Shown here in pieces: positions 1 through 64,000 of a stretch of 64,000 nt of DNA (within the stretch, counting starts at the first letter, position 1; every line of letters starts with the position of its first letter). Both the position numbers and the translations under genes were made by a program. Below the pieces are notes generated by a model. That model saw only the letters and a program-made list of their open reading frames with translations. It did no database searches and had not been told where the DNA came from. The stretch is taken from positions 930,001 to 994,000 of the forward strand of contig NZ_AP025737.1 of the NCBI RefSeq assembly GCF_023734115.1, written 5' to 3'. This DNA is from Herbiconiux sp. L3-i23. Lineage in GTDB: Bacteria > Actinomycetota > Actinomycetes > Actinomycetales > Microbacteriaceae.

Positions 1-29
1 TACTGACCCTCACCCGTAAGGAGAATCAG

Positions 30-998
30 ATGGCCACCGTCGTCCATCATCCCGCCGAGACGAAGCGTCCGCCCGTCCGGCAGACGCCCCCGCCTCCGCC
101 CGCGCCGCCGACCCCCTCGTCCGCACGGCGCCGCAAAGCGGCGGCGAATGCGCCCGCCGGACTCGCGTGGGGCCTCATCCTGCCCTCGATCGTCGTCGTC
201 GCGATCGTGTCGATCTTCCCGATCGCGTACGCCATCAACCTCAGCCTGCACGAGACCAGCTACATGCAGGTCGGCGAGTTCATCGGCTTCGAGAACTTCC
301 TGCCGATCTTCACCACCGGCGAGGGCCTCGGCCAGATCGGGCTCTCGCTCGTCTATGTGATCGGGTCGCTGCTGCTCGCGGTGCCGCTCAGTCTGGGGCT
401 CGCGAACCTGCTGAACCAACAGGTCGCGTTCCGGCGGGTGTTCCGTGTGCTCATCCTGCTGCCGTGGGTGGTGTCGCAGACCGTCGCCGCGCTGCTCTGG
501 AAGTGGCTCGTCAACCCCGACTACGGACCCCTCGGCCTCGGCGAGCTCGGCGGCAACCGCGTCGACTTCCTCGCCGACCCGGTGCTCGCGATGGTGCTGC
601 TCATCGTCGTCAACGTGTGGATCAGCTACCCGCTCGCCACGATCCTCTGCCTCGCGTCGCTGCAGACCATCCCCGAGGAGCTCAAGGAGGCCGCCGAGGT
701 CGACGGCGCCGGACCGTTCCGCCGCTTCATGCAGGTGACCCTGCCGCTGATGAAGCCCACCCTGTTCGTCGTCGCGATCCAGCTGACCCTCCTCTACTTC
801 AACATGGTCACCCTCGTCTACACGCTCACCGGCGGCGGGCCGCTCGGCGGCACGAACCTGCTCTCGCTCGGCGCGTTCAAGGAGAGCTTCGAGTTCTTCA
901 ACCTCGGCCTCGGCGCCGCCTACAGCGTGGTGCTCTTCGCCTTCAACGTGATCTTCGGCGCCGCGTACATCCGACTCCTGAGGAGCGACAAGTCATGA
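30..998 (+). CDS. Sugar ABC transporter permease, MalF type
   Basis: Inner-membrane subunit of a binding-protein-dependent carbohydrate importer. The 322-residue protein has a Pro-rich, basic cytoplasmic N-terminus (residues 1-45), then about six hydrophobic segments. The cytoplasmic EAA loop that docks on the ATPase is visible around residues 215-240 (EELKEAAEVDGAG). AAGGAG sits 6 bases before the ATG at 30, which fixes the start. The stop overlaps the next permease start (ATGA), so the two are translationally coupled. No ATPase gene lies in the operon, as is usual for actinobacterial sugar importers that share an MsiK-type ATPase elsewhere (known of the family). The substrate is unknown; what lies upstream is outside the window. 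Confidence 0.93.
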   Translation: MATVVHHPAETKRPPVRQTPPPPPAPPTPSSARRRKAAANAPAGLAWGLILPSIVVVAIVSIFPIAYAINLSLHETSYMQVGEFIGFENFLPIFTTGEGLGQIGLSLVYVIGSLLLAVPLSLGLANLLNQQVAFRRVFRVLILLPWVVSQTVAALLWKWLVNPDYGPLGLGELGGNRVDFLADPVLAMVLLIVVNVWISYPLATILCLASLQTIPEELKEAAEVDGAGPFRRFMQVTLPLMKPTLFVVAIQLTLLYFNMVTLVYTLTGGGPLGGTNLLSLGAFKESFEFFNLGLGAAYSVVLFAFNVIFGAAYIRLLRSDKS

Positions 999-1909
999 CC
1001 GACCTCACCGCACCCGCCCACCCCATCCACGCGGGCGTCTCCGACGCAGGCGCCACCGCCCGCACAGCCGCCGCGAGGCGTCGCCGCCGCCGAGGCAAGC
1101 CGAACCCCCTCACCTACGTGGGGCTCGTCGCCGCGTCGCTGTTCGCGATCATCCCGCTTCTGTGGGGGCTGTCGACCTCGTTCAAGTCCGAGAGCGCGAC
1201 CCTCAGCGACAGCGGGTGGATCCCCGCGCAGTTCACCTTCGAGAACTACCGGCTCGTGCTGTTCGAGTCGAAGATCCCGGTCTACCTCGGCAACACGCTG
1301 CTCGTCGCGGGACTCACGGTCGTCGCCACCATCATCGTCGCGATCTTCGGAGCGTACGCCGCCGCACGATTCCGGTTCCGCGGCAAGACGGCGAGCATGT
1401 TCCTGATCCTGATGACGAGCATGATCCCGGGCATCGCGATCCTCGTCCCGCTCTACTTCATCGCCGTCAACCTGGGGCTCTACGACAGCTACGCGATCAT
1501 GGTGATCGTCTACACGGCGTGGCAGATCCCGACGGTGATCTGGATGCTGAAGGGCTTCTTCGAGTCGATCCCGGACTCCATCGAGGAGGCCGGCCGAGTG
1601 GACGGCGCCTCGCACTGGCGGGTCATGACGAAGCTGATCTTCCCGCTCGCCGTCCCCGGCGTCGCGGCCGCCGCGGTGATCTCGTTCATCTACGTCTGGA
1701 ACGACTTCCTCATCGCCTCGACCCTCATCTCGACCGACGAACGGCGCCTCGTCGCCGTCGGTCTCTACAACTACCTCTCCCAGTACGGCGTCGTCTGGGG
1801 TCAGCTCACGGCGGCGGTCGTCGTCACGGTGATCCCGATCATCCTCGTCTTCGTGCTCATGGAGAGACGAATCGTCGCCGGCCTCTCGGCCGGTGCGACC
1901 AAGGGCTGA
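995..1909 (+). CDS. Sugar ABC transporter permease, MalG type
   Basis: Second membrane subunit of the same importer, 304 residues. A very basic N-terminus (run of Arg near residues 27-35) precedes six predicted membrane segments. The EAA loop is at about residues 194-215 (SIEEAGRVDGASHW), and the C-terminal end is typical of MalG/CUT1 permeases. The start is the ATG overlapping the upstream TGA by 4 bases; a longer in-frame extension upstream is only the shadow of the MalF gene. It is followed 52 bases later by the binding-protein gene. Confidence 0.93.
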   Translation: MTDLTAPAHPIHAGVSDAGATARTAAARRRRRRGKPNPLTYVGLVAASLFAIIPLLWGLSTSFKSESATLSDSGWIPAQFTFENYRLVLFESKIPVYLGNTLLVAGLTVVATIIVAIFGAYAAARFRFRGKTASMFLILMTSMIPGIAILVPLYFIAVNLGLYDSYAIMVIVYTAWQIPTVIWMLKGFFESIPDSIEEAGRVDGASHWRVMTKLIFPLAVPGVAAAAVISFIYVWNDFLIASTLISTDERRLVAVGLYNYLSQYGVVWGQLTAAVVVTVIPIILVFVLMERRIVAGLSAGATKG

Positions 1910-1961
1910 CGCCCGCCCTCCCACCCCAACCACCAGAGAACAACGAGAGAAAGGCCCTCCC

Positions 1962-3260
1962 ATGAGAAGAGGCATGGTCCGCAACGTCGCGGCCGCAGCA
2001 CTCGCCGCAGCACTCACCGTCTCCGTCGCCGCCTGCGGCGGCGCATCGGACGGCGGTGACAGCGGCGGCACCGACGGTGCGAAGGAACTCGAGATGTGGA
2101 CGTTCCTCGACCCCAACAGCCCCGACGACCCTCGCGGCGCGGCGCTGAAGGACATCGTCGAGTCCTACAACGAGCAGAGCGACGGCATCACCGTCACGGT
2201 CCGGTCGATCAACTACGCGAAGATCGACGCCGAGGTCATCAAGGCGACCGCCAGCAACAACGGCCCCGACCTCATCAACATCTACTCGAACCAGCTTCCG
2301 ACGCACGTCGCGGCGAAGACGGTGCAGCCGATGACCGAGTACGCGCAGCCGCTGCTCGACGAGCTCGGCGACGACTACCTCTTCCCGGTCGACGGCGTCA
2401 CCTTCGACGACGAGATCATGGCGATGCCGTGGGAGACGAGGGCCTGGCTGCTCTGGTACCGCGCCGACCTGCTCGAGCAGGCGGGCCTCGAGGTGCCGAC
2501 CACGCTCGACGAGCTCGGCGACACTGCGGCGGCGCTGCAGCAGACCGGCAAGACCGGACTCGCGGTCGGCTTCAGCAACGCGGGCCTCGGCGCCGACTTC
2601 ATGGAGAAGTTCATCCCCTTCACCTGGGGCAACGGCGGCGAGATCCTCGACGGCGACGAGGCGGTCTTCAACGACACCGCCGGTGTCGAAGCGATGGACT
2701 ACTTCACCGAGCTGCACGACAAGGGCGCGTTCGGTGACGAGGTGCTCAGCATGGGTGCCGACGAGGTCGTGAACGGCGTGAAGGCCGGCACCATCGCGAT
2801 GGCGATCGAGGGCTCCTACCGTGTGGGCGCCGCCCGCTCCGGTGAGGGGATCGGCGAGAACCTGCAGACCGTGCCCATGCCGTCCGACACGGCGGGCACG
2901 CCGCTGCAGACGCCGGTCGCCGGGCAGACCCTCGCCATCGGCGCCGGAGCATCCGACGCCGACGCCGCCTGGGACTTCATCCAGTACTACACGTCGGCCG
3001 AATCGCAGGCGAAGTTCGCTGCGGCGGGAGTGCTGCCGGTGCTGTCTTCGGTCTACGACTCGGCCGAGGTGCAGGCGCTGCCGAACGCGGCGGAGCTCGC
3101 CACCTGGCGCGACTACGTCGTCGACTTCGGCCGCCCGAACCCGGTGTCGCCGAACTTCAGCGAACTCTCCGACGCCCTCGTCACCGCGGGTCAGCGGGTC
3201 GTGTTCGAAGGAGCGGACGCCGCCGAGCAGCTCGACCAGGTCGCCGAGAACTACAACTGA
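1962..3260 (+). CDS. Extracellular sugar-binding lipoprotein of ABC importer
   Basis: Solute-binding protein (432 residues) that captures the sugar outside the membrane and hands it to the two upstream permeases. A short signal peptide ends in a lipobox (VAAC, Cys25), so the mature protein should be lipid-anchored; a Gly/Ser/Asp-rich linker follows. The mature part shows the family-1 bacterial extracellular binding protein pattern, including the start ELEMWTFLDPNS and a late GQTLAIGAGASDADAAW segment. GAGAGAAAGG lies upstream of the ATG at 1962; Met5 is an alternative start. In this operon the binding protein comes after the permeases, the reverse of the other two importers here. Ligand unknown. 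Confidence 0.93.
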   Translation: MRRGMVRNVAAAALAAALTVSVAACGGASDGGDSGGTDGAKELEMWTFLDPNSPDDPRGAALKDIVESYNEQSDGITVTVRSINYAKIDAEVIKATASNNGPDLINIYSNQLPTHVAAKTVQPMTEYAQPLLDELGDDYLFPVDGVTFDDEIMAMPWETRAWLLWYRADLLEQAGLEVPTTLDELGDTAAALQQTGKTGLAVGFSNAGLGADFMEKFIPFTWGNGGEILDGDEAVFNDTAGVEAMDYFTELHDKGAFGDEVLSMGADEVVNGVKAGTIAMAIEGSYRVGAARSGEGIGENLQTVPMPSDTAGTPLQTPVAGQTLAIGAGASDADAAWDFIQYYTSAESQAKFAAAGVLPVLSSVYDSAEVQALPNAAELATWRDYVVDFGRPNPVSPNFSELSDALVTAGQRVVFEGADAAEQLDQVAENYN

Positions 3261-3266
3261 TCACCC

Positions 3267-3300
3267 TCGACGCGGGGCGCCGACAGGCGCCCCGCGTCGA
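3267..3300 (+). terminator. Perfect 15-bp stem-loop after binding-protein gene
   Basis: Positions 3267-3281 pair perfectly with 3286-3300 around the 4-base loop GACA. There is no T-run, and the next gene of the apparent operon starts only 27 bases later. It may act as an intra-operon attenuator or as an mRNA-stabilising hairpin that keeps binding-protein message above that of its neighbours. An equivalent hairpin follows the binding-protein gene at 12573-13895. Confidence 0.7.
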
Positions 3301-3326
3301 CAACCTCACGAAGGAAAAGACCACTC

Positions 3327-4838
3327 ATGACACGAGCGAACACCGACTACGACGTCATCGTCTGCGGCGGCGGCCCCTCCGGCTTCATCGCTGCGATCGC
3401 CGCCGGACGCGCCGGCGCGCGGACCCTGCTCATCGAGCGCTACGGCTTCGTCGGCGGCATGGCCACCTCGGCCTGGCTCGGACCGATCTCGCCGATGCAC
3501 TTCGGTGACGAGCGCGTCATCGCCGGGATCCCGGAGGAATTCGTCGAGCGGATGCGCGTCGCCGGCGGCTCGACCGGCCACCTGCGGTGCACCAACCCGC
3601 ACGGCAGCGGCGCGTACCTCGGCTTCTACGACCGCGAGTACTACAAGTGGACCGCGATCCAGATGCTGCAGGAAGCGGGCGTCGACCTGCTCTTCCACTC
3701 CTTCGTCTCGGATGTGCTCGTCGAGGGCGACACCCTCACGGGCGTCGAGGTGGCCAACAAGTCGGGCAAGACCGCCTACTCGAGCAAGGTCGTCGTCGAC
3801 GCCACCGGAGACGGCGACGTCGCGGCGCTCGCCGGAGCCGAGCACACCGTCGGCAACGACTTCGGCGTCTCGCAGCCGTCGACGCTCATGTTCGACATGG
3901 GCAACGTCGACACCGAGCGGCTGAAGCAGTACATGGACGACCACCTCGACGACTTCGAGTGGGCCTCCGAGATGGTCGCACTGAAGCCGTTCGCCGACGA
4001 CCTGCAGCAGACGCACTTCGTGGGCCAGGGCTTCCTCGACCTCGTCGCCGAGGGGCTCGCGAGCGAGGAGCTCTACCTCGGCCGCGACTCGATCCTGTTC
4101 CTCACGACGACCCACCCGGGACTGATCCACTTCAACTCGACCCGCATCGCCGGTGTCGACGGACGGTCGGCCGAGTCGATCACGCAGGGCGAGATCGATG
4201 GGCGCCGCCAGGTGATGTCGCTGTCGCGGTTCATCATCAAGCACATCCCCGGATTCGAGAACGCCTACCTCGCGGGCACCGGCACGCAGGTCGGCATCCG
4301 CGAGTCCCGCCACATCACCGGCGAGTACGTCATCACCGGTGAGGATGTGCTCTACGGCCGCAAGCACGACGACGTGGTGGTGCGCGGCTACTTCCCGGTC
4401 GACATCCACAACCTGAAGGGCAAGGAGGGGTACCAGGGCGGCGGCGTCTGGGCCGACCCGCAGGACTCGTACGACATCCCGCTGCGCACCCTCATCCCGG
4501 TGCGACTCAACGGGCTCGTGATGGCGGGACGCGCGATCTCGGCGACGCACGAAGCTCACGGTTCGCTGCGCACCCAGGGTGGTGCGATGGGCATCGGGCA
4601 CGCCGCCGGGGCGCTCGCCGCCTCGTCGGCGCTGCGCGACGAGCAGCCCCGCGAGGTGCCGTACCCCGTCGTCGCCGACCTCCTCCTCGCGCAGGGAGCG
4701 TCGCTTCACCGCGACCCCGAGAAGGTCGCCCGTGAGCAGGAGGCCGCGCGTCTCGCGAACGAGGAGGCCGTCGAGAGCGGCAAGATCACCGGCAAGTACT
4801 TCCCTGGAGTGCTGACGGGAGCCGCTCCGCGACTCTGA
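3327..4838 (+). CDS. FAD-dependent oxidoreductase (FAD_oxidored family)
   Basis: A 503-residue flavoprotein. The N-terminal Rossmann motif GGGPSGFIAAIAAGRAGA is at residues 13-30, followed by an acidic beta-strand end (IER). A second FAD-contact segment, DATGDGDVAALAGAE, is near residue 155, and the C-terminal GGAMGIGHAAGALAA closes the FAD site. This layout matches the PF12831 group of soluble FAD oxidoreductases often found in polysaccharide and sugar loci; the substrate is not known for most of them. It follows the importer genes after a hairpin, with GAAGGA upstream of the ATG. I infer oxidation of the imported compound or a derivative. No signal peptide is seen, so it should act in the cytoplasm. 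Confidence 0.85.
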   Translation: MTRANTDYDVIVCGGGPSGFIAAIAAGRAGARTLLIERYGFVGGMATSAWLGPISPMHFGDERVIAGIPEEFVERMRVAGGSTGHLRCTNPHGSGAYLGFYDREYYKWTAIQMLQEAGVDLLFHSFVSDVLVEGDTLTGVEVANKSGKTAYSSKVVVDATGDGDVAALAGAEHTVGNDFGVSQPSTLMFDMGNVDTERLKQYMDDHLDDFEWASEMVALKPFADDLQQTHFVGQGFLDLVAEGLASEELYLGRDSILFLTTTHPGLIHFNSTRIAGVDGRSAESITQGEIDGRRQVMSLSRFIIKHIPGFENAYLAGTGTQVGIRESRHITGEYVITGEDVLYGRKHDDVVVRGYFPVDIHNLKGKEGYQGGGVWADPQDSYDIPLRTLIPVRLNGLVMAGRAISATHEAHGSLRTQGGAMGIGHAAGALAASSALRDEQPREVPYPVVADLLLAQGASLHRDPEKVAREQEAARLANEEAVESGKITGKYFPGVLTGAAPRL

Positions 4839-4860
4839 TCGGAGTAGTCCGCACGTGCGG

Positions 4861-4894
4861 AGGGCGGGAGACGGTCGACGTCTCCCGCCCTTTC
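4861..4894 (+). terminator. Rho-independent terminator after FAD oxidoreductase
   Basis: A perfect 12-bp inverted repeat (4861-4872 with 4880-4891, loop of 7) is followed by TTT. It lies 23 bases after the oxidoreductase stop and should end the first operon; the symmetry could also help stop readthrough of the convergent gene. Confidence 0.8.
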
Positions 4895-4897
4895 GTG

Positions 4898-5000
4898 TGC
4901 ATGGATCAGGAGATCCGGCCGAAAACCGGGCAACTCGCACACGGATCAGGAGCGATCCGTCCAGAACTCCTGATCCGTGGACGAACTCCTGATCCGTGCA
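4898..5000. repeat. Nested inverted repeats between convergent genes
   Basis: An inner perfect 13-bp repeat (4940-4952 with 4967-4979, core GGATCAGGAG / CTCCTGATCC) lies inside an outer, slightly imperfect repeat of the same core (about 4898-4913 with 4985-5000). The core is therefore present four times, twice in each orientation. No ORF is supported here. It resembles the other intergenic palindromes in this window in layout but not in sequence. Confidence 0.7.
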
Positions 5001-5014
5001 CCCGCCGGGTCGGC

Positions 5015-7246
5015 TCAGCGCAAGACGAGGGTCTCCCAGTCGTCGAGGTCGGTGAGTTCCACGAGGCCCGAGTGCGGGACCATGCCGAGGTCGACCTCCC
5101 GGCCGTCGCGGATCCTCGCCGCCGTCACGATGCGCTCCGGCACCGTCAGCGTCAGGCGGGCGATCGACGCGACATCCTCGATCGCCGCCGGCTGCTGCGC
5201 CGCCGGGATGTCGAGCCGCGCCACCGGGTACCCCGTCACGAGGTGCGCGACGAGGGCGTCCCCGACCTCGCCGACGACGAGTTCGGTCGCGCGATGCGAT
5301 CCGACGATCCCCACCGACGGAGCGGTGCCCGCCGCGCGACGGACGAGTGCGGCGAGCAGGTCCCCGTACGCCGCGTGCCCGAGCCTCGCGTGGTTGTTGC
5401 CGAGTCGCGCGGCGGACACGATCACCGTGCCCTGCCCGTACCGGCTCTCCACGATGACGGGCACCTCCGTGCGGAGCCCCGGCGCCGGCTGGTTGTTGTG
5501 CCAGTAGGTGGCGTCGTCCGTCTCGAGCACCGGGTCGGTGCGGTGCGCGAGCACCCGGGAGCCCTGACCGACCGGGTGCAGGGCGCGCACGCGACCGTAG
5601 TGGGGGATCGTCCGGGGAATGGTCGCGCCGCCGGCGGTGCCCGCGAGATCGTCGGCGATGCGCAGATACGGGTAGCTGAAGCCGCTTCGATCCCCGTACT
5701 CCACCCCGAGGAGCCGGGTGAGCGCGGCGGCTCCGATCGGCGAGCCGTGCTCTCGTGAGACGGCCAGCTCTCCGGTGACGACGAGACCGCCGCCGGCGCG
5801 CACGAATCTCTCGATCGCCACGAACTCGTCGTCGCCGAGCGTGAGCAGGTCCGCCAGGACCAGCACGCGATGCTCGCCCAGCGTGGCCAGGCTCTTCGCC
5901 CGCTCGTCGAGAAGCCCGACCGGAAGGTGCGCCTCGACGAGCGCGCGGTAGCTGCCCGTGACGGCCGCGACGAGGTCGCTCGGGGAGTCGCGCCGTTCGC
6001 TCGGCGGGAACTGCGCGGACTGCTCGCCGATGCTCGGCGCCTCGGCGGCGCCGGTCGCGCTCTCGACCTCGCGGGCGCGCTGCCCCACCCAGAGGGCGCT
6101 GTAGCGCTCTGGGCGGGAGTTCACCGACCACGGGGTCCGTTCCGCGATCCGGCGGAACACCGGCGCCAGCCTCCGGTAGACCTGGGGATCGATCGCTCCG
6201 GTGCCACCCGGCTGGTCGTCGACGGTCACGGTGGAGCCGCGCGCCGCGACGGTGAACGCCTCGAACCTCAGCTGCGCCTCGGAGCGCAACGTGAAGTCCC
6301 AGGTGTGCACGAAGCGACTCACCAGCACTTCGCTCGGCCGCCCCAGCATGCCCGCCTGGATGTACGAGGCCGCGAAACTCGGGAAGCCGAGTCCGTGCCA
6401 GTCGGTGTATCCCTCGCTCGAGCCGATATCGGCCAGGTCGAGGTGCCCGGTGGTGAGACCGAGCACCGCGTCGACGAAGGTCGTGGCGTAGAAGTTCGGA
6501 ATGAGGGCGGCGTCCGGCCGCTCCTCGAGCAGCACCGCCCTCTGCTCGGCGAGGTAGTCGCCGATGGTGCGCTGGGAGAAGTGCACCAGGTCGACCCAGC
6601 CCTCGTCGTCCCGATCCTCGGGCATGTCCCGGCCGTACTCGAGAGCGAACGCCGCGCGGCACCGGGGGCAGGAGCACGGTCCCGCCGTGAGGATGTCGCT
6701 CCACAGCGCGTCGATCGGGTACCGGCGCGCGATCTCCCGCACCTGATCGAGGGCGCGGCGCCGGTACCCGCTCAGAAGGCACAGGGCGGGCCACCGGCCC
6801 GTGCTCCCGCGCGACGGAAGCGGTTCGAGCCGCCACTGCGGATGCTGGCCCGCCGCGGCGGTGTCCCACATGTTCGAGTAGTACGCGATGACCCGCATCC
6901 CCCGTCGCTGCGCCGCCGCGAGATGCTCGCCGAAAAGGTCGCGACCGCGCAGCGCCGCGTGCCGTCGCCCCACGTCCGTCGGATAGTAGGCGTTGCCGTA
7001 CTGGCACTTGGCGAACAGCACCACCGAATCGGCGCCGGCGTCCGCGAGCACCGCCATGTCGGTCTCCGGGTCGACGTCGCGGAGCACCGGAAAGCTCGGA
7101 TCGGCGACGCCGCCGCGCTGGTACGGGTCCGTCCAGTCGGGGGTGTGCGCGTCGTAGAAGACGCGGCGGCGGGACGAGGCCCACCACTCGGGCGCACCGA
7201 GCGCCGACACCGCAGGCGCGGCGAGGTTCTGAGCTGAGGTTGTCAC
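5015..7246 (-). CDS. Putative glycoside hydrolase (GHL6 / beta-galactosidase trimerisation-like)
   Basis: A protein of about 743 residues. The N-terminal half looks like a (beta/alpha)8 hydrolase-like domain of the GHL6 type (RRVFYDAHTPDW, YYSNMWDT, DALWSDILTAGPCSCPRC). The middle and C-terminal parts resemble the glutamine-amidotransferase-like trimerisation domain of GH42 enzymes (VLVLADLLTLGDDEFVAIERF, GGGLVVTGE). The GTG at 7246 is preferred, with GGAGG 10 bases upstream; an ATG 15 codons earlier is possible. No signal peptide is seen, so it is probably cytoplasmic and acts on an imported oligosaccharide or glycoside. It is the last gene of the importer operon 11182-7347. Catalytic residues cannot be named with confidence, and neither can the substrate. 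Confidence 0.75.
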   Translation of the reverse strand: MTTSAQNLAAPAVSALGAPEWWASSRRRVFYDAHTPDWTDPYQRGGVADPSFPVLRDVDPETDMAVLADAGADSVVLFAKCQYGNAYYPTDVGRRHAALRGRDLFGEHLAAAQRRGMRVIAYYSNMWDTAAAGQHPQWRLEPLPSRGSTGRWPALCLLSGYRRRALDQVREIARRYPIDALWSDILTAGPCSCPRCRAAFALEYGRDMPEDRDDEGWVDLVHFSQRTIGDYLAEQRAVLLEERPDAALIPNFYATTFVDAVLGLTTGHLDLADIGSSEGYTDWHGLGFPSFAASYIQAGMLGRPSEVLVSRFVHTWDFTLRSEAQLRFEAFTVAARGSTVTVDDQPGGTGAIDPQVYRRLAPVFRRIAERTPWSVNSRPERYSALWVGQRAREVESATGAAEAPSIGEQSAQFPPSERRDSPSDLVAAVTGSYRALVEAHLPVGLLDERAKSLATLGEHRVLVLADLLTLGDDEFVAIERFVRAGGGLVVTGELAVSREHGSPIGAAALTRLLGVEYGDRSGFSYPYLRIADDLAGTAGGATIPRTIPHYGRVRALHPVGQGSRVLAHRTDPVLETDDATYWHNNQPAPGLRTEVPVIVESRYGQGTVIVSAARLGNNHARLGHAAYGDLLAALVRRAAGTAPSVGIVGSHRATELVVGEVGDALVAHLVTGYPVARLDIPAAQQPAAIEDVASIARLTLTVPERIVTAARIRDGREVDLGMVPHSGLVELTDLDDWETLVLR

Positions 7247-7346
7247 GGGCGGGCGCCCTCCGGGTAGGGCCGCGCGGCGCACCAGGCGCACGCCGCGCGG
7301 CGGTCGAGAAGAACAGGGATGCGATGCGGACGAAGGGGCCCGGTCG

Positions 7347-8018
7347 TCACGGACCCGCCTGGATGCGCTCGATGGTGAGCAGAAGGCTCGACACGGCGCC
7401 GGCCACGATCACGAGGAGGAGCGTCGGCACGACGACGGCGAGCACTCCGGCGGTGGCGACCACGGCGAAGCCGCCGAGGCAGGCCATCGCGGCCAGCGTG
7501 AGCGCCCATGACGGGCGGAACGCGATGAGGATCAGGCCACCACGGACCGCCGCGAACCCGCGCCGCCCGCGAACCGCTCCGTACCCGACGGCCATCGGGG
7601 CGACGAGGACCAGGATCGCCGCCCCGATCGCCCCGGCCAGGGGAGACGCTCCCGGTGCGTCTAGGGCGCTCGCGCAGAGGACCAGCGCGGCCACGCCGAC
7701 CGCCGCGAGGACGGGGTCGATGGCGAGAAGATCCCGGAGTCGGGCTCGGTCGCCCCTCGCCAGCGTCGCCGCGAAACGGGCGGCACCCGTCGCGGCGAGC
7801 GCGATCGGCAACGCGGCGAGGGCGACGAGCCAGCCGGGAGCGGCCGTGACGGCAGCGATGAGCGGCGGCGCCGCGGCGAGCAGAAGCACCGCGCCGGCGA
7901 CGAGAGCGCGGGGGAGCTCTCGCCAGTAGGCCAGTGCCGCGAAGCGAAGCAGCGCGGCCAGCCCGCGCTCGCCGACGCCGGAGTCGAGCAAGGTGTCGAG
8001 ACCTGTCTTCGCCGACAT
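7347..8018 (-). CDS. Small integral membrane protein, possibly YesL/DUF624-like
   Basis: 223 residues, mostly hydrophobic, with about six membrane segments and an Arg/Asp-rich cytoplasmic loop near residues 90-105 (LARGDRARLRDLL). Its ATG overlaps the upstream permease stop by one base (TGATG), so it is coupled to the importer. Small membrane proteins of the YesL (DUF624) type often sit beside CUT1 sugar permeases, and size, topology and position fit. Sequence resemblance judged by eye is weak, so the family name is tentative. A role in the importer complex is inference. Confidence 0.7.
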   Translation of the reverse strand: MSAKTGLDTLLDSGVGERGLAALLRFAALAYWRELPRALVAGAVLLLAAAPPLIAAVTAAPGWLVALAALPIALAATGAARFAATLARGDRARLRDLLAIDPVLAAVGVAALVLCASALDAPGASPLAGAIGAAILVLVAPMAVGYGAVRGRRGFAAVRGGLILIAFRPSWALTLAAMACLGGFAVVATAGVLAVVVPTLLLVIVAGAVSSLLLTIERIQAGP

Positions 8019-8890
8019 CAGAGCTTCAACCCGCTCGACGCGATGGACTGGACGACGTAGCGCTGCGCGGCGATGAAGACCACGAGCACCGGGATGATCG
8101 CGAGCGTGATGCCGGCGGCGATGGTGCCGAGCGATCCGGTCGAGAAGCGGCCGGCGAGCAGCACCAGACCGACCGGCAGCGTCTGCTTCTCGGTGTCGCT
8201 GATCATCACCAGCGGCAGCAGCAGGTCGTTCCACCAGTAGGTGAAGCAGAGGATGCCGAGTGTCGCGAGCGAAGGACCCGACAGAGGCAGGATCACCTGG
8301 AAGAAGGTGCGGGCGTGACCCGCCCCGTCGATCTTCGCGGCTTCCTCGAGCTCGTAGGGCAGCGACATGAAGTGCTGCCGCAGCAGGAAGACGCCGAAGG
8401 CGCTGAAGATGCCGGGCAGGATCAGCGACCACAAAGTATTGGTGAGGCCGAGCTTCGACATCACGAGGAACAGGGGCACGATGGTCACCTGGATGGGGAT
8501 CATCAGCGACCCGATGACCACCGCGAACATCGCATCTTTGCCGCGGAATCGCAGCCGAGCGAACGCATAGCCCGCAGTGGAGCAGGTGATGAGCTGAGCG
8601 GCCGTCACCGTCGTCGCCACGATCAGCGAATTGGCGATGAACTGGATATAGGGAACCTGCTCGGTGACCTTGCCGAAGTTCGCGAGGGTCAGGTTCTCGA
8701 TGAACAGCGTCGGGGGGAGTCGGTAGAGCTCGGCGTCGCTTCCGGACAGGGCGCCGCGGAAGATCCAGACGAACGGAGCGGCGATCGCGAGAGCGGCGAC
8801 CACCAGGATGGCGAAGCTCACGATCGAGGCGAACGGCGACGCTGCACGGCGCCGGCGCCGTGAATACCGGGGGAGTGCGGTCTCGATCAT
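8018..8890 (-). CDS. Sugar ABC transporter permease, MalG type
   Basis: 290 residues with an Arg-rich N-terminus and six membrane segments. The EAA loop LEEAAKIDGAGHARTF is followed by the usual permease core. The ATG at 8890 overlaps the upstream permease stop by four bases (ATGA) and is preferred to the in-frame Met five codons earlier. It pairs with the permease at 8887-9837 to form the membrane channel of the second importer. Confidence 0.92.
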   Translation of the reverse strand: MIETALPRYSRRRRRAASPFASIVSFAILVVAALAIAAPFVWIFRGALSGSDAELYRLPPTLFIENLTLANFGKVTEQVPYIQFIANSLIVATTVTAAQLITCSTAGYAFARLRFRGKDAMFAVVIGSLMIPIQVTIVPLFLVMSKLGLTNTLWSLILPGIFSAFGVFLLRQHFMSLPYELEEAAKIDGAGHARTFFQVILPLSGPSLATLGILCFTYWWNDLLLPLVMISDTEKQTLPVGLVLLAGRFSTGSLGTIAAGITLAIIPVLVVFIAAQRYVVQSIASSGLKL

Positions 8891-9837
8891 CCGTAGAAGG
8901 TCCATCTGCGAGAGAGGCGGAACTGGATCGCAGTCAACGCGATCAGCACGACCATGAGCGTGATGCCGATCGCCGACGCGTAGCCGAGGTCGAAGTTGCC
9001 GAACGCCTGGTCGTAGATGTACTGCACGATCGTGCGGCTGGAGTCGCCCGGGCCGCCCTGGGTGAGCACCCGCGGCTCCGCGAAGAGCTGGAACGAGTTG
9101 ATCGTGTTGATGACGATCAGGAAGAACACGGTCGGCGACAGCAGCGGCAGTGTGATGCGGAAGAACCGAGTCCACGCGTTCGCACCGTCCATGATGGCCG
9201 CCTCCTTCAACTCGTTCGGGATCGCCTGCAAGCCTGCGATGTAGATGAGGATCGAGAAGCCGATCGTCTTCCACGAGCTGACGATGATGACCGAGATCGG
9301 CGCGAATACCGACGAGCCCAGCCAGTCGATCCGATCGATACCCACGAGGCCGAGCCAGTAGTTCACGAGCCCCAGGTCCTTATTGAGCAGGAAGCGCCAA
9401 ATGAGGGCCACCGCCGACGAGGAGACGACGAACGGGAAGAGGAACGACAGCCGGAATACGCCGCGCACCCATCTCGGCATCCGCACCTCGAGCAGCACCG
9501 CGAGCAGAAGGCCCACGACGACGTTGACGAGGAGGATCGCGACGGCCATGAACACGGTCGACCCGTAGACCGACCAGAGTCGCGCGTCGCCGACGAGCCG
9601 GAGGAAGTTCTCGGCACCGATGAAGGTGCCGTCGCTCAGCAGGTTCCAGTCGAAGAAGCTCAGCAGGATGACGCCGAGCGCAGGGATGAGGACGAAGAGC
9701 GAGAAGGTGATGACGGACGGCGCGAGGAACGCCGCCGCCGCCCTGCCGTCGCCACGACGTCGAGGGCGGGGCCGCGGCCCGGGGGCGACGGCGAGGTCGC
9801 CGCCGTCCCCGGTCCTGCGGAGCGTGCTGGTGGTCAT
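8887..9837 (-). CDS. Sugar ABC transporter permease, MalF type
   Basis: 316 residues. A basic, Gly/Arg-rich N-terminal tail (about 35 residues) precedes six membrane segments; the EAA loop is visible as ELKEAAIMDGANAWTRFF. The gene starts 28 bases after the binding-protein stop and overlaps the next permease by ATGA. Together with the downstream MalG-type subunit it forms the channel; the ATPase must come from elsewhere. Confidence 0.92.
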   Translation of the reverse strand: MTTSTLRRTGDGGDLAVAPGPRPRPRRRGDGRAAAAFLAPSVITFSLFVLIPALGVILLSFFDWNLLSDGTFIGAENFLRLVGDARLWSVYGSTVFMAVAILLVNVVVGLLLAVLLEVRMPRWVRGVFRLSFLFPFVVSSSAVALIWRFLLNKDLGLVNYWLGLVGIDRIDWLGSSVFAPISVIIVSSWKTIGFSILIYIAGLQAIPNELKEAAIMDGANAWTRFFRITLPLLSPTVFFLIVINTINSFQLFAEPRVLTQGGPGDSSRTIVQYIYDQAFGNFDLGYASAIGITLMVVLIALTAIQFRLSRRWTFYG

Positions 9838-9865
9838 CGATCTGCCTGGTCGATCGGTGCCGGGG

Positions 9866-11182
9866 TCAGCAGGTGACGATCGTCTCGAGCTCGGTCTGCA
9901 GGTCGGCGAGGCCGTCCGCGACCGGAGTCTCGCCGGCGAAGATCAATTGCAGGAAGCGGAGCACGGTCGACTCGAATTCGCTGTACTTCGCAGGCGCGGG
10001 ATAGGGCACGAGGGTCTCGTGATCGTCGATGCTCGCGTAGTACAGGTCCGAGTTCTGCGGCGGAACTCCGACCTCGCTGATGGTCGCGGCGATCGACCGT
10101 CGGGACGGGATCGAGTCGCCGGGTGCATCCGGGGTACCGACGTACTGCTGCTCGATCTCGTCGCTGACGGTGAACTTCTGGTACTCCCACGCCAGATCCG
10201 GGTTCGCCGACGACTTGAGGATGGGGTAACCGGACCCGCCGAACACGGTCTTGTAGGTTTCGCCCGACGGATACAGCTGGACGTCGAACGCGGTGAACCC
10301 GGCTGGCACGAAGGTGCCGATCGGCCAGCGACCGGCGCCGAACATCGCGATCTGCCCGTTCTGGAAGCGGGTGAACACGTCGCTCATCGGCATGGGCGCT
10401 GGCGCCGTCCCCTCGTCGATCAGGGTCTTCAGGAACGTGACCGCCTCGGTGACCTCGGTTGTGTCGACGGTCGCCTCACAGACGTCGTCGCTCGTCAGGT
10501 TGCCGCCCGCGTTGGCGACCCAGGGCATGATGCCGGGGAAGATCTCGTTGCTCGCCCAGGTGAAGCCGTAACGGTCGGACGTGCCGTCTCCGTCGGTGTC
10601 GGCCGTCAGCTGCTCGGCAGTGGACTTGAAGTCGTCCCACGTCCAGTCGGCGCTCGGAGGTTCGACGCCGGCGGCAGCGAAGGCATCAGTGTTGTAGTAC
10701 ACGACCATGTCGTTCCACGCGTTGGTGAGGGTGACGATGTCGCCGTCGACGGTGAACCCGTCGACCAGTCCTGGAGCGATGTCATCGATGAGCGCCTCGG
10801 CCTCCGGGTCTTCATCGAGGTAGTCGTTGATCGGGAGCACGAGATCGTTGCTGTGTACGAACTGCGCCCCCTCACCGGAGATGAGCATGAGGTCGGGCTT
10901 CTTGCCGCCGGCGATGAGCGTTGCCACGTTCGCGTAGTAGGTGCCCCAGTTCTCACCCGCCACAGGGGTGAGGGTCACATCGACGTCGGGGTTGGCGGCG
11001 GTGAAGGCGTCGGCCGTCGCCTGGTTCCCGGCCTCGGCGGCGGGTCCATAGTTCCAGTAGACGACCTCAAGGGAGTCGCCGTCGGTCGAGGAGTCGGGAC
11101 TGCTCGAGCAGCCCACCAGGGCAGCGGCGGTGAGCGCGGTAGCCGCGCCGACTGCCGCGAGCGAACGGGAGCGTCGGTACAT
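9866..11182 (-). CDS. Sugar-binding lipoprotein of second ABC importer
   Basis: 438 residues, with a signal peptide ending in lipobox LVGC (Cys25) and a Ser/Asp-rich linker. The mature part has the family-1 binding-protein pattern (LEVVYWNYGPAAEAGNQATADAF near the N-terminus, GYPILKSSANPDLAWEY late). It heads the minus-strand operon of two permeases, a small membrane protein and a glycoside hydrolase. AGGAC lies about 10 bases before the ATG. Its promoter overlaps a LacI-type palindrome at 11236-11247, so induction by the transported sugar or a product is likely. Confidence 0.93.
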   Translation of the reverse strand: MYRRSRSLAAVGAATALTAAALVGCSSSPDSSTDGDSLEVVYWNYGPAAEAGNQATADAFTAANPDVDVTLTPVAGENWGTYYANVATLIAGGKKPDLMLISGEGAQFVHSNDLVLPINDYLDEDPEAEALIDDIAPGLVDGFTVDGDIVTLTNAWNDMVVYYNTDAFAAAGVEPPSADWTWDDFKSTAEQLTADTDGDGTSDRYGFTWASNEIFPGIMPWVANAGGNLTSDDVCEATVDTTEVTEAVTFLKTLIDEGTAPAPMPMSDVFTRFQNGQIAMFGAGRWPIGTFVPAGFTAFDVQLYPSGETYKTVFGGSGYPILKSSANPDLAWEYQKFTVSDEIEQQYVGTPDAPGDSIPSRRSIAATISEVGVPPQNSDLYYASIDDHETLVPYPAPAKYSEFESTVLRFLQLIFAGETPVADGLADLQTELETIVTC

Positions 11183-11223
11183 GTCGTGGTGCGTCCTCTC
11201 TTCGTTGAGAATCGGTTGACGAC

Positions 11224-11252
11224 AGTGAATTGCAAGAAATCGATTTCGTCAA
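11224..11252 (-). promoter_or_regulatory. Promoter with LacI-type operator for importer operon
   Basis: On the minus strand a -35 TTGACG (11252-11247) and a -10 TTCACT (11229-11224) are separated by 17 bp. The perfect 12-bp palindrome GAAATCGATTTC (11236-11247) fills the -35 edge and spacer, where a repressor would block polymerase. A near-identical site lies in front of the LacI gene at 12364-12375, so that regulator is the obvious candidate. Confidence 0.7.
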
Positions 11253-11257
11253 GAGGT

Positions 11258-11291
11258 CGAGGAAAGATTCCTCGCGCCCCAGTGTGGGGCG
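11258..11291 (-). terminator. Two adjacent hairpins after the LacI gene
   Basis: CGCCCC/GGGGCG (11275-11280 with 11286-11291) is followed, in minus-strand order, by a 7-bp perfect hairpin (11258-11264 with 11268-11274). They lie between the LacI stop and the binding-protein promoter, so they probably separate repressor transcription from the importer operon. There is no long T-run. Confidence 0.5.
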
Positions 11292-11347
11292 TTCTGTAGC
11301 CGTGATATCGATTCCGCGGTGGGGTCGGTCAGGGCCCGGTTGCGGGC

Positions 11348-12316
11348 CTATCCCGCGCGGAGCTCTCCTCGCAGCACGACGGTGCGGGGAGGCTGGGAGT
11401 CGCCCCCGATACGGTCGAGAAGCATCGCCGCCGCGGTCGTTCCGAGGTGCCTCGCGGGGAGGTGCACCTGAGCGACCGCATCCGGAGTCAAAGTGGTGAA
11501 GGGCAGGTCGCCGACTACGGCGACACCGAGTTCCCGCGGCGAGATCCCCGCCTCCGCGAGGACCTGGAGTGCGCCGACGGCCATGAGGTTGTTGGTCGTG
11601 ACGACGGCGTCGGGCGGCACGGGTAACTCGAGCAGCCGCTGCATCGCGCTGCGCCCACCATCGACCCGATAATTCGCATGCTGCAGGAATCCGTCCAGGT
11701 CGCCGCCGCCACGGGCGGTCGCGACCTCTCGCCAGCCGAGGTACCGCTCCTCGGTCGCCTCGATGCCGGCCGGCCCGGCGATACACGCCACTCGGCGGAA
11801 TCCCGCGTCGAAGAGCGCGCCGGTCGCGGCGATACCGACCGCCCTGTTGTCGATCTTGACCGCATCCACCGGGTACGGGGTCGTGCGGTCGACCGCCACC
11901 ACCGGACGCCCGAGTGCTGCGATGGCGCCGAGATCCACCTCGCCCGCGGTCGGCGTGAGGATGACGCCCGCCATCTGCTCCGACGCCGCGATGTCGAGAT
12001 AGTGCTCCTCCTTGCCGGGATCGTCGTCGGTGTTGCAGAGCACCAGTGAGAAGCCGGCCTGCTGCGCCCTGTCCTCGACGCCGCGGGCCAGGGCGGTGAA
12101 GAACGGGTTCTCGACGTCGGGGATCAGCAGAGCGATGAGTTCCGACGACTGCTTGCGCAACCGTCGTGCCGTGCGATTGGGCGTGAAATTCAGCTCCGCG
12201 GCAGCCCTCCTGATCGAGTCGGCTTTGTCGGCGGAGACGAAAGAGCCGTTGAAGAGGCGGGACACGGTGGCGGGCGACACGCCTGCGCGGGCCGCCACTT
12301 CGTAGATCGTCGCCAT
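11348..12316 (-). CDS. LacI-family transcriptional repressor
   Basis: 322 residues. The N-terminal helix-turn-helix with the LacI hinge is at residues 2-55 (TIYEVAARAGVSPATVSRLF), followed by a periplasmic-binding-protein-like sugar-sensing domain to the end. GGAGAGGA precedes the ATG. Two copies of an AATCGATT-centred palindrome flank the regulatory space: one in its own promoter (12364-12375) and one in the promoter of the downstream importer operon (11236-11247). This points to autoregulation and sugar-dependent derepression of the importer and hydrolase. The effector is unknown. Confidence 0.92.
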   Translation of the reverse strand: MATIYEVAARAGVSPATVSRLFNGSFVSADKADSIRRAAAELNFTPNRTARRLRKQSSELIALLIPDVENPFFTALARGVEDRAQQAGFSLVLCNTDDDPGKEEHYLDIAASEQMAGVILTPTAGEVDLGAIAALGRPVVAVDRTTPYPVDAVKIDNRAVGIAATGALFDAGFRRVACIAGPAGIEATEERYLGWREVATARGGGDLDGFLQHANYRVDGGRSAMQRLLELPVPPDAVVTTNNLMAVGALQVLAEAGISPRELGVAVVGDLPFTTLTPDAVAQVHLPARHLGTTAAAMLLDRIGGDSQPPRTVVLRGELRAG

Positions 12317-12349
12317 CGACCGTCCTCTCCGTGGAACTGAAGTGGTGGC

Positions 12350-12375
12350 ACTCTACCGGTCGTCGAATCGATTTC
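12350..12375 (-). promoter_or_regulatory. lacI-type gene promoter with operator copy
   Basis: A minus-strand -10 TAGAGT occupies 12355-12350. Upstream, 12364-12375 matches the other operator at 10 of 12 positions and includes the perfect core AATCGATT. Its place over the -35 region suggests autorepression. Confidence 0.6.
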
Positions 12376-12511
12376 ACCGCTGCGCAGCGAGCGAGCCCGC
12401 CGGGTCGGCTGGGGTTGCGTAATCGAAAGCCGTTCGCTGCCGGAAAGCAAGAAGGAGAAAAACTAGGGCAGAAGCAGTCCCGAAACGGTGAGGCGGGAAA
12501 GGCAAGAGTCG

Positions 12512-12544
12512 TAACGTTGCGGCCACGAGCCCCAAGAGGCTCGT
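12512..12544 (+). promoter_or_regulatory. Candidate -10 box and 5' stem-loop of third importer operon
   Basis: TAACGT (12512-12517) fits a -10 box. Shortly downstream, a perfect 7-bp stem (12525-12531 with 12538-12544, loop of 6) would lie at the very 5' end of the transcript, 28 bases before the binding-protein ATG. I see no convincing -35. Such 5' stems can stabilise messages (inference). Confidence 0.4.
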
Positions 12545-12572
12545 CATACACAGTTGTAGAGAGGACACAGCA

Positions 12573-13895
12573 ATGAAGCTGCGCAGAACGGCCGTCATCG
12601 CCGGCGCCGCGGTGGTCGGCATTTCGCTCGCCGCCTGTGCCGGCGGCGCGTCCGGCGGCACCACCGGAGGAGACGCGAACACCGTCACCTTCCGCTCGTG
12701 GAGCCCCGTCGAGCAGACCACCCAGGCCATGATCGCCGCCTTCACCGAGGCGAACCCCGACACCACCATCGACGCGACGATCTTCAACTACCCGGAGTAC
12801 ATCGTCGACCTGCAGACCCGCGCGAGCTCGGGCACCATGCCCGACATCGTCGGCCTGCAGCCCGGCGCCCTCACCCAGCAGTACCGCGACTACCTCATGC
12901 CGCTGCAGGACTGCGCGGTCGACACGTGGGGCGACGACTGGCAGAGCAAGTTCTACCCGATCGGCATCGACCAGGCCCGCATGGGCAACCCGGACGGCGA
13001 CGAGAACTTCTACGCCCTGCCGATCCTCACCCAGACCGTCAACCTGTGGGCCAACACCGAGATCCTCGATGCCAAGGGCGTCGCCGTCCCCACCACCTGG
13101 GACGAACTCACCGCGGCGACCACCGCGCTGCAGGGCGAGAGCTACGCGCCCTTCCTGCTGCCGGCGAAGGACTCGTGGCTTCGCAACGTCGTGTTCCTGC
13201 AGATCGCGAACAACATCGCCCCCGGACTCGTCTACGAGGCCGAGGACGGCACCGGATCGTGGACCGACCCGCAGATCGTCGAAGCGTTCGACTACTGGGG
13301 CAAGCTGTTCACCGACGGCATCGCCCAAGACGGCGCCATCGGGCTCGACGCCTACCCGTCGGGCGCGAACCAGTTCGAGGCCGGCAACGCGGCGATGATC
13401 CCGCTCGGCGCCTGGTGGATCCAACAGTCCGACCCCACGAAGGACCAGTCGTCGATCCCGCCCCTGTCCGTCGGCATGGAGGGCTACGAGCCCTTCCTCT
13501 TCCCAACCATCCCGGGCGGCGCGCCGGAGTCGCAGTTCGTCGGCGGCATCGACGTCGCCCTCGGCATCTCGAAGGACTCCGCGAACCCCGACCTCGCCTG
13601 CAAGGTGCTCACCGACTTCATCGCCGGTGAGGGGGCGCAGAAGCTCGTCGACACCATGAACGACGTCCCGGCCGTCACCGGTCTCGCGCCGTCCGAGTTC
13701 ACGAGCGACAAGCAGGAGGAGATCTGGAACACCTTCGTGAACGACTGGCTGCCGCAGGTGCAGTACAGCCGCTACTTCAAGGACCCGGCGCTCGACCAGG
13801 CCGTCGCCGACGCGCTCGCCGCGGTCGCCACCGGTGACCAGACTCCGGAGGAGGCGGCCGCCTCGGTGCAGGCCGTTCAGGACAGCCTCGGCTGA
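12573..13895 (+). CDS. Sugar-binding lipoprotein of third ABC importer
   Basis: 440 residues, with a signal peptide ending in lipobox LAAC (Cys22) and a Gly/Thr-rich linker. The mature protein is a family-1 extracellular solute-binding protein (VTFRSWSPVEQTTQAMIAAF near the start, IDVALGISKDSANPDLA late). GAGAGGA lies 7 bases before the ATG. It heads an operon with two permeases, an FGGY kinase and two aldolases, so the ligand is probably a monosaccharide or polyol that is phosphorylated after entry. A strong hairpin follows the gene. Confidence 0.93.
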   Translation: MKLRRTAVIAGAAVVGISLAACAGGASGGTTGGDANTVTFRSWSPVEQTTQAMIAAFTEANPDTTIDATIFNYPEYIVDLQTRASSGTMPDIVGLQPGALTQQYRDYLMPLQDCAVDTWGDDWQSKFYPIGIDQARMGNPDGDENFYALPILTQTVNLWANTEILDAKGVAVPTTWDELTAATTALQGESYAPFLLPAKDSWLRNVVFLQIANNIAPGLVYEAEDGTGSWTDPQIVEAFDYWGKLFTDGIAQDGAIGLDAYPSGANQFEAGNAAMIPLGAWWIQQSDPTKDQSSIPPLSVGMEGYEPFLFPTIPGGAPESQFVGGIDVALGISKDSANPDLACKVLTDFIAGEGAQKLVDTMNDVPAVTGLAPSEFTSDKQEEIWNTFVNDWLPQVQYSRYFKDPALDQAVADALAAVATGDQTPEEAAASVQAVQDSLG

Positions 13896-13913
13896 CCCAC
13901 CGCCCTCGAAGCA

Positions 13914-13956
13914 GGACGGGCCCGGCGCTCCTCACGAGCGGGCGCCGGGCCCGTCC
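13914..13956 (+). terminator. Perfect 15-bp stem-loop after binding-protein gene
   Basis: Positions 13914-13928 pair perfectly with 13942-13956 around a 13-base loop; no T-run follows. It lies between the binding-protein gene and its permeases. As at 3267-3300, it probably gives partial termination or protects the 3' end of the abundant binding-protein message. Confidence 0.65.
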
Positions 13957-13985
13957 CCACCTCCTCTAGAGCTCCAAGGAGAGAG

Positions 13986-14960
13986 ATGTCCGCCACCACG
14001 ACAGCTCGGCCCGCCGTTCGCCGACGGGTCTCGGCCCGCCGCAACACCGCCGCGGCGCCGAAGAAACCGCTCGGCTCACGGCTGCGGCAGAACGCGCAGG
14101 GCCTCGCCTTCCTGCTTCCCGCGATCGTGCTCTTCGCCGTGTTCGTGGTCTACCCGATCGTGTTCAACCTGCAGGCCAGCACCCTCGACTGGGACGGCGT
14201 CAACGCGGGCGTCTTCGCCGGCGTCGACAACTACATCCGGCTCTTCCAGGATCCGATCTTCCTGACGACGTTGCGCAACTCGGCGTACTGGATCCCCCTC
14301 ACGATCGTGCCGCAGGCGCTCATCGGGTTCCTGCTCGCGATCGCCCTCAACCAGGGCATCTTCGCCTCCAACGTCTACCGGGCGATCTTCTTCATCCCCG
14401 CGATCCTCTCGCCCGTCGTCGTCGGCATCGTCTGGCAGCGGCTGCTCGACCCGTTCAACGGCTCGATCGCGCAGGTCGGTCGGGCGACCGGGCTCGACTT
14501 CCTCACCGCCAACTACCTGTCGAACCCCGACACGGCGATCTTCGCGATCATCGTCGTCAACATCTGGATGTGGACGGGCTTCTCGATGCTCTTCTACCTG
14601 GCGGGGTTGCAGCTGATCGACCCGTCGCTGCTCGAGGCGGCGAAGATCGACGGCGCGAACGGATTCCAGCGCACGGTGCGCATCACCTTCCCGCTGCTGA
14701 AGTCGACGACCCTCTCCCTCGTGCTGCTCGGCATCATCGGGTCGCTGAAGACCTTCGAGCTCGTCTACGTGCTCACGCAGGGAGGCCCGAACCACGCGTC
14801 CGAGATGCTGCCCACCTACGCCTTCCAGCAAGCGTTCCAGCTGCAGAGCGTCGGATACGCCTCCACCATCAGCGTCGTGCTGCTCGTCATCGCCGTCGTC
14901 AGCTCGCTGTCGATGGTGCGGGTGTTCGGCGCCGGATTCATCAGCGGAGAAGAGAAATGA
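13986..14960 (+). CDS. Sugar ABC transporter permease, MalF type
   Basis: 324 residues with a basic N-terminal tail (about 40 residues) and six membrane segments. The EAA loop is LLEAAKIDGANGFQRTV, and the GGPNHAS segment near the end is typical of MalF-type permeases. AAGGAGAG directly precedes the ATG. The stop overlaps the next permease by ATGA. Confidence 0.93.
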   Translation: MSATTTARPAVRRRVSARRNTAAAPKKPLGSRLRQNAQGLAFLLPAIVLFAVFVVYPIVFNLQASTLDWDGVNAGVFAGVDNYIRLFQDPIFLTTLRNSAYWIPLTIVPQALIGFLLAIALNQGIFASNVYRAIFFIPAILSPVVVGIVWQRLLDPFNGSIAQVGRATGLDFLTANYLSNPDTAIFAIIVVNIWMWTGFSMLFYLAGLQLIDPSLLEAAKIDGANGFQRTVRITFPLLKSTTLSLVLLGIIGSLKTFELVYVLTQGGPNHASEMLPTYAFQQAFQLQSVGYASTISVVLLVIAVVSSLSMVRVFGAGFISGEEK

Positions 14961-15874
14961 CCGCAACGACGGACCGTCCCCGCACGCTCGGACGCGAGCC
15001 GCACCCGGGCGGCCCCCTGCCGACATCCGAGATCCCGCGGCACCGTCGCGGCAGCCGGATCGGCCGCCCGCCGCGCTGGCTGCACTACGTGCTCGTGCCC
15101 GTCGCGGTGCTGTGGCTGATCCCGCTCGTCATGACCGTCGGCCTGTCCCTGATGCCGCCGTCGAACCCCTCGACCACCGCGTTCGGGCTGTTCCCGGCCG
15201 AGCCGTCGTTCGCGAACTACATCAACATCTGGAACCAGAACCCCATCTTCATCAACCTGCTGAACAGCATCCTGATCACGGTGCCGTCGGTCGCTCTGGT
15301 CGCGCTGTTCGGCTCGATGGCGGCGTTCGCCCTGGCCCGGCTGAAGGTGCCGCTGAAGGCGGTGATCTTCGGCGGACTGATCCTCGCCCTCGTGCTGCCG
15401 GTCTCGGCCACCGTCGTCGCCACCTTCAAGATCCTGCAGTCGATGGGTCTCTACAACTCGCTCATCGGACTCGTGCTCGTCTACACGGCGCTCGGTCTGC
15501 CGTTCGCGGTCATCACGATCCGCACCGCCTACCTCGCGATCCCGCACGAGACCTACGAGGCGGCGCTCATCGACGGCGCGAGCAAGTGGCAGATCTTCTG
15601 GCGCATCTACTGGCCGCTGGGGCGTCCGGCGCTTGCGGTGGTCATCATCTGGCAGACGATGATGTCCTGGAACGACTTCCTGCTGCCGCTCGTCACCCTG
15701 TCGGACAACTCGCTCAAGCCGCTCACGCTGATTCCGCTCGCCTATCGCGGCATCTTCCTCAGCCAGCCGGGCGCGCTGTTCGCGATCCTGGTGCTCATCT
15801 CGATCCCCGTCATCGTGGTATTCCTGCTCGTGCAGCGCTACCTCGTCAACGGGCTCGCCGGAGCGATCAAGTGA
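14957..15874 (+). CDS. Sugar ABC transporter permease, MalG type
   Basis: 305 residues, Pro/Arg-rich N-terminus, six membrane segments and the EAA-like loop YEAALIDGASKWQIFW. The start overlaps the upstream stop (ATGA) and its own stop overlaps the kinase start (GTGA). Transport and the first catabolic step are thus translated as one coupled block. Confidence 0.93.
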   Translation: MTATTDRPRTLGREPHPGGPLPTSEIPRHRRGSRIGRPPRWLHYVLVPVAVLWLIPLVMTVGLSLMPPSNPSTTAFGLFPAEPSFANYINIWNQNPIFINLLNSILITVPSVALVALFGSMAAFALARLKVPLKAVIFGGLILALVLPVSATVVATFKILQSMGLYNSLIGLVLVYTALGLPFAVITIRTAYLAIPHETYEAALIDGASKWQIFWRIYWPLGRPALAVVIIWQTMMSWNDFLLPLVTLSDNSLKPLTLIPLAYRGIFLSQPGALFAILVLISIPVIVVFLLVQRYLVNGLAGAIK

Positions 15875-17379
15875 GCCTGCTCGGGGTCGACATCGGCACG
15901 AGCGGAGTGCGCGCCGCCGCTTACGACCGCGGGGGACGCGAGCTCGCCTCCCGCGCCCGCTCCTACGCCCTGCACAGGGAGGGCGCCGCCGTCGAGCTCG
16001 ATGCCGCCGAGGTCGTCGCTGCCGTCGAGCAGGTCGTCGCGATCGTCGCCGGCGATACCCGTGCCGATCCGGTCGAGGCCCTGTCGTTCAGCGTTCTCGG
16101 CGAGGCGTACGTCGCCCTGAACGGGAGCTCGTCCGTCTCGCGGGCGCCGGTGAGTATGGACCCGCGCGGCGGAACCCTCGCCGACGTGGTCCGCGAGGAC
16201 GTCGGCGACGAAGCCTTCACCGCGATCACGGGGCAGCCGCTGCATCCGATGTTCGCCGGCTTCAAGATGTCCGCCGGCCTTCTCGGCGAGGCGCGCGACG
16301 CCCGCTACCGCTGCTTCGGCGACCTGCTCGCCGAACGGTGGACCGGCATCGCCGCGATCGACATGAGCATGGCCGCCCGCACCGGGGTCTACGACGTCGG
16401 CGCGAGGGCGTGGTCGGAGCGCCTCCTCGACGCGCTGCACCGCGCGGGAGGACGGCGCATCGACGAAACGGCGCTGCCGCGCGTGGTCGGCTCCTTCGAC
16501 CCCATCGGCCGGATGGGCGACGACGTCGCCGACCGGCTCGGGCTCCCGCACGGCGTCGTCGTCGTGGCGGGGATGCACGACCAGGCCGCGGCCTACCTCG
16601 GCGCAGGGGGACGGATCGGGCGGGCGTCCTCCTACTCCTTCGGGTCGAGCGACTGCCTCACCCTCGGCACCCGGCTGCGCCCGCAGTGGTCGCGCCCGAC
16701 CGGCTTCGCCAGCTACCCGATCGCCGACGACCACTGGATCACCCTCGCCGGCACGGCCGCGGGAGGGTGGGCTCTCGTCTGGCTGGCCGAACTCATGGGA
16801 GCGAACGAGTCGGAGCTCGGTCCGCTCCTCGACGACCTCGCGGACGAGCCGCCCGCACTGCTCGTGCTGCCCTACCTGGTCGGATCCGGCACCCTCGACA
16901 ACGACCCGGCCGCGCTCGGCACGGTGCACGGGCTCCGGCTCGGCACGACGAGGCCTCAGCTCGTGCGCGCCTTCCTCGAGGCGTCGGGGTTCGAGCTCGG
17001 CAAGATCGTCGACGCGCTCGACGTCGCGGGCATCGCGCCCGGCGAGATCAGGGCCGTCGGCAGCGGCGCTCACAACCCGCGCGCACTCGCCGCCCGCGCC
17101 GAAGCGGCCGGGGTCCCGCTCGTTCCGACCCCCGGTCACGCCAGCGCAAGGGGAGCGGCGCTCGCCGCGGGCATCGGCATCGGCATCTTCTCCGGACCCG
17201 ACGCCCTTCCCGAACCGCAGACCCGCGCGGCGGCCACGCCGACATCCGCCCACCGCGACTGGTACGACGCGCAACGGTCCCTCTACTCCGGGCTCTACGA
17301 CGCGACGCGATCACTCGATCGAGCCCTCCGAGCTGGACCGCACGCCGTGCGCGCCGCCACATCCAGATCCGAGACCTGA
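15871..17379 (+). CDS. FGGY-family carbohydrate kinase
   Basis: 502 residues. The N-terminal ATPase-fold motif LLGVDIGTSGVRAAAYD is at residues 3-19. A central segment GMHDQAAAYLGAG and the C-terminal nucleotide-binding region with GSGAHNPRALAARAE complete the FGGY pattern. The GTG start overlaps the permease stop by four bases. Such kinases phosphorylate ketoses or polyols (xylulose, ribulose, fuculose, rhamnulose, gluconate and others); which one cannot be decided here. With two downstream aldolases the likely scheme is import, phosphorylation, then retro-aldol cleavage to triose units (inference). Confidence 0.88.
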   Translation: MSLLGVDIGTSGVRAAAYDRGGRELASRARSYALHREGAAVELDAAEVVAAVEQVVAIVAGDTRADPVEALSFSVLGEAYVALNGSSSVSRAPVSMDPRGGTLADVVREDVGDEAFTAITGQPLHPMFAGFKMSAGLLGEARDARYRCFGDLLAERWTGIAAIDMSMAARTGVYDVGARAWSERLLDALHRAGGRRIDETALPRVVGSFDPIGRMGDDVADRLGLPHGVVVVAGMHDQAAAYLGAGGRIGRASSYSFGSSDCLTLGTRLRPQWSRPTGFASYPIADDHWITLAGTAAGGWALVWLAELMGANESELGPLLDDLADEPPALLVLPYLVGSGTLDNDPAALGTVHGLRLGTTRPQLVRAFLEASGFELGKIVDALDVAGIAPGEIRAVGSGAHNPRALAARAEAAGVPLVPTPGHASARGAALAAGIGIGIFSGPDALPEPQTRAAATPTSAHRDWYDAQRSLYSGLYDATRSLDRALRAGPHAVRAATSRSET

Positions 17380-17447
17380 CCGACAACCAGCGCCGACCAC
17401 CACAGCCGAACACCAGCCACGCACCATCAGGAAGAGAAACAACCGAC

Positions 17448-18098
17448 ATGACCGACACCCTCGTCGAATTCGACATCGCCGCCGCCCGTCAGGAGATCCT
17501 CGACTACTGCCTCCGCTCGATGCAGTACGGGCTCAACTTCAACACGCAGGGCAACATCAGCATCCGCGTGCCGGGTCAGGACGGCCGGTTCCTGATCACT
17601 CCGACCGACCTCGAGTACGACCGGATGACCGCCGACGACATCGTGCTCGTCGACTGGGACGGCGCCGTCATCGACGGACCGCACGAGCCCTCGTCGGAGG
17701 TGACCGTGCACCTCGCCACCTACAAGCGCCGCCCCGACGTCAACGCCATCGTGCACACGGAACCGGTCTTCGCGAACGTGTGGGGAGTGGTGGGGGAGCC
17801 GATTCTCGGCACCCTCGTCAACATGGTGATCTACACGAAGGGCGACGTGCCGATCATGCCGTTCACCCTCAGCAACAACTGGGGCTTCGGCGACGCCATG
17901 TGCGACGTGATGGGTGACCTCAACGCGGTGGTGTGGGCGAACCACGGTCTGCTCACCGTCGGCGACAACCTCCGCGACGCGTTCAAGACGTCCGTCGCCG
18001 TCGAGTCGGCCGCGAAGGTGCAGGCCTACGCGCGGGCGCTCACCGACAAGCCGATCGTGCTCGACTACGCCTCGCTCGGCATCACGTCGTCGCTCTGA
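17448..18098 (+). CDS. Class II aldolase/adducin-family protein (FucA/AraD type)
   Basis: 216 residues, the usual length for L-fuculose-1-phosphate aldolase or L-ribulose-5-phosphate 4-epimerase. Family marks are TQGNISIRV, an acid in PSSEVTVH (near residue 84) and the Zn-ligand motif WANHGLL (His about 166). The usual His-x-His Zn pair is here HTE (residues about 102-104), so the second His is replaced by Glu. The reading was checked codon by codon (CAC ACG GAA). The change may alter the metal site or reaction. AGGAAGAG lies upstream. It sits between the kinase and a second aldolase, consistent with sugar-phosphate cleavage or epimerisation. Confidence 0.85.
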   Translation: MTDTLVEFDIAAARQEILDYCLRSMQYGLNFNTQGNISIRVPGQDGRFLITPTDLEYDRMTADDIVLVDWDGAVIDGPHEPSSEVTVHLATYKRRPDVNAIVHTEPVFANVWGVVGEPILGTLVNMVIYTKGDVPIMPFTLSNNWGFGDAMCDVMGDLNAVVWANHGLLTVGDNLRDAFKTSVAVESAAKVQAYARALTDKPIVLDYASLGITSSL

Positions 18099-18128
18099 CC
18101 GGAACGCGACAGGAAGAGGGGATCGACA

Positions 18129-19097
18129 GTGCTTCAGACGCTCGCGCAGTCGTTGGCAGCGGCCGAGGCCGGGGGATACGCGGTCGGGGCGTTCAACGTG
18201 TCCGACCTGAATCAGGCGTACGCCGTGCTCACCGCAGCCCGCCGCACCGGGTCGCCCGTGATCGTCCAGGCGATCGCCGGGATGGCGGCGTACGAGGACG
18301 AGGCGTGGTGGTGGGCGCGGCTGCGCGAGGTGGTCGTGTCGTTCGACGACGTGCCCGCGGTGCTGCACCTCGACCACGGCCGCAGCTACGACGACTGCGC
18401 CCGCGCCATCGACGCCGGCTTCTCGAGCGTCATGATCGACGCCAGCCGCGACGAGGTCACCGATGAGCCGTCCGACTTCGACTCCAATGTGGCGCTGTCA
18501 CTTCGGGTCGTCGAGATCGCGCACCCCGCCGGCGTCAGCGTCGAAGGGGAGCTCGGCACCATCGGCGGCGCGGAGGCGGGCGTGCGCGGCGAGGTCGACG
18601 AGATCGTCTTCGCCGACCCCGAGCAGGCCGAGGAGTTCGTGCGTCGCACGGGAGTCGACGCGCTCGCCGTCGCGGTCGGCACCAGCCACGGGTCGGTGAA
18701 GCTCGGGTCGCAGCGGCTGCGCATCCCACTGATCGCCGAGATCAAGGAGCGCCTCCCGAACACGTACCTGGTGCTGCACGGCAGTTCGTCGATCCCGGGG
18801 GAGGCGGTCGCCACGATCAACGCGCACGGCGGCGAGCTGCCCGAGTCGCACGGGATTGACACCGAGCAGAAGCAGCAGGCGATCGAGTCGGGCATCCGCA
18901 AGATCAATCAGGGCACCGACTCGCACCTCGCGTGGACGGCGGCGCTCCGCGAGTTCTCCGATCGCGAGCGGTCGGTGGTCGAGCCGTCGATCGCCACCGC
19001 GGTGGCGATGGGCGCCATGGAGCGCATCGTCGAGCAGCGGATGCACGAGTTCGGCTCGGTCGGGCGCGCCGCCGCCCTCACGCCTGCAGGACGGTGA
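18129..19097 (+). CDS. Class II fructose-bisphosphate aldolase-family protein
   Basis: 322 residues. Visible active-site parts are HLDHG (catalytic Asp82 and Zn ligand His83), VEGELGTIGG, GTSHG (His about 187) and HGSSS (His about 217), followed by an insertion and the phosphate-binding GIRKINQGTD. The long insertion is like the type B class II aldolases. The start is GTG with AGGAAGAGGGG upstream. The housekeeping aldolase is probably elsewhere; here it is likely an operon-specific aldolase giving dihydroxyacetone phosphate from a phosphorylated sugar (inference). Its last 20 bases overlap the convergent DeoR gene. Confidence 0.88.
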   Translation: MLQTLAQSLAAAEAGGYAVGAFNVSDLNQAYAVLTAARRTGSPVIVQAIAGMAAYEDEAWWWARLREVVVSFDDVPAVLHLDHGRSYDDCARAIDAGFSSVMIDASRDEVTDEPSDFDSNVALSLRVVEIAHPAGVSVEGELGTIGGAEAGVRGEVDEIVFADPEQAEEFVRRTGVDALAVAVGTSHGSVKLGSQRLRIPLIAEIKERLPNTYLVLHGSSSIPGEAVATINAHGGELPESHGIDTEQKQQAIESGIRKINQGTDSHLAWTAALREFSDRERSVVEPSIATAVAMGAMERIVEQRMHEFGSVGRAAALTPAGR

Positions 19098-19875
19098 CCC
19101 CGGCCTCGCGCAGCTTCTCGACCTCGGTCGCGTCGGCTTCGGTCGAGGTGACGAGCACGTCGACTGCGTTGATCGGGACGACGCGGCTGAGACGCCGCTC
19201 GCCGAGCTTGGTGTGGTCGGCGACGACGACGGCACGGGATGCGTTCAGGAGCATCCGGCGTTTGACATCGGCGTCGGGGAGCGACATGTTCGTGACCCCG
19301 TCGCCGGCGTCGATGCCGTTGCAGCTGACGAAGGCGAGGTCGGCGCGCACGCGTTCGAGCACCGCGTCGGCCATCGGGTCGACGAGCGAGTGCTGGCGGG
19401 CTCGGAGGGTGCCGCCGGTCACGACCACGGTGTAGCGGTTCGTCGCCGGCTCCAGTTCGAGCGCGATGCTCAGCGAGTTGGTGATGATGACGACGTTCTC
19501 GAGATCCTCGCGCTGCACGAGTGCGCGTGCCACCGCGGTCGTCGTGGTGCCGGCGTCGAGGATCACCGACTGGTGGCTCTCGACGAGACCCGCCGCCGCC
19601 TTGCCGATGCGCCGCTTCTCGCCCGACGAGGTGAGCAGGTTCTGCTCGTAGCTGCGCTCGAGCCCCGCGGGGCGGAGGCCCGCCACGGCGCCGCCGTGGA
19701 CCCGCTGGATGGTATGCCCCGCGGCGAGCGCGTCGAGGTCGGCGCGGATGGTGACCTCGGAGGTGCCGAAGATCTGGCTGAGGGTGGTGACCTTCGCGAA
19801 TCCGTCGCGTTCGATGATCGCGAGGATCTGCTCCCGACGCATCGGAGCGGGTGGCGTCTGCGACCACATCGTCAT
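19078..19875 (-). CDS. DeoR/GlpR-family transcriptional regulator
   Basis: 265 residues. The N-terminal winged helix (residues 12-60: RREQILAIIERDGFAKVTTLSQIF, then SEVTIRADLDAL) is followed by a sugar-phosphate-sensing domain containing the usual DAGTTTTAVA and VFVSCNGID-like segments. It ends inside the 3' end of the aldolase gene on the other strand. DeoR proteins generally answer to phosphorylated sugar intermediates, so it is the natural regulator of the kinase/aldolase operon. I see no clear DeoR operator in front of that operon. Confidence 0.92.
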   Translation of the reverse strand: MTMWSQTPPAPMRREQILAIIERDGFAKVTTLSQIFGTSEVTIRADLDALAAGHTIQRVHGGAVAGLRPAGLERSYEQNLLTSSGEKRRIGKAAAGLVESHQSVILDAGTTTTAVARALVQREDLENVVIITNSLSIALELEPATNRYTVVVTGGTLRARQHSLVDPMADAVLERVRADLAFVSCNGIDAGDGVTNMSLPDADVKRRMLLNASRAVVVADHTKLGERRLSRVVPINAVDVLVTSTEADATEVEKLREAGVTVLQA

Positions 19876-19892
19876 GAGGTCACCTTCGTATC

Positions 19893-19918
19893 CCTTCGAA
19901 CGCTTGTCAATCCGAAGG
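19893..19918. promoter_or_regulatory. Spaced inverted repeat upstream of deoR-type gene
   Basis: CCTTCG (19893-19898) and CGAAGG (19913-19918) form an inverted repeat with a 14-base spacer, just upstream of the regulator start; a minus-strand TTGACA lies within it. A possible autoregulatory operator; support is weak. Confidence 0.3.
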
Positions 19919-20009
19919 AGGACTCACGGTCGTGGACGGTGCGGGCCGGCGCCTGTGCACACAGCGGACGCTCGGCTGGCGTTCGGGCGGTGTCCGTAGC
20001 GTCGCCCGC

Positions 20010-21548
20010 ATGACTTCCCTCTGGCAGGACCGCCGCGACAGGACCGAACGTCTGCAGGGTCGCGAGCCGCTCACGCCGGAGTCGGTCGACGGCGAGCGTT
20101 TCGACGTCGTGGTCGTCGGCGCGGGGCTCACCGGGCTCATCACGGCGCTGCTGCTGGTGCGGGCCGGGAAGCGGGTCGCCCTGCTCGAAGCCGGACGGGT
20201 GGGCGCGCTCACCACCGGCGGCAGCACCGCGAAGGTGAGCCTGTTGCAGGGCACCGTGTACTCGCGGATGAGCGGCGAGACCGCGAAGAAGAACGCGGTC
20301 GCCTACGTCGAGTCGAACCGTGAGGGCTTCTGGTGGCTGCTGCGCTACCTCGACGACCACTCCGTCGACTACCAGGTGAAGGACGCGTACACCTACGCCG
20401 GCACGCCCGAGGGCGCGGCGACCGTCGACGACGAGCACCTCGCCGCCCGGCGCTTCGGTCTGCCCGTCGACAAAACCCGACTCGACCTGCCGTTCCCCAC
20501 CTACGGCGCCATCCGCCTCGCCGACCAGGCGCAGATCGACCCCATCGAGGTGCTCGATGCGCTCGCCGACGACTTCCGCTCCCGCGGCGGCGTGCTCGTC
20601 GAGAACGCCCGCGTGCGTGGCGTGAGCGCCCGCGGTGGCGCCCGCCGCGGTGACGCGCGGGTCCGCTCCGACGCGGGAGAGGTCGACGCGGGCAAGGTCG
20701 TCCTCGCGACGGGGACGCCGATCCTCGACCGGGGGTTGTACTTCGCGAAGACGGAGCCGTACCGCTCGTACGCGATCAGCTACCGGATGCCCGCCGACTC
20801 CCCGGGGATCGACGGCATGTACATCTCGGGTGACTCGCCCACGCGGTCCATCCGCACCGCGCCCATCGTCGCCGCCGACGGTTTCGGCGACGCGTCGGGA
20901 GAGCTGCTGCTGATGGGCGGCAACGGGCACGTCGTCGGCCGCGAGCCGCACGCGGCGGGCCAGGTCGACGACCTCGAGGAGTGGACGACGAAGTACTTCC
21001 CGGGCGCCGTGCGCACCCACGCGTGGTCGGCCCAGGACTACGTGCCCATGAACCCCCTGCCCTTCGCCGGTTGGATGCCCCGGTCGGCGGGGCGGGTCTA
21101 CTTCGCCACCGGTTACGCGAAGTGGGGCATGACGAACGCCGTCGCCTCCGGCCTGAGGATCGCCGCCGAATTGCTCGGCGAGGACCCGTGGTGGGGTCTC
21201 GTCATCGGCAGTCGCGTCACTCGCCCGCCGAGCATCCTGCGCGGGGCGAAGGCGGGCATCGAGGTCGGCAAGGAGACGCTCACCGGCTGGGTCGGCGCCG
21301 AGACGACATCCGCGCCCGAAACGCCGGCCGAGGGTCAGGGCGTCGTCGGGAACGTGGGCGGCAAGCCCGTCGGAGTGTGCACGGTCGCGGGACGCACGTC
21401 GCGCGTCAGCGCGGTATGCCCGCACCTCGGTGGGGTGCTCGGCTGGAACGACCAGGAGAAGAGTTGGGACTGTCCGCTGCACGGCTCGCGTTTCGCGGCC
21501 GACGGCACGCGGATCGAAGGGCCCGCCACTGCGGATCTGGCGCGCTGA
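20010..21548 (+). CDS. FAD-dependent oxidoreductase with C-terminal Rieske domain
   Basis: 512 residues. A DAO-type FAD domain begins at residue 30 (VVVVGAGLTGLITALLLVRAG, split here by the Rossmann turn) and continues past residue 400. A Rieske [2Fe-2S] domain ends the protein, with ligands in CPHLGG (Cys about 470) and CPLHGSRF (Cys about 488). This DadA-plus-Rieske fusion is common in soil bacteria; its substrate is mostly unknown. The ATG at 20010 is chosen because TAGCGT lies 7 bases upstream with no ribosome binding site, indicating a leaderless message. It is cytoplasmic and not obviously linked to its neighbours. Confidence 0.88.
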   Translation: MTSLWQDRRDRTERLQGREPLTPESVDGERFDVVVVGAGLTGLITALLLVRAGKRVALLEAGRVGALTTGGSTAKVSLLQGTVYSRMSGETAKKNAVAYVESNREGFWWLLRYLDDHSVDYQVKDAYTYAGTPEGAATVDDEHLAARRFGLPVDKTRLDLPFPTYGAIRLADQAQIDPIEVLDALADDFRSRGGVLVENARVRGVSARGGARRGDARVRSDAGEVDAGKVVLATGTPILDRGLYFAKTEPYRSYAISYRMPADSPGIDGMYISGDSPTRSIRTAPIVAADGFGDASGELLLMGGNGHVVGREPHAAGQVDDLEEWTTKYFPGAVRTHAWSAQDYVPMNPLPFAGWMPRSAGRVYFATGYAKWGMTNAVASGLRIAAELLGEDPWWGLVIGSRVTRPPSILRGAKAGIEVGKETLTGWVGAETTSAPETPAEGQGVVGNVGGKPVGVCTVAGRTSRVSAVCPHLGGVLGWNDQEKSWDCPLHGSRFAADGTRIEGPATADLAR

Positions 21549-21553
21549 TGCGC

Positions 21554-21559
21554 TAGACT
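21554..21559 (+). promoter_or_regulatory. -10 box TAGACT for helicase gene
   Basis: TAGACT lies 5 bases after the oxidoreductase stop. If used, it would give the helicase gene a 5' leader of about 180 bases. Nothing else clear is seen between 21560 and 21737, apart from three GACGGC/GCCGTC words that could pair. Confidence 0.4.
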
Positions 21560-21749
21560 GGGCGACCGGAGAAGCCGTCCGTCTTCCCTATTCGACCCCG
21601 AGTTCTCACTCTGCCCGGGTTGCTCGGATCTCAGACGGCCTCTCGTTTCGAATCGTCGACCGGCACCGTCGCCCGCCTCGTGCGCGGGAACGGTCCGGAA
21701 GCGGTGCGAGGGCAGACGGCTCCCGCACCGAAGTCCCCTGAGGAGGACC

Positions 21750-23876
21750 ATGGCTCGATCGAGCCAGGCACAGATGACCCGCAGCCGCAAGGGCTCGGGG
21801 CGTCCCGCCGACAACGAAGGACTCATCCCCGTCCTCGCCCGCGCCGTGCGCGAGGTCGAGAACGCCGCCCAGCGCGGGGCGGTGAGCCCGTCGAACCGCA
21901 CCAAATTCCAGGTGATCGCCCTCCTGGTGCGCGAAGAGCGCCAGCGCGCCAAGAGCGACCCGTCGCTCTCCGACGGCGACCGCGCCGACATCCTGAAGCG
22001 CCTCGACGGCGTTGCAACGATCCTCGCGAAGACCGCCGCGCGCGACACCTCGCTCATCGCCCTGCTCGAGAGCGACAAGCCGGGCAGCGACGCCGCGCGG
22101 TCGCTGCGTCGACGCATGCTCGAGGACGCCGGATTCGAGGTCGAGGAGGAGGAGCCGGCTCCGGCCCCCGCAGCGCTCGTCACCACGTCCGAGCGTCAGG
22201 TCGTGCCCGATTCGGTGCGGTCGCGGATGCTCGCGAACCCGTTCCTCGCGCCCGACTTCGCGGCCGCCGCGTTCCAGCAGGCGGCGCCCGCTCGGCGCCT
22301 CGCGAACTGGGAGCTGCTCGGCCCGCTGTTCAAGAGCTTCGAGTACGGCTCCGGCGGTAACTCGGCGAGCATGCCGTTGCCCGACCCGATCGACCGCGAC
22401 CGCGTCGCCCCGTCGGGTGCTCCGCTCATGCACCACCAGTCCCGCTTCATCGAGAGCGTCCGCCGCGGTCACCGCAGCTTCCTGCTCGCCGACGAACCGG
22501 GTCTCGGCAAGACCGCGCAGAGCGTCATCGCCGCCTCCGTGGCCGACGCCTACCCGCTGCTCGCCGTCGTGCCCAACGTCGTCAAGATGAACTGGGCGCG
22601 CGAGGTCGAGCTGTGGACCCCGGGACGCCGTGCGACCGTGATCCACGGCGACGGGGAGGATCTCGACGCCTTCGCCGATGTCGTCGTCGTCAACTACGAG
22701 GTGCTCGACCGCCACATGTCGTGGCTCAAGACCCTCGGGTTCAAGGGAATGGTCGTCGACGAGGCCCACTTCATCAAGAACCTCACCTCGCAGCGTTCGC
22801 GCAACGTGCTGTCGCTCGCGTCGAGCCTGCGGGAGCGCAACCGCGACCCGCTGATGATCGCCCTCACGGGTACGCCGCTGATCAACAGCGTCGAAGACTT
22901 CAAGGCGATCTGGCAGTTCCTCGGCTGGATCGACGACAAGGGGCCGCGCCCCATCCTGCTGAACCGCCTCGAGGAGACCGGGCTGACGCCCGCCGACTTC
23001 GGCTTCTTCCCCGAGGCCCGCCAGGCGGTCGTCGACATGGGCATGGTGCGCCGACGCAAGATCGACGTCGCCGCCGACCTGCCGGCGAAGCGGGTCGTCG
23101 ACCTGCCCGTCGAGCTCGACGACGACCTCGGACGCTCCATCCGCCAGGCCGAGAAGGAGCTCGCCGCCCGTCTGTTCGCCCGCTACCGCGCGGTGCTCGA
23201 GAACCGCAAGACGACCCCGTCGAAGGTGTCCCGCGAGGAGCGCGACGAGGTCGTGCGTCTCGTCGCCCAGGCCGAGCTCGACGAGTCGAAGGCGTCGAAG
23301 ACCGGCGAGAACGTGTTCACCATGGTCCGCCGCATCGGTCAGGCCAAGGCCGTGCTCGCCGCCGACTACGCCACCCAGTTGGCGCGCTCGGTCGGCAAGG
23401 TGGTGTTCTTCGCGAAGCACATCGACGTCATGGATCAGGCCGAGGCGACCTTCGCCCGCCGCGACATCAAGACGGTGTCGATCCGCGGCGACCAGACCGC
23501 GTTGCAGCGGCAGAAGCAGATCGACGCGTTCGATCAGGATCCCGAGGTCAAGGCGGCCGTGTGTTCGCTGACCGCCGCCGGTGTCGGCCTCAACCTGCAG
23601 GCGGCGTCGGATGTGGTCCTCGCCGAGTTGTCGTGGACGGCCGCCGAGCAGCAGCAGGCGATCGACCGCGTGCACCGCATCGGCCAGGAGGTCCCGGTGA
23701 CGGCGTGGCGGATCATCGCGGCGCACACCATCGACGCGAAGATCGCGGAGCTCATCGACAGCAAGGCCGGCCTCGCCGCTCGCGCTCTCGACGGCGACGA
23801 CACCGACCTGTCGGCCGAGTCCTCGGTCCAGCTCCTCGCCCTGATGGGCCTCCTCCAGGACGCCATCGGCCGCTGA
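21750..23876 (+). CDS. SNF2-type DEAD/DEAH helicase
   Basis: 708 residues. An N-terminal region of about 210 residues has no motif I recognise. The SNF2 motor then follows: Walker A ADEPGLGKT (about residues 246-254), DEAH box VVDEAHFIKN (about 335), then helicase lobe 2 with RGDQTALQRQKQIDAF, AGVGLNLQAA and the arginine-finger motif AIDRVHRIGQ near residue 640. It should be a double-stranded-DNA translocase in replication or repair, or a defence component; the sequence does not say which. AGGAGG is well placed before the ATG. No nuclease domain or defence partner is adjacent; downstream is a repeat array. Confidence 0.9.
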   Translation: MARSSQAQMTRSRKGSGRPADNEGLIPVLARAVREVENAAQRGAVSPSNRTKFQVIALLVREERQRAKSDPSLSDGDRADILKRLDGVATILAKTAARDTSLIALLESDKPGSDAARSLRRRMLEDAGFEVEEEEPAPAPAALVTTSERQVVPDSVRSRMLANPFLAPDFAAAAFQQAAPARRLANWELLGPLFKSFEYGSGGNSASMPLPDPIDRDRVAPSGAPLMHHQSRFIESVRRGHRSFLLADEPGLGKTAQSVIAASVADAYPLLAVVPNVVKMNWAREVELWTPGRRATVIHGDGEDLDAFADVVVVNYEVLDRHMSWLKTLGFKGMVVDEAHFIKNLTSQRSRNVLSLASSLRERNRDPLMIALTGTPLINSVEDFKAIWQFLGWIDDKGPRPILLNRLEETGLTPADFGFFPEARQAVVDMGMVRRRKIDVAADLPAKRVVDLPVELDDDLGRSIRQAEKELAARLFARYRAVLENRKTTPSKVSREERDEVVRLVAQAELDESKASKTGENVFTMVRRIGQAKAVLAADYATQLARSVGKVVFFAKHIDVMDQAEATFARRDIKTVSIRGDQTALQRQKQIDAFDQDPEVKAAVCSLTAAGVGLNLQAASDVVLAELSWTAAEQQQAIDRVHRIGQEVPVTAWRIIAAHTIDAKIAELIDSKAGLAARALDGDDTDLSAESSVQLLALMGLLQDAIGR

Positions 23877-23891
23877 GCCGCCCACCCTTGT

Positions 23892-24013
23892 TCGCTGAGG
23901 TAGCGGCGAAGGAGCGTACCGAGACCCTCGCGTGGCGCTCTCGATACGCTCGTTCCTCGCTACTCGAGCCGTCTCGATACGGCGCTGGCGCGCCTACTCG
24001 ACGACCGAATGCC
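23892..24013. repeat. Degenerate copies of the 66-bp family
   Basis: Contains diverged half-units such as GAAGGAGCGTACCGAGAC and inverted CTCGATACGCTCGTTCCTCG, directly after the helicase stop. These belong to the same family as the three complete 66-bp units that follow. No ORF is supported from 23877 to 25054. Confidence 0.6.
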
Positions 24014-24079
24014 GGTCGTCGAGTAGCGACGAAGGAGCGTATCGAGACGGGTCGAGTAAGCGAAGCGCATCGAGACCAC
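24014..24079 (+). repeat. 66-bp intergenic repeat, copy 1
   Basis: Two related half-units in tandem, each starting GTCGAGTA and ending ATCGAGAC. Other copies are at 24425-24490 and 24816-24881 in the same orientation and 55201-55266 inverted, all exactly 66 bp. Confidence 0.85.
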
Positions 24080-24098
24080 CGCGCCGAATTCTGACGCC

Positions 24099-24224
24099 CT
24101 GCTCGCTGAGGAGGCCCGCCAGGGCCGTCGCGAAGCGAGGAACATCGCACCCGTCCGAACTTCGAGCACACCGACGGACCCGTGTCGCATCGCGACGGCC
24201 GTGAACGGCCTCCTCAGCGACCAG
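24099..24224 (+). repeat. 126-bp palindromic element, copy A
   Basis: Two 40-base arms (identical or nearly so in all five copies) that pair at about 33 of 40 positions, around a 46-base centre that differs between copies. Each arm also holds its own small palindrome: GGCCC-GCCA-GGGCC on the left and GGCCGT-GA-ACGGCC on the right. Confidence 0.88.
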
Positions 24225-24256
24225 GAGGACGCACCACCCGCCGGAAGCTTGACGAC

Positions 24257-24382
24257 CTGCTCGCTGAGGAGGCCCGCCAGGGCCGTCGCGAAGCGAGGAA
24301 CTTCGCATCTACCCGAGCGTGGAGCGCACCGACGAACCCGTGTCGCATCGCGACGGCCGTGAACGGCCTCCTCAGCGTTCAG
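24257..24382 (+). repeat. 126-bp palindromic element, copy B
   Basis: Exactly 126 bp. Arms match copy A except the last bases (TTCAG for ACCAG); the centre is diverged. With copy A it forms a pair between 66-bp units 1 and 2. Confidence 0.88.
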
Positions 24383-24424
24383 CCGCCCTTCGTATCGCTT
24401 CGCGGGGCGGGCGGGCGACATCCC

Positions 24425-24490
24425 GGTCGTCGAGTAGCGACGAAGGAGCGTGCCGAGACGGGTCGAGTAAGCGAAGCGCATCGAGACCAC
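24425..24490 (+). repeat. 66-bp intergenic repeat, copy 2
   Basis: Same orientation and length as copy 1, with a few substitutions (GTGCCGAGAC for GTATCGAGAC). It begins the second round of the higher-order unit. Confidence 0.85.
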
Positions 24491-24507
24491 AGCGCCGAAC
24501 TTCGACC

Positions 24508-24633
24508 CTGCTCGCTGAGGAGGCCCGCCAGGGCCGTCGCGAAGCGAGAGACCGCACATCCGCCCGAACTTCGAGCACACCGACGGACTCGTATCGCATC
24601 GCGACGGCCGTGAACGGCCTCCTCAGCGACCAG
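24508..24633 (+). repeat. 126-bp palindromic element, copy C
   Basis: Exactly 126 bp. Arms as in copy A; the centre resembles copy A in its second half (ACTTCGAGCACACCGACGGA). Confidence 0.88.
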
Positions 24634-24648
24634 AGGAACTGCAAGCAC

Positions 24649-24774
24649 CTGCTCGCTGAGGAGGCCCGCCAGGGCCGTCGCGATGCGAGGAACTTCCCGT
24701 CCGTCCGAAGTGCGAGCCCACTGACGGACTCGTGTCGCATCGCGACGGCCGTGAATGGCCTCCTCAGCGACCAG
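24649..24774 (+). repeat. 126-bp palindromic element, copy D
   Basis: Exactly 126 bp, with one arm change on each side (GCGATGCGA on the left, GTGAATGG on the right). The left change restores pairing with the right arm at that position. Confidence 0.88.
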
Positions 24775-24815
24775 CCGCCCTCCATATCGCTTTGTGAGTG
24801 AGGCGGACCCTAACC

Positions 24816-24881
24816 GGTCGTCGAGTAGCGACGAAGGAGCGTATCGAGACGGGTCGAGTAAGCGGAGCGCACCGAGACCAC
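24816..24881 (+). repeat. 66-bp intergenic repeat, copy 3
   Basis: Third copy in the same orientation, opening the incomplete third round of the array (66-bp unit plus copy E only). Confidence 0.85.
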
Positions 24882-24899
24882 AGCGCGGAACTTCGACCC

Positions 24900-25025
24900 C
24901 TGCTCGCTGAGGAGGCCCGCCAGGGCCGTCGCGAAGCGAGGAACTTCGCATTTGCCCGAACGTCGGGCGCACCGACGGACTCGTGTCGCATCGCGACGGC
25001 CGTGAACGGCCTCCTCAGCGACCAG
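24900..25025 (+). repeat. 126-bp palindromic element, copy E
   Basis: Exactly 126 bp, arms as in copy A, ending 29 bases before the stop of the convergent peptidase gene. The array thus fills the whole space between two convergent genes. Confidence 0.88.
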
Positions 25026-25054
25026 CCGCCGCCCGTATTGCTCCGCTCAGCGCC

Positions 25055-27160
25055 TCAGTCGGCGAGGCCCAGGACGTCGAGGGTCCAGGCGAGTTCGAAC
25101 GCGCGCTCGCGCCACGCCGAGTAGCGGCCCGAGACGCCGCCGTGACCGGCGCTCATCTCCGTCTTCAGCAGCACCGGGGCGCCCACCTCGCGCAGGCGGG
25201 CCGTCCACTTCGCCGGCTCCACGTAGAGAACGCGGGTGTCGTTGAGGCTCGTGACCGCGAGGATCCGCGGATACTGCTGCTCGGTGACGTTCTCGTACGG
25301 AGAGTACGACTTCATGTACTCGTACACCGACGCGTCGTGCAGCGGGTCGCCCCACTCGTCCCACTCGATCACCGTCAGCGGAAGCGACGGGTCGAGGATC
25401 GAGGTCAGCGGATCCACGAACGGAACGCCCGCCAGGATGCCGGCGAACCGGTCGGCGCCCATGTTCGCGATCGCGCCCATCAGCAGCCCACCGGCGCTGC
25501 GGCCCTCGGCGACCAGCCGGTCGGGTGAGGCGTAGCCTTCGGCGATCAGGTCGTCGGCGGCGGCGATGAAGTCGGTGAACGTGTTCTTCTTCGACAGCAG
25601 CTTGCCCTCGTCGTACCAGGCGCGGCCGAGCTCGCCGCCGCCGCGCACGTGGGCGATGCCGAACATGACGCCCCGGTCGAGCAGCGACAGCCGCGCCGCC
25701 GAGAACGAGGGGTCGATGCTCGCCTCGTACGACCCGTATCCGTACAGCAGGAACGGGGGCGGCGGAGCGGTCGACGGGCGGTCGAACTGCTCGGAGCGGG
25801 CGACCAGCGAGATGGGGATGCGGGCGCCGTCGGGTGCAGTCGCCCACACGCGGCGTTCCTCGTAATCGGTCGGGTTGTACCCGCCGAGCACCGGCTGCCG
25901 CTTGAGCAGCCGCAGTCGGTCGTCGGCGACGACGTAATCGAACACGGTCGCCGGGGTGACGAACGAGCCGTAGCTCAGCCGCAGCGTCGGCTGCGACCAC
26001 TCCGGGTTCGACGAGACGCCGACGGTGAAGAGCGGCTCGTCGAACTGGATCTCGCGCAGACCCTCCGGGGTCAGCAGCCCGAGGCGGGTGAGGCCGTCGC
26101 GACGGAACGACACGGCGGTGAACGACTCGAATGTGTCGACGTCCTCGAGGCGGACCTGCTCGGAGTGCGGCAGCACGACGGTGCGCTCACCGAGCGGAGA
26201 GTCGACCCCGACCTCGACGAGTTCGAAGTTGCGGGCGCCGTCGTTGTGCAGGATCAGCAGGCGGTCGGCGCCGTCCACCACGCGGTGCGCGATCTCGTAC
26301 TCGACGCCCTCGCGTCGCGGCCACACGACCATGAACTCGCCGGTCGGATCGGACGCGTCGAGAATGTGCCACTCGCTGGTCACCTTCGAACCGACCTCGA
26401 GCACGATGTAGCGGCGCGACCGGGTGAGACCCGCGCCGACCCAGAAGCGCTCATCGGGTTCGGTGAAGACGACCACGTCGTCGGCGGGGTCCGTGCCGAT
26501 CTCGTGTCGCAGCACGGTGTCGGGGCGCCACGCCTCGTCAGGCGTCGAGTAGAACGCGAAACGGCCGTCGGGGGAGAGCATCGCCCCCGGCAGCGTGCCT
26601 TCGATGACGTCGGGGCGGTCCTCGCCTGTCAGCAGGTCGCGGAAGCGCAGTTCGTACCGTTCGTCGCCGACCGTGTCGATCGCGTAGGCGAGCAGGGTGC
26701 CGTCGGTCGACACGTCGAAGCTGCCGAGCGAGAAGAACTCGTAGCCCTCGGCCGCCTCGTTGGCGTCGAGCAGGATTTGCTCGCCCTCGATCGGGGTGCC
26801 CGGTTCGACGACGGGCGGGGTCCAGTCGTTCGCGTCGGCGACGGGGCAGCGGCACGAGACCCCGTACTGCTTGCCCTCTTCGCTGCGGGAGTAGTACCAC
26901 CACGAGCCCTCGCGCGTCGGAACTGAGAGGTCCGTCTCCTGGATGCGGGAGCGGATCTCCTCGAAGATCGTCTCGCGGAGCCCCTCGAGGTGCGACAGCG
27001 ACTCGTTCGTCCAGGCGTTCTCGGCGTCGAGATGCGCGATCACCTCGGGATCGTCCTTCGCGCGAAGCCACTCGTAGGGATCGACGACGACGTCGCCGTG
27101 CTGAACGCGTTCGAACGGTACCTGCTTCGCGACGGGCGGCGCCTCGGGAGTGGTGGTCAC
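25055..27160 (-). CDS. Prolyl oligopeptidase family (oligopeptidase B-like) serine peptidase
   Basis: 701 residues, the usual length for S9A oligopeptidase B. An N-terminal seven-blade beta-propeller (about residues 70-410) gates a C-terminal alpha/beta-hydrolase. The nucleophile is in GRSAGG (Ser about 553) and the catalytic His in SAGHGG (about 672). It should cleave short peptides in the cytoplasm, oligopeptidase B after Arg/Lys. The start is GTG at 27160, with TAGCCT 6 bases upstream and no ribosome binding site, so it is probably leaderless. Three 56-bp palindromes lie directly upstream. Confidence 0.92.
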   Translation of the reverse strand: MTTTPEAPPVAKQVPFERVQHGDVVVDPYEWLRAKDDPEVIAHLDAENAWTNESLSHLEGLRETIFEEIRSRIQETDLSVPTREGSWWYYSRSEEGKQYGVSCRCPVADANDWTPPVVEPGTPIEGEQILLDANEAAEGYEFFSLGSFDVSTDGTLLAYAIDTVGDERYELRFRDLLTGEDRPDVIEGTLPGAMLSPDGRFAFYSTPDEAWRPDTVLRHEIGTDPADDVVVFTEPDERFWVGAGLTRSRRYIVLEVGSKVTSEWHILDASDPTGEFMVVWPRREGVEYEIAHRVVDGADRLLILHNDGARNFELVEVGVDSPLGERTVVLPHSEQVRLEDVDTFESFTAVSFRRDGLTRLGLLTPEGLREIQFDEPLFTVGVSSNPEWSQPTLRLSYGSFVTPATVFDYVVADDRLRLLKRQPVLGGYNPTDYEERRVWATAPDGARIPISLVARSEQFDRPSTAPPPPFLLYGYGSYEASIDPSFSAARLSLLDRGVMFGIAHVRGGGELGRAWYDEGKLLSKKNTFTDFIAAADDLIAEGYASPDRLVAEGRSAGGLLMGAIANMGADRFAGILAGVPFVDPLTSILDPSLPLTVIEWDEWGDPLHDASVYEYMKSYSPYENVTEQQYPRILAVTSLNDTRVLYVEPAKWTARLREVGAPVLLKTEMSAGHGGVSGRYSAWRERAFELAWTLDVLGLAD

Positions 27161-27223
27161 CGACCAAGGCTATTGCGTGCGAGGGCGCCGAACCTGAGGC
27201 GGCATCCCGCCCGGCTCGCGGAC

Positions 27224-27279
27224 GAGGTGCCCAGATCTGCGGGTGTTTCGAGCCCGGAACCCGCAGAACTGGGCACCTC
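27224..27279. repeat. 56-bp palindromic repeat, copy 1
   Basis: Ends pair as GAGGTGCCCAGATCTGCGGG against CCCGCAGAACTGGGCACCTC (19 of 20), with a 16-base centre. Copies 2 and 3 follow at about 70-bp spacing. Confidence 0.85.
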
Positions 27280-27293
27280 AGCCCCGCGTGGAC

Positions 27294-27349
27294 GAGGTGC
27301 CCAGATCTGTGGGTGTTCCGTGCCCGGGACCCGCAGAACTGGGCACCTC
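27294..27349. repeat. 56-bp palindromic repeat, copy 2
   Basis: Same 56-bp length and arms as copy 1; the centre differs by a few bases. Confidence 0.85.
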
Positions 27350-27362
27350 AGCCCGAGGGATC

Positions 27363-27418
27363 GAGGTGCCCAGATCTGTGGGTGTTCCGTGCTCACGACC
27401 CGCAGAAGTGGGCACCTC
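27363..27418. repeat. 56-bp palindromic repeat, copy 3
   Basis: Same length; the right arm has AAGTGGG for AACTGGG. It ends 8 bases before the maltokinase stop, between that gene and the peptidase promoter. Confidence 0.85.
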
Positions 27419-27425
27419 GGCGTCG

Positions 27426-28757
27426 TCAGGAGGCGTTCGCGACCAGGCGTTCGACCGCGGCTCTCGGGATGGGGAGCCAGGTCGGGCGGTTGCGGGCCTC
27501 GTAGAGCACCTCGTACAGCGCCTTGTCGAGTTCGAGGGCCGTCAGCAGAGTGGGGTGCAGTCCCACCGGGTCGGCGCCGCCGCCGGCGTAGCCCTCGAGG
27601 AACGCGACGCAGGCGCGGGCCGCCCACTGCGCCGCCGGTTCGGCAGACGACGGGTCGGCGAGCGCGCGCGAGCCGGCTGCGTAATCGAAGGAGCGGAGCA
27701 TCCCCGCCACATCGCGCAACGCCAGGTCGGGTTCGCTGCGCTCCGCCATGGGGCGCAGCGGTTCGCCCTCGAAGTCGAGCAGCACCCAGCCGCGGTCGGG
27801 CACATCGAGCACCTGGCCGAGATGGAAGTCGCCGTGGATGCGTTGCAGCGCCGGCCACGCCTCGTGCGCCGCGCGGGCGTAGATCTCCTCGACCGCGGGA
27901 GCGAGGCGCTCGAGTTCGGGGACGGCGACGAACGCCGCCCAGGCGCGCGCCCGGAAGCCCTCGCGCAGAGCATCGATGCGCTCTTCCGACGGAGGCTCGG
28001 TCGGAAGAGTCCGCGCGAGGATGGCGTGCACCTCGGCCGTCGCCGCACCGAGCGCGGCCGCGCGTTCGCTGAAGTCGGTGTCCGATTCGACGGCGTCGAG
28101 CGCGACCCGCCACGCGTCCTGGGTTCCCGGCAGGAACTCCTGCGCGAACGCGAGGTGACCGCGCGCCCCGGACCATTCGCCGACGATCGCGCCGAACGAG
28201 CGCGGCACCCTGTCCGATCCTGCCGCCGCGATCGCGCTCTGCAGCACCACGTCGGGGTTGTCGCCCGGGTGCAGGATGCGGAAGACCTTGACGATGACCG
28301 GCGTGGACGCCAGGCCGCCGGCGTCGAGGGTCTCGAAGATGATCGAGGTGTTCGACTGCTCGCCGGACAGTACCCTCGACGACGCCACCCGGTCGGACGC
28401 GCTCGCGAAGGGCGACCCGGACACGAGGATCCCGTCGCCGCTCACCGACCCGCCGGTCACCGCGAGGGAGTGGATGGCCGCAGCGGTCGCCTGATCCCGC
28501 GTGCCGTCGTAGCTGAACCGGCCGTTCTCGAACGCGATCGGCGTCTTGCCGGACACCGGCTCGGAGCGGTGCGCCAACGGGACCTGGTATTCGGCGCCGT
28601 CGCGCTCGTCGAGCACGAGGAGCACCTCGCCTGAGACGGCAGGGTCGGAGACGGGCAGCTCGTAGCTCGCGACGAGGCGCAGCGGGGGAGCGGTGGCACC
28701 GGGGAACCAGCGCTGGGCCGACATCCACTCGGCGAGGGTCTCGAGTGAGAGGGGCAC
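27426..28757 (-). CDS. Maltokinase-like phosphotransferase
   Basis: 443 residues. The N-terminal cap opens with LAEWMSAQRWFPG, typical of maltokinase (Pep2/Mak). The kinase-like C-lobe shows the catalytic loop HGDFHLGQVL (about 306-315) and the metal-binding LLDFEGEPLRP. Mak makes maltose-1-phosphate for the TreS-Mak-GlgE alpha-glucan pathway. No treS or glgE is within the window, where treS is often adjacent or fused. The GTG start has no ribosome binding site but lies 11 bases after the stop of a leaderless small ORF, so translation is probably coupled to it. Confidence 0.85.
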   Translation of the reverse strand: MPLSLETLAEWMSAQRWFPGATAPPLRLVASYELPVSDPAVSGEVLLVLDERDGAEYQVPLAHRSEPVSGKTPIAFENGRFSYDGTRDQATAAAIHSLAVTGGSVSGDGILVSGSPFASASDRVASSRVLSGEQSNTSIIFETLDAGGLASTPVIVKVFRILHPGDNPDVVLQSAIAAAGSDRVPRSFGAIVGEWSGARGHLAFAQEFLPGTQDAWRVALDAVESDTDFSERAAALGAATAEVHAILARTLPTEPPSEERIDALREGFRARAWAAFVAVPELERLAPAVEEIYARAAHEAWPALQRIHGDFHLGQVLDVPDRGWVLLDFEGEPLRPMAERSEPDLALRDVAGMLRSFDYAAGSRALADPSSAEPAAQWAARACVAFLEGYAGGGADPVGLHPTLLTALELDKALYEVLYEARNRPTWLPIPRAAVERLVANAS

Positions 28758-28768
28758 GGTCGCGGCCG

Positions 28769-28951
28769 TCAGGGAGCGGGGGCCGGGTCGTCGGTGAAAC
28801 CGCCGTCGGGCAGAGGCAGGAGCCCCTCTCCCGTCAGCTCCTCGTCGACCAGAGCCTCATCGGCGTCGTCCAGTCGCTCCCGCTCGGCGGCGAGATCGTC
28901 GCCCTTCTGATCCGCATCGCCCGGCGAACGGGCGTCGTCGCTGCTAACCAT
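28769..28951 (-). CDS. Small acidic protein, function unknown
   Basis: 60 residues, strongly acidic, no membrane segment, ending with a Pro/Asp-rich tail (LPDGGFTDDPAPAP). I recognise no family. It is supported as a gene by TAGGCT lying 6 bases upstream of its ATG, the same leaderless layout as many genes here, and by its position directly ahead of the maltokinase gene, whose translation may depend on it. Confidence 0.6.
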   Translation of the reverse strand: MVSSDDARSPGDADQKGDDLAAERERLDDADEALVDEELTGEGLLPLPDGGFTDDPAPAP

Positions 28952-29012
28952 GGTCGGAGCCTACGCGCGGGGCTTGCGGAGAGCCGGAATGTTCCGGGGA
29001 GTCGGCTGAAGG

Positions 29013-29441
29013 TCAGCCGACCACCGCATCGGTCACCGCCGACGGCGGCCCGTACAGGTAGTAGAGGCATCCGGCGACCGCGATGGCGTCGAGCACGAGA
29101 GCGACGCCGGTGAGGCCTCGGCGGGGATGCGGGTCGGCGGGGCGAGCGAGACCGACGAGCAGGGTGACGACGCTGATGATGCCGGCGACGAGGTAGACCC
29201 ACACCGTCGCCCTCGTCGAGACGAGGTCGATTCCCGGAAAGAGCCCGACCTGCGGCGAGACGACGATGCCGCCGACCGCGGCGAGAGCCATGACGAGACC
29301 GGCGGCGATCTGGATGCCGCCGACGATGCGGGTGCCGCGGGGCCGGCTGACACGCGTGCGACCGTCGAAAGCGACGGCGATGCCGATCAACATGAAGGCG
29401 AGGAAGGGCACGTAAAGCAGTCCGAGCGTCCCCAGTTCCAC
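29013..29441 (-). CDS. Four-helix membrane protein, function unknown
   Basis: 142 residues with four clear hydrophobic segments (about 5-25, 40-60, 75-100 and 112-130) and short basic loops. The GTG start has GGAAGG 7 bases upstream, and a TAGCCT -10 box lies further upstream. No motif suggests a function. It is divergent from the phosphate transporter unit. Confidence 0.7.
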   Translation of the reverse strand: MELGTLGLLYVPFLAFMLIGIAVAFDGRTRVSRPRGTRIVGGIQIAAGLVMALAAVGGIVVSPQVGLFPGIDLVSTRATVWVYLVAGIISVVTLLVGLARPADPHPRRGLTGVALVLDAIAVAGCLYYLYGPPSAVTDAVVG

Positions 29442-29558
29442 GGCCGCGCCTTCCTTCCCCCGCCAGAGGCAGGCTAGGCGGCGGAGCAGCGGCGTGGCTG
29501 GCAGAACCCTGGGGGTGCGGACCCAGAGTGTTCGGCGGGAGCCGCTCGCTCGGCTGGG

Positions 29559-29604
29559 TAGAGTTTCAGTCGTGTCAACCCCGAGCGACGGTCGAGCAGG
29601 TTAA
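29559..29604 (+). CDS. Leaderless 10-residue mini-ORF before PiT gene
   Basis: TAGAGT (29559-29564) is followed 7 bases later by a GTG at 29572 opening a 10-codon ORF (MSTPSDGRAG) that stops with TAA at 29602-29604, six bases before the transporter ATG. The transporter has no ribosome binding site of its own. The coordinates include the -10 box. Termination-reinitiation is the simplest reading (inference). Confidence 0.5.
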
Positions 29605-29610
29605 CTCCTG

Positions 29611-30783
29611 ATGGACATCTCCCTCATCATCCTTCTCGTCATCGCCCTGGCGTTGTTCTTCGACTTCACCAACGGCTTCCACGACACCGCGAATGCGATG
29701 GCGACGCCCATCGCGACCGGCGCGCTGAAACCGAAGGTCGCCGTCGCGCTCGCCGCCGTGCTGAACCTCGTGGGCGCGTTTCTGTCCACCGAGGTCGCGA
29801 AGACCATCTCGGGCGGCATCATCCGCGAGGGCGACGGCGGTGTGCAGATCACACCGGAGCTGATCTTCGCGGGCCTGATCGGCGCGATCGTCTGGAATCT
29901 GCTGACCTGGTTCTTCGGGCTGCCGTCGTCGTCGAGTCACGCCCTCTTCGGCGGGCTCATCGGCGCCGCGCTCGTGGGAGCCGGCATCGGCGCCGTCGAC
30001 TTCGGTGTCGTCGTCTCCAAGGTGCTGCTCCCGGCGCTGTTCGCCCCCGTGATCGCGGGCGGCACCGCCTACGTCGCGACGAAGATCGCCTACAGCATCA
30101 CCCGGCGCCACGACGGCCGCCCCGACGGTCGCGGCGTCTTCCGATACGGGCAGATCTTCTCGTCGTCGCTCGTCGCGCTCGCCCATGGAACGAACGACGC
30201 GCAGAAGACGATGGGCGTCATCACGCTGACTCTGATCGCGGGCGGCTTGCAGGACGCCGGCTCGGGACCGCAGTTCTGGGTCGTCGCCGCCTGCGCCTTC
30301 GCGATCGCGATCGGCACCTACTCGGGCGGCTGGCGGATCATCAAGACGCTCGGCACTGGCCTCACCGCGGTGAAGCCCGCGCAGGGCTTCGCCGCCGAGA
30401 CCAGCACGGCGGCCACCATCCTCGCCTCCAGCCACCTCGGCTTCGCCCTCTCGACGACGCAGGTCGCGAGCGGTTCCGTCATCGGTTCGGGGCTCGGGCG
30501 ACGCGGGTCGTCGGTGCGGTGGTCGACGGCGGGCCGCATCGCGATCGGATGGGTGCTCACCCTCCCGTCCGCGGCCGTGATTGGAGCCATCGCGGCGCTG
30601 ATCGCCTCGATCGGCACCGTCGGCATCGTCATCGACGCGGTACTCGGAGTCGCGTTCATCGTCGGAATCTTCGTGCGCTCCCGCGCCGACCGCGTCGACA
30701 GTGCGAGCCTCGAGAACGAGGTCAACGGCGCCGGCCAGGTCGTCAAGATCAAGAAGGTCAAGCCGAAGCGGGGTGCGAAATGA
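29611..30783 (+). CDS. Inorganic phosphate transporter, PiT family
   Basis: 390 residues with about ten membrane segments. The two inverted PiT signature repeats are visible: DFTNGFHDTANAMATPIATG (residues 18-37) and ALAHGTNDAQKTMG (about 190-203). It should be a low-affinity, ion-driven importer of phosphate, probably as metal-phosphate. The C-terminus is basic (KIKKVKPKRG). It overlaps the next gene by ATGA, and a CHAD-domain gene follows. The start follows a leaderless mini-ORF and lacks a ribosome binding site. Confidence 0.93.
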   Translation: MDISLIILLVIALALFFDFTNGFHDTANAMATPIATGALKPKVAVALAAVLNLVGAFLSTEVAKTISGGIIREGDGGVQITPELIFAGLIGAIVWNLLTWFFGLPSSSSHALFGGLIGAALVGAGIGAVDFGVVVSKVLLPALFAPVIAGGTAYVATKIAYSITRRHDGRPDGRGVFRYGQIFSSSLVALAHGTNDAQKTMGVITLTLIAGGLQDAGSGPQFWVVAACAFAIAIGTYSGGWRIIKTLGTGLTAVKPAQGFAAETSTAATILASSHLGFALSTTQVASGSVIGSGLGRRGSSVRWSTAGRIAIGWVLTLPSAAVIGAIAALIASIGTVGIVIDAVLGVAFIVGIFVRSRADRVDSASLENEVNGAGQVVKIKKVKPKRGAK

Positions 30784-31052
30784 TCGACTGGCTGAACCTC
30801 GTCATCGTCGCATTCGCGGCTCTCCTCGCCGCGTCGGTGATCGTCACCCTGTTCGCGACCGGCATCAAGCTGTTCTCCGTGCCTCCTCCCGGCGTCGAGC
30901 TGTCCGGCTCTGCCCGCGACGATGAGACCGACGATGTCGCCTCCTCATCGAGACCGCTCGCCGCCACCATCGGCGGGATCGCCTGCTTCGTGCTCACGGG
31001 CATCGGCGTCCTGTTCGGCATCTACCTGATCGTGCCCGCACTGCACGGCTGA
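30780..31052 (+). CDS. Small two-helix membrane protein, PiT-associated
   Basis: 90 residues, two hydrophobic segments (about 5-28 and 63-86) separated by an acidic, Ser-rich loop. Its ATG overlaps the PiT stop by four bases. No known family is recognised; tight coupling suggests a subunit or regulator of the transporter (inference). Longer upstream extensions in this frame are shadows of the PiT gene. Confidence 0.7.
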   Translation: MIDWLNLVIVAFAALLAASVIVTLFATGIKLFSVPPPGVELSGSARDDETDDVASSSRPLAATIGGIACFVLTGIGVLFGIYLIVPALHG

Positions 31053-31064
31053 TCGAGGCGTCGT

Positions 31065-31916
31065 GTGAGATTCCGGAGCCTGCTGAACCGGCGGATCGAC
31101 CGCCGATCGGATGAGCTGGACGAGCTGGGCGAGGACGGTGGCCGCGGGGACGCGGACGCGATCCACGACCTCCGCGTCGGGGTCCGCAAGCTGAGAGGGC
31201 TGCTGCGCGCCGGCCGGCGCGAGTACGGCCGCGACGAGGTGGACGCGCTCCGGGATCGCCTCCGACATGCCGGGTCGGTGCTCGGCGCGGCCCGCGACGC
31301 CGAAGTGCTGCGCGAACGGATCGAGCGGGAGCTCGCGGATGCCGGTATCGCGGCCGACCTCGCTGCCTTCGCTCTGGCACCGGTCGTCGCAGATCTGGCG
31401 GTCGGCCAGGCGGCGGCGGCCGAGTTCCTGGCCGGGGACGAGTGGGCGGCGCTGCGCGGCGATCTCCGCTCCCTGACGGCGACCTCGGCATCGGGCGCGA
31501 GCGCCGCGAAGGGCGCCGCACGGACGTTCCGCACTGACCTCGCCCGGGTGCGGAAGCGGCTCGCCGCAGCCCGGGCGGACGGTATCGACGAACTCGAGCG
31601 CGAGGAGCTGCTGCACGAGTTGCGCAAGGCGGCGAAACGGCTCCGATACGACACGAAGGCGGTGGGGCGCGCGCTTCCCGACCGTGCCGCGGCCGAATCG
31701 ATCACCCGACGGGCGGAGACGGTGCAGGACCTCCTCGGCGAGCGGCGGGATGCGCTGGCGGCGGCCGCGCACCTGACCGCCGCGGCGGCGGAGGCGGCGC
31801 GAAGCGGCGTCGCCGCGTCGCCGCTCGGGGTGCTCGCCGATCGGCTGCGCCGCGAGGCGGACGACGCGCTGACAGCGGCGCAGGACGAGGCTGACCGACT
31901 CGACCGCGAAGCGTAG
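31065..31916 (+). CDS. CHAD-domain protein
   Basis: 283 residues, almost wholly helical and rich in Arg. Two conserved His-containing helices typical of CHAD are seen: HDLRVGVRKLRGLLR (about residue 36) and HELRKAAKRLRYDTK (near residue 185). CHAD domains bind polyphosphate. The GTG start lies 12 bases after the membrane-protein stop, so this is the third gene of a phosphate-related unit. No fused CYTH domain is present. Confidence 0.88.
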   Translation: MRFRSLLNRRIDRRSDELDELGEDGGRGDADAIHDLRVGVRKLRGLLRAGRREYGRDEVDALRDRLRHAGSVLGAARDAEVLRERIERELADAGIAADLAAFALAPVVADLAVGQAAAAEFLAGDEWAALRGDLRSLTATSASGASAAKGAARTFRTDLARVRKRLAAARADGIDELEREELLHELRKAAKRLRYDTKAVGRALPDRAAAESITRRAETVQDLLGERRDALAAAAHLTAAAAEAARSGVAASPLGVLADRLRREADDALTAAQDEADRLDREA

Positions 31917-31926
31917 GCTCGCGAGC

Positions 31927-33402
31927 GTGGCGGACGCGATGATGCAGGCAACCCGGACCGAGACCGATTCCCTGGGGAGCATGACCATCCCCGCCGACGC
32001 CTACTGGGGCATCCACACGGCGCGAGCGCTTGAGAACTTCCCCGTCTCGCGCAGACCGATCTCCGTGTATCCCGACTTCGTGCGGGCGTTCGGCGCCGTG
32101 AAACTCGCGGCGGTCCGCGCCAACATCGAGCTCGGTGTCATCGACGCCGAGCGAGGCGCGCTCATCGGGGCCGCGTGCGAGGACGTGCGGTCGGGGCTCC
32201 TCGATGACGAGTTCGTCGTCGGCATCATCCAGGGCGGCGCCGGCACGAGCACCAACATGAACGCCAACGAGGTGATCGCGAATCGTGCGCTCGAACTCGC
32301 GGGATTCGCGAAGGGCGACTACCAGCACATCCACCCGATCGACGACGTCAACCGCAGCCAGTCGACGAACGACGTGTATCCGACTGCTCTCAAGATCGCG
32401 CTCTGCCAGGGCATCATCGGCCTCGTCGACGAACTCGACCGGTTGCGGATCGCGTTCGCCCAGAAGGGCGTCGAGTTCGCCCATCAGCTGAAGGTGGGCC
32501 GCACGCAGCTGCAGGATGCCGTGCCGATGACCCTCGGTCAGGAGTTCCGGGGATTCTCGGTGACGCTCGGCGAGGACCACGCCCGCCTGCGTGAGACGCT
32601 TCCGCTGCTGTTCGAGCACAACCTGGGCGCCACTGCGATCGGCACCGGCATCACCGCCGACCCGCGTTACGCCGAGGCGGTAAACAGGCATCTGCGCGAT
32701 GTCACCGGGTTCGCGCACGAGACGGCCGGCGACCTGGTCGAGGCCACCTCCGACGCGGGTGTCTTCATGAGCGTGTCCGGCGCGCTGAAGCGCTCCGCGA
32801 TCAAGCTGTCGAAGATCTGCAACGACCTCCGACTGCTGGCGTCGGGCCCGCAGGCCGGCTTCGGTGAGATCAACCTGCCACCGCGGCAGGCCGGGTCCTC
32901 GATCATGCCCGGCAAGGTGAATCCGGTCATCCCCGAGGTGGTCAACCAGATCGCGTTCTCGATCGCCGGCGCCGAAGTGACGGTGACGATGGCGGCCGAA
33001 GCGGGCCAGCTGCAGCTCAACGCGTTCGAGCCCGTCATCGCGCACAGCCTGCTCCAGTCGCTCAGCTGGCTGCGTCGCGGCTGCCGCACCCTGCGGGTGA
33101 ACTGCGTCGACGGCATCACCGCGAATGGGCCGCGCCTCGATCAGATGGTCGCCTCGTCGGTCGGCGTGATCACCGCCCTGACCCCGTACATCGGCTATGC
33201 GGCGGCCGCGGCTCTCGCGAAGCAGGCGCTCTCGGGCGACCGAGATGTGGCGGACCTCGTCGTCGAGCAGGGGCTGTTGACTCGTCAGGAGGTGACGCGG
33301 CTGCTCGCGCCCGAGGCGCTGTCGGGTGCGCCGCTGCACACCGCGCCGATTCCCGTTCTGCCGCCCTCGCATCCGCAAGCGCCGCCGCCCGCCGATCGGT
33401 GA
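31927..33402 (+). CDS. aspA: Aspartate ammonia-lyase
   Basis: 491 residues of the fumarase/aspartase superfamily, interconverting L-aspartate with fumarate and ammonia. The N-terminal IPADAYWGIHTARALENFP favours aspartase over fumarase. TNMNANEVIANRA and the superfamily signature GSSIMPGKVNP (about residue 320) are intact. The GTG start lies 7 bases after TAGGCT, a leaderless layout in which the -10 box contains the stop codon of the CHAD gene. Confidence 0.9.
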   Translation: MADAMMQATRTETDSLGSMTIPADAYWGIHTARALENFPVSRRPISVYPDFVRAFGAVKLAAVRANIELGVIDAERGALIGAACEDVRSGLLDDEFVVGIIQGGAGTSTNMNANEVIANRALELAGFAKGDYQHIHPIDDVNRSQSTNDVYPTALKIALCQGIIGLVDELDRLRIAFAQKGVEFAHQLKVGRTQLQDAVPMTLGQEFRGFSVTLGEDHARLRETLPLLFEHNLGATAIGTGITADPRYAEAVNRHLRDVTGFAHETAGDLVEATSDAGVFMSVSGALKRSAIKLSKICNDLRLLASGPQAGFGEINLPPRQAGSSIMPGKVNPVIPEVVNQIAFSIAGAEVTVTMAAEAGQLQLNAFEPVIAHSLLQSLSWLRRGCRTLRVNCVDGITANGPRLDQMVASSVGVITALTPYIGYAAAAALAKQALSGDRDVADLVVEQGLLTRQEVTRLLAPEALSGAPLHTAPIPVLPPSHPQAPPPADR

Positions 33403-33411
33403 TCGGACGAG

Positions 33412-33430
33412 ACGACGGCGCGAGCGTCGT
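33412..33430. terminator. Short hairpin between convergent genes
   Basis: ACGACG (33412-33417) pairs with CGTCGT (33425-33430) in the 39-base gap between the aspartase stop and the alcohol dehydrogenase stop. There is no T-run; it may be a weak terminator. Confidence 0.3.
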
Positions 33431-33441
33431 GCGGCAATCCG

Positions 33442-34617
33442 TTACGGCTTGAGGACCACCTTGATGCAGCCGTCCTCTTTGTGCTTGAACGTCTCGTACA
33501 TCTCCGGAGCCTGCTCCAGCGGGCGCGAGTGGGTCACGAGGTCCATCACGCCGAGCGGATCGGACGGGTCTTCGACGAGCGGCAGTAGGTCGTCGATCCA
33601 GTTCTTGACGTTGCACTGACCCATGCGCAGCGCCACCTGCTTGTCGAACATGTAGAGCAGCGGCAGCGGGTCGGCGCTTCCGCCGTACACGCCCGACAGC
33701 GAGACCGTTCCGCCGCGGCGGACGAGGTCGAGCGAGGCGTGCAAGGCCGCGAGCCGGTCGATGCCCGCCGTCTCCATCATCTTCTTCGCGATGCGTTCGG
33801 GCAGCAGAGGAACCAGCTTGTGCGTGAAGGAGGCGACCGGGTTTCCGTGCGCCTCCATGCCGACCGCGTCGATGACCGAGTCGGGTCCGCGGCCGTCGGT
33901 GAGGTCGCGCAGCTCGTCCCACACGGTGTCGGTCAGGTCGAACGTCTCGATGCCGTGACGTTCGGCCATGGCGCGGCGTTCGGCCTCGGGTTCCACCGCG
34001 AGCACCCGGTAGCCGAGGTGCTTGCCGATGCGGGTCGCGAACTGGCCGACCGGGCCGAGCCCGAGCACCGCGAGGGTCCCGCCGGCGGGCACGTTCGCGT
34101 ACTGCACGCCCTGCCAGGCCGTCGGCAGGATGTCGCTGAGGAAGAGGTAGCGCTCGTCCGGGAGATCGGCGCCGACCTTGATCGGGTTGTAGTCCGCTCG
34201 CCGCACGCGCAGGTATTCGGCCTGGCCGCCCGGCACCGAACCGTAGAGCTCGGTGTAGCCGTAGAGGTCGGTCCCGGTGCCGTGGTCGACGTTCTGGTAG
34301 GTCTCGCACTGGCTCTGCAGCCCCTGGGCGCAGAAGAAGCAGGTGCCGCACGAGATGGTGAACGGCACGACGACCCGGTCGCCGGGCGCGAGGTTCGTCA
34401 CCCCGAGCCCGACCTCCTCGACGACGCCCATCGACTCGTGGCCGAGGATGTCGCCCTTCGCGAGGTACGGCGCCATGACGTCGTAGAGGTGCAGGTCGCT
34501 GCCGCAGATCGCCGTCGAGGTTACCCGGATGACGGCGTCGGTGGGCTCGATGATCGTGGGATCGGGAACGGTCTCGACCGAGACCTTCGTCGACCCCTGC
34601 CAGGTGAGCGCCCTCAT
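33442..34617 (-). CDS. Zinc-dependent alcohol dehydrogenase (formaldehyde dehydrogenase-like)
   Basis: 391 residues. Catalytic zinc motifs are ICGSDLH (Cys38) and GHESMG; the structural zinc lobe is CGTCFFCAQGLQSQC. The Rossmann turn VLGLGPVGQFATRIG precedes a YRVLAVEPEAERRAMA segment. The length and YGYTELYGSVPGGQAEY insertion resemble glutathione-independent formaldehyde dehydrogenases and related threonine/alcohol dehydrogenases. The start overlaps the upstream stop by ATGA, making it the third gene of an operon with two small, probably stress-related proteins. Confidence 0.88.
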   Translation of the reverse strand: MRALTWQGSTKVSVETVPDPTIIEPTDAVIRVTSTAICGSDLHLYDVMAPYLAKGDILGHESMGVVEEVGLGVTNLAPGDRVVVPFTISCGTCFFCAQGLQSQCETYQNVDHGTGTDLYGYTELYGSVPGGQAEYLRVRRADYNPIKVGADLPDERYLFLSDILPTAWQGVQYANVPAGGTLAVLGLGPVGQFATRIGKHLGYRVLAVEPEAERRAMAERHGIETFDLTDTVWDELRDLTDGRGPDSVIDAVGMEAHGNPVASFTHKLVPLLPERIAKKMMETAGIDRLAALHASLDLVRRGGTVSLSGVYGGSADPLPLLYMFDKQVALRMGQCNVKNWIDDLLPLVEDPSDPLGVMDLVTHSRPLEQAPEMYETFKHKEDGCIKVVLKP

Positions 34618-35228
34618 CGGGTGGTGCTCGAGTCCGACAGCGGGTTGTCCGTGTCGGTGGACGCGTCCGAGCTTCGGGTGTCGGTGTCGGTGTCGGCGTC
34701 GGCGGGGGCGTCGACCGGCCCGATCGACGGGTCGTCCTCATCGTCCTCGTCGAGCGCGGCGAGGGCGTCGTCGCGTCGCGCGGCCGCGTTGCGGAGCGCC
34801 TTGTCGCTGCGTTCCTCGACGCCGTCGCGGAGGTCGTCCGCGGCGTCGGACACCCGCTTCTGCACGTCCTCGATGCGTTCGGTCACTCGATGGCTCGCGT
34901 CGTTCGCCGCGCCCGTCACCTTGTCGGCGAGATCCTTCGTCGCCTCCGCGGTCTTGGTCGCGGCGTCCTTCGTGGCGCCGGCGGCCTTCGCGGCCACGTC
35001 CTTCGTCACTTCGGCGGTCTTCGCCGCGGCATCCTTCGCCGCATCCGCCACGACCGGGGCCTTCTCGCGGACGAACCGGGCGGCGTCGTCGCGCGCCTTC
35101 GTCACGCGCGGATCGTGCCAGGCCTCGTCCGCTCGCTCCTTGATCTGCTCGTAGCGCTCACGCCCCGCACGGGACCCGAGGACGAAGCCGACCGCGGCGC
35201 CGACGACGAACAGCAGTCGCAGGCGCAC
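34614..35228 (-). CDS. YtxH/LEA-like repeat protein
   Basis: 204 residues. An N-terminal hydrophobic anchor with GSRAGRERYEQIK (residues 18-30) is like YtxH/YtjP proteins. A long helix rich in KDAAAKTAE-type 11-mers (about residues 60-125) resembles group 3 LEA proteins; the tail is acidic with Asp-Thr repeats. The GTG start has GGAG 7 bases upstream and follows directly on the upstream stop. Probably a membrane-anchored desiccation or osmotic stress protein (inference). Confidence 0.7.
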   Translation of the reverse strand: MRLRLLFVVGAAVGFVLGSRAGRERYEQIKERADEAWHDPRVTKARDDAARFVREKAPVVADAAKDAAAKTAEVTKDVAAKAAGATKDAATKTAEATKDLADKVTGAANDASHRVTERIEDVQKRVSDAADDLRDGVEERSDKALRNAAARRDDALAALDEDDEDDPSIGPVDAPADADTDTDTRSSDASTDTDNPLSDSSTTR

Positions 35229-35229
35229 C

Positions 35230-35412
35230 TCAGCGCTCCAGCGGGTTGCCGGGGGTGGCGTCGTCGTTCGAGACCTCGTCGTCGACCTCTTCGGCGACGT
35301 GCTCGTCGTTCTCGATCGGGTTGCCCGGCGTCGTGAAATCGGCGTCTTCGGGGATGGAGAAGTCGTGCTCGACGTCCTTCTCGGCGGGGTTCGGCTGGCT
35401 TTCAGTGCTCAT
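35230..35412 (-). CDS. Small acidic protein with TPGNP repeats
   Basis: 60 residues, acidic, without membrane segments. The motif TPGNPIEN recurs as TPGNPLER at the C-terminus. TAGGCT lies 6 bases upstream of the ATG, so it is probably leaderless and heads the operon with the YtxH/LEA-like protein and the zinc dehydrogenase. No family recognised. Confidence 0.65.
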   Translation of the reverse strand: MSTESQPNPAEKDVEHDFSIPEDADFTTPGNPIENDEHVAEEVDDEVSNDDATPGNPLER

Positions 35413-35458
35413 GCAGGGAGCCTAGAACCGGCTGCCGGAGAACCGGGTGGGAGTTGCC

Positions 35459-36472
35459 TCAGAGATGCTTCGCCGACGAGCGCCGTGCCGCGTCGGCGCG
35501 CTCGCGGATCTCCGCGCCCTCGGCCTCGTCCGCGGCGAGCGAGCGGGCGATGGCGAGGTTGCGGCTGGTGTCGCGCATCGGCACTTTGATGACCGATTCC
35601 GACGGGACGCCGTCGAGCAGCTGCCGCATGCGCACCGTCTCGGCGTCGAGCGCCGCTCCGGCGAGGAGCACGAAGTTGGTGAGGTAGAGCCAGAGCAGGA
35701 GTACGAGCGCACCGCCGAGCCAGCCGTACACCTCGCCGTAGTGGGCGAAGCCGGTCACGTAGACGAGGAACCCGAGGGTGGCGAGCGCCCATCCGGCGAG
35801 CGCGAGCACCGAACCCCACGAGAACAGCGGAACGCTCTGCCGTTCGATCGCGGGGGTCCAGAAGAAGAGCAGGGCGATCAGCGCGCAGACGAGGGCGACG
35901 AGCACGGGCCACCGTCCCCACAGCCAGACCGACACCCACGGCTCGCCGACTCCGAGCACCTCGGCCGCCGCCTCGGCGACCCGGGGCGTGCCGGCGACCA
36001 GCACCACGACGACCGCGGCGCCCACGACGAGGATCGCGGCCACCACGAGCATGAGCGCCCGGAACTTCCAGATGCGGCGACCCTCTTGAACGCCGTAGAA
36101 GGTGTTGGTCGCGCGCCCGAACGCCGTCGCGTAGGCGGAGCTGGTCCAGAGCGTCAGCGCGAGACCGAAGGCGAGGCCGATCCCGGGATTGCTGAGCGAG
36201 GTCAGCTGTTCGAGCGGACCCCGCAACGAATCGACGGCGTCGCCGTTGGCCACCTCGCTCACGAGATCCTCGATGAAGCCGACCGCGCGACTGTCGCCCC
36301 CCGCCAACGAGAACGCGGAGATCACCGACAGCGACGACGGGAAGAGGGTGAGCGCCGCGAAGAAGGTCAGCGCGGCGGCGGAGTCGATCACCCGATGCCG
36401 GACGAGGCTGTGCCCCGTCCGCTTCGCCACGTACCACCACTCGCGTCGCCCGGGACGGACGCGAACGGTCAC
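35459..36472 (-). CDS. YihY/BrkB-family membrane protein
   Basis: 337 residues. After a short cytoplasmic start, RVIDSAAALTFFAALTLFPS marks the YihY family, followed by about six membrane segments, including YGWLGGALVLLLWLYLTNFVLLAG. The C-terminal tail is charged. The GTG start overlaps the LigD stop by four bases, so this membrane protein is translated with the DNA ligase. The family function is unsettled, with proposals of envelope transport; the RNase BN name is obsolete. Confidence 0.88.
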   Translation of the reverse strand: MTVRVRPGRREWWYVAKRTGHSLVRHRVIDSAAALTFFAALTLFPSSLSVISAFSLAGGDSRAVGFIEDLVSEVANGDAVDSLRGPLEQLTSLSNPGIGLAFGLALTLWTSSAYATAFGRATNTFYGVQEGRRIWKFRALMLVVAAILVVGAAVVVVLVAGTPRVAEAAAEVLGVGEPWVSVWLWGRWPVLVALVCALIALLFFWTPAIERQSVPLFSWGSVLALAGWALATLGFLVYVTGFAHYGEVYGWLGGALVLLLWLYLTNFVLLAGAALDAETVRMRQLLDGVPSESVIKVPMRDTSRNLAIARSLAADEAEGAEIRERADAARRSSAKHL

Positions 36473-39045
36473 AGGGTCTCCCTCACGACGTCGTCGGCGC
36501 TCTTGTCGGTGCGCCACCCTCGCCACGACGGCTGTCGCAGCCGACCGGTCGCGGTCCACTCGGCGTATTCGACCTCGCCGACGAGGCTCGGGGTCACCCA
36601 GTGCGCGTCTCGGGCGTCCAGACGCGGCACGTCGACGAACGGCGAGGTCTTCCGCGCGAGCGGTCGGAGGCGCGCCGCGATCTCGTCGAGGTCGCGGTCG
36701 GCGAACCCGGTACCGACTTTGCCCACGTACTCGAGCCCGTTCTCGCCGGGGATGCCGAGCAGCAGCGAGCCGAGCCCGCCCTCGCGCCGCCCCTGCCCGG
36801 GTCGCCAACCGCCGACGACGACCTCCTGCGTGCCGTGATGCTTGAGCTTGATCCATGCGCCCGACCGTCTGCCGGGGGAGTAGGTCGACGACCGCTTCTT
36901 CGCGACGACCCCTTCGAGCCGTAGCGATCTGCTCGCCGCCATGGCTTCGTCGACGCTCGTGTCCTCGCCGTCGAACACCGCCGGCACCTGGACCACCGAC
37001 GTGCCCTCGACGATCTCCTCGAGCCGGGCGCGACGCTCGTCGTAGGGGGCGCCGAGCAGTGAACGGTCGCCCGCGGCGAGGAGGTCGAAGACCACGAAGC
37101 GCACCGGGACGTCACGCCGCGCCCGACCGATGTCCGCGGCACCCTGCAGGTTCATCCGCTTCTGCAACAGCCCGAAATCGGGGCGTCCCGCCGCGTCGAG
37201 CGCCACGATCTCGCCGTCGAGGATCGCCTCGTCGCCGTCGACCGCGTCCACGATGGCCGCAAGCTCCGGGTAGGCCGCGGTGAGGTCGTTGCCGTTGCGG
37301 CTGGTCAGGATCACGTTCCGGTCGGTGCGTCCCCGGTCGACGTCGACCAGCGCGCGGATGCCGTCCCATTTCATCTCGAAGACCCAGCTCTCACCGGTCG
37401 ACACGGTCGACTCGGTGCCGAGGGTCGCGAGCATCGGACCGGCCTCCAGCGCCGTCGCGGCGCTCGCCGCCGTTCCTTTCGCGCCGCCCTTCGACGACGC
37501 TGTGCTCTTCGACGACGCCGCGCTCTTCGACGACGCTGTGCTCTTCGACGACGCTGTGCTCTTCGACGCCGCGGTCTTGGACGACGACCCAGCCTCCGTC
37601 TTGTGGGCGTGGGGATGCGGTTCCATCCGATGCGCGAGCCAGTTCTTCTCGTCACCGCCGCGCGCCGTTCGGATCAGCGCGACCTTCACCGGTTCGCCGC
37701 CGAGTCCGCCGTCGGGCCTGCCGTGGAGGATCGCGATCACCTCGTCGTCGCGCCACTTCTCGAGCTCGTACGTGCCGGTGTCCCAGAGGGTGACGGTGCC
37801 ACCGCCGTACTGGCCCTTCGGGATCGTGCCTTCGAAGGTCGCGTACTCGAGGGGGTGATCCTCGGTGTGCACGGCCAGGTGGTTCTCCTTCGGGCTGGTC
37901 GGCACCCCTTTCGGGATCGCCCAGGACACGAGCACGCCGTCATGCTCCAGCCGGAAGTCGTAGTGCAGACGCGTCGCGTGGTGTTCCTGGATCACGAAGC
38001 TGCGACCGTCGGACGGGATGGAGGGCTCGGCCGGGACCGGCTCGGGCGTCTTCGCCGCGTCGCGCATGCTGCGGTAGGTGACGAGACGGTCGCGCGCCTC
38101 GGGCGTCGGCTCGAACGTGGCCATCGTCTCGGGGGTGGGTTCGAGTCCGGCGCCGGGATCGGGTTCGACCGCCCGCAGCGAATCGCCGATCGTCGCGACG
38201 CGTTCGAGTACCTCGCGGTAGTCGAGATGGTGCAGGTCGGGATCGTCGAGCTCGTCCCACGTGCGCGGCGCGGCGACGGTCGGGTGGGAGCGACCACGCA
38301 GCGAGTACGGCGCGATGGTCGTCTTCGCCGCGTTGTTCTGGCTCCAATCGACAAGGACCTTGCCCACCCGCAGCGTCTTCTTCATGTCGCTGACGACGAG
38401 GTCGGCGTGGTCGGCCTCGAGGGCCCGCGCGAGCTCGTGGGCGAACTCGGAGATCTTGTCGCTCGACCGGCTGCCGTCGAGCTTCGCGTAGAGGTGGATG
38501 CCCTTGCTGCCGCTCGTGACGGGGAACGGCTCGAGCCCGACGCCCTCCAGGATCTCGCGCGCCCATCGGGCCACCTCTGCGCACTCCGCGAGACCCGTGC
38601 CCTCACCGGGGTCGAGATCGAGCACGAGCCGGTCCGGGTTCTTGGGCTGGCCGTTCCGCCCGAACCGCCATTGCGGCACGTGCAGTTCGAGCGCGGCGAC
38701 CTGAGCGAGCCAGGCGAGGGTGGCTCGATCGTTCGCCACCGGATAGGTCTTGCGGTCGCTCGAGTGCTGGATGTCGTGGCGGGCCACCCAGTCGGGCGTG
38801 CCGTCGTCGAGGTTCTTCTGAAAGAAGACCTGGCCGGGCGAGGAGTCGGTGCCGACACCGTGCACCCAGCGCTTGCGGGTCAGAGGACGGTCGCGCACAT
38901 GGGGGATCAGCACCTCGGCGACGCGGGCGTAGTAGTCGAGCACATCGGCCTTGGTCGTGCCCGTCTCGGGGTAGAGCACCTTGTCGAGATTGGTGATGCG
39001 CAGGCGGCGGCCGTCGACGGTGACGGTCTGTGCGGGCTCGGCCAT
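36469..39045 (-). CDS. ligD: Multifunctional NHEJ DNA ligase LigD
   Basis: 858 residues with the mycobacterial domain order. The polymerase domain (about 1-290) has the metal-binding DLDPGEG near residue 142. The 3'-phosphoesterase domain (about 335-475) has HHATRLHYDFRLEHDG. A Ser/Lys/Thr-rich linker (about 490-540) is encoded partly by an 18-bp tandem repeat. The ATP-dependent ligase domain (about 545-858) has the nucleophile in EMKWDGIRAL (Lys about 560). It repairs double-strand breaks together with Ku, encoded divergently. TAGCGT 7 bases before the ATG suggests a leaderless message. Confidence 0.95.
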   Translation of the reverse strand: MAEPAQTVTVDGRRLRITNLDKVLYPETGTTKADVLDYYARVAEVLIPHVRDRPLTRKRWVHGVGTDSSPGQVFFQKNLDDGTPDWVARHDIQHSSDRKTYPVANDRATLAWLAQVAALELHVPQWRFGRNGQPKNPDRLVLDLDPGEGTGLAECAEVARWAREILEGVGLEPFPVTSGSKGIHLYAKLDGSRSSDKISEFAHELARALEADHADLVVSDMKKTLRVGKVLVDWSQNNAAKTTIAPYSLRGRSHPTVAAPRTWDELDDPDLHHLDYREVLERVATIGDSLRAVEPDPGAGLEPTPETMATFEPTPEARDRLVTYRSMRDAAKTPEPVPAEPSIPSDGRSFVIQEHHATRLHYDFRLEHDGVLVSWAIPKGVPTSPKENHLAVHTEDHPLEYATFEGTIPKGQYGGGTVTLWDTGTYELEKWRDDEVIAILHGRPDGGLGGEPVKVALIRTARGGDEKNWLAHRMEPHPHAHKTEAGSSSKTAASKSTASSKSTASSKSAASSKSTASSKGGAKGTAASAATALEAGPMLATLGTESTVSTGESWVFEMKWDGIRALVDVDRGRTDRNVILTSRNGNDLTAAYPELAAIVDAVDGDEAILDGEIVALDAAGRPDFGLLQKRMNLQGAADIGRARRDVPVRFVVFDLLAAGDRSLLGAPYDERRARLEEIVEGTSVVQVPAVFDGEDTSVDEAMAASRSLRLEGVVAKKRSSTYSPGRRSGAWIKLKHHGTQEVVVGGWRPGQGRREGGLGSLLLGIPGENGLEYVGKVGTGFADRDLDEIAARLRPLARKTSPFVDVPRLDARDAHWVTPSLVGEVEYAEWTATGRLRQPSWRGWRTDKSADDVVRETL
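37490..37561. repeat. 18-bp tandem repeat within ligD linker
   Basis: Four units of 18 bp (37490-37507, 37508-37525, 37526-37543, 37544-37561), three of them identical (plus strand TTCGACGACGCTGTGCTC), plus a partial fifth. In frame they encode six-residue repeats of Ser, Lys, Thr and Ala between the phosphoesterase and ligase domains. Copy number could vary by slippage without a frameshift. Confidence 0.9.
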
Positions 39046-39107
39046 TTGCCAAACGCTACCTTCCGCTCAGCCGGACCCGTGATACTAGGCGGTAACCAGG
39101 AGGTTTC

Positions 39108-39914
39108 ATGAGGTCCATCTGGAAGGGCGCCATCACGTTCGGGCTCGTCAACGTGCCCGTCAAGGTCTACTCGGCCACCGAGGATCACGACGTGCCGTTG
39201 CACCAGGTCCACGACAAGGACGGTGGGCGCATCCGCTACCAGCGTCGCTGCGAGATCGACGGCGAGATCGTCGACTACGAGCACATCGTCAAGGCCTACG
39301 ACGACGGCGACAAGACCGTCGTGATCACGAACGAGGATCTGAAGAGCCTCCCCGTCGAGAAGAGCCGCGAGATCGACGTGGTGGAGTTCGTGCCGAGCGA
39401 TCAGATCGACCCGATCCGTTACGACAAGAGCTACTACCTCGAGCCCGACTCGAAGTCGGCGAAGGCGTATGTACTGCTGCGCCGCACTCTCGAAGAGAGC
39501 GAGCGCACCGCGATCGTGAAGTTCGCGCTGCGACAGAAGACCCGCCTCGCCGCCCTCCGCGTCATGGACGACGTGCTGCTGCTGCAGACCCTGCTCTGGG
39601 ACGACGAGGTGCGCGAGGCCGGCTTCCCGTCGCTGAAGGGCGACGTGGAGATCTCGGATCGAGAGCTCAAGATGTCGGCCTCGCTCGTGGCGAGCTTCGA
39701 GAGCGACTTCGAGCCGTCGAAGTTCAGCGACGACTACCAGGCGCAGCTGCGTCAGCTGATCGATGCGAAGCTCGAGCAGGGCGAGTCTCTCGACACCGCG
39801 GCCACCTTCGGCGAGGGCGACGAGGACGAGGACGGCGGCGAGGTGCTCGATCTCATGGAGGCGTTGAAGCGCAGCGTCGAGCAGTCTCGCGCGAAGAAGA
39901 AGAAAGGCGCCTAG
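39108..39914 (+). CDS. ku: Ku protein (NHEJ end-binding)
   Basis: 268 residues. The Ku core starts at once (MRSIWKGAITFGLVNVPVKV) with the typical CEIDGEIV, DEDLKSLP-like and ELKMSASLV segments, then an acidic stretch and a Lys-rich tail (RAKKKKGA). It encircles DNA ends and recruits LigD, which lies 62 bases away on the other strand. AGGAGG is ideally placed before the ATG. The stop shares the tetramer CTAG with the convergent gene's stop. Confidence 0.95.
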   Translation: MRSIWKGAITFGLVNVPVKVYSATEDHDVPLHQVHDKDGGRIRYQRRCEIDGEIVDYEHIVKAYDDGDKTVVITNEDLKSLPVEKSREIDVVEFVPSDQIDPIRYDKSYYLEPDSKSAKAYVLLRRTLEESERTAIVKFALRQKTRLAALRVMDDVLLLQTLLWDDEVREAGFPSLKGDVEISDRELKMSASLVASFESDFEPSKFSDDYQAQLRQLIDAKLEQGESLDTAATFGEGDEDEDGGEVLDLMEALKRSVEQSRAKKKKGA

Positions 39915-40438
39915 CGCGGGTCGTCGGCTGCGCCGCCGGGGCGCCCGCCGCGCGGTCGGTTCCAGAACGGCAGCGCGAGCCAGACGAGCGCGAGCAGCAC
40001 GAGGGTGATCGACCCCGCGACGACACCGGCGGTGCGTCCGACGACGACGTCGAAGATGAGCAGCACGACTCCGGTGATCAGCAGGCCGACGCAGAGCAGT
40101 GTCACCTGGAGCAGCCGGTCGGCGAGGGCGACGATCTCGCGTTTGGCCTTCTTGCGGAAGAGTGCCCGGTGGAGGCTGACGGGCGCGAGACCGAGTGCAG
40201 TGCTGAGCGCTGCGAGTACGACGAGACCGAGGTAGACGTCCACCTGGTACGCGTCGAGGTCGCTGAAGCGCGGTTGGAACGCCAGGGTCAGCAGGAATCC
40301 GGTGAGGATCTGCGTGCCCGTCTGAGTGACCCGCAGCTCCTGGAGAATCTCGTTCCAGTTGCGGTCGAGCCGCTCGGTCGCGGTCTCGTTGCGACCGTCG
40401 GTGGGGTCGGCATCGACCCGGTCAGAGGACTCCGGCAT
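39911..40438 (-). CDS. DUF6328-family membrane protein
   Basis: 175 residues. A hydrophilic N-terminus carries ETATERLDRNWNEILQELRVTQTGTQILTGFLLTL (split by the first helix), then four membrane segments and a Pro/Gly/Arg tail. The ELRVTQTGTQ motif is what I associate with DUF6328. No function is known. TACGAT lies 5 bases before the ATG, so it is probably leaderless. The stop overlaps the Ku stop. Confidence 0.78.
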   Translation of the reverse strand: MPESSDRVDADPTDGRNETATERLDRNWNEILQELRVTQTGTQILTGFLLTLAFQPRFSDLDAYQVDVYLGLVVLAALSTALGLAPVSLHRALFRKKAKREIVALADRLLQVTLLCVGLLITGVVLLIFDVVVGRTAGVVAGSITLVLLALVWLALPFWNRPRGGRPGGAADDPR

Positions 40439-40481
40439 AGCGAATCGTAGAGCGTCGGAGGCGGCCAGTCGGCCGCCGCGG

Positions 40482-40775
40482 TCAGCTGATCCGGGCCCCG
40501 AGGCGCCAGCGCAGCCACGACACGGCGTGGAACAGCGTCGGGTGGGTCTCGTCGAACGGGACGGTGGAGGCGCTGCCCGCGATCCAGCTGTAGACGGCGA
40601 ACTCGAGGGCGCCGTCGGCGCGATACTGCGATCGGACGACTCCGATCGGAGCCTTGGACGTGGGCGGCTGCACGAGCCACTCGCCGTCGCGGACCTGCCG
40701 GGCGAACGGGTGGTACTGACGCGTCTGGTCGTACTGGAGCTCTGACAGTACCGGGCTGCGATGTTGGGGAGTCAT
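40482..40775 (-). CDS. Conserved hypothetical protein
   Basis: 97 residues, soluble, with many aromatic residues (YDQTRQYHPFARQVRDGEW, WLRWRLGARIS). No signal peptide or membrane segment is seen and no family recognised. The composition looks like a real protein, but the start context is poor (GGAT 5 bases upstream). Confidence 0.55.
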   Translation of the reverse strand: MTPQHRSPVLSELQYDQTRQYHPFARQVRDGEWLVQPPTSKAPIGVVRSQYRADGALEFAVYSWIAGSASTVPFDETHPTLFHAVSWLRWRLGARIS

Positions 40776-40889
40776 TGGGGATCCGTTCGACTTGCGTGCG
40801 CAGTCATCGCGCCGCGAAGCGACGCTATCCGGGCCGCCTAGCCGGAAACCGATTCTTGAGGCTGCTCCCAGGAGACCGGCGGGATCTGT

Positions 40890-41690
40890 TCAGATGGTGG
40901 CGACCGATCCGGAGTCGACGCGATAGTTGGATCCGTTCACGAACGAGGCGAGATCGCTGCACAGGAAAGCGATGACCGCGGCGACCTCGTCGGCGGTTCC
41001 GCGTCGCTTCAGCTCCATGTAGGGGCGCTCCTCGTCGAGGAAGCTGGCGATCGCCTCGTCCTTGTCGGTTCCGCGCTGCCCCGCGCGCTTGTCCATCATG
41101 GCGTCGGTCATCGGGGTCTCAATGAACGCGGGGGAGACGGCGTTCACGAGCAGCCCTTCCTTCGCGTAGGTGCGCGACAGGCCCTTGGCGAGCGCGAGGA
41201 TGCCCGCCTTGGCCGAGCAGTAGGGCAGTTCGTCGTCGTACGGCTGGACGGCGTCCTCCGAGGCGAGGAAGACGAGGCGACCCCATCCGCCCTTCCGCAG
41301 GGAGGGCAGGAACTGCCGGACCAGACGGACCGGGCCGAGCAGGTCGGTCTCGATCGTGTCCACCCAGCCCTTGTCGTCGATCTCGTGGAAGTAGCCCTGC
41401 GCTCCGGTGATGCCGGCCGACTGGACGAGGATGTCGATGTCGCCCACCGCGCTCTGCACGCTGTCATGGAGCGCCGCGACCGAGGCCACGTCGGTGATGT
41501 CGGCCGCGAACCCGAAGACCATGCCCTCCGGGGCTCCGAGGCGTTCGATCGCCGCGTCGAGCCGCCCCTGGTCGAGGTCGGTGAGGACGACCGTGACGCC
41601 TTCGGCGATGAGGGTGCGCGCGGTCGACCAGCCGATGCCGGAGTCTCCGCCGCTGACGAGTGCCTTCTTGCCCGTGATTCCGAGATCCAT
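40890..41690 (-). CDS. Short-chain dehydrogenase/reductase
   Basis: 266 residues. The NAD(P)-binding glycine motif is GGDSGIGWSTA (about 14-24); LTDLD at the end of the second strand favours NAD. The catalytic YCSAK is near residue 156, and VSPAFIETPM follows. It is divergent from an SMP-30 lactonase, which suggests a sugar or aldonate oxidation pair (inference). TAGAGT lies 6 bases before the ATG, indicating a leaderless message. Confidence 0.9.
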   Translation of the reverse strand: MDLGITGKKALVSGGDSGIGWSTARTLIAEGVTVVLTDLDQGRLDAAIERLGAPEGMVFGFAADITDVASVAALHDSVQSAVGDIDILVQSAGITGAQGYFHEIDDKGWVDTIETDLLGPVRLVRQFLPSLRKGGWGRLVFLASEDAVQPYDDELPYCSAKAGILALAKGLSRTYAKEGLLVNAVSPAFIETPMTDAMMDKRAGQRGTDKDEAIASFLDEERPYMELKRRGTADEVAAVIAFLCSDLASFVNGSNYRVDSGSVATI

Positions 41691-41710
41691 GGGGGCACTC
41701 TAGGAAGTGG

Positions 41711-41728
41711 TCACTGAGTGTCCAGTGA
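41711..41728. promoter_or_regulatory. Candidate operator between SDR and lactonase genes
   Basis: TCACTG (41711-41716) and CAGTGA (41723-41728) form a perfect spaced inverted repeat about 20-38 bases upstream of the SDR start, over its -35 region. No regulator gene is adjacent. Confidence 0.4.
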
Positions 41729-41770
41729 ATACTCCGAGAGGACCCAGACGCTGCTGGTGGACTCGCGGCT

Positions 41771-42667
41771 ATGACGTCTGCGTCCTCCGACCGCCCCGAA
41801 CTCTTCGACGGCCCGCTGCGGGTGTGGCGCGACGCGCGGGCTGTGCTCGGCGAGAGCCCGTGGTGGTCGGACGGGCACCTGCACTGGTGCGACATCACGA
41901 CCGGAACCCTGCATCGGGCCGCGCTGGACGGCGACTCCGACGGTTCGGATGACCAGGTGATCCGCTTCCCGCCGCCGCTCGCCTCCTTCGCGCCGCGGGA
42001 GGGCGGCGGTTACGTCGTCGCGCTCGGAGACCGCGTCGTGCTCACCGACGCGGAGGGCGGTAGCCGACGCGAGATCGCGGTCATCGAGCATGCGCACGAC
42101 GGCATCCGACTCAACGAGGGCAAGTGCGACCCGTCCGGAGCGTTCCAGGTGGGATCGATGGATGTGACGGAGGGCGATCCCGACGGCGCCGTCTATCTCG
42201 TGACGGCTCGGGGAGCGACGACCCTGAAGGGCGGTTTCGGCACCGCCAACGGCTTCGAATGGTCGCTCGACGACCGCACGGCGTACGTGACCGACACCTC
42301 GGCGGAGACGATCCACCGCGCGACCTGGTCGCCGGACGCCGGGCTCGGTGAACTGTTCCCGTTCGTCTCCGGCCGCAGTCACGACGGCCTCACTCTCGAT
42401 CGCGACGGATTCCTCTGGGGTGCCGTCTACGGCGACGGCTGCGTCGTGCGGATCTCGCCCGACGGCGAGGTCGAACGGGTCCTCGACCTGCCGGTGCCAA
42501 ATGTGACATCGGTGGCGTTCGGCGGCGACGACCTGTCGACGCTCTTCATCACGACCGCGCGGGAGAACCTCACCGAGGACCAACTGCAGCAGCACCCGTC
42601 GTCGGGTGCGATCTTCGCCGTGCGCACGAGGACGGCGGGAGTGCCGGTGCGCAGCTTCGCGGGCTGA
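41771..42667 (+). CDS. SMP-30/gluconolactonase-family protein
   Basis: 298 residues, a six-bladed propeller. Metal ligands fit ESPWW (Glu about 31), RLNEGKCDPSGAF, TANGFEWS and DGLTLDRDGFLW. These enzymes open sugar lactones to aldonic acids. The divergent SDR could supply the lactone by oxidising a sugar. The ATG lacks a ribosome binding site; TGGACT 7 bases upstream suggests leaderless expression. Confidence 0.88.
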   Translation: MTSASSDRPELFDGPLRVWRDARAVLGESPWWSDGHLHWCDITTGTLHRAALDGDSDGSDDQVIRFPPPLASFAPREGGGYVVALGDRVVLTDAEGGSRREIAVIEHAHDGIRLNEGKCDPSGAFQVGSMDVTEGDPDGAVYLVTARGATTLKGGFGTANGFEWSLDDRTAYVTDTSAETIHRATWSPDAGLGELFPFVSGRSHDGLTLDRDGFLWGAVYGDGCVVRISPDGEVERVLDLPVPNVTSVAFGGDDLSTLFITTARENLTEDQLQQHPSSGAIFAVRTRTAGVPVRSFAG

Positions 42668-42684
42668 TCGACGCCGTTCGAGGG

Positions 42685-43647
42685 TCAGTTCGCGAGCGCC
42701 GACAGCACCACGGACGCCGCCCGCGCGACGAGGGCGTCGTCGTAGTCGGTTTCTGGGTCGAGTCTCGTCGTGAGGACCGCGACGACGATCGGGCTGCGTC
42801 CGGGCGGGTGGACGACCGCCACATCGTTGCGGATCGGTCCGGCACCCCCTGACTTGTCGGCGACCGCCCATCCGGCGGGTGCGCCGGCGCGGATCAGGGC
42901 GTCGCCGGTGGCGTTGCCCGACATCCACTCGAGCAGCGTCTGTTGATCCGCCGGCGCCAGACCGTCGCCGAGGAGGAAGGTCTCGAGATCGGCCGCGAAG
43001 GCCCTCGGGGTCGTCGTGTCGCGGTCGTCGCCCGCGGTGACATCGTTCAGGCCGGGCTCGGTCCGTGCGGACGACGTGACGTCATCGCCGTGCTCGGCGA
43101 GGAAACCCTCGAACGCGTGCGGGCCGCCGAGAGAGGCGAAGACGAGGTTCGTCGCGGTGTTGTCGCTCTGGCGCACCGACGCCTCCGCGAGCTCGTCGAG
43201 CGTCATGCCGGTGCCGACGCGCTCGGACGTGACGGGGGAGTAGCCGGCGCCCTGGACATCCTGCTCGCTCCAGCGCACGGTGGTGGCGCGCTCGGCGTCG
43301 GAGGCGGTCGCGAGCAGCGCCGCGGCGAGGAATGCCTTGATGCTCGACGCGAATTCGAACCGCTCGTCGGCGCGATGGGAGACGGTGCGACGATCGCCGG
43401 TGTCGACGGCGTGCACGCCGACGCGTGCCCCGTACTCCTGCTCCAGCGCGGTGATCGACGCCGCGACGGCCGCCGCGTCGACCGCGGCGCGGGTCGGAGT
43501 CGCCTCGGTGGCCGTCGGCGCGGGCGATGCCGACTGCGGCGGCGGCCCCTCGGTCGAGGACGTGCCGCAGGCGCTGAGAGCGAGGAGGAGCGCCATCGCC
43601 GCCGCCGACAGGGTCGCTCGAGTGGTGTGCGGTGTCCGTCGGTGCAT
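42685..43647 (-). CDS. Class A beta-lactamase, predicted lipoprotein
   Basis: 320 residues. The lipobox LSAC places Cys27 as anchor, followed by a Pro/Thr/Ala linker. All class A motifs are present: SSIK (Ser101, Lys104), SDN (161-163), the omega-loop EPGLN (Glu197, Asn201) and KSG (265-267, for the usual KTG). It should hydrolyse beta-lactams at the outer membrane face; the spectrum cannot be read. A TAACCT box lies just upstream of the ATG. It is divergent from a PrsW-type protease with 62 bp between the starts. Confidence 0.92.
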   Translation of the reverse strand: MHRRTPHTTRATLSAAAMALLLALSACGTSSTEGPPPQSASPAPTATEATPTRAAVDAAAVAASITALEQEYGARVGVHAVDTGDRRTVSHRADERFEFASSIKAFLAAALLATASDAERATTVRWSEQDVQGAGYSPVTSERVGTGMTLDELAEASVRQSDNTATNLVFASLGGPHAFEGFLAEHGDDVTSSARTEPGLNDVTAGDDRDTTTPRAFAADLETFLLGDGLAPADQQTLLEWMSGNATGDALIRAGAPAGWAVADKSGGAGPIRNDVAVVHPPGRSPIVVAVLTTRLDPETDYDDALVARAASVVLSALAN

Positions 43648-43709
43648 CGATCAGGAAGGTTAGCCGGATCATCAGGACGGGCGCCGCCCGCGGCAATAGC
43701 ATGACCCCC

Positions 43710-44876
43710 GTGACCGCACCCCTCATCCCGACGCACGACGATCCTCCGAGCGCAGGAGTCCCGGTCGAGGCCCGTCCGTCGACGGTCCTTCCGACGGTGC
43801 TGGTCGCGATCGGCATCGCGCTCGGCGGTCTGCTGCTGCTCGCGGTCTTCGCCTACCTGGCGCTGAGCTTCGGCATCGCCGGGGTCGTCTTCGCGACCGT
43901 CGTCGCCTTCGTCCCGCTCGCTCTGGTGCTGCTCGCGATCCGGTGGATCGACCGGTGGGAGCCCGAGCCGAGATCCGCGCTCTGGTTCGCCTTCCTCTGG
44001 GGTGCCGGCGTCTCGGTGGCCGTCGCGCTCGTGTTCGACCTCGGTGTGCAGATCGCCTCCGCAGCGACCGGGGTGACCCTGCAGAACGACCTCACGGCGA
44101 GCGTCGTCCAGGCCCCCATCATCGAGGAGCTCGCCAAGGGCTTCGGGGTGCTGCTCGTGCTCGGGGCGGGCAGGCGCTACTTCGACGGCCCCGTCGACGG
44201 TCTCGTCTACGCGGCGACCGTCGCGGCGGGTTTCGCCTTCACCGAGAACATCCTCTACTTCGGCAGCACCCTCGTCGAAAGCGGCGCGGGCGGGCTGGTT
44301 CCCGTGTTCGTGCTGCGCGGACTGTTCTCGCCGTTCGCGCATGTCATCTTCACCTCGTGCACGGGCCTCGCCCTCGGCTTCGCCTCGCGCCGCACGGGAG
44401 CGTTCGGAGCGCTCGGCTGGTTCCTGCTGGGACTCATCCCCGCCGTCGCGTTGCATGCGCTGTGGAACGGCGCCCTGCTCGTCGTGTCGAACGTGATCGG
44501 CTACTACTTTCTCGTACAGGTGCCGATCTTCGCCGCCTGGGTCGCGATCGTCGTCACCCTTCGGGTGCACGAGCGGCGACTGACGCGAGCCCGCCTCGCC
44601 GACTACGCGGGGGTCGGCTGGTTCACGCCCGGCGAGGTCGACCTCGTCGCGGGTCACGACGGGCGCCGCCGCGCACTCGCGTGGGCCAGGGCGCAGCCGC
44701 ACGTCCCGGGTCTGCCGGACAAGCCCGCGGCGATGCGCGCCTTCCTGCGCCACGCGACGAGCCTCGCTCACGCACGGCAGCGCGCCCTCGTCGGCCGTGC
44801 GGCCATCGGGGCGACCCCCGACGAACGGGCGCTGCTCGAGGCCATCGTCGCGGATCGGCGCGCACTCCTCGGCTAG
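43710..44876 (+). CDS. PrsW-family intramembrane metalloprotease
   Basis: About 388 residues. Eight or so membrane segments carry the M82 motifs IIEELAKG, AFTENILYF, FAHVIFTSCTG and LHALWNG. A hydrophilic C-terminal region of about 110 residues follows. PrsW proteins cut anti-sigma factors in envelope stress responses, but many homologues are uncharacterised. The GTG at 43710 is chosen because TAGCAT ends 7 bases upstream; an ATG three codons earlier overlaps that box. The stop shares CTAG with the convergent M50-like gene. Confidence 0.85.
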   Translation: MTAPLIPTHDDPPSAGVPVEARPSTVLPTVLVAIGIALGGLLLLAVFAYLALSFGIAGVVFATVVAFVPLALVLLAIRWIDRWEPEPRSALWFAFLWGAGVSVAVALVFDLGVQIASAATGVTLQNDLTASVVQAPIIEELAKGFGVLLVLGAGRRYFDGPVDGLVYAATVAAGFAFTENILYFGSTLVESGAGGLVPVFVLRGLFSPFAHVIFTSCTGLALGFASRRTGAFGALGWFLLGLIPAVALHALWNGALLVVSNVIGYYFLVQVPIFAAWVAIVVTLRVHERRLTRARLADYAGVGWFTPGEVDLVAGHDGRRRALAWARAQPHVPGLPDKPAAMRAFLRHATSLAHARQRALVGRAAIGATPDERALLEAIVADRRALLG

Positions 44877-45610
44877 ACCGGCAGGATCACGGGCAGGCGG
44901 AGCAGCAGAACGACGCCGCCTGCGGCGCAGAGCAGGGCGAGGCTGAGGAAGACGCCGACCCAGACCAACCCCGGCACACCCGACAGGCGGGCGAGCTGGT
45001 CCGCGTCCGAATCGCCGCGCCCGCGGCCCGCACCCTCGTGCCGGCGTGAGGTCTGCAGCTCGAGGGTCGCGCGCAGCGAACCGGCGAGCAGGAATCCGGC
45101 GAGGGTGGTCGCGACGACGGCCTGCCAGAACGGGTCGAGCAGCCAGGTCGCCGCGAAGACCAGGGTGCCGACGACGAGCACCGACCAGAGCCCGAACCAG
45201 TTGCGGATCTGGATGAGCACCAGGACGAGTAGGGCGAGCACCGCCCACAGCACCCCGGTCGCGTGTCCGATGCCGATCAGCGAGGCCGCGCCGAGGCCGA
45301 CGAACGCCGGAGCGGGATAGCCCGCGAGAAGCGTGAGCGCCATGCCGATCCCGCGCGGTCTCCCGACGCTCACCGTCACGCCGGACGTGTCGGAGTGCAG
45401 GCGGATGCCGCTCAGTCGCCGCCCGGTGAGGGTCGCTGCGAAGCCGTGCCCCGCCTCGTGCACGATCGTGATCGAGTGCCGCGCGAGCCGCCAGACCGGT
45501 GAGAACACGACCACCACGAGCGCCGCGAGCAGGCAGCCAGCGACCACGACCGGGTCGAGTGCGGGACTCTCGGCGCTGATCCGGGCCCACAGCGCCACGA
45601 GTTGCTCCAC
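44873..45610 (-). CDS. M50B-like membrane metallopeptidase
   Basis: 245 residues with about six membrane segments. The zinc-binding HEAGH is near residue 50 (SITIVHEAGHGFAATLTGRR), matching the peptidase M50B-like family. The second metal motif is not clear. The GTG start has GAGAAT 6 bases upstream and no ribosome binding site. It is convergent with the PrsW gene, so two different membrane proteases are neighbours; a joint role is only a guess. Confidence 0.82.
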   Translation of the reverse strand: MEQLVALWARISAESPALDPVVVAGCLLAALVVVVFSPVWRLARHSITIVHEAGHGFAATLTGRRLSGIRLHSDTSGVTVSVGRPRGIGMALTLLAGYPAPAFVGLGAASLIGIGHATGVLWAVLALLVLVLIQIRNWFGLWSVLVVGTLVFAATWLLDPFWQAVVATTLAGFLLAGSLRATLELQTSRRHEGAGRGRGDSDADQLARLSGVPGLVWVGVFLSLALLCAAGGVVLLLRLPVILPV

Positions 45611-45636
45611 GGTGCCATTCTCGCTTGACTTGAGTG

Positions 45637-46008
45637 ATGACCGATCTGAATGCCAAGCCCGAAATCGACGCGCCTGAAGGGCCGGCGCCGGAAACCCTCG
45701 AGATCGTCGACATCGTGGAAGGCGACGGCCCCGCCGCCGCCGCGAGTTCGACGGTCAACGTCCACTACCTCGGTGTCGAATACGAGACCGGCGAAGAGTT
45801 CGACTCGTCGTGGAGTCGCGGCCAGTCCATCAACTTCCCGCTGAACCGCCTCGTCGCGGGATGGCAGGAGGGCATCCCGGGCATGAAGGTCGGCGGACGC
45901 CGCAAGCTGACCATCCCGCCGGCTCTCGCCTACGGTCCCGCTGGAGCGGGTCACCCGCTCTCGGGCAAGACCCTGATCTTCGTGATCGACCTGCTCGGCG
46001 TCAGCTGA
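45637..46008 (+). CDS. FKBP-type peptidyl-prolyl isomerase
   Basis: 123 residues, a single FKBP domain. Typical parts are VNVHYLGVEYETGEEFDSSW, FPLNRLVAGWQEGIPGMKVG (split by the loop), RRKLTIPPALAYG and LIFVIDLLGV. No signal peptide, so cytoplasmic. The ATG at 45637 follows TTGACT by 6 bases, a leaderless layout; a GTG directly before it is possible. A strong terminator follows. Confidence 0.92.
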   Translation: MTDLNAKPEIDAPEGPAPETLEIVDIVEGDGPAAAASSTVNVHYLGVEYETGEEFDSSWSRGQSINFPLNRLVAGWQEGIPGMKVGGRRKLTIPPALAYGPAGAGHPLSGKTLIFVIDLLGVS

Positions 46009-46037
46009 CCTCGGCGCTCGCGCCGACCGCGGAGTAA

Positions 46038-46104
46038 AAAGAGAACCCACCGACCAGTGGCGGGGCGATGCCTCCGACCCAACCTGGCCCGGTGGGTTCT
46101 CTTT
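46038..46104. terminator. Bidirectional terminator after FKBP gene
   Basis: A perfect 15-bp stem (46038-46052 with 46090-46104) ends in TCTCTTT on the plus strand and has a 5-A run on the other side, so it could work for both convergent genes. The 37-base loop contains further short complementary words. Confidence 0.75.
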
Positions 46105-46188
46105 CAGGTCTTCAGACTGCGCCTGACCCGTGCGCTTCGTCAAGAGCGCATCGCGCCGCACGGCGTGTCTTCAGGAAGGGACGCTCGC

Positions 46189-46785
46189 TCAGGCGGCGGC
46201 GTCGAGTCGCTCGACGCGGACCTGGCGCATCGCCTCGGTCCAGCTCTCGAGCTGGTCGAACATCGTCTGCGCCATCCCGGCGTGGTGCGCTCCGGGCGTG
46301 AAGACGCTGTAGTTCTCGAAGTCGGTGACGAGCGAGAAGGACAGGCTCTGGCGCACGTGCGCGATCTGCAGCTCGGATGCGATGCCGCGCAGGTGCTCGA
46401 CGGCGCGGACACCGCCGACGGAGCCGTAGCTGACGAAGGCGGCCGCCTTGTTGTTCCACTCGGCGTAGACGTAGTCCAGCGCGTTCTTCAGCACACCCGA
46501 GGTCGAGTGGTTGTACTCGGGGGTCACGAAGACGAAGCCGTCGTAGCTCGCGACGGCACGCGCCCACGCCTGGGTGTGGTCCTTCGTGTACTGGCCCATC
46601 GACGGCGGAACCGGCTCGTCGAGGTGCGGCAGCGGGAAGTCGGCGAGGTCGACGAGCTCGTAGGTGACGCCGTCGCGCTCGGACGCCTGCTCGAGGACCC
46701 AGCGGGCGACGGGCTCGCCGTTGCGGCCGGGCCGAGTGCTGCCGAGGATGACGCCGATGCGAAGGTCGTCAGTGGTGTGTGACAC
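46189..46785 (-). CDS. NADPH-dependent FMN reductase
   Basis: 198 residues with flavodoxin-like fold. FMN-binding GSTRPGRNGEPVA is near residue 15 and TPEYNHSTSGVLKNALD near 85-101. It reduces FMN or quinones with NADPH. The GTG start has AAGGAG 4 bases upstream. It is divergent from a MarR regulator; paired palindromes between them suggest redox- or drug-responsive control. Confidence 0.9.
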   Translation of the reverse strand: MSHTTDDLRIGVILGSTRPGRNGEPVARWVLEQASERDGVTYELVDLADFPLPHLDEPVPPSMGQYTKDHTQAWARAVASYDGFVFVTPEYNHSTSGVLKNALDYVYAEWNNKAAAFVSYGSVGGVRAVEHLRGIASELQIAHVRQSLSFSLVTDFENYSVFTPGAHHAGMAQTMFDQLESWTEAMRQVRVERLDAAA

Positions 46786-46810
46786 GGTTCTCCTTGAGGG
46801 ACGGTTTGGG

Positions 46811-46863
46811 TGACGCGTCAACCTTAGGCCTAATCGGTGACATGTCAACTTCGCTGCGGTACA
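46811..46863. promoter_or_regulatory. Divergent promoters with two MarR-type palindromes
   Basis: TGACGCGTCA (46811-46820) and TGACATGTCA (46838-46847) are perfect palindromes of one type, with TTAGGCCTAA (46824-46833) between them. Plus strand: GTGACA, 17 bp, TACACT (46858-46863), then the MarR ATG 8 bases on. Minus strand: TTGACA, 16 bp, TAAGGT. Both -35 boxes lie in the second palindrome, and the first covers the reductase start point. Confidence 0.7.
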
Positions 46864-46871
46864 CTCGATCG

Positions 46872-47348
46872 ATGCCCGCTGCAACGACGTCCAGCACCGA
46901 TTTCGCGCTCTGGCGCGACATCGTCGTGCTGCGCCAGCGCGTCGAGCGTTCGCTCGAGCAGCGCCTGCAGAAAGACGCCGGCATCTCCGTCGCCGACTTC
47001 GAGATCCTCACCGTTCTCGCACGCGAAGACGCGAAACGCCTCCGCGCCCGCGACCTCGGCGACCTGCTCGGATGGGAGAAGAGCCGCCTCTCGCATCAGG
47101 TCACCCGCATGGAGTCGCGCGGCCTCGTCGTGCGCCAGGACTGCCCGACCGATCTGCGCGGAACCTGGGTGGTGCTGACCGACGACGGCGCGGCCGCCGG
47201 AGCCCGCGCCCTCGACGGGCACGGCGAGGTGCTGCAGAGCCATTTCGACGCTCTCGACGCCGATCAACGCGACGGTCTCGAGCAGGCGGTCCGACGGCTC
47301 GTCGACACGAGCACGGGCACCGAGTGCACCGGTCCCGCGGCCTGCTGA
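46872..47348 (+). CDS. MarR-family transcriptional regulator
   Basis: 158 residues. The winged helix core is ISVADFEILTVLAREDAKRLRARDLGDLLGWEKSRLSHQ (split as helix 2-3 and recognition helix), with wing DLRGTWVVLTDDG. The C-terminus has Cys in TECTGPAAC, which might sense oxidants (guess). ATG at 46872 is preferred, as TACACT lies just upstream. It probably represses itself and the divergent FMN reductase through the shared palindromes. Confidence 0.9.
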   Translation: MPAATTSSTDFALWRDIVVLRQRVERSLEQRLQKDAGISVADFEILTVLAREDAKRLRARDLGDLLGWEKSRLSHQVTRMESRGLVVRQDCPTDLRGTWVVLTDDGAAAGARALDGHGEVLQSHFDALDADQRDGLEQAVRRLVDTSTGTECTGPAAC

Positions 47349-47423
47349 CCCGGCTCGTCGCTCGCCCTCCGGTCACCCAGCGCCTGTAGACTCGTTGCCC
47401 TGAATTCTCAAGGGGTGTGACAG

Positions 47424-49643
47424 GTGACGCAGTCCCAGCCAGTCGAGGCGAAGCTCGCGCTCGAGGTCGAATCCGAGCAGCGCTATCTCGACGCGCTCTA
47501 CGCGCGGCTCGACACGGTCAAAGCCGAGGCTCGCAGCGAACTCGACCGCGTGCGTCTCGGTCCGCAGGGCGGCACCCACCAGAGTCGGTCGGAACGCGAC
47601 GCGATGGCGCGCATCTACGAGGACCGCATCGCGCAGCTGCGCGAGGTCGACGACCGCCTCGCCTTCGGTCGCCTCGAGTCCGACGGCGGCGACTACCGCT
47701 ACATCGGTCGCATCGGTCTGCGCGACGCCGACCTGCAGCCCCTCCTCCTCGATTGGCGCGTGCCGCAGGCCAGCGCCTTCTACCAGGCGACGGCGGCGAC
47801 ACCCCTCGGAGTGCGGGCCCGCCGTCACCTCAGCACCGACGGCCGTCGCATCACCCGCATCGAGGACGAACTCCTCGGCGACCTCGGCGACCCCGATCGG
47901 CCGCTCAGCGGCGAGAGCGCGCTGATGGCGGCCCTCACCGCGCAGCGCACCGGGCGCATGCACGACATCGTCGCGACCATCCAGGCCGAGCAGGACCGCA
48001 TCATCCGCTCCGACCTTCGCGGAGTCCTCGTCGTGCAGGGCGGGCCGGGAACAGGCAAGACCGCCGTCGCCCTGCACCGGGCCGCGTACCTGCTCTACAC
48101 CCACCGCGACCGACTCGCCTCGTCCGGGCTGCTCGTCGTCGGCCCCTCGCGCAGCTTCCTGCGCTACATCGAACAGGTGCTGCCCTCGCTCGGCGAGACC
48201 GGGGTGGTGCTCTCGAGTCTCGGGTCGCTGTACCCGGGCATCGACGCGCAGGCCGACGACCCCGCCGACGTCGCCGCCCTCAAGGGATCGCCCCGCATGA
48301 CCGAGCTGCTGCGCCGCGCCGTGCACTCCCGCCAGGTCGTGCCCACTGAGACGCAGACGGTGGAGGTCAACGGCGAGAGCATCGACGTCTCGCCCGAGCT
48401 CATCGCGAAGGCGATCCGCCGCGCCCAGGACAGCAGGAAGCCGCACAACGAGGCACGGGTCACCTTCGTCTCGCACGCCCTCGCGGCCCTCACCTCCGAG
48501 CTCTCGGCCCGGCTGCGCCGCCGCGGCGACACCATCGACGACGAGGACGTCAGGATGCTCCGCGAGGACGTCCGCTCCAGTCAGGACGTGCGGGTGCTGC
48601 TCAACACCGCCTGGCTGCCGCTCACGCCGGAGAAGCTCCTCGGCGACCTCTACGCGCGTCCCCAGTGGCTCGCGAGCCTCACCCCGTCGTGGAACGAGCA
48701 GAAGCGGTCCCTGCTGCACCGCGACCGCGGCGCCGCGTGGACGATCTCCGACATCCCGCTCCTCGACGAAGCCGCCGAACTGCTCGGTGAAGCGCCTGCC
48801 GCGAACGCCGCCGCGGAGGCCGCTCAGCGCCGCCAGCGCGCCCTCGACATCGAGAACGCCGAGAACGCGATCCGCAACATGGGGGTCGAAGGTCTCGTCA
48901 GCGCCGAGGCGCTCGCCGACGGCTTCGCCGAGTCGGGTCCGCGTCTGACGGCGGCCGAGCGGGCGTCGACCGACCGGTCGTGGACCTTCGGACACATCGT
49001 CGTCGACGAGGCGCAGGAGCTTTCGCCGATGCAGTGGCGGCTGCTGCGCCGCCGCGCCCCGCTTCGCTCGTTCACGATCGTCGGCGACATCGCGCAGGCC
49101 AGTTCCCCTGTCGCCGCGTCGAACTGGTCGGATGCGATCCGGTCGCTCGGCGCCGAGTTCCGGCTCGAGGAGCTCACCGTCAACTACCGCACGCCCACCC
49201 AGATCGCCGCGCTTGCGGAGCGCACCGCGAAGGAGCTCGGCCTGAACGTCACCTCCTCGCAGTCGGTGCGCGAGTCGGAGTGGGAGCCTCGCGAGCTGAC
49301 CGTCACCGAGCGGGCCCTCGTGCCGTCGCTGGTCGAGGCGGTCCGCGCCGATCGGATGCTCCCCGACCCGGGCACCCTCGCCGTGATCGCTCCCGAAGCG
49401 CTCGTCGGCGAGCTGCACGCGGCGCTCCACGACGAGTTCGGGGCCTCCATCGGTCTCGGCAGCGCGAGCCTCAGCCAGTCGGTGTCTGTCATGTCGCCGC
49501 GCACCGCGAAGGGTCTCGAGTTCGACTCCGTCGTCGCCGTCGACCCCGACGGCATCGTCGCGGCCGAGCCCCGCGGGGTCAGCGCGCTCTACGTCACCCT
49601 CACCCGCGCCACGCAGCGTCTCACCGTGCTGAAAGTGAGCTGA
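47424..49643 (+). CDS. helD: HelD-like RNA polymerase-associated helicase
   Basis: 739 residues, matching actinobacterial HelD in length. The N-terminal coiled arm (about 1-70: EVESEQRYLDALYARLDTVK) precedes a UvrD-like motor. Walker A is GGPGTGKTA (about 207-215), Walker B HIVVDEAQELSPMQWRLL (about 525), and the last helicase motif lies in VSALYVTLTRATQRLTV. HelD uses ATP to release stalled or inactive RNA polymerase from DNA, and some forms protect against rifampicin. The GTG start follows AAGGGG; TAGACT lies about 38 bases upstream. Confidence 0.88.
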   Translation: MTQSQPVEAKLALEVESEQRYLDALYARLDTVKAEARSELDRVRLGPQGGTHQSRSERDAMARIYEDRIAQLREVDDRLAFGRLESDGGDYRYIGRIGLRDADLQPLLLDWRVPQASAFYQATAATPLGVRARRHLSTDGRRITRIEDELLGDLGDPDRPLSGESALMAALTAQRTGRMHDIVATIQAEQDRIIRSDLRGVLVVQGGPGTGKTAVALHRAAYLLYTHRDRLASSGLLVVGPSRSFLRYIEQVLPSLGETGVVLSSLGSLYPGIDAQADDPADVAALKGSPRMTELLRRAVHSRQVVPTETQTVEVNGESIDVSPELIAKAIRRAQDSRKPHNEARVTFVSHALAALTSELSARLRRRGDTIDDEDVRMLREDVRSSQDVRVLLNTAWLPLTPEKLLGDLYARPQWLASLTPSWNEQKRSLLHRDRGAAWTISDIPLLDEAAELLGEAPAANAAAEAAQRRQRALDIENAENAIRNMGVEGLVSAEALADGFAESGPRLTAAERASTDRSWTFGHIVVDEAQELSPMQWRLLRRRAPLRSFTIVGDIAQASSPVAASNWSDAIRSLGAEFRLEELTVNYRTPTQIAALAERTAKELGLNVTSSQSVRESEWEPRELTVTERALVPSLVEAVRADRMLPDPGTLAVIAPEALVGELHAALHDEFGASIGLGSASLSQSVSVMSPRTAKGLEFDSVVAVDPDGIVAAEPRGVSALYVTLTRATQRLTVLKVS

Positions 49644-49651
49644 GCCGCGTC

Positions 49652-50122
49652 ATGTTCCTCCGCCACCCGATCCTGTCGCTCGTCACCCTCGCGTACCTCG
49701 CGTTCGTCGGCTGGTTGACCCTGTCACCCGAGCTGCCCCTCGGCGACGGCACCGACGGGCTCGTGTGGCAGATCCTCGATCTGCTCGACCGCATCCCGGG
49801 CACGCGCTGGATCGACTACGCCGACGTCGAGTTCCTCGCGAACGTCGCCATGTTCGCCCCGATCGGCATGTTCTTCGTGCTGCTCTTCGGGCGGCGCCGG
49901 TGGTGGGCGGCCATGCTGCTGTCGTTCGTGCTGAGCTGCGCGATCGAGCTCGCCCAACTGCTGTTCTTCACGTCGCGCGTCGCCGACGTGCGCGACATCG
50001 TCTCCAATACCTCGGGCGCCGTGATCGGCGCGCTGCTGGTGCTCATCGTGACCGCACCGAAGGCCCGCCGGCTCGCGCAGGCGAGGCGCGCCGAGGCCGC
50101 CGCGCTGCAGCGGCCCGCCTGA
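49652..50122 (+). CDS. VanZ-family membrane protein
   Basis: 156 residues with four membrane segments. VanZ marks include GWLTLSPE near the start, the loop DVEFLANVAMFAPIG and a late RVADVRDIVSNTSGAVIGA. VanZ proteins can lower glycopeptide binding, though most homologues have unknown roles. It begins 8 bases after the HelD stop without a good ribosome binding site, so it is probably expressed by coupling. Confidence 0.88.
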   Translation: MFLRHPILSLVTLAYLAFVGWLTLSPELPLGDGTDGLVWQILDLLDRIPGTRWIDYADVEFLANVAMFAPIGMFFVLLFGRRRWWAAMLLSFVLSCAIELAQLLFFTSRVADVRDIVSNTSGAVIGALLVLIVTAPKARRLAQARRAEAAALQRPA

Positions 50123-50147
50123 TCCGGCGTCCTCTGCGATCGGCCGA

Positions 50148-50945
50148 TCAGTCCTCGGGGTCTTCGGGGTCGAGCGGCGCGTGGTGGTCGAGTCCGCCGA
50201 CGCCGAGCTTCCAGTAGCCGTCGACCTTCACCCGGTCGCGTGAGAGCCCGAGTTCGCGGCGCAGACGACGGCGCACGGGGATGAGCGCGGTCGCCTCCCC
50301 GGCCGCCCACACGTAGGTGTCGGCATCGAGGTGAAGACCGGCGAGCGCGGTGAGCGCCGCCGCCTCACCCGTCGCGATGCGCGTGATCGCCACCCTGTCG
50401 CCCGTCGGTACGGGGTAGTCGAGGATCCGGTCGTCGTTCGACTGCACGAACGCGATCACCTCGGCGTCGAATCGCACGGCCTCGACCCACCGACTGAGCG
50501 CGGGCAGGGCGCTCGCGTCGGCGAGCAGGACGAAGCGGCGGTAGCCGCGGGGTGCGAGCCGGGAGCCGCGCGGACCGCCGATCGACAGGGTCGATCCCGG
50601 TTCCGCGGCCGTGGCCCACGCGGTCGCCGGGCCGGTGTCGCCGTGCACCACGAAGTCGAGGTCGAGTTCGGGGCCGCCGCTCTCGCCCACCTCGCGGAAG
50701 ACCGCCGGCGTGTAGTCGCGCATGACGCGCTCACCGTCCTCCGACGGGAAGAACACCTTGACGTGGTCTTCGGGTCCGAGGCTCACGAACCCGCCGAGCT
50801 CGTCGCCCGCGAGGGTGACCCGGCGGATCTGCGCCGTCAGGTCGGCCACGCGGACGACGGTCAGGTCGCGGCGCACCAGCTCGTGACGCACCACCTCTCG
50901 GACGCGGTCTCCGGTGGACGAGGATGCGGGCGAGGAATCGGTCAC
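50148..50945 (-). CDS. Siderophore-interacting protein (NAD(P)H ferric-chelate reductase)
   Basis: 265 residues. The FAD-binding RDYTP motif is near residue 78. An NAD(P)-binding domain follows, with the typical SIP segments VWAAGEATALIPVRRRL and KVDGYWKLG. It releases iron from ferri-siderophores in the cytoplasm. No iron-siderophore importer is in the window. GTG start, weak context. Confidence 0.9.
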   Translation of the reverse strand: MTDSSPASSSTGDRVREVVRHELVRRDLTVVRVADLTAQIRRVTLAGDELGGFVSLGPEDHVKVFFPSEDGERVMRDYTPAVFREVGESGGPELDLDFVVHGDTGPATAWATAAEPGSTLSIGGPRGSRLAPRGYRRFVLLADASALPALSRWVEAVRFDAEVIAFVQSNDDRILDYPVPTGDRVAITRIATGEAAALTALAGLHLDADTYVWAAGEATALIPVRRRLRRELGLSRDRVKVDGYWKLGVGGLDHHAPLDPEDPED

Positions 50946-50982
50946 GAGGATCCATTCTGCTCCCGCCGCGGCGGGGGCGGGG

Positions 50983-52167
50983 TCAACCCGAGATGCAGGC
51001 CCCCGGCGAGACGCCCTCCTCGAGGGTCGGGGCCGCTGCCAGCACCGGCGAGAGCTCGGTCATCGTCATGGCGTAGCCGACGTTCGCCGTGGTGGCGCCT
51101 TTCGCGAAGACGACGCCGACGACGGCTCCGTCGAGGTCGAGCAGCGGGCCGCCCGAGTTGCCCTGCTGGATGTCGGCGGCGAGCGTGTACACCTCGCGCG
51201 GCGACTTCGAATCGCCGTAGATGTCACTGACCTGGAGGGGCTGCACGGAGATGACGTTCGCCGGCTTCGTGGTGAACGGTCCACCGAACGGATAGCCGTC
51301 GGCGACGGCGTCGCTGCCCGGCGCGAGGTTCGTGCCGAACGGCAGGGCGGGGGCGGTGAACCCGTCGGTGGCGATGACCGCGAGATCGTCGACCGGGTCG
51401 AAGTAGACGACGCGGCCGCTGACGGTACCGTCCTGCCGCGACTCGACGACCGGCTGGTCGACGCCGGAGACGACGTGCGCGTTCGTGACGATGCGGTCGG
51501 GCGCGACGAGGAACCCGCTTCCCGTCTGGCTCTGACCGCAGGCGTAGGCGTTGCCGCTGATGCGGACCACCGAGCGGGCGGCGGCCTGCAGGCCCTGCGA
51601 TGCGGTGCCCAGCTGTGGCAGTTCGGGTGCGGTTGTCGGCCCGCCGAGCGCCTCCGAGATGCTCGGGATGCCGCCGTCGACGACGAGGGAGCGCACCTGG
51701 GCGAGCGCGCTCTTCACCGGGTCGGGCGTCACGGTGTCGATGGTCCGCAGCACGACGGAGGAGGCGATCGCCGGGCTCAGCAGTGGAACGCCGAGCGACC
51801 CGACGCCGAAGGCGACCATCGACGCCACGAGCGCGGTCACGACGACGCCGATGACGGCGCCGAGGACCTTGTCGAGCGTCCGCAGCGGGCCGCGCGGAAC
51901 GGTGCGGGCAAGCGCCCGCCCGAGTGCGCCGCCCGCGGTGACACCGATGACGATGAGGGCGACGACGAGAGCGAGGATCGCGACGAGGCGGATCGGCGCA
52001 TCCGCGATGAGCCCCGTCACCGGGGGGATCAGCAGCACCGCCGCGGCGCCGCCGGCCACGACGCCGGCGATCGAGAAGGCGCTGCGCAGCAGGCCCGCCC
52101 GGTAGCCGTACACGAGGTAGGACACCAGCACGACGAGGAGGAGCACATCGACGACGACGGACAGCAT
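50983..52167 (-). CDS. MarP-type periplasmic serine protease
   Basis: 394 residues. Four N-terminal membrane helices form a CvpA-like domain (about 1-160). A trypsin-like domain follows, with catalytic His in TNAHVV (about 228), Asp in DDLAVI (about 258) and Ser in GNSGGPL (about 337). Two Cys (near residues 206 and 392) may form the regulatory disulfide known for MarP. It acts outside the membrane, in M. tuberculosis in acid resistance by activating a cell-wall hydrolase. The ATG at 52167 is chosen for AAAGG upstream and the immediate start of the first helix. Confidence 0.92.
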   Translation of the reverse strand: MLSVVVDVLLLVVLVSYLVYGYRAGLLRSAFSIAGVVAGGAAAVLLIPPVTGLIADAPIRLVAILALVVALIVIGVTAGGALGRALARTVPRGPLRTLDKVLGAVIGVVVTALVASMVAFGVGSLGVPLLSPAIASSVVLRTIDTVTPDPVKSALAQVRSLVVDGGIPSISEALGGPTTAPELPQLGTASQGLQAAARSVVRISGNAYACGQSQTGSGFLVAPDRIVTNAHVVSGVDQPVVESRQDGTVSGRVVYFDPVDDLAVIATDGFTAPALPFGTNLAPGSDAVADGYPFGGPFTTKPANVISVQPLQVSDIYGDSKSPREVYTLAADIQQGNSGGPLLDLDGAVVGVVFAKGATTANVGYAMTMTELSPVLAAAPTLEEGVSPGACISG

Positions 52168-52298
52168 CGGCCCCGCCTTTCGATTCGCGCGCTGCCCCTC
52201 GCAGCGGACCCGCGGCCATTCTGCCCGGTCGCGGCTGAGTGATGGCATCGTCGCCGCGCGCGCCGGGGTCGTGCGGCGCGCGCCGGTAGGCTTCTGCG

Positions 52299-52826
52299 GT
52301 GCAGCACCGAACCCCCGCCGAGATCGTCCGCTCGAGCACCACTCTCACCCCCGACTTCCCCGAGCAGGGCATCCTCTTCCGCGACCTCAGCCCGCTGTTC
52401 GCCGACGCCGACGCGTTCCGGTCGACCGTCGAGGCGCTCGCCGAGCCGTTCGGCGGCGACTTCACCCTCGTCGCGGGTGCCGAGGCGCGAGGCTTCGTGC
52501 TGGCCGCGGGCCTCGCGGTCGCCACCGGCACCGGGGCGCTGCCCATCCGCAAAGCGGGCAAGCTGCCGCCGCCCGTCCTCACCGAGAGCTACGACCTCGA
52601 ATACGGGAGCGCGAGCCTCCAGCTGGTCGACGGTCTCGTCGCGCCCCAGCGCGTGCTGCTCATCGACGACGTGCTCGCGACCGGGGGCACCCTCGCCGCA
52701 TCGCGTCGGCTGCTCGAGCGCGCGGGTCATGAGGTCGTCGGCATCGGCGTCGTGATCGAGCTGCCCGAGCTCCGCGGACGCGACGCCCTGCCCGGCATCC
52801 GGGTGCACGCTCTGCTCAGCGAGTAG
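52299..52826 (+). CDS. apt: Adenine phosphoribosyltransferase
   Basis: 175 residues, standard length. The PRPP-binding motif VLLIDDVLATGGT (about 124-136) and FPEQGILFRDLSPL near the start identify Apt, which makes AMP from adenine and PRPP in purine salvage. The GTG start has TAGGCT 6 bases upstream, a leaderless layout. In many actinobacteria apt lies between secF and relA; here it does not. Confidence 0.92.
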   Translation: MQHRTPAEIVRSSTTLTPDFPEQGILFRDLSPLFADADAFRSTVEALAEPFGGDFTLVAGAEARGFVLAAGLAVATGTGALPIRKAGKLPPPVLTESYDLEYGSASLQLVDGLVAPQRVLLIDDVLATGGTLAASRRLLERAGHEVVGIGVVIELPELRGRDALPGIRVHALLSE

Positions 52827-52869
52827 CCGCCAGACCCTCTTCAGCGCTGCGGCAGCGCGTGGTGGCATC

Positions 52870-53625
52870 ATGTCGCGCATGGGCCAGCACATCGAGATCG
52901 ACACCACCGGCGGTCGGATCGCCGCCTACCGGGCGGACCCCGCCGGCATACCGCGCGGCGGCATCGTCCTCATCTCCGAGATCTGGGGGCTGGTCGAGCA
53001 CATCGCCGACGTCGCCGACCGGTTCGCGGCGGAGGGGTACCTCGTCGTCGCGCCGGACATCCTGAGCAACGCCGGAGTCACGCCGGAGATCGGCGCGGAG
53101 CTCACGGCGGCCCTGTCGAGTGACGACGACGCCGTGCGCGCGGAGGCGCAGCCCCGCCTCCGCGACGCGTTCAGCGCGACGTCGTCGCCCGAGTACGCGG
53201 AATGGGCGGTCGACGTGCTGCAGCAGGTCGCCGACTACCTGAACGCCCAGTTCGACGACGAGGGCGACCTCGCGGTCGTGGGGTTCTGCTTCGGGGGCAC
53301 TTACGCGTGGGCGCTCGCCTCGCGAGACTCCCGCATCCGTCTCGCCGTGCCCTTCTACGGCATCGCGCCGACGCACGCGAACCTCGCGGACATCCACGCC
53401 CCGGTGCTCGCGTTCTACGGCGAAGGCGACGAGCGGGTGACGAGCACCGTGCCGGAGCTCGCCGCCTCGCTCGCGTCGACGGGCGTGGACTTCACCTCCG
53501 TGGTCTATCCCGGTGTGGGGCACGCGTTCTTCAACGACACCAACTCGTTCACCTACGACGCGGATGCGGCGAACGACGCGTGGGCGAAGACGCTCATCGC
53601 CCTCGGCGAGAAGCTCCCCGGTTGA
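52870..53625 (+). CDS. Dienelactone hydrolase family protein
   Basis: 251 residues, alpha/beta-hydrolase. The nucleophile elbow GFCFGG carries Cys (about 140) as in dienelactone hydrolases; the catalytic Asp fits GEGDERV and the His GVGHAFFN. SEIWGL holds the Glu that activates the Cys. The true substrate is unknown, as for most of the family. The start may be ATG 52870 or ATG 52879. Its last 32 bases overlap the convergent gene. Confidence 0.88.
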   Translation: MSRMGQHIEIDTTGGRIAAYRADPAGIPRGGIVLISEIWGLVEHIADVADRFAAEGYLVVAPDILSNAGVTPEIGAELTAALSSDDDAVRAEAQPRLRDAFSATSSPEYAEWAVDVLQQVADYLNAQFDDEGDLAVVGFCFGGTYAWALASRDSRIRLAVPFYGIAPTHANLADIHAPVLAFYGEGDERVTSTVPELAASLASTGVDFTSVVYPGVGHAFFNDTNSFTYDADAANDAWAKTLIALGEKLPG

Positions 53626-54331
53626 CCTGGCCGCGGCCCTTCGCGGGCCGCCCCTTCTGCACCTTCCCGCCGGTCTTCCCCGACTTCTGCGGTGAGGAGC
53701 CCTTCTTCGGCTGCGCCTTCGCGGGCTCGGGTGCGGCTCCGCGCGAGCTCTGAACCGTGCGGCCGCGGACGACGCCGATGAACTCGTCGAGCACCTCGTC
53801 GGTGGCGCCTGCCGGCCAGACCAGCGCGATGCGGGTCGGTTCGGCGTCCGAGATCGGACGGGCGATGACGTCGCGGCGGCCGTTCGCGCGGAACACGGCC
53901 TGCGGCATCCGCGCGAGACCGACACCCGCGGCGACCAGGTCGAGCGTCGCGTCGTCCTCGCCCTCCAGCATGTTCTCACTCTCGAGGTCGGCGAGGGTCA
54001 CCGCGTCGAACAGCTTCACCGGGTGGTCCTTGGGGGCGATGACGACGGGCGTCTCCTCCCAGAGGGGGATGCTGTGCAGCTCGCTCGCCTCGTCGCCCGA
54101 CGTCTGATCGCCCGTCGTCGGGTCGCGTGGGGGGAGGGGCAGCCGGGCGAAGACCATCTCATTGCCCGCCCGCAGCGATGCGACTGCGGCGTCCGCGGCG
54201 ACGGGACGGAGGCGGAGTTCGACGTGCGGCATCCGCTCCGCCCACACGCGGGCCCATTTGTCGGGGGAGACCCCGGCGACGAATCCGACGATGAGGGTGA
54301 CCCGTGATCGGGTCTCGTCGGGCTCCGGCAT
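53594..54331 (-). CDS. LysR-type effector-binding domain protein without HTH
   Basis: 245 residues. Residues 10-200 look like a LysR substrate-binding domain (LIVGFVAGVSPDKWARVW, FARLPLPP, VVIAPKDHPV, VAAGVGLARMP). The usual N-terminal DNA-binding helix-turn-helix is absent; upstream sequence gives no in-frame extension that could encode it. A Lys/Gly/Arg-rich tail of about 45 residues ends the protein and could contact nucleic acid. TACCCT 7 bases before the ATG indicates a leaderless message. It is divergent from a DUF5997 gene 23 bases away. Confidence 0.8.
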   Translation of the reverse strand: MPEPDETRSRVTLIVGFVAGVSPDKWARVWAERMPHVELRLRPVAADAAVASLRAGNEMVFARLPLPPRDPTTGDQTSGDEASELHSIPLWEETPVVIAPKDHPVKLFDAVTLADLESENMLEGEDDATLDLVAAGVGLARMPQAVFRANGRRDVIARPISDAEPTRIALVWPAGATDEVLDEFIGVVRGRTVQSSRGAAPEPAKAQPKKGSSPQKSGKTGGKVQKGRPAKGRGQVNRGASRRGR

Positions 54332-54338
54332 GGGGTCA

Positions 54339-54348
54339 AGGGTAGCCT
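54339..54348. promoter_or_regulatory. Overlapping divergent -10 boxes
   Basis: The ten bases AGGGTAGCCT hold TACCCT on the minus strand (54344-54339) and TAGCCT on the plus strand (54343-54348), sharing T54343-A54344. Each lies 6-7 bases from its start codon (54331 minus, 54355 plus). Confidence 0.65.
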
Positions 54349-54354
54349 TGGGCC

Positions 54355-54741
54355 GTGCCCCGACCTGCAGAACAGACCATGAAGCCCACCACCGCGGCCA
54401 AGAAGCTCGGTGTGCTGCTCACGGCGATGCCCGCCGAACTGCAGGAGCGGGAGATCACCCGCAGCGAGATCGCCGAATGGACCGAGAGCGCCCCCGAGTG
54501 GCTGGCGGAGCTGCGCCGCAACGGCCCGCATCCCCGCCCGGTGGTGGCGGCGAAGCTGGGTGTGTCGATCTCGGGTCTCGCGCGCGGCGGCGTCGATGAG
54601 GCGCTGACGACTGAGCAGATCAAGGCGCTGCTGGAGCAGATGCCCGAGTGGCTGGTCACCGAGCGCGCCACCCAGGCGAAGGTCCGCGACGAGAACGCCC
54701 GACTGAAGCAACAGCGCGCATCGAAGAACCCTGACGCGTAG
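54355..54741 (+). CDS. DUF5997-family protein
   Basis: 128 residues, soluble and helical. It resembles DUF5997 (KLGVLLTAMPAELQEREITRSEIAEW; split at the helix break; then LGVSISGLARGGVDEALTTEQI). The ISGLARGG part and LLEQMPEWL suggest a small helix-turn-helix-like fold, but this is not established. GTG 54355 is chosen because TAGCCT lies 6 bases upstream; ATG 54379 is the alternative. As I recall, this family often sits next to the LysR-effector-like gene. Confidence 0.75.
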   Translation: MPRPAEQTMKPTTAAKKLGVLLTAMPAELQEREITRSEIAEWTESAPEWLAELRRNGPHPRPVVAAKLGVSISGLARGGVDEALTTEQIKALLEQMPEWLVTERATQAKVRDENARLKQQRASKNPDA

Positions 54742-54754
54742 GGCAGCGGACTCG

Positions 54755-54864
54755 CCCGCTCGTTGAGCGAAGCGATACGGAGGCACGACTCCCACCCTCG
54801 GTCGTCGAGTAAGCGAAGCGCACCGAGACGGCTCGAGTAAGCGAGGAACGAGCGCATCGAGAGC
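54755..54864 (+). repeat. Repeat cluster 2, compound unit 1
   Basis: A 30-bp word containing TTGAGCGAAGCGATACGGAG (54755-54784), a 15-base spacer, and a 65-bp unit (54800-54864) related to the 66-bp family, with AAGCGAAGCGCACCGAGAC inside. No ORF is supported between 54742 and 55370. Confidence 0.75.
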
Positions 54865-54915
54865 ATGCCCACTGTGGTCTCGATGCGCTCCTCCGTCGCT
54901 GCTCGACGACCGACA

Positions 54916-55024
54916 CCCGCTCGTTGAGCGAAGCGATACGGAGGCCCGACTCCCACCCTCGGTAGTCGAGTAAGCGAAGCGCACCGAGACGGCTCGAGTA
55001 GCGAGGAACGAGCGTATCGAGAGC
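54916..55024 (+). repeat. Repeat cluster 2, compound unit 2
   Basis: The same 30-bp word (54916-54945), same spacer and a 64-bp unit (54961-55024). The near-identity of units 1 and 2 shows a duplication. An inverted partial copy lies between them (54873-54912) and another after them (55108-55141). Confidence 0.75.
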
Positions 55025-55153
55025 GCAGTTCCGCACTCCGGCAACCGTGGTCTCGCTGCGCTCCGCTCACTCGACCCTGGGCCCACCGCGCACGCTTGCG
55101 CGGGGGACTCGATACGCTCCTTCGTCGCTACTCGACGACCGGGCTAGGACCCG

Positions 55154-55348
55154 CCCGTTGAGCGAAGCGATACGGAGGGACCAGTCGTAACCCCGGAGCT
55201 GTGGTCTCGATGCGCTTCGCTTACTCGACCCGTCTCGATACGCTCCTCCGTCGCTACTCGACGACCGGAGGAACTCCCACCCCCGGTCGTCGAGTAAGCG
55301 AAGCGCACCGAGACGGCTCGAGTAGCGAGGAACGAGCGTATCGAGAGC
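55154..55348. repeat. Repeat cluster 2, third part with inverted 66-bp copy
   Basis: A shortened 26-bp word (55154-55179), an exact-length 66-bp element in reverse orientation (55201-55266) and a third 64-bp unit (55285-55348). The inverted copy matches the elements at 24014, 24425 and 24816 nearly base for base. Confidence 0.8.
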
Positions 55349-55370
55349 GCAGCGCGACAATTCCGGCTCG

Positions 55371-55712
55371 TCAGAACGTCGGCTGGATCTCCCACGGGGT
55401 GACCTGACCGAGCGCGATCTGCAGTGCGAGCGCCGCGGTGCGCGCCTCGACGACGCCCTCATCGCTGATGACATCGATGGCGAGAGGCGGCGGCTCCCCG
55501 AAGCGGGGGATCTCGACGTAGGCGCGCTCACCGCCCGGAAGCGGAACGTGGGCTTCGGCCGTCCACGCCCCGACGACTGTGGAGTCGACCGCGAGGGCGA
55601 CGGCGGCGAGAGCGTCGATTCGGCTGAGGGTCGCGTTCACCACCAGGGTCGCCATCCCGGCGCCGACGCTCTCGGACCCGTCGCCGCGCGGAGAGTCGCG
55701 TCGGCCGATCAT
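55371..55712 (-). CDS. Conserved hypothetical protein
   Basis: 113 residues, soluble, no membrane segment; the core from Met20 (MATLVVNATLSRIDALAAVALA) looks structured and ends TPWEIQPTF. No family recognised. The ATG has no ribosome binding site, but it overlaps the stop of a leaderless six-codon ORF (55729-55709). Met20 is an alternative start. Confidence 0.6.
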   Translation of the reverse strand: MIGRRDSPRGDGSESVGAGMATLVVNATLSRIDALAAVALAVDSTVVGAWTAEAHVPLPGGERAYVEIPRFGEPPPLAIDVISDEGVVEARTAALALQIALGQVTPWEIQPTF

Positions 55713-55729
55713 CGAGCGTTCCCGGTCAT
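55709..55729 (-). CDS. Leaderless mini-ORF (MTGNAR) overlapping the next start
   Basis: TAGCCT (minus strand, 55742-55737) is followed 7 bases later by ATG at 55729. The ORF is six codons and its TGA overlaps the ATG of the 113-residue gene (ATGA). Layout is like the mini-ORF before the PiT gene. Confidence 0.5.
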   Translation of the reverse strand: MTGNAR

Positions 55730-55778
55730 GCGCGGAAGGCTAAGGTGCCCCGCTGCGAACCAACCCAGGCGCGACGGC

Positions 55779-56135
55779 TCAGAGCGACGTGGAGATTCCG
55801 ACCACGACGCCGTAGAGCAGCCCCGTCAGGGCCCCGAGCAGGATCGACGCCCCGAGCGCCGTCGCTGCGGCGGCGAGCGGCTTGGAGGTTCCGCGCAGCA
55901 GCAGGGCGATCACCCCGAGCACGGTGGCGCCGAATCCGAGCACTCCGCTGGCGAGGGTCTGCAGACCCGAGAAGACGCCGATGATCTGGTAGTTGCCGGA
56001 GCCGACGACGGCGGCCTGGGTAAGGCTCAGGATCGTGCCGATCAGCACCGCGGCGACGGCGACGATGAACGCCACCAGACCGAGCGGCGACTTCTTCCGG
56101 GGAGAGGTGAGCGCGGGGGAGTCGGCCGTCGTCAT
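55779..56135 (-). CDS. Three-helix membrane protein, function unknown
   Basis: 118 residues from ATG 56135. A short Ser/Lys-rich cytoplasmic start is followed by three hydrophobic segments (about 17-42, 50-75, 85-112) rich in Gly and Ala. No motif of a known transporter is seen. AGGA lies 7 bases upstream. An in-frame Met 20 codons earlier gives an unlikely Arg-rich extension. Confidence 0.65.
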   Translation of the reverse strand: MTTADSPALTSPRKKSPLGLVAFIVAVAAVLIGTILSLTQAAVVGSGNYQIIGVFSGLQTLASGVLGFGATVLGVIALLLRGTSKPLAAAATALGASILLGALTGLLYGVVVGISTSL

Positions 56136-56240
56136 GCCCCCATCCTGCCGTTGCGACGGGCGCATACCCCGCAGCGACCGGACCCGAGTCGACATCCGAC
56201 TCCCGCTTCGACGGCCGAGCGACCTCTTCAGCCCAGATGC

Positions 56241-56328
56241 CTGACCAAATGCAGGAGATTTTCACCGCAAACGGCCATTTCGGCCCCGCTGAGGGGCCTC
56301 GCGACCAGTTTCTCCTGCATTCGGTCAG
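56241..56328. repeat. 88-bp inverted-repeat element
   Basis: 18-base arms (56241-56258 with 56311-56328) pair at 17 positions: CTGACCAAATGCAGGAGA against TCTCCTGCATTCGGTCAG. The 52-base interior has its own perfect hairpin GGCCCC-GCTGA-GGGGCC. Confidence 0.8.
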
Positions 56329-56357
56329 GAATCGGCTCGTCGGGATGGGGTCGGACC

Positions 56358-56441
56358 GACCAAATCAAGGAAAAAGCGGGACCTAGTCACACGTTCATGC
56401 CGATCCGGGGCCGATATCGCCCGGAACTCCTTGATTTGGTC
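56358..56441. repeat. 84-bp inverted-repeat element
   Basis: 14-bp perfect arms (56358-56371 GACCAAATCAAGGA with 56428-56441) around a 56-base interior. It lies 29 bases from the 88-bp element and has similar but not identical arms; the MFS gene ends 23 bases later. Confidence 0.8.
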
Positions 56442-56464
56442 AGTGAGCCGGGCGAAGGGCGGAG

Positions 56465-57766
56465 CTACGGGACGGGGTGGAGGGCGTCGTAGTCCTTGAA
56501 GGTGCGGGCTCGGGCCACCAGCACGGAGACGAGCAGGACGATGATGATGCCGCCAACGAACGGGGGCAGCCAGAGCAGCCCGATGAGCGAGAGCGTGCCG
56601 ACGTAGAGGTCTCCGATGCGGGGGCCGCCGCTGACGACGACGATGAAGAGTCCCTGGATTCGTCCGCGGTAGTGGTCGGGAACGGCGGCCTGCAGCATGG
56701 TCGATCGGAAGATGGCGCTGATCTCGTCGGACGCCCCGGCCCCGGCGAGCATCAGGGCGGCGAAGCCGATGGCGACGAAGCGGGCCACCTCGTCCGTCGA
56801 ACCCGACGCGACCGAGAACCCGCCGAACGACACCACCGCGAGCACGACCCCGAACGCGGCGATGAAGACGCCGTAGACCCGGATGGCGTTGCGGATGGCG
56901 ATGCCGTGCATCCGCAGCCCGGTGAGGCGGCCCGAGAACGTGCTGCCGAGCAGCGCCCCGATCGCGAACGCGGCGGTGAGCACCCCGACGGTGATCGCGT
57001 CGCCGCCGAGCAGCAGGGCGCCGGCGGCGGGGAAGAGCACGCGCGGCTGCCCGAACACCATGGCGACGATGTCGACGAGGAAGTTCATCCGGATGTTCGG
57101 CGCGTCCTTGATGAAGCGCAGCCCGTCGGCGATCGCACCGAACCGCGTGTGCGTCGACAGGTGCTCGGGCGGCAGGCGGGGGAGCAGCAGGATGCCCGCG
57201 AAGGTGGCGAGGAAGAGGACGACGTCGATGCTGTACGTCCACGCGAACCCGGTGAGGGCGACGAGGACGCCGGCGACGGCGGGGCCGATGGTGACCGAGA
57301 TACCGCCCGAGATGCCGCCGAGCGCCGCGGCGGCGGGCAGCAGTTCGCGAGGAAGCAGGCGCGGTGTGATGGCTTGCAAGGTCGCGCCGAGCACCGTCGA
57401 TGACGCGGCCGTGATGGCGGTGAGGGCATAGAGGCTGCCCACCGTCTCGAGCCCGAGCCAGGCGAGGGTCGCGATGGTTCCGGTCGCGAGCCACGACACG
57501 ACGGCGGCGACGAGCGCCACGGTGCGCCGGTCGAACGCATCGGCGAGGGCGCCGCCGTAGAGGCCCGCAAGGATGGTCGGCAGCAGAGCGATGACGCCGA
57601 CGAACGACACCATCAGCGTCGATTGGGTGAGGTCGTAGATGTGCAGACCGACGGTGACGATCGTCATCTGCCCGCCGATGCCGGCGACCGCCTGCCCCGC
57701 CCATAGGCGCGCGTACGCCGGCGACTTGCGCAGCGGCGTGATGTCGATCAGATGGGAGGACGGCAC
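56465..57766 (-). CDS. MFS exporter (EntS-like)
   Basis: About 433 residues with twelve membrane segments. It opens SSHLIDITPLRKSPAYARLWAGQ, the loop GGALADAFDRR is MFS motif A, and the later DHYRGRIQGLF is characteristic of the enterobactin-exporter-like MFS_3 group. The exported compound is unknown. GTG 57766 is preferred since CAGACT lies 8 bases upstream; the ATG at 57814 would add an unlikely Cys/Arg-rich stretch. Confidence 0.85.
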   Translation of the reverse strand: MPSSHLIDITPLRKSPAYARLWAGQAVAGIGGQMTIVTVGLHIYDLTQSTLMVSFVGVIALLPTILAGLYGGALADAFDRRTVALVAAVVSWLATGTIATLAWLGLETVGSLYALTAITAASSTVLGATLQAITPRLLPRELLPAAAALGGISGGISVTIGPAVAGVLVALTGFAWTYSIDVVLFLATFAGILLLPRLPPEHLSTHTRFGAIADGLRFIKDAPNIRMNFLVDIVAMVFGQPRVLFPAAGALLLGGDAITVGVLTAAFAIGALLGSTFSGRLTGLRMHGIAIRNAIRVYGVFIAAFGVVLAVVSFGGFSVASGSTDEVARFVAIGFAALMLAGAGASDEISAIFRSTMLQAAVPDHYRGRIQGLFIVVVSGGPRIGDLYVGTLSLIGLLWLPPFVGGIIIVLLVSVLVARARTFKDYDALHPVP

Positions 57767-57836
57767 GAGGAGACAGTCTGCATCACGTCGGCGGTCGCAC
57801 TGCGACGAGGCCACGGCCCGGGTGGCGGTGAGGTGC

Positions 57837-57932
57837 TAAGCTTTCTCGGTTGCCGTCCAACGGCCGCGGATAAAGAGAGCCCCCACATCCCGTGGGAGGC
57901 GCCGCGCAACGAACAGAGAGGGGATCGTATCT
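57837..57932 (+). promoter_or_regulatory. rpsO promoter and structured leader
   Basis: TAAGCT (57837-57842) fits a -10 box, giving a leader of about 83 bases. It contains CCCAC-N6-GTGGG-type pairing (about 57882-57897) and GC-rich flanks that could form further stems. S15 represses its own mRNA through phylum-specific leader structures in several bacteria; whether this leader does so is inference. Confidence 0.45.
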
Positions 57933-58202
57933 ATGGCACTCGAAGCAGACGTCAAGAAGGCGATCATCGAAGAGTACGCAACGCACCCCGGTGACACCGG
58001 ATCCCCTGAGGTCCAGGTCGCGATGCTGACCCGCCGGATCAAGGATCTGACGGAGCACCTCAAGGAGCACAAGCACGACCACCACTCGCGTCGTGGTCTG
58101 CTGCTCCTCGTCGGCCAGCGCCGCCGTCTCCTGGGCTACCTGTCGGACGTCGACATCAACCGCTACCGTGCGCTCATCGAGCGTCTCGGGCTGCGTCGAT
58201 AA
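57933..58202 (+). CDS. rpsO: 30S ribosomal protein S15
   Basis: 89 residues, the standard length. Signature segments are [32 protein letters not shown] and [10 protein letters not shown], ending IERLGLRR. It binds the central domain of 16S rRNA early in small-subunit assembly. GAGAGGGG lies 11 bases before the ATG. The pnp gene that usually follows rpsO is not here. Confidence 0.97.
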
Positions 58203-58240
58203 GTCCAGCTCTTCGCGTGAGAACGCGAACTTCTTGCAGG

Positions 58241-58270
58241 CGGGCCGTTCACCTTCGGGTGGGCGGCCCG
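58241..58270 (+). terminator. rpsO terminator
   Basis: A 13-bp stem (58241-58253 with 58258-58270, two G-T pairs) closed by the stable tetraloop TTCG, 38 bases after the stop. A short T-containing stretch follows. Confidence 0.75.
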
Positions 58271-58370
58271 TTCCGCATTCCACGGTTGGGCAAGAACGGG
58301 TGGCGGAAAAGCGGTGCCCGATGACCGGCAACGTGTAGGCGCGCCCGCGCCCGAGCGCCACACTGGTCGC

Positions 58371-58697
58371 ATGAGCGAGAAGCCTGCCGTCGTCCGGATG
58401 TGGCGCGGCATCATCCGCACCGAAGACCGCGACCGATACTCGCGGTATGTCGAGGAGACCGGGATCGACGCCTACCGGTCGACTCCCGGCAACCGGGGCG
58501 CCGAGATCCTCCTCCGCGACCTCGGCGACGGCCGCACCGAGATCGTCACCGTGTCGAGATGGGACTCGCTCGAGTCGATCCGGGCGTTCGCCGGAGACGA
58601 CGTCGGGGTCGCCGTGTTCTATCCGGAAGACGACGAATTCCTTCTCGAGCGCGACCTCACCGTCACCCACTTCACCGAGTGGACGCACCCCGGATAG
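58371..58697 (+). CDS. Antibiotic biosynthesis monooxygenase-like (ABM) protein
   Basis: 108 residues, a dimeric ferredoxin-like alpha+beta fold: MWRGIIRTEDRDRYSRYVEETG, RDLGDGRTEIVTVSRWDSLESIRAFAG (split between strand and helix) and VFYPEDDEFLLER. Such proteins range from quinone monooxygenases to stress proteins; no catalytic assignment is possible. CACACT 6 bases before the ATG suggests leaderless expression. Confidence 0.75.
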   Translation: MSEKPAVVRMWRGIIRTEDRDRYSRYVEETGIDAYRSTPGNRGAEILLRDLGDGRTEIVTVSRWDSLESIRAFAGDDVGVAVFYPEDDEFLLERDLTVTHFTEWTHPG

Positions 58698-58743
58698 CGC
58701 CGGCTCACGGCGGGCATTCACCGACCGTCCATAGCCTCGAGCG

Positions 58744-59139
58744 GTGCCGAATCTGATCGACCGCATCGCCGCCAGCCGCTACGTCTCCTTGACGACCTTC
58801 CGCCGCAGCGGGGTCGCCGTGTCGACCCCGGTGTGGATCGCCCGGGACGCCGGACGGCCGACGCTCGTCGTCATCACCACGAGCGACGCGGGCAAGGCGA
58901 AGCGGCTGCGCAACGACCCCCGTATCACGCTGCGTCCGTGCGACATCCGAGGGCGGGTGCCCGGCAACGCCCGCATCGTCTCCGCGACCGCCGAGGTCGT
59001 CGACGATCCCGACGAGGTCGAGGCGATCGCCAGGAATCTGCTGCACAAGTACGGCATCCAGTTCCGGCTGTACCGCTTCGTCGAGCGCCTCATCCCGCAC
59101 GACGGGCACGACGTCATCCTGCGCATCACTCTCGACTGA
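58744..59139 (+). CDS. PPOX-class F420-dependent oxidoreductase-like protein
   Basis: 131 residues, split-barrel flavin/F420-binding fold: ASRYVSLTTFRRSGVAVSTPVW (broken at the loop) then VVITTSDAGKAKRLRNDPRI. The GKAKRLRNDP segment is typical of the F420-binding PPOX group. The GTG start lies 6 bases after TAGCCT with no ribosome binding site. Probably reduces a small molecule; substrate unknown. Confidence 0.85.
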   Translation: MPNLIDRIAASRYVSLTTFRRSGVAVSTPVWIARDAGRPTLVVITTSDAGKAKRLRNDPRITLRPCDIRGRVPGNARIVSATAEVVDDPDEVEAIARNLLHKYGIQFRLYRFVERLIPHDGHDVILRITLD

Positions 59140-59263
59140 CGGCGACGACCGGGGACCGGGATGCTTCGGGACCTCCAAAGCCTGCGAACTTGACGACACG
59201 GCCCGCTGTAGGAGGCCGACAGCGAAGGTGCGACCCGCGCGCGCCGCTCGTAGAGTGCGGCGG

Positions 59264-59821
59264 GTGAATCCGATCCGCCGCTTCCTCCGGCTCCTCTGGC
59301 TGTCGATCACCGCGAAGCGCCGCCCGCGGCTCGGTATCCACGACGTCGCGCGGATGAGCGCGCGGGTCTGGCCAACCGACCTCGACGAACTGCGCCATGT
59401 GAACAACGGCGTCTACCTGTCGATGATGGATCACCCGCGGCTGGACCTCCTGCAGCGGTCGGGGGTGTGGGCGAAGATGCAGCAGGCGGGCGTCTACCCG
59501 GTGGTCGCCTCGCAGACCATCACGTACCGCAAGTCGCTGAAGCTTTGGCAGCGATACGACATCGAGAGCCGCATCATCGGCTACGACGAACGCGCCGTCT
59601 TCGTCGAACAGCGCTTCGTCGTCGGCGGCGAGATCTACGCTCGCGCCATCGTGAAAGGACGCTTCTTGCGCCGCACCGGGGGAGTCGTCGGCACCGCGGA
59701 GCTCGCCGAGCTCACCGGCATCGACACCGCGTCGATGCCCGTGCCGGCGTGGCTGCACGACTGGTCGGAGCACGTCGCACTGCCCTCCACCCGCCAGCCG
59801 GCCCCGAGCCTTTGGGACTGA
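59264..59821 (+). CDS. Hotdog-fold acyl-CoA thioesterase-like protein
   Basis: 185 residues. LDELRHVNNGVYLSMMDHPRLDLL matches the 4-hydroxybenzoyl-CoA thioesterase group, with Asp replaced by conserved His/Asn around the active site. An N-terminal hydrophobic stretch (FLRLLWLSI) may sit at the membrane. GTG 59264 is chosen because TAGAGT lies 7 bases upstream. Substrate not deducible. Confidence 0.8.
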   Translation: MNPIRRFLRLLWLSITAKRRPRLGIHDVARMSARVWPTDLDELRHVNNGVYLSMMDHPRLDLLQRSGVWAKMQQAGVYPVVASQTITYRKSLKLWQRYDIESRIIGYDERAVFVEQRFVVGGEIYARAIVKGRFLRRTGGVVGTAELAELTGIDTASMPVPAWLHDWSEHVALPSTRQPAPSLWD

Positions 59822-59837
59822 ATCGACCCTCGCGGCG

Positions 59838-60404
59838 TCAGCGGAACGAGGCGCGTGCGTCGATCACGCGCGTGCCGGCCGCCCAGTCGTGCGGTCCGCG
59901 ACGCTGGGGCGCGAACGCGACGCAGGCGACGTAGACGAGCGGGAGCAGGTCGACGACGACCAGCCCGATGAGCAGTGGCTCGGGGAACCGGGTCTCGCCG
60001 GTCGTCGACCAGGCGACGGTCTGCCACACGACGAAGTGGGCGAGCTCCCAGGGGATCAGCTTCACCACCGTGCGCACGAGGATCCGCCATCGCTGCGGCC
60101 GGCCCGCGTCGCGAGCACGCACCACGGCGAGCCCGAGTGCCCGTTTGCCCACCGTGGCCTGCCGCGGCCCCGACTCGCAGGCGAACAGATAGACCCCGAC
60201 CGGCAGCACCAGCAGCACGAAGCCGAGCAGCTGAGCCACCGCGGTGCCGGCCGCCAGCCAGTTCGGCAACGAGCCGGTCGTGAAGAGGACCGCGAGGGAA
60301 CCGAGCCCGAGCACCGCCATCCACGCGAGGATCAGCAGGTAGTCGATCAGCAGCGCCGCGATGCGCCGGAGGAACCGCGGCGCGGTCGGGGGTGCTGCGG
60401 TCAC
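59838..60404 (-). CDS. RDD-family membrane protein
   Basis: 188 residues with about four membrane segments. The RDD-type first helix is FLRRIAALLIDYLLIL; the second part has QATVGKRALGLAVVRA and a late basic loop FAPQRRGPHDWAAGTRVI. Function is uncertain; some RDD proteins are ion exchangers. The GTG start overlaps the stop of the upstream 88-residue gene by four bases. Confidence 0.87.
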   Translation of the reverse strand: MTAAPPTAPRFLRRIAALLIDYLLILAWMAVLGLGSLAVLFTTGSLPNWLAAGTAVAQLLGFVLLVLPVGVYLFACESGPRQATVGKRALGLAVVRARDAGRPQRWRILVRTVVKLIPWELAHFVVWQTVAWSTTGETRFPEPLLIGLVVVDLLPLVYVACVAFAPQRRGPHDWAAGTRVIDARASFR

Positions 60405-60667
60405 CGCCCGTGGCGGGACAGGATGGCGTCGACGTCGATCTGGGCGAGCAGACCGCGCCAGTCGACGCGGCGGGCAGACTCGACGGCATCGGGGTCGGCG
60501 AAGACCTTGCCGTTGCGGTGCACTTCGACGCCCATCGGCGCGAGGCGGTTGAGTTCGGCGAGCACCTCGTCGTCGACCGCCTCGGTGTCGAAGTCGGCTC
60601 CGACCTCGGCGATGTAGTCGGCTGAGACCGTGTACGACACGATCGTGTCGAGATCCACCTGTGCCAT
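60401..60667 (-). CDS. Small hypothetical protein coupled to RDD gene
   Basis: 88 residues, acidic and soluble. It has a valyl-rich start (MAQVDLDTIVSYTVSADYI) and LNRLAPMGVEVHRNGKVFAD in the middle. AAGGAG lies 7 bases before the ATG. No family recognised. GTGA overlap with the RDD gene suggests joint synthesis. Confidence 0.7.
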   Translation of the reverse strand: MAQVDLDTIVSYTVSADYIAEVGADFDTEAVDDEVLAELNRLAPMGVEVHRNGKVFADPDAVESARRVDWRGLLAQIDVDAILSRHGR

Positions 60668-60749
60668 CGATGCTCCTTCTGCTCGTGAGTCAGGTCTCCA
60701 CCGTGGCACGGACCGGCCGCCGACGCCACGTGCCTTCACCATCCGGTGC

Positions 60750-62369
60750 TCACGACCCGGCGCTCTCGGTGAGCGGGGACGGCACCTCGGCGAGCCGACC
60801 GTCCGCGAGCTCCCACCATCTCTCGACTCCGATGCGCCCGAGGAAGTCGTGGTCATGGCTCACGACGATCATGGCGCCGGTGTACGCGCGGAGGGCGCCG
60901 ACGAGCTGATCGACGCTTCGCAGGTCGAGGCTGTTCGTCGGCTCGTCGAGCAGCAGCAGCTGTGCCGGCGGATCGGCGAGCAGCACCCGCGCGAGCGCGA
61001 CGCGGAAGCGCTGCCCGCCCGACAGTGTGGACACCGTCCGCGTGACGGCGTCGCCACGGAGGAGGAACCGGGCGAGCCGGGACCGCACCTCCAGCGGCGT
61101 CGCGTCCGGCGCCGCCGCCCGCACCACCTCGAGCACGGTCTCGTCCTCGGGGAGCCGGATGCGCTGGGCGAGGTACCCGATCCGGTCGGTGAGCGTCGTG
61201 ACGGTCGCACCGCTCCGGCGCTCTCCGACACCGGCGATGGTGTCGAGCAGAGTCGTCTTGCCGGCTCCGTTCGGTCCCGTCAGCGCGATGCGTTCCGGCC
61301 CCTGCACGAGGAGGGGCGGATCGATGCCCGTGATCTCGAGGATGCGACGTCGCGACGCCACACCGGGGTCCGGCAGGTCGATGTCGATCGACTCGTCATC
61401 GCGCAGTTGCTCCTCGGCCCGCGCGACGGCCGAGGACGCGGCGTCCACCTTGCCCTCCGCCTCCCCTCGGAGCCGCCCCGCCGAGACCTCGGCCTGCATC
61501 TTCTTGCCGCCGACGATGATGCGGGGGATGCCGCCGTTCGCCGCCTTCGCCTTCGCGGTTCGGGCCCGTCGGGCGAGTTTCACCTGAGTTTCGGCGAGCT
61601 GCCGCTTCTCGACGCGCAGCTGTTGCTCGGCCGATCGGACCGCCCGTTCAGCGGCCTCCTGCTGCTCGTCGAGGTACTCCTCGTAGGCGCTGAAGGGCCC
61701 GCCGTACGTGGTCAGCGCACCGTCGCGCAGTTCGGCCGTCTCGTCGAGTCGGTCGAGCAGTTCGCGGTCGTGACTGACGACGATGAGGGCGCCGCGCCAG
61801 GAGTCGACGAGCGCGAACAGACGCTCCCGGGCGCCGCGGTCGAGGTTGTTGGTCGGTTCGTCGAGCAACGCGATATCGGGCCCGGTGAGCCGCAGCTCGG
61901 CGACCCCGAGCAGGATCGCCTCGCCGCCGGACACCGCCGACAGTGGGCGATCGACCGCATCGGCGGGCAGCCCGATCTCCAGCAGCGCCTCGTCGACTCG
62001 GTGCTCGATGTCCCATGCGTCGCCGACCGCGTCGAAGTCGGCGGGGTCGATACTGCCGCCCTCGATGGAACGGAGCGCGTCGAGGGTCCGCCGGACGCCG
62101 AGCGCATCGGCGACCGTTCCGCCCTGCAGCGGCAGCGACTGAGGGAGCACGCCGATCGTGCCGGAACGCTGCACCCGCCCGCTCGTCGGCGTCAGCTCGC
62201 CCGCGAGAACGCGCAGCAGCGTCGTCTTGCCCGAGCCGTTCTGCCCGACGAGCCCGGTGCGGGCGCGGGAGAAGGCGCCGGAGATGTCGTGGAACGCCCG
62301 GGTGCCGTCGGGCCAGGTGAGGCCGAGCTCGGTGAGCACGATCGAGGGCGTGGAAGAAGGATGGGCCAT
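60750..62369 (-). CDS. ABC-F family ATPase
   Basis: 539 residues with two ABC domains and no membrane segments. The first has Walker A GQNGSGKTT (about 42-50), SGGEA and LLDEPTNNLD. The charged linker (about 235-300) contains RRARTAKAKAANGG. The second has Walker A GPNGAGKTT, LSGGQRFRVALARVLL and LLLDEPTNSLD. ABC-F proteins act on the ribosome as translation factors or in antibiotic resistance. AGGAG lies 5 bases before the ATG. An 11-codon upstream ORF with its own ribosome binding site and a divergent drug exporter support a resistance role (inference). Confidence 0.92.
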   Translation of the reverse strand: MAHPSSTPSIVLTELGLTWPDGTRAFHDISGAFSRARTGLVGQNGSGKTTLLRVLAGELTPTSGRVQRSGTIGVLPQSLPLQGGTVADALGVRRTLDALRSIEGGSIDPADFDAVGDAWDIEHRVDEALLEIGLPADAVDRPLSAVSGGEAILLGVAELRLTGPDIALLDEPTNNLDRGARERLFALVDSWRGALIVVSHDRELLDRLDETAELRDGALTTYGGPFSAYEEYLDEQQEAAERAVRSAEQQLRVEKRQLAETQVKLARRARTAKAKAANGGIPRIIVGGKKMQAEVSAGRLRGEAEGKVDAASSAVARAEEQLRDDESIDIDLPDPGVASRRRILEITGIDPPLLVQGPERIALTGPNGAGKTTLLDTIAGVGERRSGATVTTLTDRIGYLAQRIRLPEDETVLEVVRAAAPDATPLEVRSRLARFLLRGDAVTRTVSTLSGGQRFRVALARVLLADPPAQLLLLDEPTNSLDLRSVDQLVGALRAYTGAMIVVSHDHDFLGRIGVERWWELADGRLAEVPSPLTESAGS

Positions 62370-62439
62370 GAGGGCTCCTGGATGTCAGTGGCGGATGCTG
62401 ACACAGAAGCCGGAGGATGCGTCGCCGGCGGTCGTCTGG

Positions 62440-62475
62440 TCAGCGGGTGGTCGCTGAGCTGACGAAGAGCTTCAC
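62440..62475 (-). CDS. Candidate leader peptide of the ABC-F gene (MKLFVSSATTR)
   Basis: GTG at 62475 opens an 11-codon ORF ending TGA at 62440, 70 bases before the ABC-F start. GGAAGG lies 6 bases upstream. Ribosome stalling on such leaders controls many ABC-F and Erm resistance genes; here this is inferred from layout only. Confidence 0.5.
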   Translation of the reverse strand: MKLFVSSATTR

Positions 62476-62495
62476 CGGTTTCCTTCCATCGGGAG

Positions 62496-62514
62496 CACGT
62501 GCCTCTGGCACGTG
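62496..62514. promoter_or_regulatory. Hairpin upstream of ABC-F leader peptide
   Basis: A perfect 8-bp stem CACGTGCC / GGCACGTG (62496-62503 with 62507-62514) with 3-base loop, 21 bases before the leader start. After the leader, TGTCAG-N9-CTGACA forms a second stem ending just before the ABC-F ribosome binding site. Confidence 0.5.
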
Positions 62515-62669
62515 TCGGATGCTGCACGATTGCGCCGGTCGGAATAAACCGACCTCGACGATGGTCGCATCCAGAACGGGATCGGGCAAGCGTCGTCCGT
62601 GTCGCGGGTGCCTGAGTGAAGGGCGCCGGAACGAAGTCGGGTCACCCGAGGAAGCAGGCAGCGCGCGAC

Positions 62670-64000
62670 ATGGACGGGTCGGACACCGGGACGCGCAGGA
62701 ATCTGACCCGGATGCCCGATCCGCGGCTCGTGATCGGCGTGCTCGCCCTCGCCGGCATGAGCGCCTCGTTCATGCAGACCATCGTGCTGCCGATCCAGTC
62801 GGAACTCCCGGAGCTGCTCGACGCGAGCAGGTCCGACACCGCCTGGGTGATCACGGCGACGCTGCTGAGCGCCTCGGTGGTCACGCCGATCGCCGGCCGC
62901 CTCGGCGACATGTACGGCAAGCGACGCGTCGCCCTCGCGCTGCTCGCGGTCCTGGTCGCGGGCTCAGTCGTCGCCGCCCTGTCGACCAGTGTGGCGATGC
63001 TGATCGCGGGGCGTGCGCTGCAAGGAGCGGTGATCGGCGTCATCCCGCTCGGTATCTCGATCCTCCGCGACGTGCTGCACGAGGATCGGCTGGGCGGGGC
63101 GATCGCGCTGATGAGCGCCACGCTCGGGGTGGGTGGCGCGATCGGCCTCCCGATCAGTGCCATCGTCAGCGAGAACCTCGACTGGCACGCCCTGTTCTGG
63201 CTCGCCGCAGCGCTCGGCTCGCTCAACTTGGTGCTCGTGCTCGCCGTCGTTCCGGTGAGCGTCATCCGCACTCCGGGGCGGTTCGACTGGCTCGGCGCCA
63301 TCGGTCTGACGATCGGCCTCGGGACGCTGCTGCTCGCGCTGTCGCGCGGCAACGAGTGGGGCTGGGGCTCGCCGATCACCCTCGGGCTGGCGGGAGGCGG
63401 AGTCGCCGTGCTCGCGATCTGGGGCGCGCTCGAGCTGCGGACGCGTGATCCGCTCGTCGATCTGCGCGTCGCGGCGCGGCCGCCGGTGCTGCTGACGAAC
63501 CTCGCCTCGGTGGCGTTCGGCTTCGCGTTGTTCTCGGCGAACATCGTGTTCCCGCAGCTGCTCGAGCTGCCGGTCGCGACGGGTGTCGGCCTCGGCCTGG
63601 GCCTGCTGGCCGCCAGCCTCGTGCTGATGCCGTCGGGCCTCACGATGATGGTGATGGCGCCGATCGCGGCGCGACTGCAGCGCCGTTTCGGGCCGCGTCT
63701 GCTGCTCATCACCGGCGCGCTGATCCTGGTGGTCAGCTACGGGATCTCGTACTTCTTCGCCGTCGGCTGGTGGCAGGTGCTCGTCATCAACGTGCTGATC
63801 GGCGTCGGCATCGGATTGGGGTACGCGGCGATGCCGACGCTCATCATGCGAGCCGTGCCGGCGACCGAGACGGCGGCGGCGAACGGCTTGAACTCGCTGA
63901 TGCGTTCGCTCGGAACGAGCCTCGCGTCAGCGGCGATCGGAGCTCTCCTCGCGGTCTACTCCGTCGAGGTCGACGGAGTGCAGCTGCCGACCGCCGAGGG
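62670..64000 (+). CDS. MFS drug exporter, DHA2-like (cut at window end)
   Basis: The frame stays open from ATG 62670 to the window edge (443 codons). The protein begins MDGSDTGTRRNLTRMPDPRL. Membrane helices follow, with MFS motif A in GRLGDMYGKRRV (about 75-86) and about twelve segments so far; the last complete part is NGLNSLMRSLGTSLASAAIG. The size and topology fit the 14-helix DHA2 group of multidrug exporters. A GTG 18 codons earlier (62616) is a possible alternative start. It is divergent from the ABC-F gene. Confidence 0.88.
   Translation, partial: MDGSDTGTRRNLTRMPDPRLVIGVLALAGMSASFMQTIVLPIQSELPELLDASRSDTAWVITATLLSASVVTPIAGRLGDMYGKRRVALALLAVLVAGSVVAALSTSVAMLIAGRALQGAVIGVIPLGISILRDVLHEDRLGGAIALMSATLGVGGAIGLPISAIVSENLDWHALFWLAAALGSLNLVLVLAVVPVSVIRTPGRFDWLGAIGLTIGLGTLLLALSRGNEWGWGSPITLGLAGGGVAVLAIWGALELRTRDPLVDLRVAARPPVLLTNLASVAFGFALFSANIVFPQLLELPVATGVGLGLGLLAASLVLMPSGLTMMVMAPIAARLQRRFGPRLLLITGALILVVSYGISYFFAVGWWQVLVINVLIGVGIGLGYAAMPTLIMRAVPATETAAANGLNSLMRSLGTSLASAAIGALLAVYSVEVDGVQLPTAE

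Follow-up and report, generated by a model that had tools for sequence, protein, structure and literature searches.

A tandem array in Herbiconiux sp. L3-i23 belongs to a dispersed REPIN-like hairpin family that may be mobilised by DUF222-HNH nucleases

The window, which is the whole stretch of 64,000 nucleotides of Herbiconiux sp. L3-i23 DNA that was analysed, contains an array of repeats at positions 24012-25025 that is flanked by two convergent genes, as the first-pass annotation of this DNA had stated. The left-hand gene (21750..23876, + strand) is a 708 aa open reading frame that probably encodes an SNF2-type helicase, and the right-hand gene (25055..27160, - strand) probably encodes an S9 (prolyl oligopeptidase) family peptidase of 701 aa. 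In a survey of 75 proteins encoded next to the repeats described below, the domains Helicase_C and ResIII were each present in two proteins, the gene not being specified, and Peptidase_S9 was present in one.

The array itself consists of five copies of a 126-bp element, at 24099..24224 (A), 24257..24382 (B), 24508..24633 (C), 24649..24774 (D) and 24900..25025 (E), and of three copies of a 66-nt unit, at 24012..24077, 24423..24488 and 24814..24879, all on the + strand. The positions and the length annotated for the five elements (24099, 24257, 24508, 24649 and 24900; 126 bp) hold, and the unit starts at 24012, 24423 and 24814 bear out the proposed order 66-126-126, 66-126-126, 66-126, a higher-order repeat which indicates that local duplication contributed to the array. 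Element A is an inverted hairpin pair with a left arm of the CTCGC type and a right arm of the GTCGC type. The divergence between the five copies is 0.010 differences per site in the left arms, 0.030 in the right arms and 0.230 in the centres, in agreement with the near-invariant arms and variable centres that had been described. The two arms of an element pair at 33-35 of 40 positions, close to the earlier estimate of about 33, and 35 pairs are formed in element D, where a change in an arm adds one arm-arm pair and thus restores pairing, as had also been noticed.

A hairpin related to the arms is located at 23967..24008 (- strand), and is the eleventh match in the array region to a covariance model of the arm (E 1.2e-5). 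Inspected by eye, this hairpin has a mixed form: its outer part resembles the 66-nt unit (GTCGAG..TCGAGAC) and its inner stem is arm-like, which suggests that the arm and the 66-nt unit share one structural class. A second cluster of the 66-nt unit, composed of three cores, is present at 54877..55262 of the window (54877-54907, 55106-55136 and 55232-55262; - strand). In total, the core was matched six times in the window and not once in 100 shuffled sequences.

There is good support for the view that the window array is part of a hairpin family that is dispersed and REPIN-like. A BLAST search of the own genome with one element gave 191 matches, many of which span a single arm. A genome-wide covariance-model search, as proposed in the first-pass annotation, was carried out with a 42-nt arm model (R1) built from 106 distinct arms; it yielded at least 150 matches with E values of 3.4e-10 or better, and these fall into 41 clusters among the matches listed. 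The core of the 66-nt unit occurs 71 times in the genome, in 37 clusters, and a reversed control pattern did not occur at all. The annotation had considered that copies might exist at this locus only; instead, both arms and 66-nt cores are dispersed over the genome. The arm family has a patchy distribution: counting the own genome each time, it was detected by DNA similarity in three of nine genomes of the genus, with the arm model in 18 of 120 genomes of the family, and in at least two of 248 genomes at the order level, where the cut-off was stricter and 26 candidates were scored per genome. According to a simple gene caller, 20 of 40 clusters are located in tandem, 18 in convergent and two in divergent gaps, compared with 220, 64 and 66, respectively, for all neighbouring gene pairs in the same stretches. 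With overlaps of at most 46 nt at gene ends allowed, no cluster among the 40 extends over a gene.

The basic unit of the family is the arm hairpin, and the 126-bp element is an inverted pair of such hairpins around a centre that is kept in length. The hairpin is composed of an outer stem, a step with GAG on the 5' side and CGA on the 3' side, and a GC-rich inner hairpin. The step corresponds to two G-A mismatches and one G-C pair, and GAG and CGA are each at least 90% conserved across the 106 arms. Changes on both sides of within-arm pairs were found in 158 cells, against 59.9 in shuffled alignments, and none of 500 shuffles gave a value as high; paired cells amounted to 90.5%, against 77.1% in the shuffles. 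When the pairing partners were shifted by 1-3 columns as a control, only 2-8 cells with changes on both sides were obtained. Covariation is present in the outer stem (columns 7-42, GC 68 and AU 32; 8-41, CG 68 and UA 32; 4-45, GC 72 and CG 17) as well as in the inner stem (17-29, CG 75 and GC 27; 20-25, GC 50 and CG 45), and 51 of the 106 arms lack pairing at 9-39. Three of five covariation measures exceeded all 500 shuffles; the two that did not were the number of pairs changed on both sides (6 versus 5.9) and that of further pair types (16 versus 15.7). These compensatory changes inside the arms support the suggestion in the first-pass annotation that the small hairpins themselves are selected. 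The RNAalifold consensus of the arms is weak (-2.26 kcal/mol) and its pairing is partly different, and folding by energy alone gave weak structures for three arms of the own genome (z from -1.5 to -2.3, folded as DNA) and none for the 66-nt core (z -0.11). The structural claim therefore rests on the covariation.

The cores of the 66-nt unit retain the GAG/CGA step (71, 71 and 70 of 71), a figure to be read with the fact that they were chosen by a pattern with up to three mismatches, a selection that favours sameness. Their outer stem varies, with CG 53 and TA 13 at the third pair and 13 TT mismatches at the second. Judged by eye, the consensus of the 106 arms has no GTAG at either end and no terminal CGTC tag, CGTC being located inside the hairpin.

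The stretches fetched from the own genome contain 181 arms. Sixty-eight neighbouring pairs are inverted (+/-), and in 59 of these the spacing is 36-48 nt, which results in a total length of 120-132 bp. The statement that the elements measure strictly 126 bp is thus correct for the window array and does not extend to the genome, where most pairs are 120-132 bp long. Neighbouring arms in the -/+ orientation (n=50) are spaced by -4 to 154 nt, and 22 neighbours have a direct orientation. The 126-bp elements match the plan of REPINs, i.e., an inverted doublet with a spacer that is kept in length above sequence. The outer stems of the two arms were identical in none of the 67 inverted pairs compared (one overlapping pair was dropped from the 68), against 21.6 expected by re-pairing, and in none of 25 against 7.6 expected when a single pair per locus was used. 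Pairs with both outer and inner stems alike, again with one pair per locus, numbered zero versus 1.2 expected, which is not significant. Because the elements possibly stem from few ancestral pairs, we give the pattern of differing arms little weight. A likely cause of it is that long perfect palindromes are avoided.

The convergent helicase/peptidase pair is kept in four relatives, G003, G007, G001 and G005, in which the gap measures about 84, 98, 105 and 213 bp, respectively. No match to the arm model was found inside these gaps, the best match outside them having an E value of 0.012, and the 66-nt unit core had at least 12 mismatches of 31 in the four loci. In G004 the gap is about 1.2 kb and has no arm-model match; that of G002 is about 1.27 kb and appears coding by eye, and the locus of G008 stops short of the helicase gene. 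Given the absence of the array from the same gap in relatives, the array of about 1 kb was most simply gained in this lineage, the relatives being too diverged for base-level junctions at the locus. By eye, the peptidase-helicase gap in relatives contains other inverted repeats, unrelated to those of the window (L224, L227 and L228), an example being GGCTCCCCGCT..AGCGGGGAGCC in G003; the gap behaves as if it attracted or needed hairpins.

Several known kinds of element were considered and rejected. No stem-loop followed by a T run, as in an intrinsic terminator, was found in 23860-25070 (shuffle mean 0.6), no known Rfam RNA scored above the gathering score in the whole window, and inspection alone led us to discard an integron attC or a CRISPR reading. 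A search of the own genome for the Y1/RAYT transposase domain (PF01797) gave no match, whereas the same search was positive in five of 14 control genomes. The RAYT/REP-like system envisaged in the first-pass annotation consequently stands in part: a REP-like mobile system is the closest model, and the RAYT enzyme was not found.

The commonest Pfam family among the 75 neighbouring proteins is DUF222, with six members against at most two for all others; two of the six are located at loci that had been fetched via DUF222 (L131 and L132), which leaves four unbiased ones. Among the matches listed, a DUF222 open reading frame is found within 300 bp of seven of the 41 arm clusters, which together touch six of the 13 such frames, whereas 0.36 adjacent clusters are expected when 3000 gene gaps are assumed. 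The corresponding Poisson values, 1e-7 for clusters and 2e-6 for genes, are too small, because DUF222 genes that belong to the same clade are not independent of one another. Within the same distance and the same matches, 34 of the 41 clusters have no DUF222 frame and seven of the 13 frames have no arm-model cluster. For the 66-nt unit, three of 37 clusters adjoin DUF222 frames, at 10, 10 and 177 bp, and the other 34 are more than 300 bp away.

The array has no adjoining DUF222 gene in the window. Its left arm is identical at 41 of 42 positions to the hairpin that precedes a DUF222-HNH gene at 788 kb (locus L044), and its first 66-nt unit is identical at 65 of 66 positions to the DNA that begins 3 nt past the stop codon of that gene. 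The two units of the array are thus the two flank types of one DUF222 gene, which accounts for the joint occurrence of 66-nt and 126-bp units. Hairpins are present on both sides of some DUF222 genes, as R1-type arms at L052 and L132 and as mixed kinds at L131 and L044.

DUF222-HNH genes are multi-copy in the genomes searched here and are related to the mycobacterial 13E12 family. Four scanned proteins belong to Pfam PF02720, and one of them also matches HNH models; the remaining scanned DUF222 proteins show, by eye, the pattern D-H...N...H-H. An AlphaFold2 DUF222-HNH model of a relative (mean pLDDT 74) gave no fold match in the PDB at E <= 0.001. Weak matches were obtained to the HNH nickase 4h9d and to ParB/Noc chains, which we do not count as evidence, and the top match of a profile search was part of the Cas9-type nuclease 8d2k (E 0.003).

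The DUF222-HNH paralogues lie in separate places and have sharp borders, as for a mobile gene family. Long shared DNA was found for 22 pairs of loci, and in 21 of these the shared block spans DUF222. On the right, the block ends at most 2 bp from the stop codon in seven of the 21 DUF222 pairs and 11-29 bp before it in five more; in L044/L054 it continues some 260 bp past the stop codon, and in the remaining pairs it ends earlier or at the contig end. On the left, it starts at most 7 bp from the outer end of a GAG/CGA hairpin in 11 of the 21 pairs, which represent three DUF222 groups, namely clade B (L131, L132 and L055), clade C (L044, L052 and L054) and that of G003 (L117-L120). Blocks that run from the hairpin to the stop codon occur in five of the 21 pairs (L131/L132, L055/L131, L044/L052, L052/L054 and L117/L119) and not in the other 16. 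The blocks of G005 (L083/L091) and L133/L134 start at another small inverted repeat, that of G001 (L128/L129) at a TGTCGG motif, those of three pairs in G008 at a third repeat or close to it (see below), and those of three L114 pairs within the gene. By eye, no target-site duplication is present at the clade C borders.

The link between hairpins and DUF222 genes is repeated across genomes and is far from universal. A G003 hairpin, which was chosen from DUF222 flanks, gave 34 matches and none with the reversed control; according to their coordinates, eight of the 34 lie within about 0.6 kb of four of the seven DUF222 domains of that genome. A hairpin of Cryobacterium PH31-AA6, chosen in the same way, gave seven matches (control, none), two of which are located, judging by their coordinates, upstream of the DUF222 loci L153 and L155. 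Three of eight DUF222 matches in G008 have arms at about 150 bp. Seven genomes of other genera have R1 matches, and in two of them a total of three DUF222 genes have a match at a distance of up to about 1 kb (two in G098 and a partial one in G076); none was found within that distance in G061, G082, G037, G016 and G118, seven of the eight arm matches being listed for G037. When stem breaks of 3 nt on either side were counted around 80 DUF222 loci, GAG/CGA did not appear in the top 20 motifs listed, which counts against generality; the count demands five perfect outer pairs, and the G003 form is missed by it. Direct searches for GAG/CGA with at least five outer pairs gave clear hairpins in G000, G001, G008 and Cryobacterium; elsewhere, the hits were scattered and resembled chance matches.

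We consider the best single explanation to be that DUF222-HNH mobilises the 126-bp elements, which would be mobile, non-autonomous and REPIN-like, and we assign to it a probability of roughly 45%; binding and movement of the hairpins by the protein are what we infer. The most likely mobiliser would be a nuclease of the DUF222-HNH ('13E12') type whose genes lie at other places in the genome; these genes, present in several copies with the same hairpins at their own ends, would themselves have been copied to new places. The protein may recognise the hairpin, perhaps in single-stranded form during replication or repair, and would then cut or copy it into intergenic DNA, after which tandem arrays could expand through slippage or recombination. 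The hairpin stems vary with compensation, and the GAG/CGA step barely varies. More tentatively, DUF222-HNH proteins might act as the nucleases that mobilise a second actinobacterial class of REP/REPIN, of separate evolutionary origin and marked by the near-invariant GAG/CGA (tandem G-A) step, in which HNH would replace the HUH tyrosine chemistry of RAYT; wherever the DUF222-HNH genes are under SOS control, DNA damage would trigger movement. With a candidate enzyme family and a defined hairpin, the mobility of the palindromes and the function of DUF222 can be tested together in one bind-and-cut assay.

The main rival, which we regard as doubtful, is that mobile DUF222-HNH genes use the hairpins as landing sites, in a homing-like manner or as insertion sequences do with REPs, and that the hairpins have a separate mobiliser. 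REPs are described as targets of insertion sequences in the accessible part of PMC1525189, some DUF222 genes have hairpins on both sides (L052, L132, L131 and L044), and site-specific insertion beside a repeat would likewise make a shared block end at that repeat. However, left borders at hairpins recur in three DUF222 groups, namely clades B and C of the own genome and that of G003. In addition, the arm end GCGCGG is common to L044 and L054, as is the contiguous arm-to-gene DNA; this points to joint movement of arm and gene, although this arm end is also present in the L046 array and so is not unique. It is also conceivable, and in our judgement unlikely, that the hairpins form an orphan REP/MITE family whose transposase, e.g., a RAYT, was lost or escapes recognition, and which is found near DUF222 genes because both occupy the same tolerant intergenic places. 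The fact that most arm clusters have no DUF222 neighbour fits this view, as does the report, in the part of PMC3733652 available, of CGTC-tagged REPs without a dedicated transposase. It accounts less well for seven DUF222-adjacent clusters (among the matches listed) where about 0.4 are expected, for the fact that both units of the array are nearly identical to the flanks of a single DUF222 gene, one to each flank, and for the similar situation in G003 and Cryobacterium, the hairpins of which were, as mentioned, selected from DUF222 flanks.

The enrichment of clusters in convergent gaps, their depletion in divergent ones and the unrelated inverted repeats that relatives carry by eye in the same gap would fit RNA or DNA elements that serve the host and are kept by host selection, such as bidirectional terminators, mRNA stabilisers or nucleoid-protein sites. 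We consider such a role improbable, as the region 23860-25070 has no stem-loop with a T run, the array is missing from the same gap in four relatives, and the family is present in only three of nine genomes of the genus. Finally, purely local tandem duplication of ordinary intergenic DNA agrees with the 66-126-126 order and is refuted as a full explanation by at least 150 arms in 41 places and 71 cores of the 66-nt unit across the genome; we attach next to no probability to it.

MITEs of DDE insertion sequences are short, non-autonomous elements whose ends resemble those of the coding element. The array is like them in being made of short non-autonomous elements, and differs in its structured hairpin ends; by eye, no target-site duplication was seen at the clade C borders. 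The likeness to REPIN/RAYT systems, as far as these are described in the accessible part of PMC3116915, includes inverted REP doublets, a spacer kept in length, an extragenic location, abundance, tandem clusters and one linked gene family. The present family differs from them in that the own genome has no Y1/RAYT match, the unit is a 42-nt hairpin with a GAG/CGA step, the partner gene is DUF222-HNH and all 67 of 67 pairs have arms with differing outer stems. REPs are repeats that abound in bacteria, and the available part of PMC3733652 reports one large class without a known mobiliser. The GTAG- and CGTC-tagged REPs presented there are similarly palindromes of 20-40 bp that often lie close together in opposite orientation and in convergent or unidirectional gaps; in contrast to these, the arm ends described here carry neither GTAG nor CGTC, the latter occurring only inside the hairpin. 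A term look-up in the main text of that paper returned no 'Actino', 'Microbacteri' or 'HNH'.

The REP13E12/13E12 genes of mycobacteria are multi-copy DUF222-HNH genes that are reported to be repeated and to have the character of mobile elements; unlike the present family, they are not tied to dispersed hairpins in the accessible parts of PMC5005354 and PMC10589994. The former, as available, places 13E12 genes in the LexA/SOS response and ascribes mobile-element characteristics to them, and DIVE, in the portion of PMC10589994 at hand, lists REP13E12/HNH/DUF222 as mycobacterial repetitive elements. 13E12 genes have also been proposed as parts of a mismatch-repair system (PMC4181829, available in part), and PMC11981726, in its accessible part, does no more than cite a REP paper. 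Our literature search, which covered few subscription papers, found no published link of hairpins or REPs to DUF222-HNH for actinobacteria.

Some further features were observed near DUF222 genes. By eye, GAAC-N4-GTTC, which we take to be SOS-box-like, is present shortly before the DUF222 start in L163, L152, L171, L172 and L175, and half of it in L164-L166; such sites fit the reported LexA control of the 13E12 family. Of 27 loci inspected by eye among the DUF222 loci L143-L177, 16 have TGTCGG.GG roughly 30 nt upstream of the start and 22 have TTC directly in front of the stop codon; these two motifs are possible left and right ends of a mobile DUF222 gene. A third short repeat, approximately CCCGCCCGTTGAGCG(A/C)AGCGA(T/A)ACG.AGGG, occurs near DUF222 genes upstream of L044, in L075-L077 and L115 (G008) and in L108 (G002). 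It has the same GAG/CGA step, placed around GCGAAGC, an ultra-stable DNA mini-hairpin. Directly behind a DUF222 gene of G098 (L231:3011-3110), a 34-nt GGTCGAG..CGAGACC hairpin is located by eye within a longer GCTCGTTGAGG..AACGAGC hairpin, an arrangement that resembles a nested insertion. The gene that adjoins an eight-arm cluster at L041:5640-5984 starts with MKKGWVYILECSDATLYVGS, which resembles a GIY-YIG (UPF0213) nuclease.
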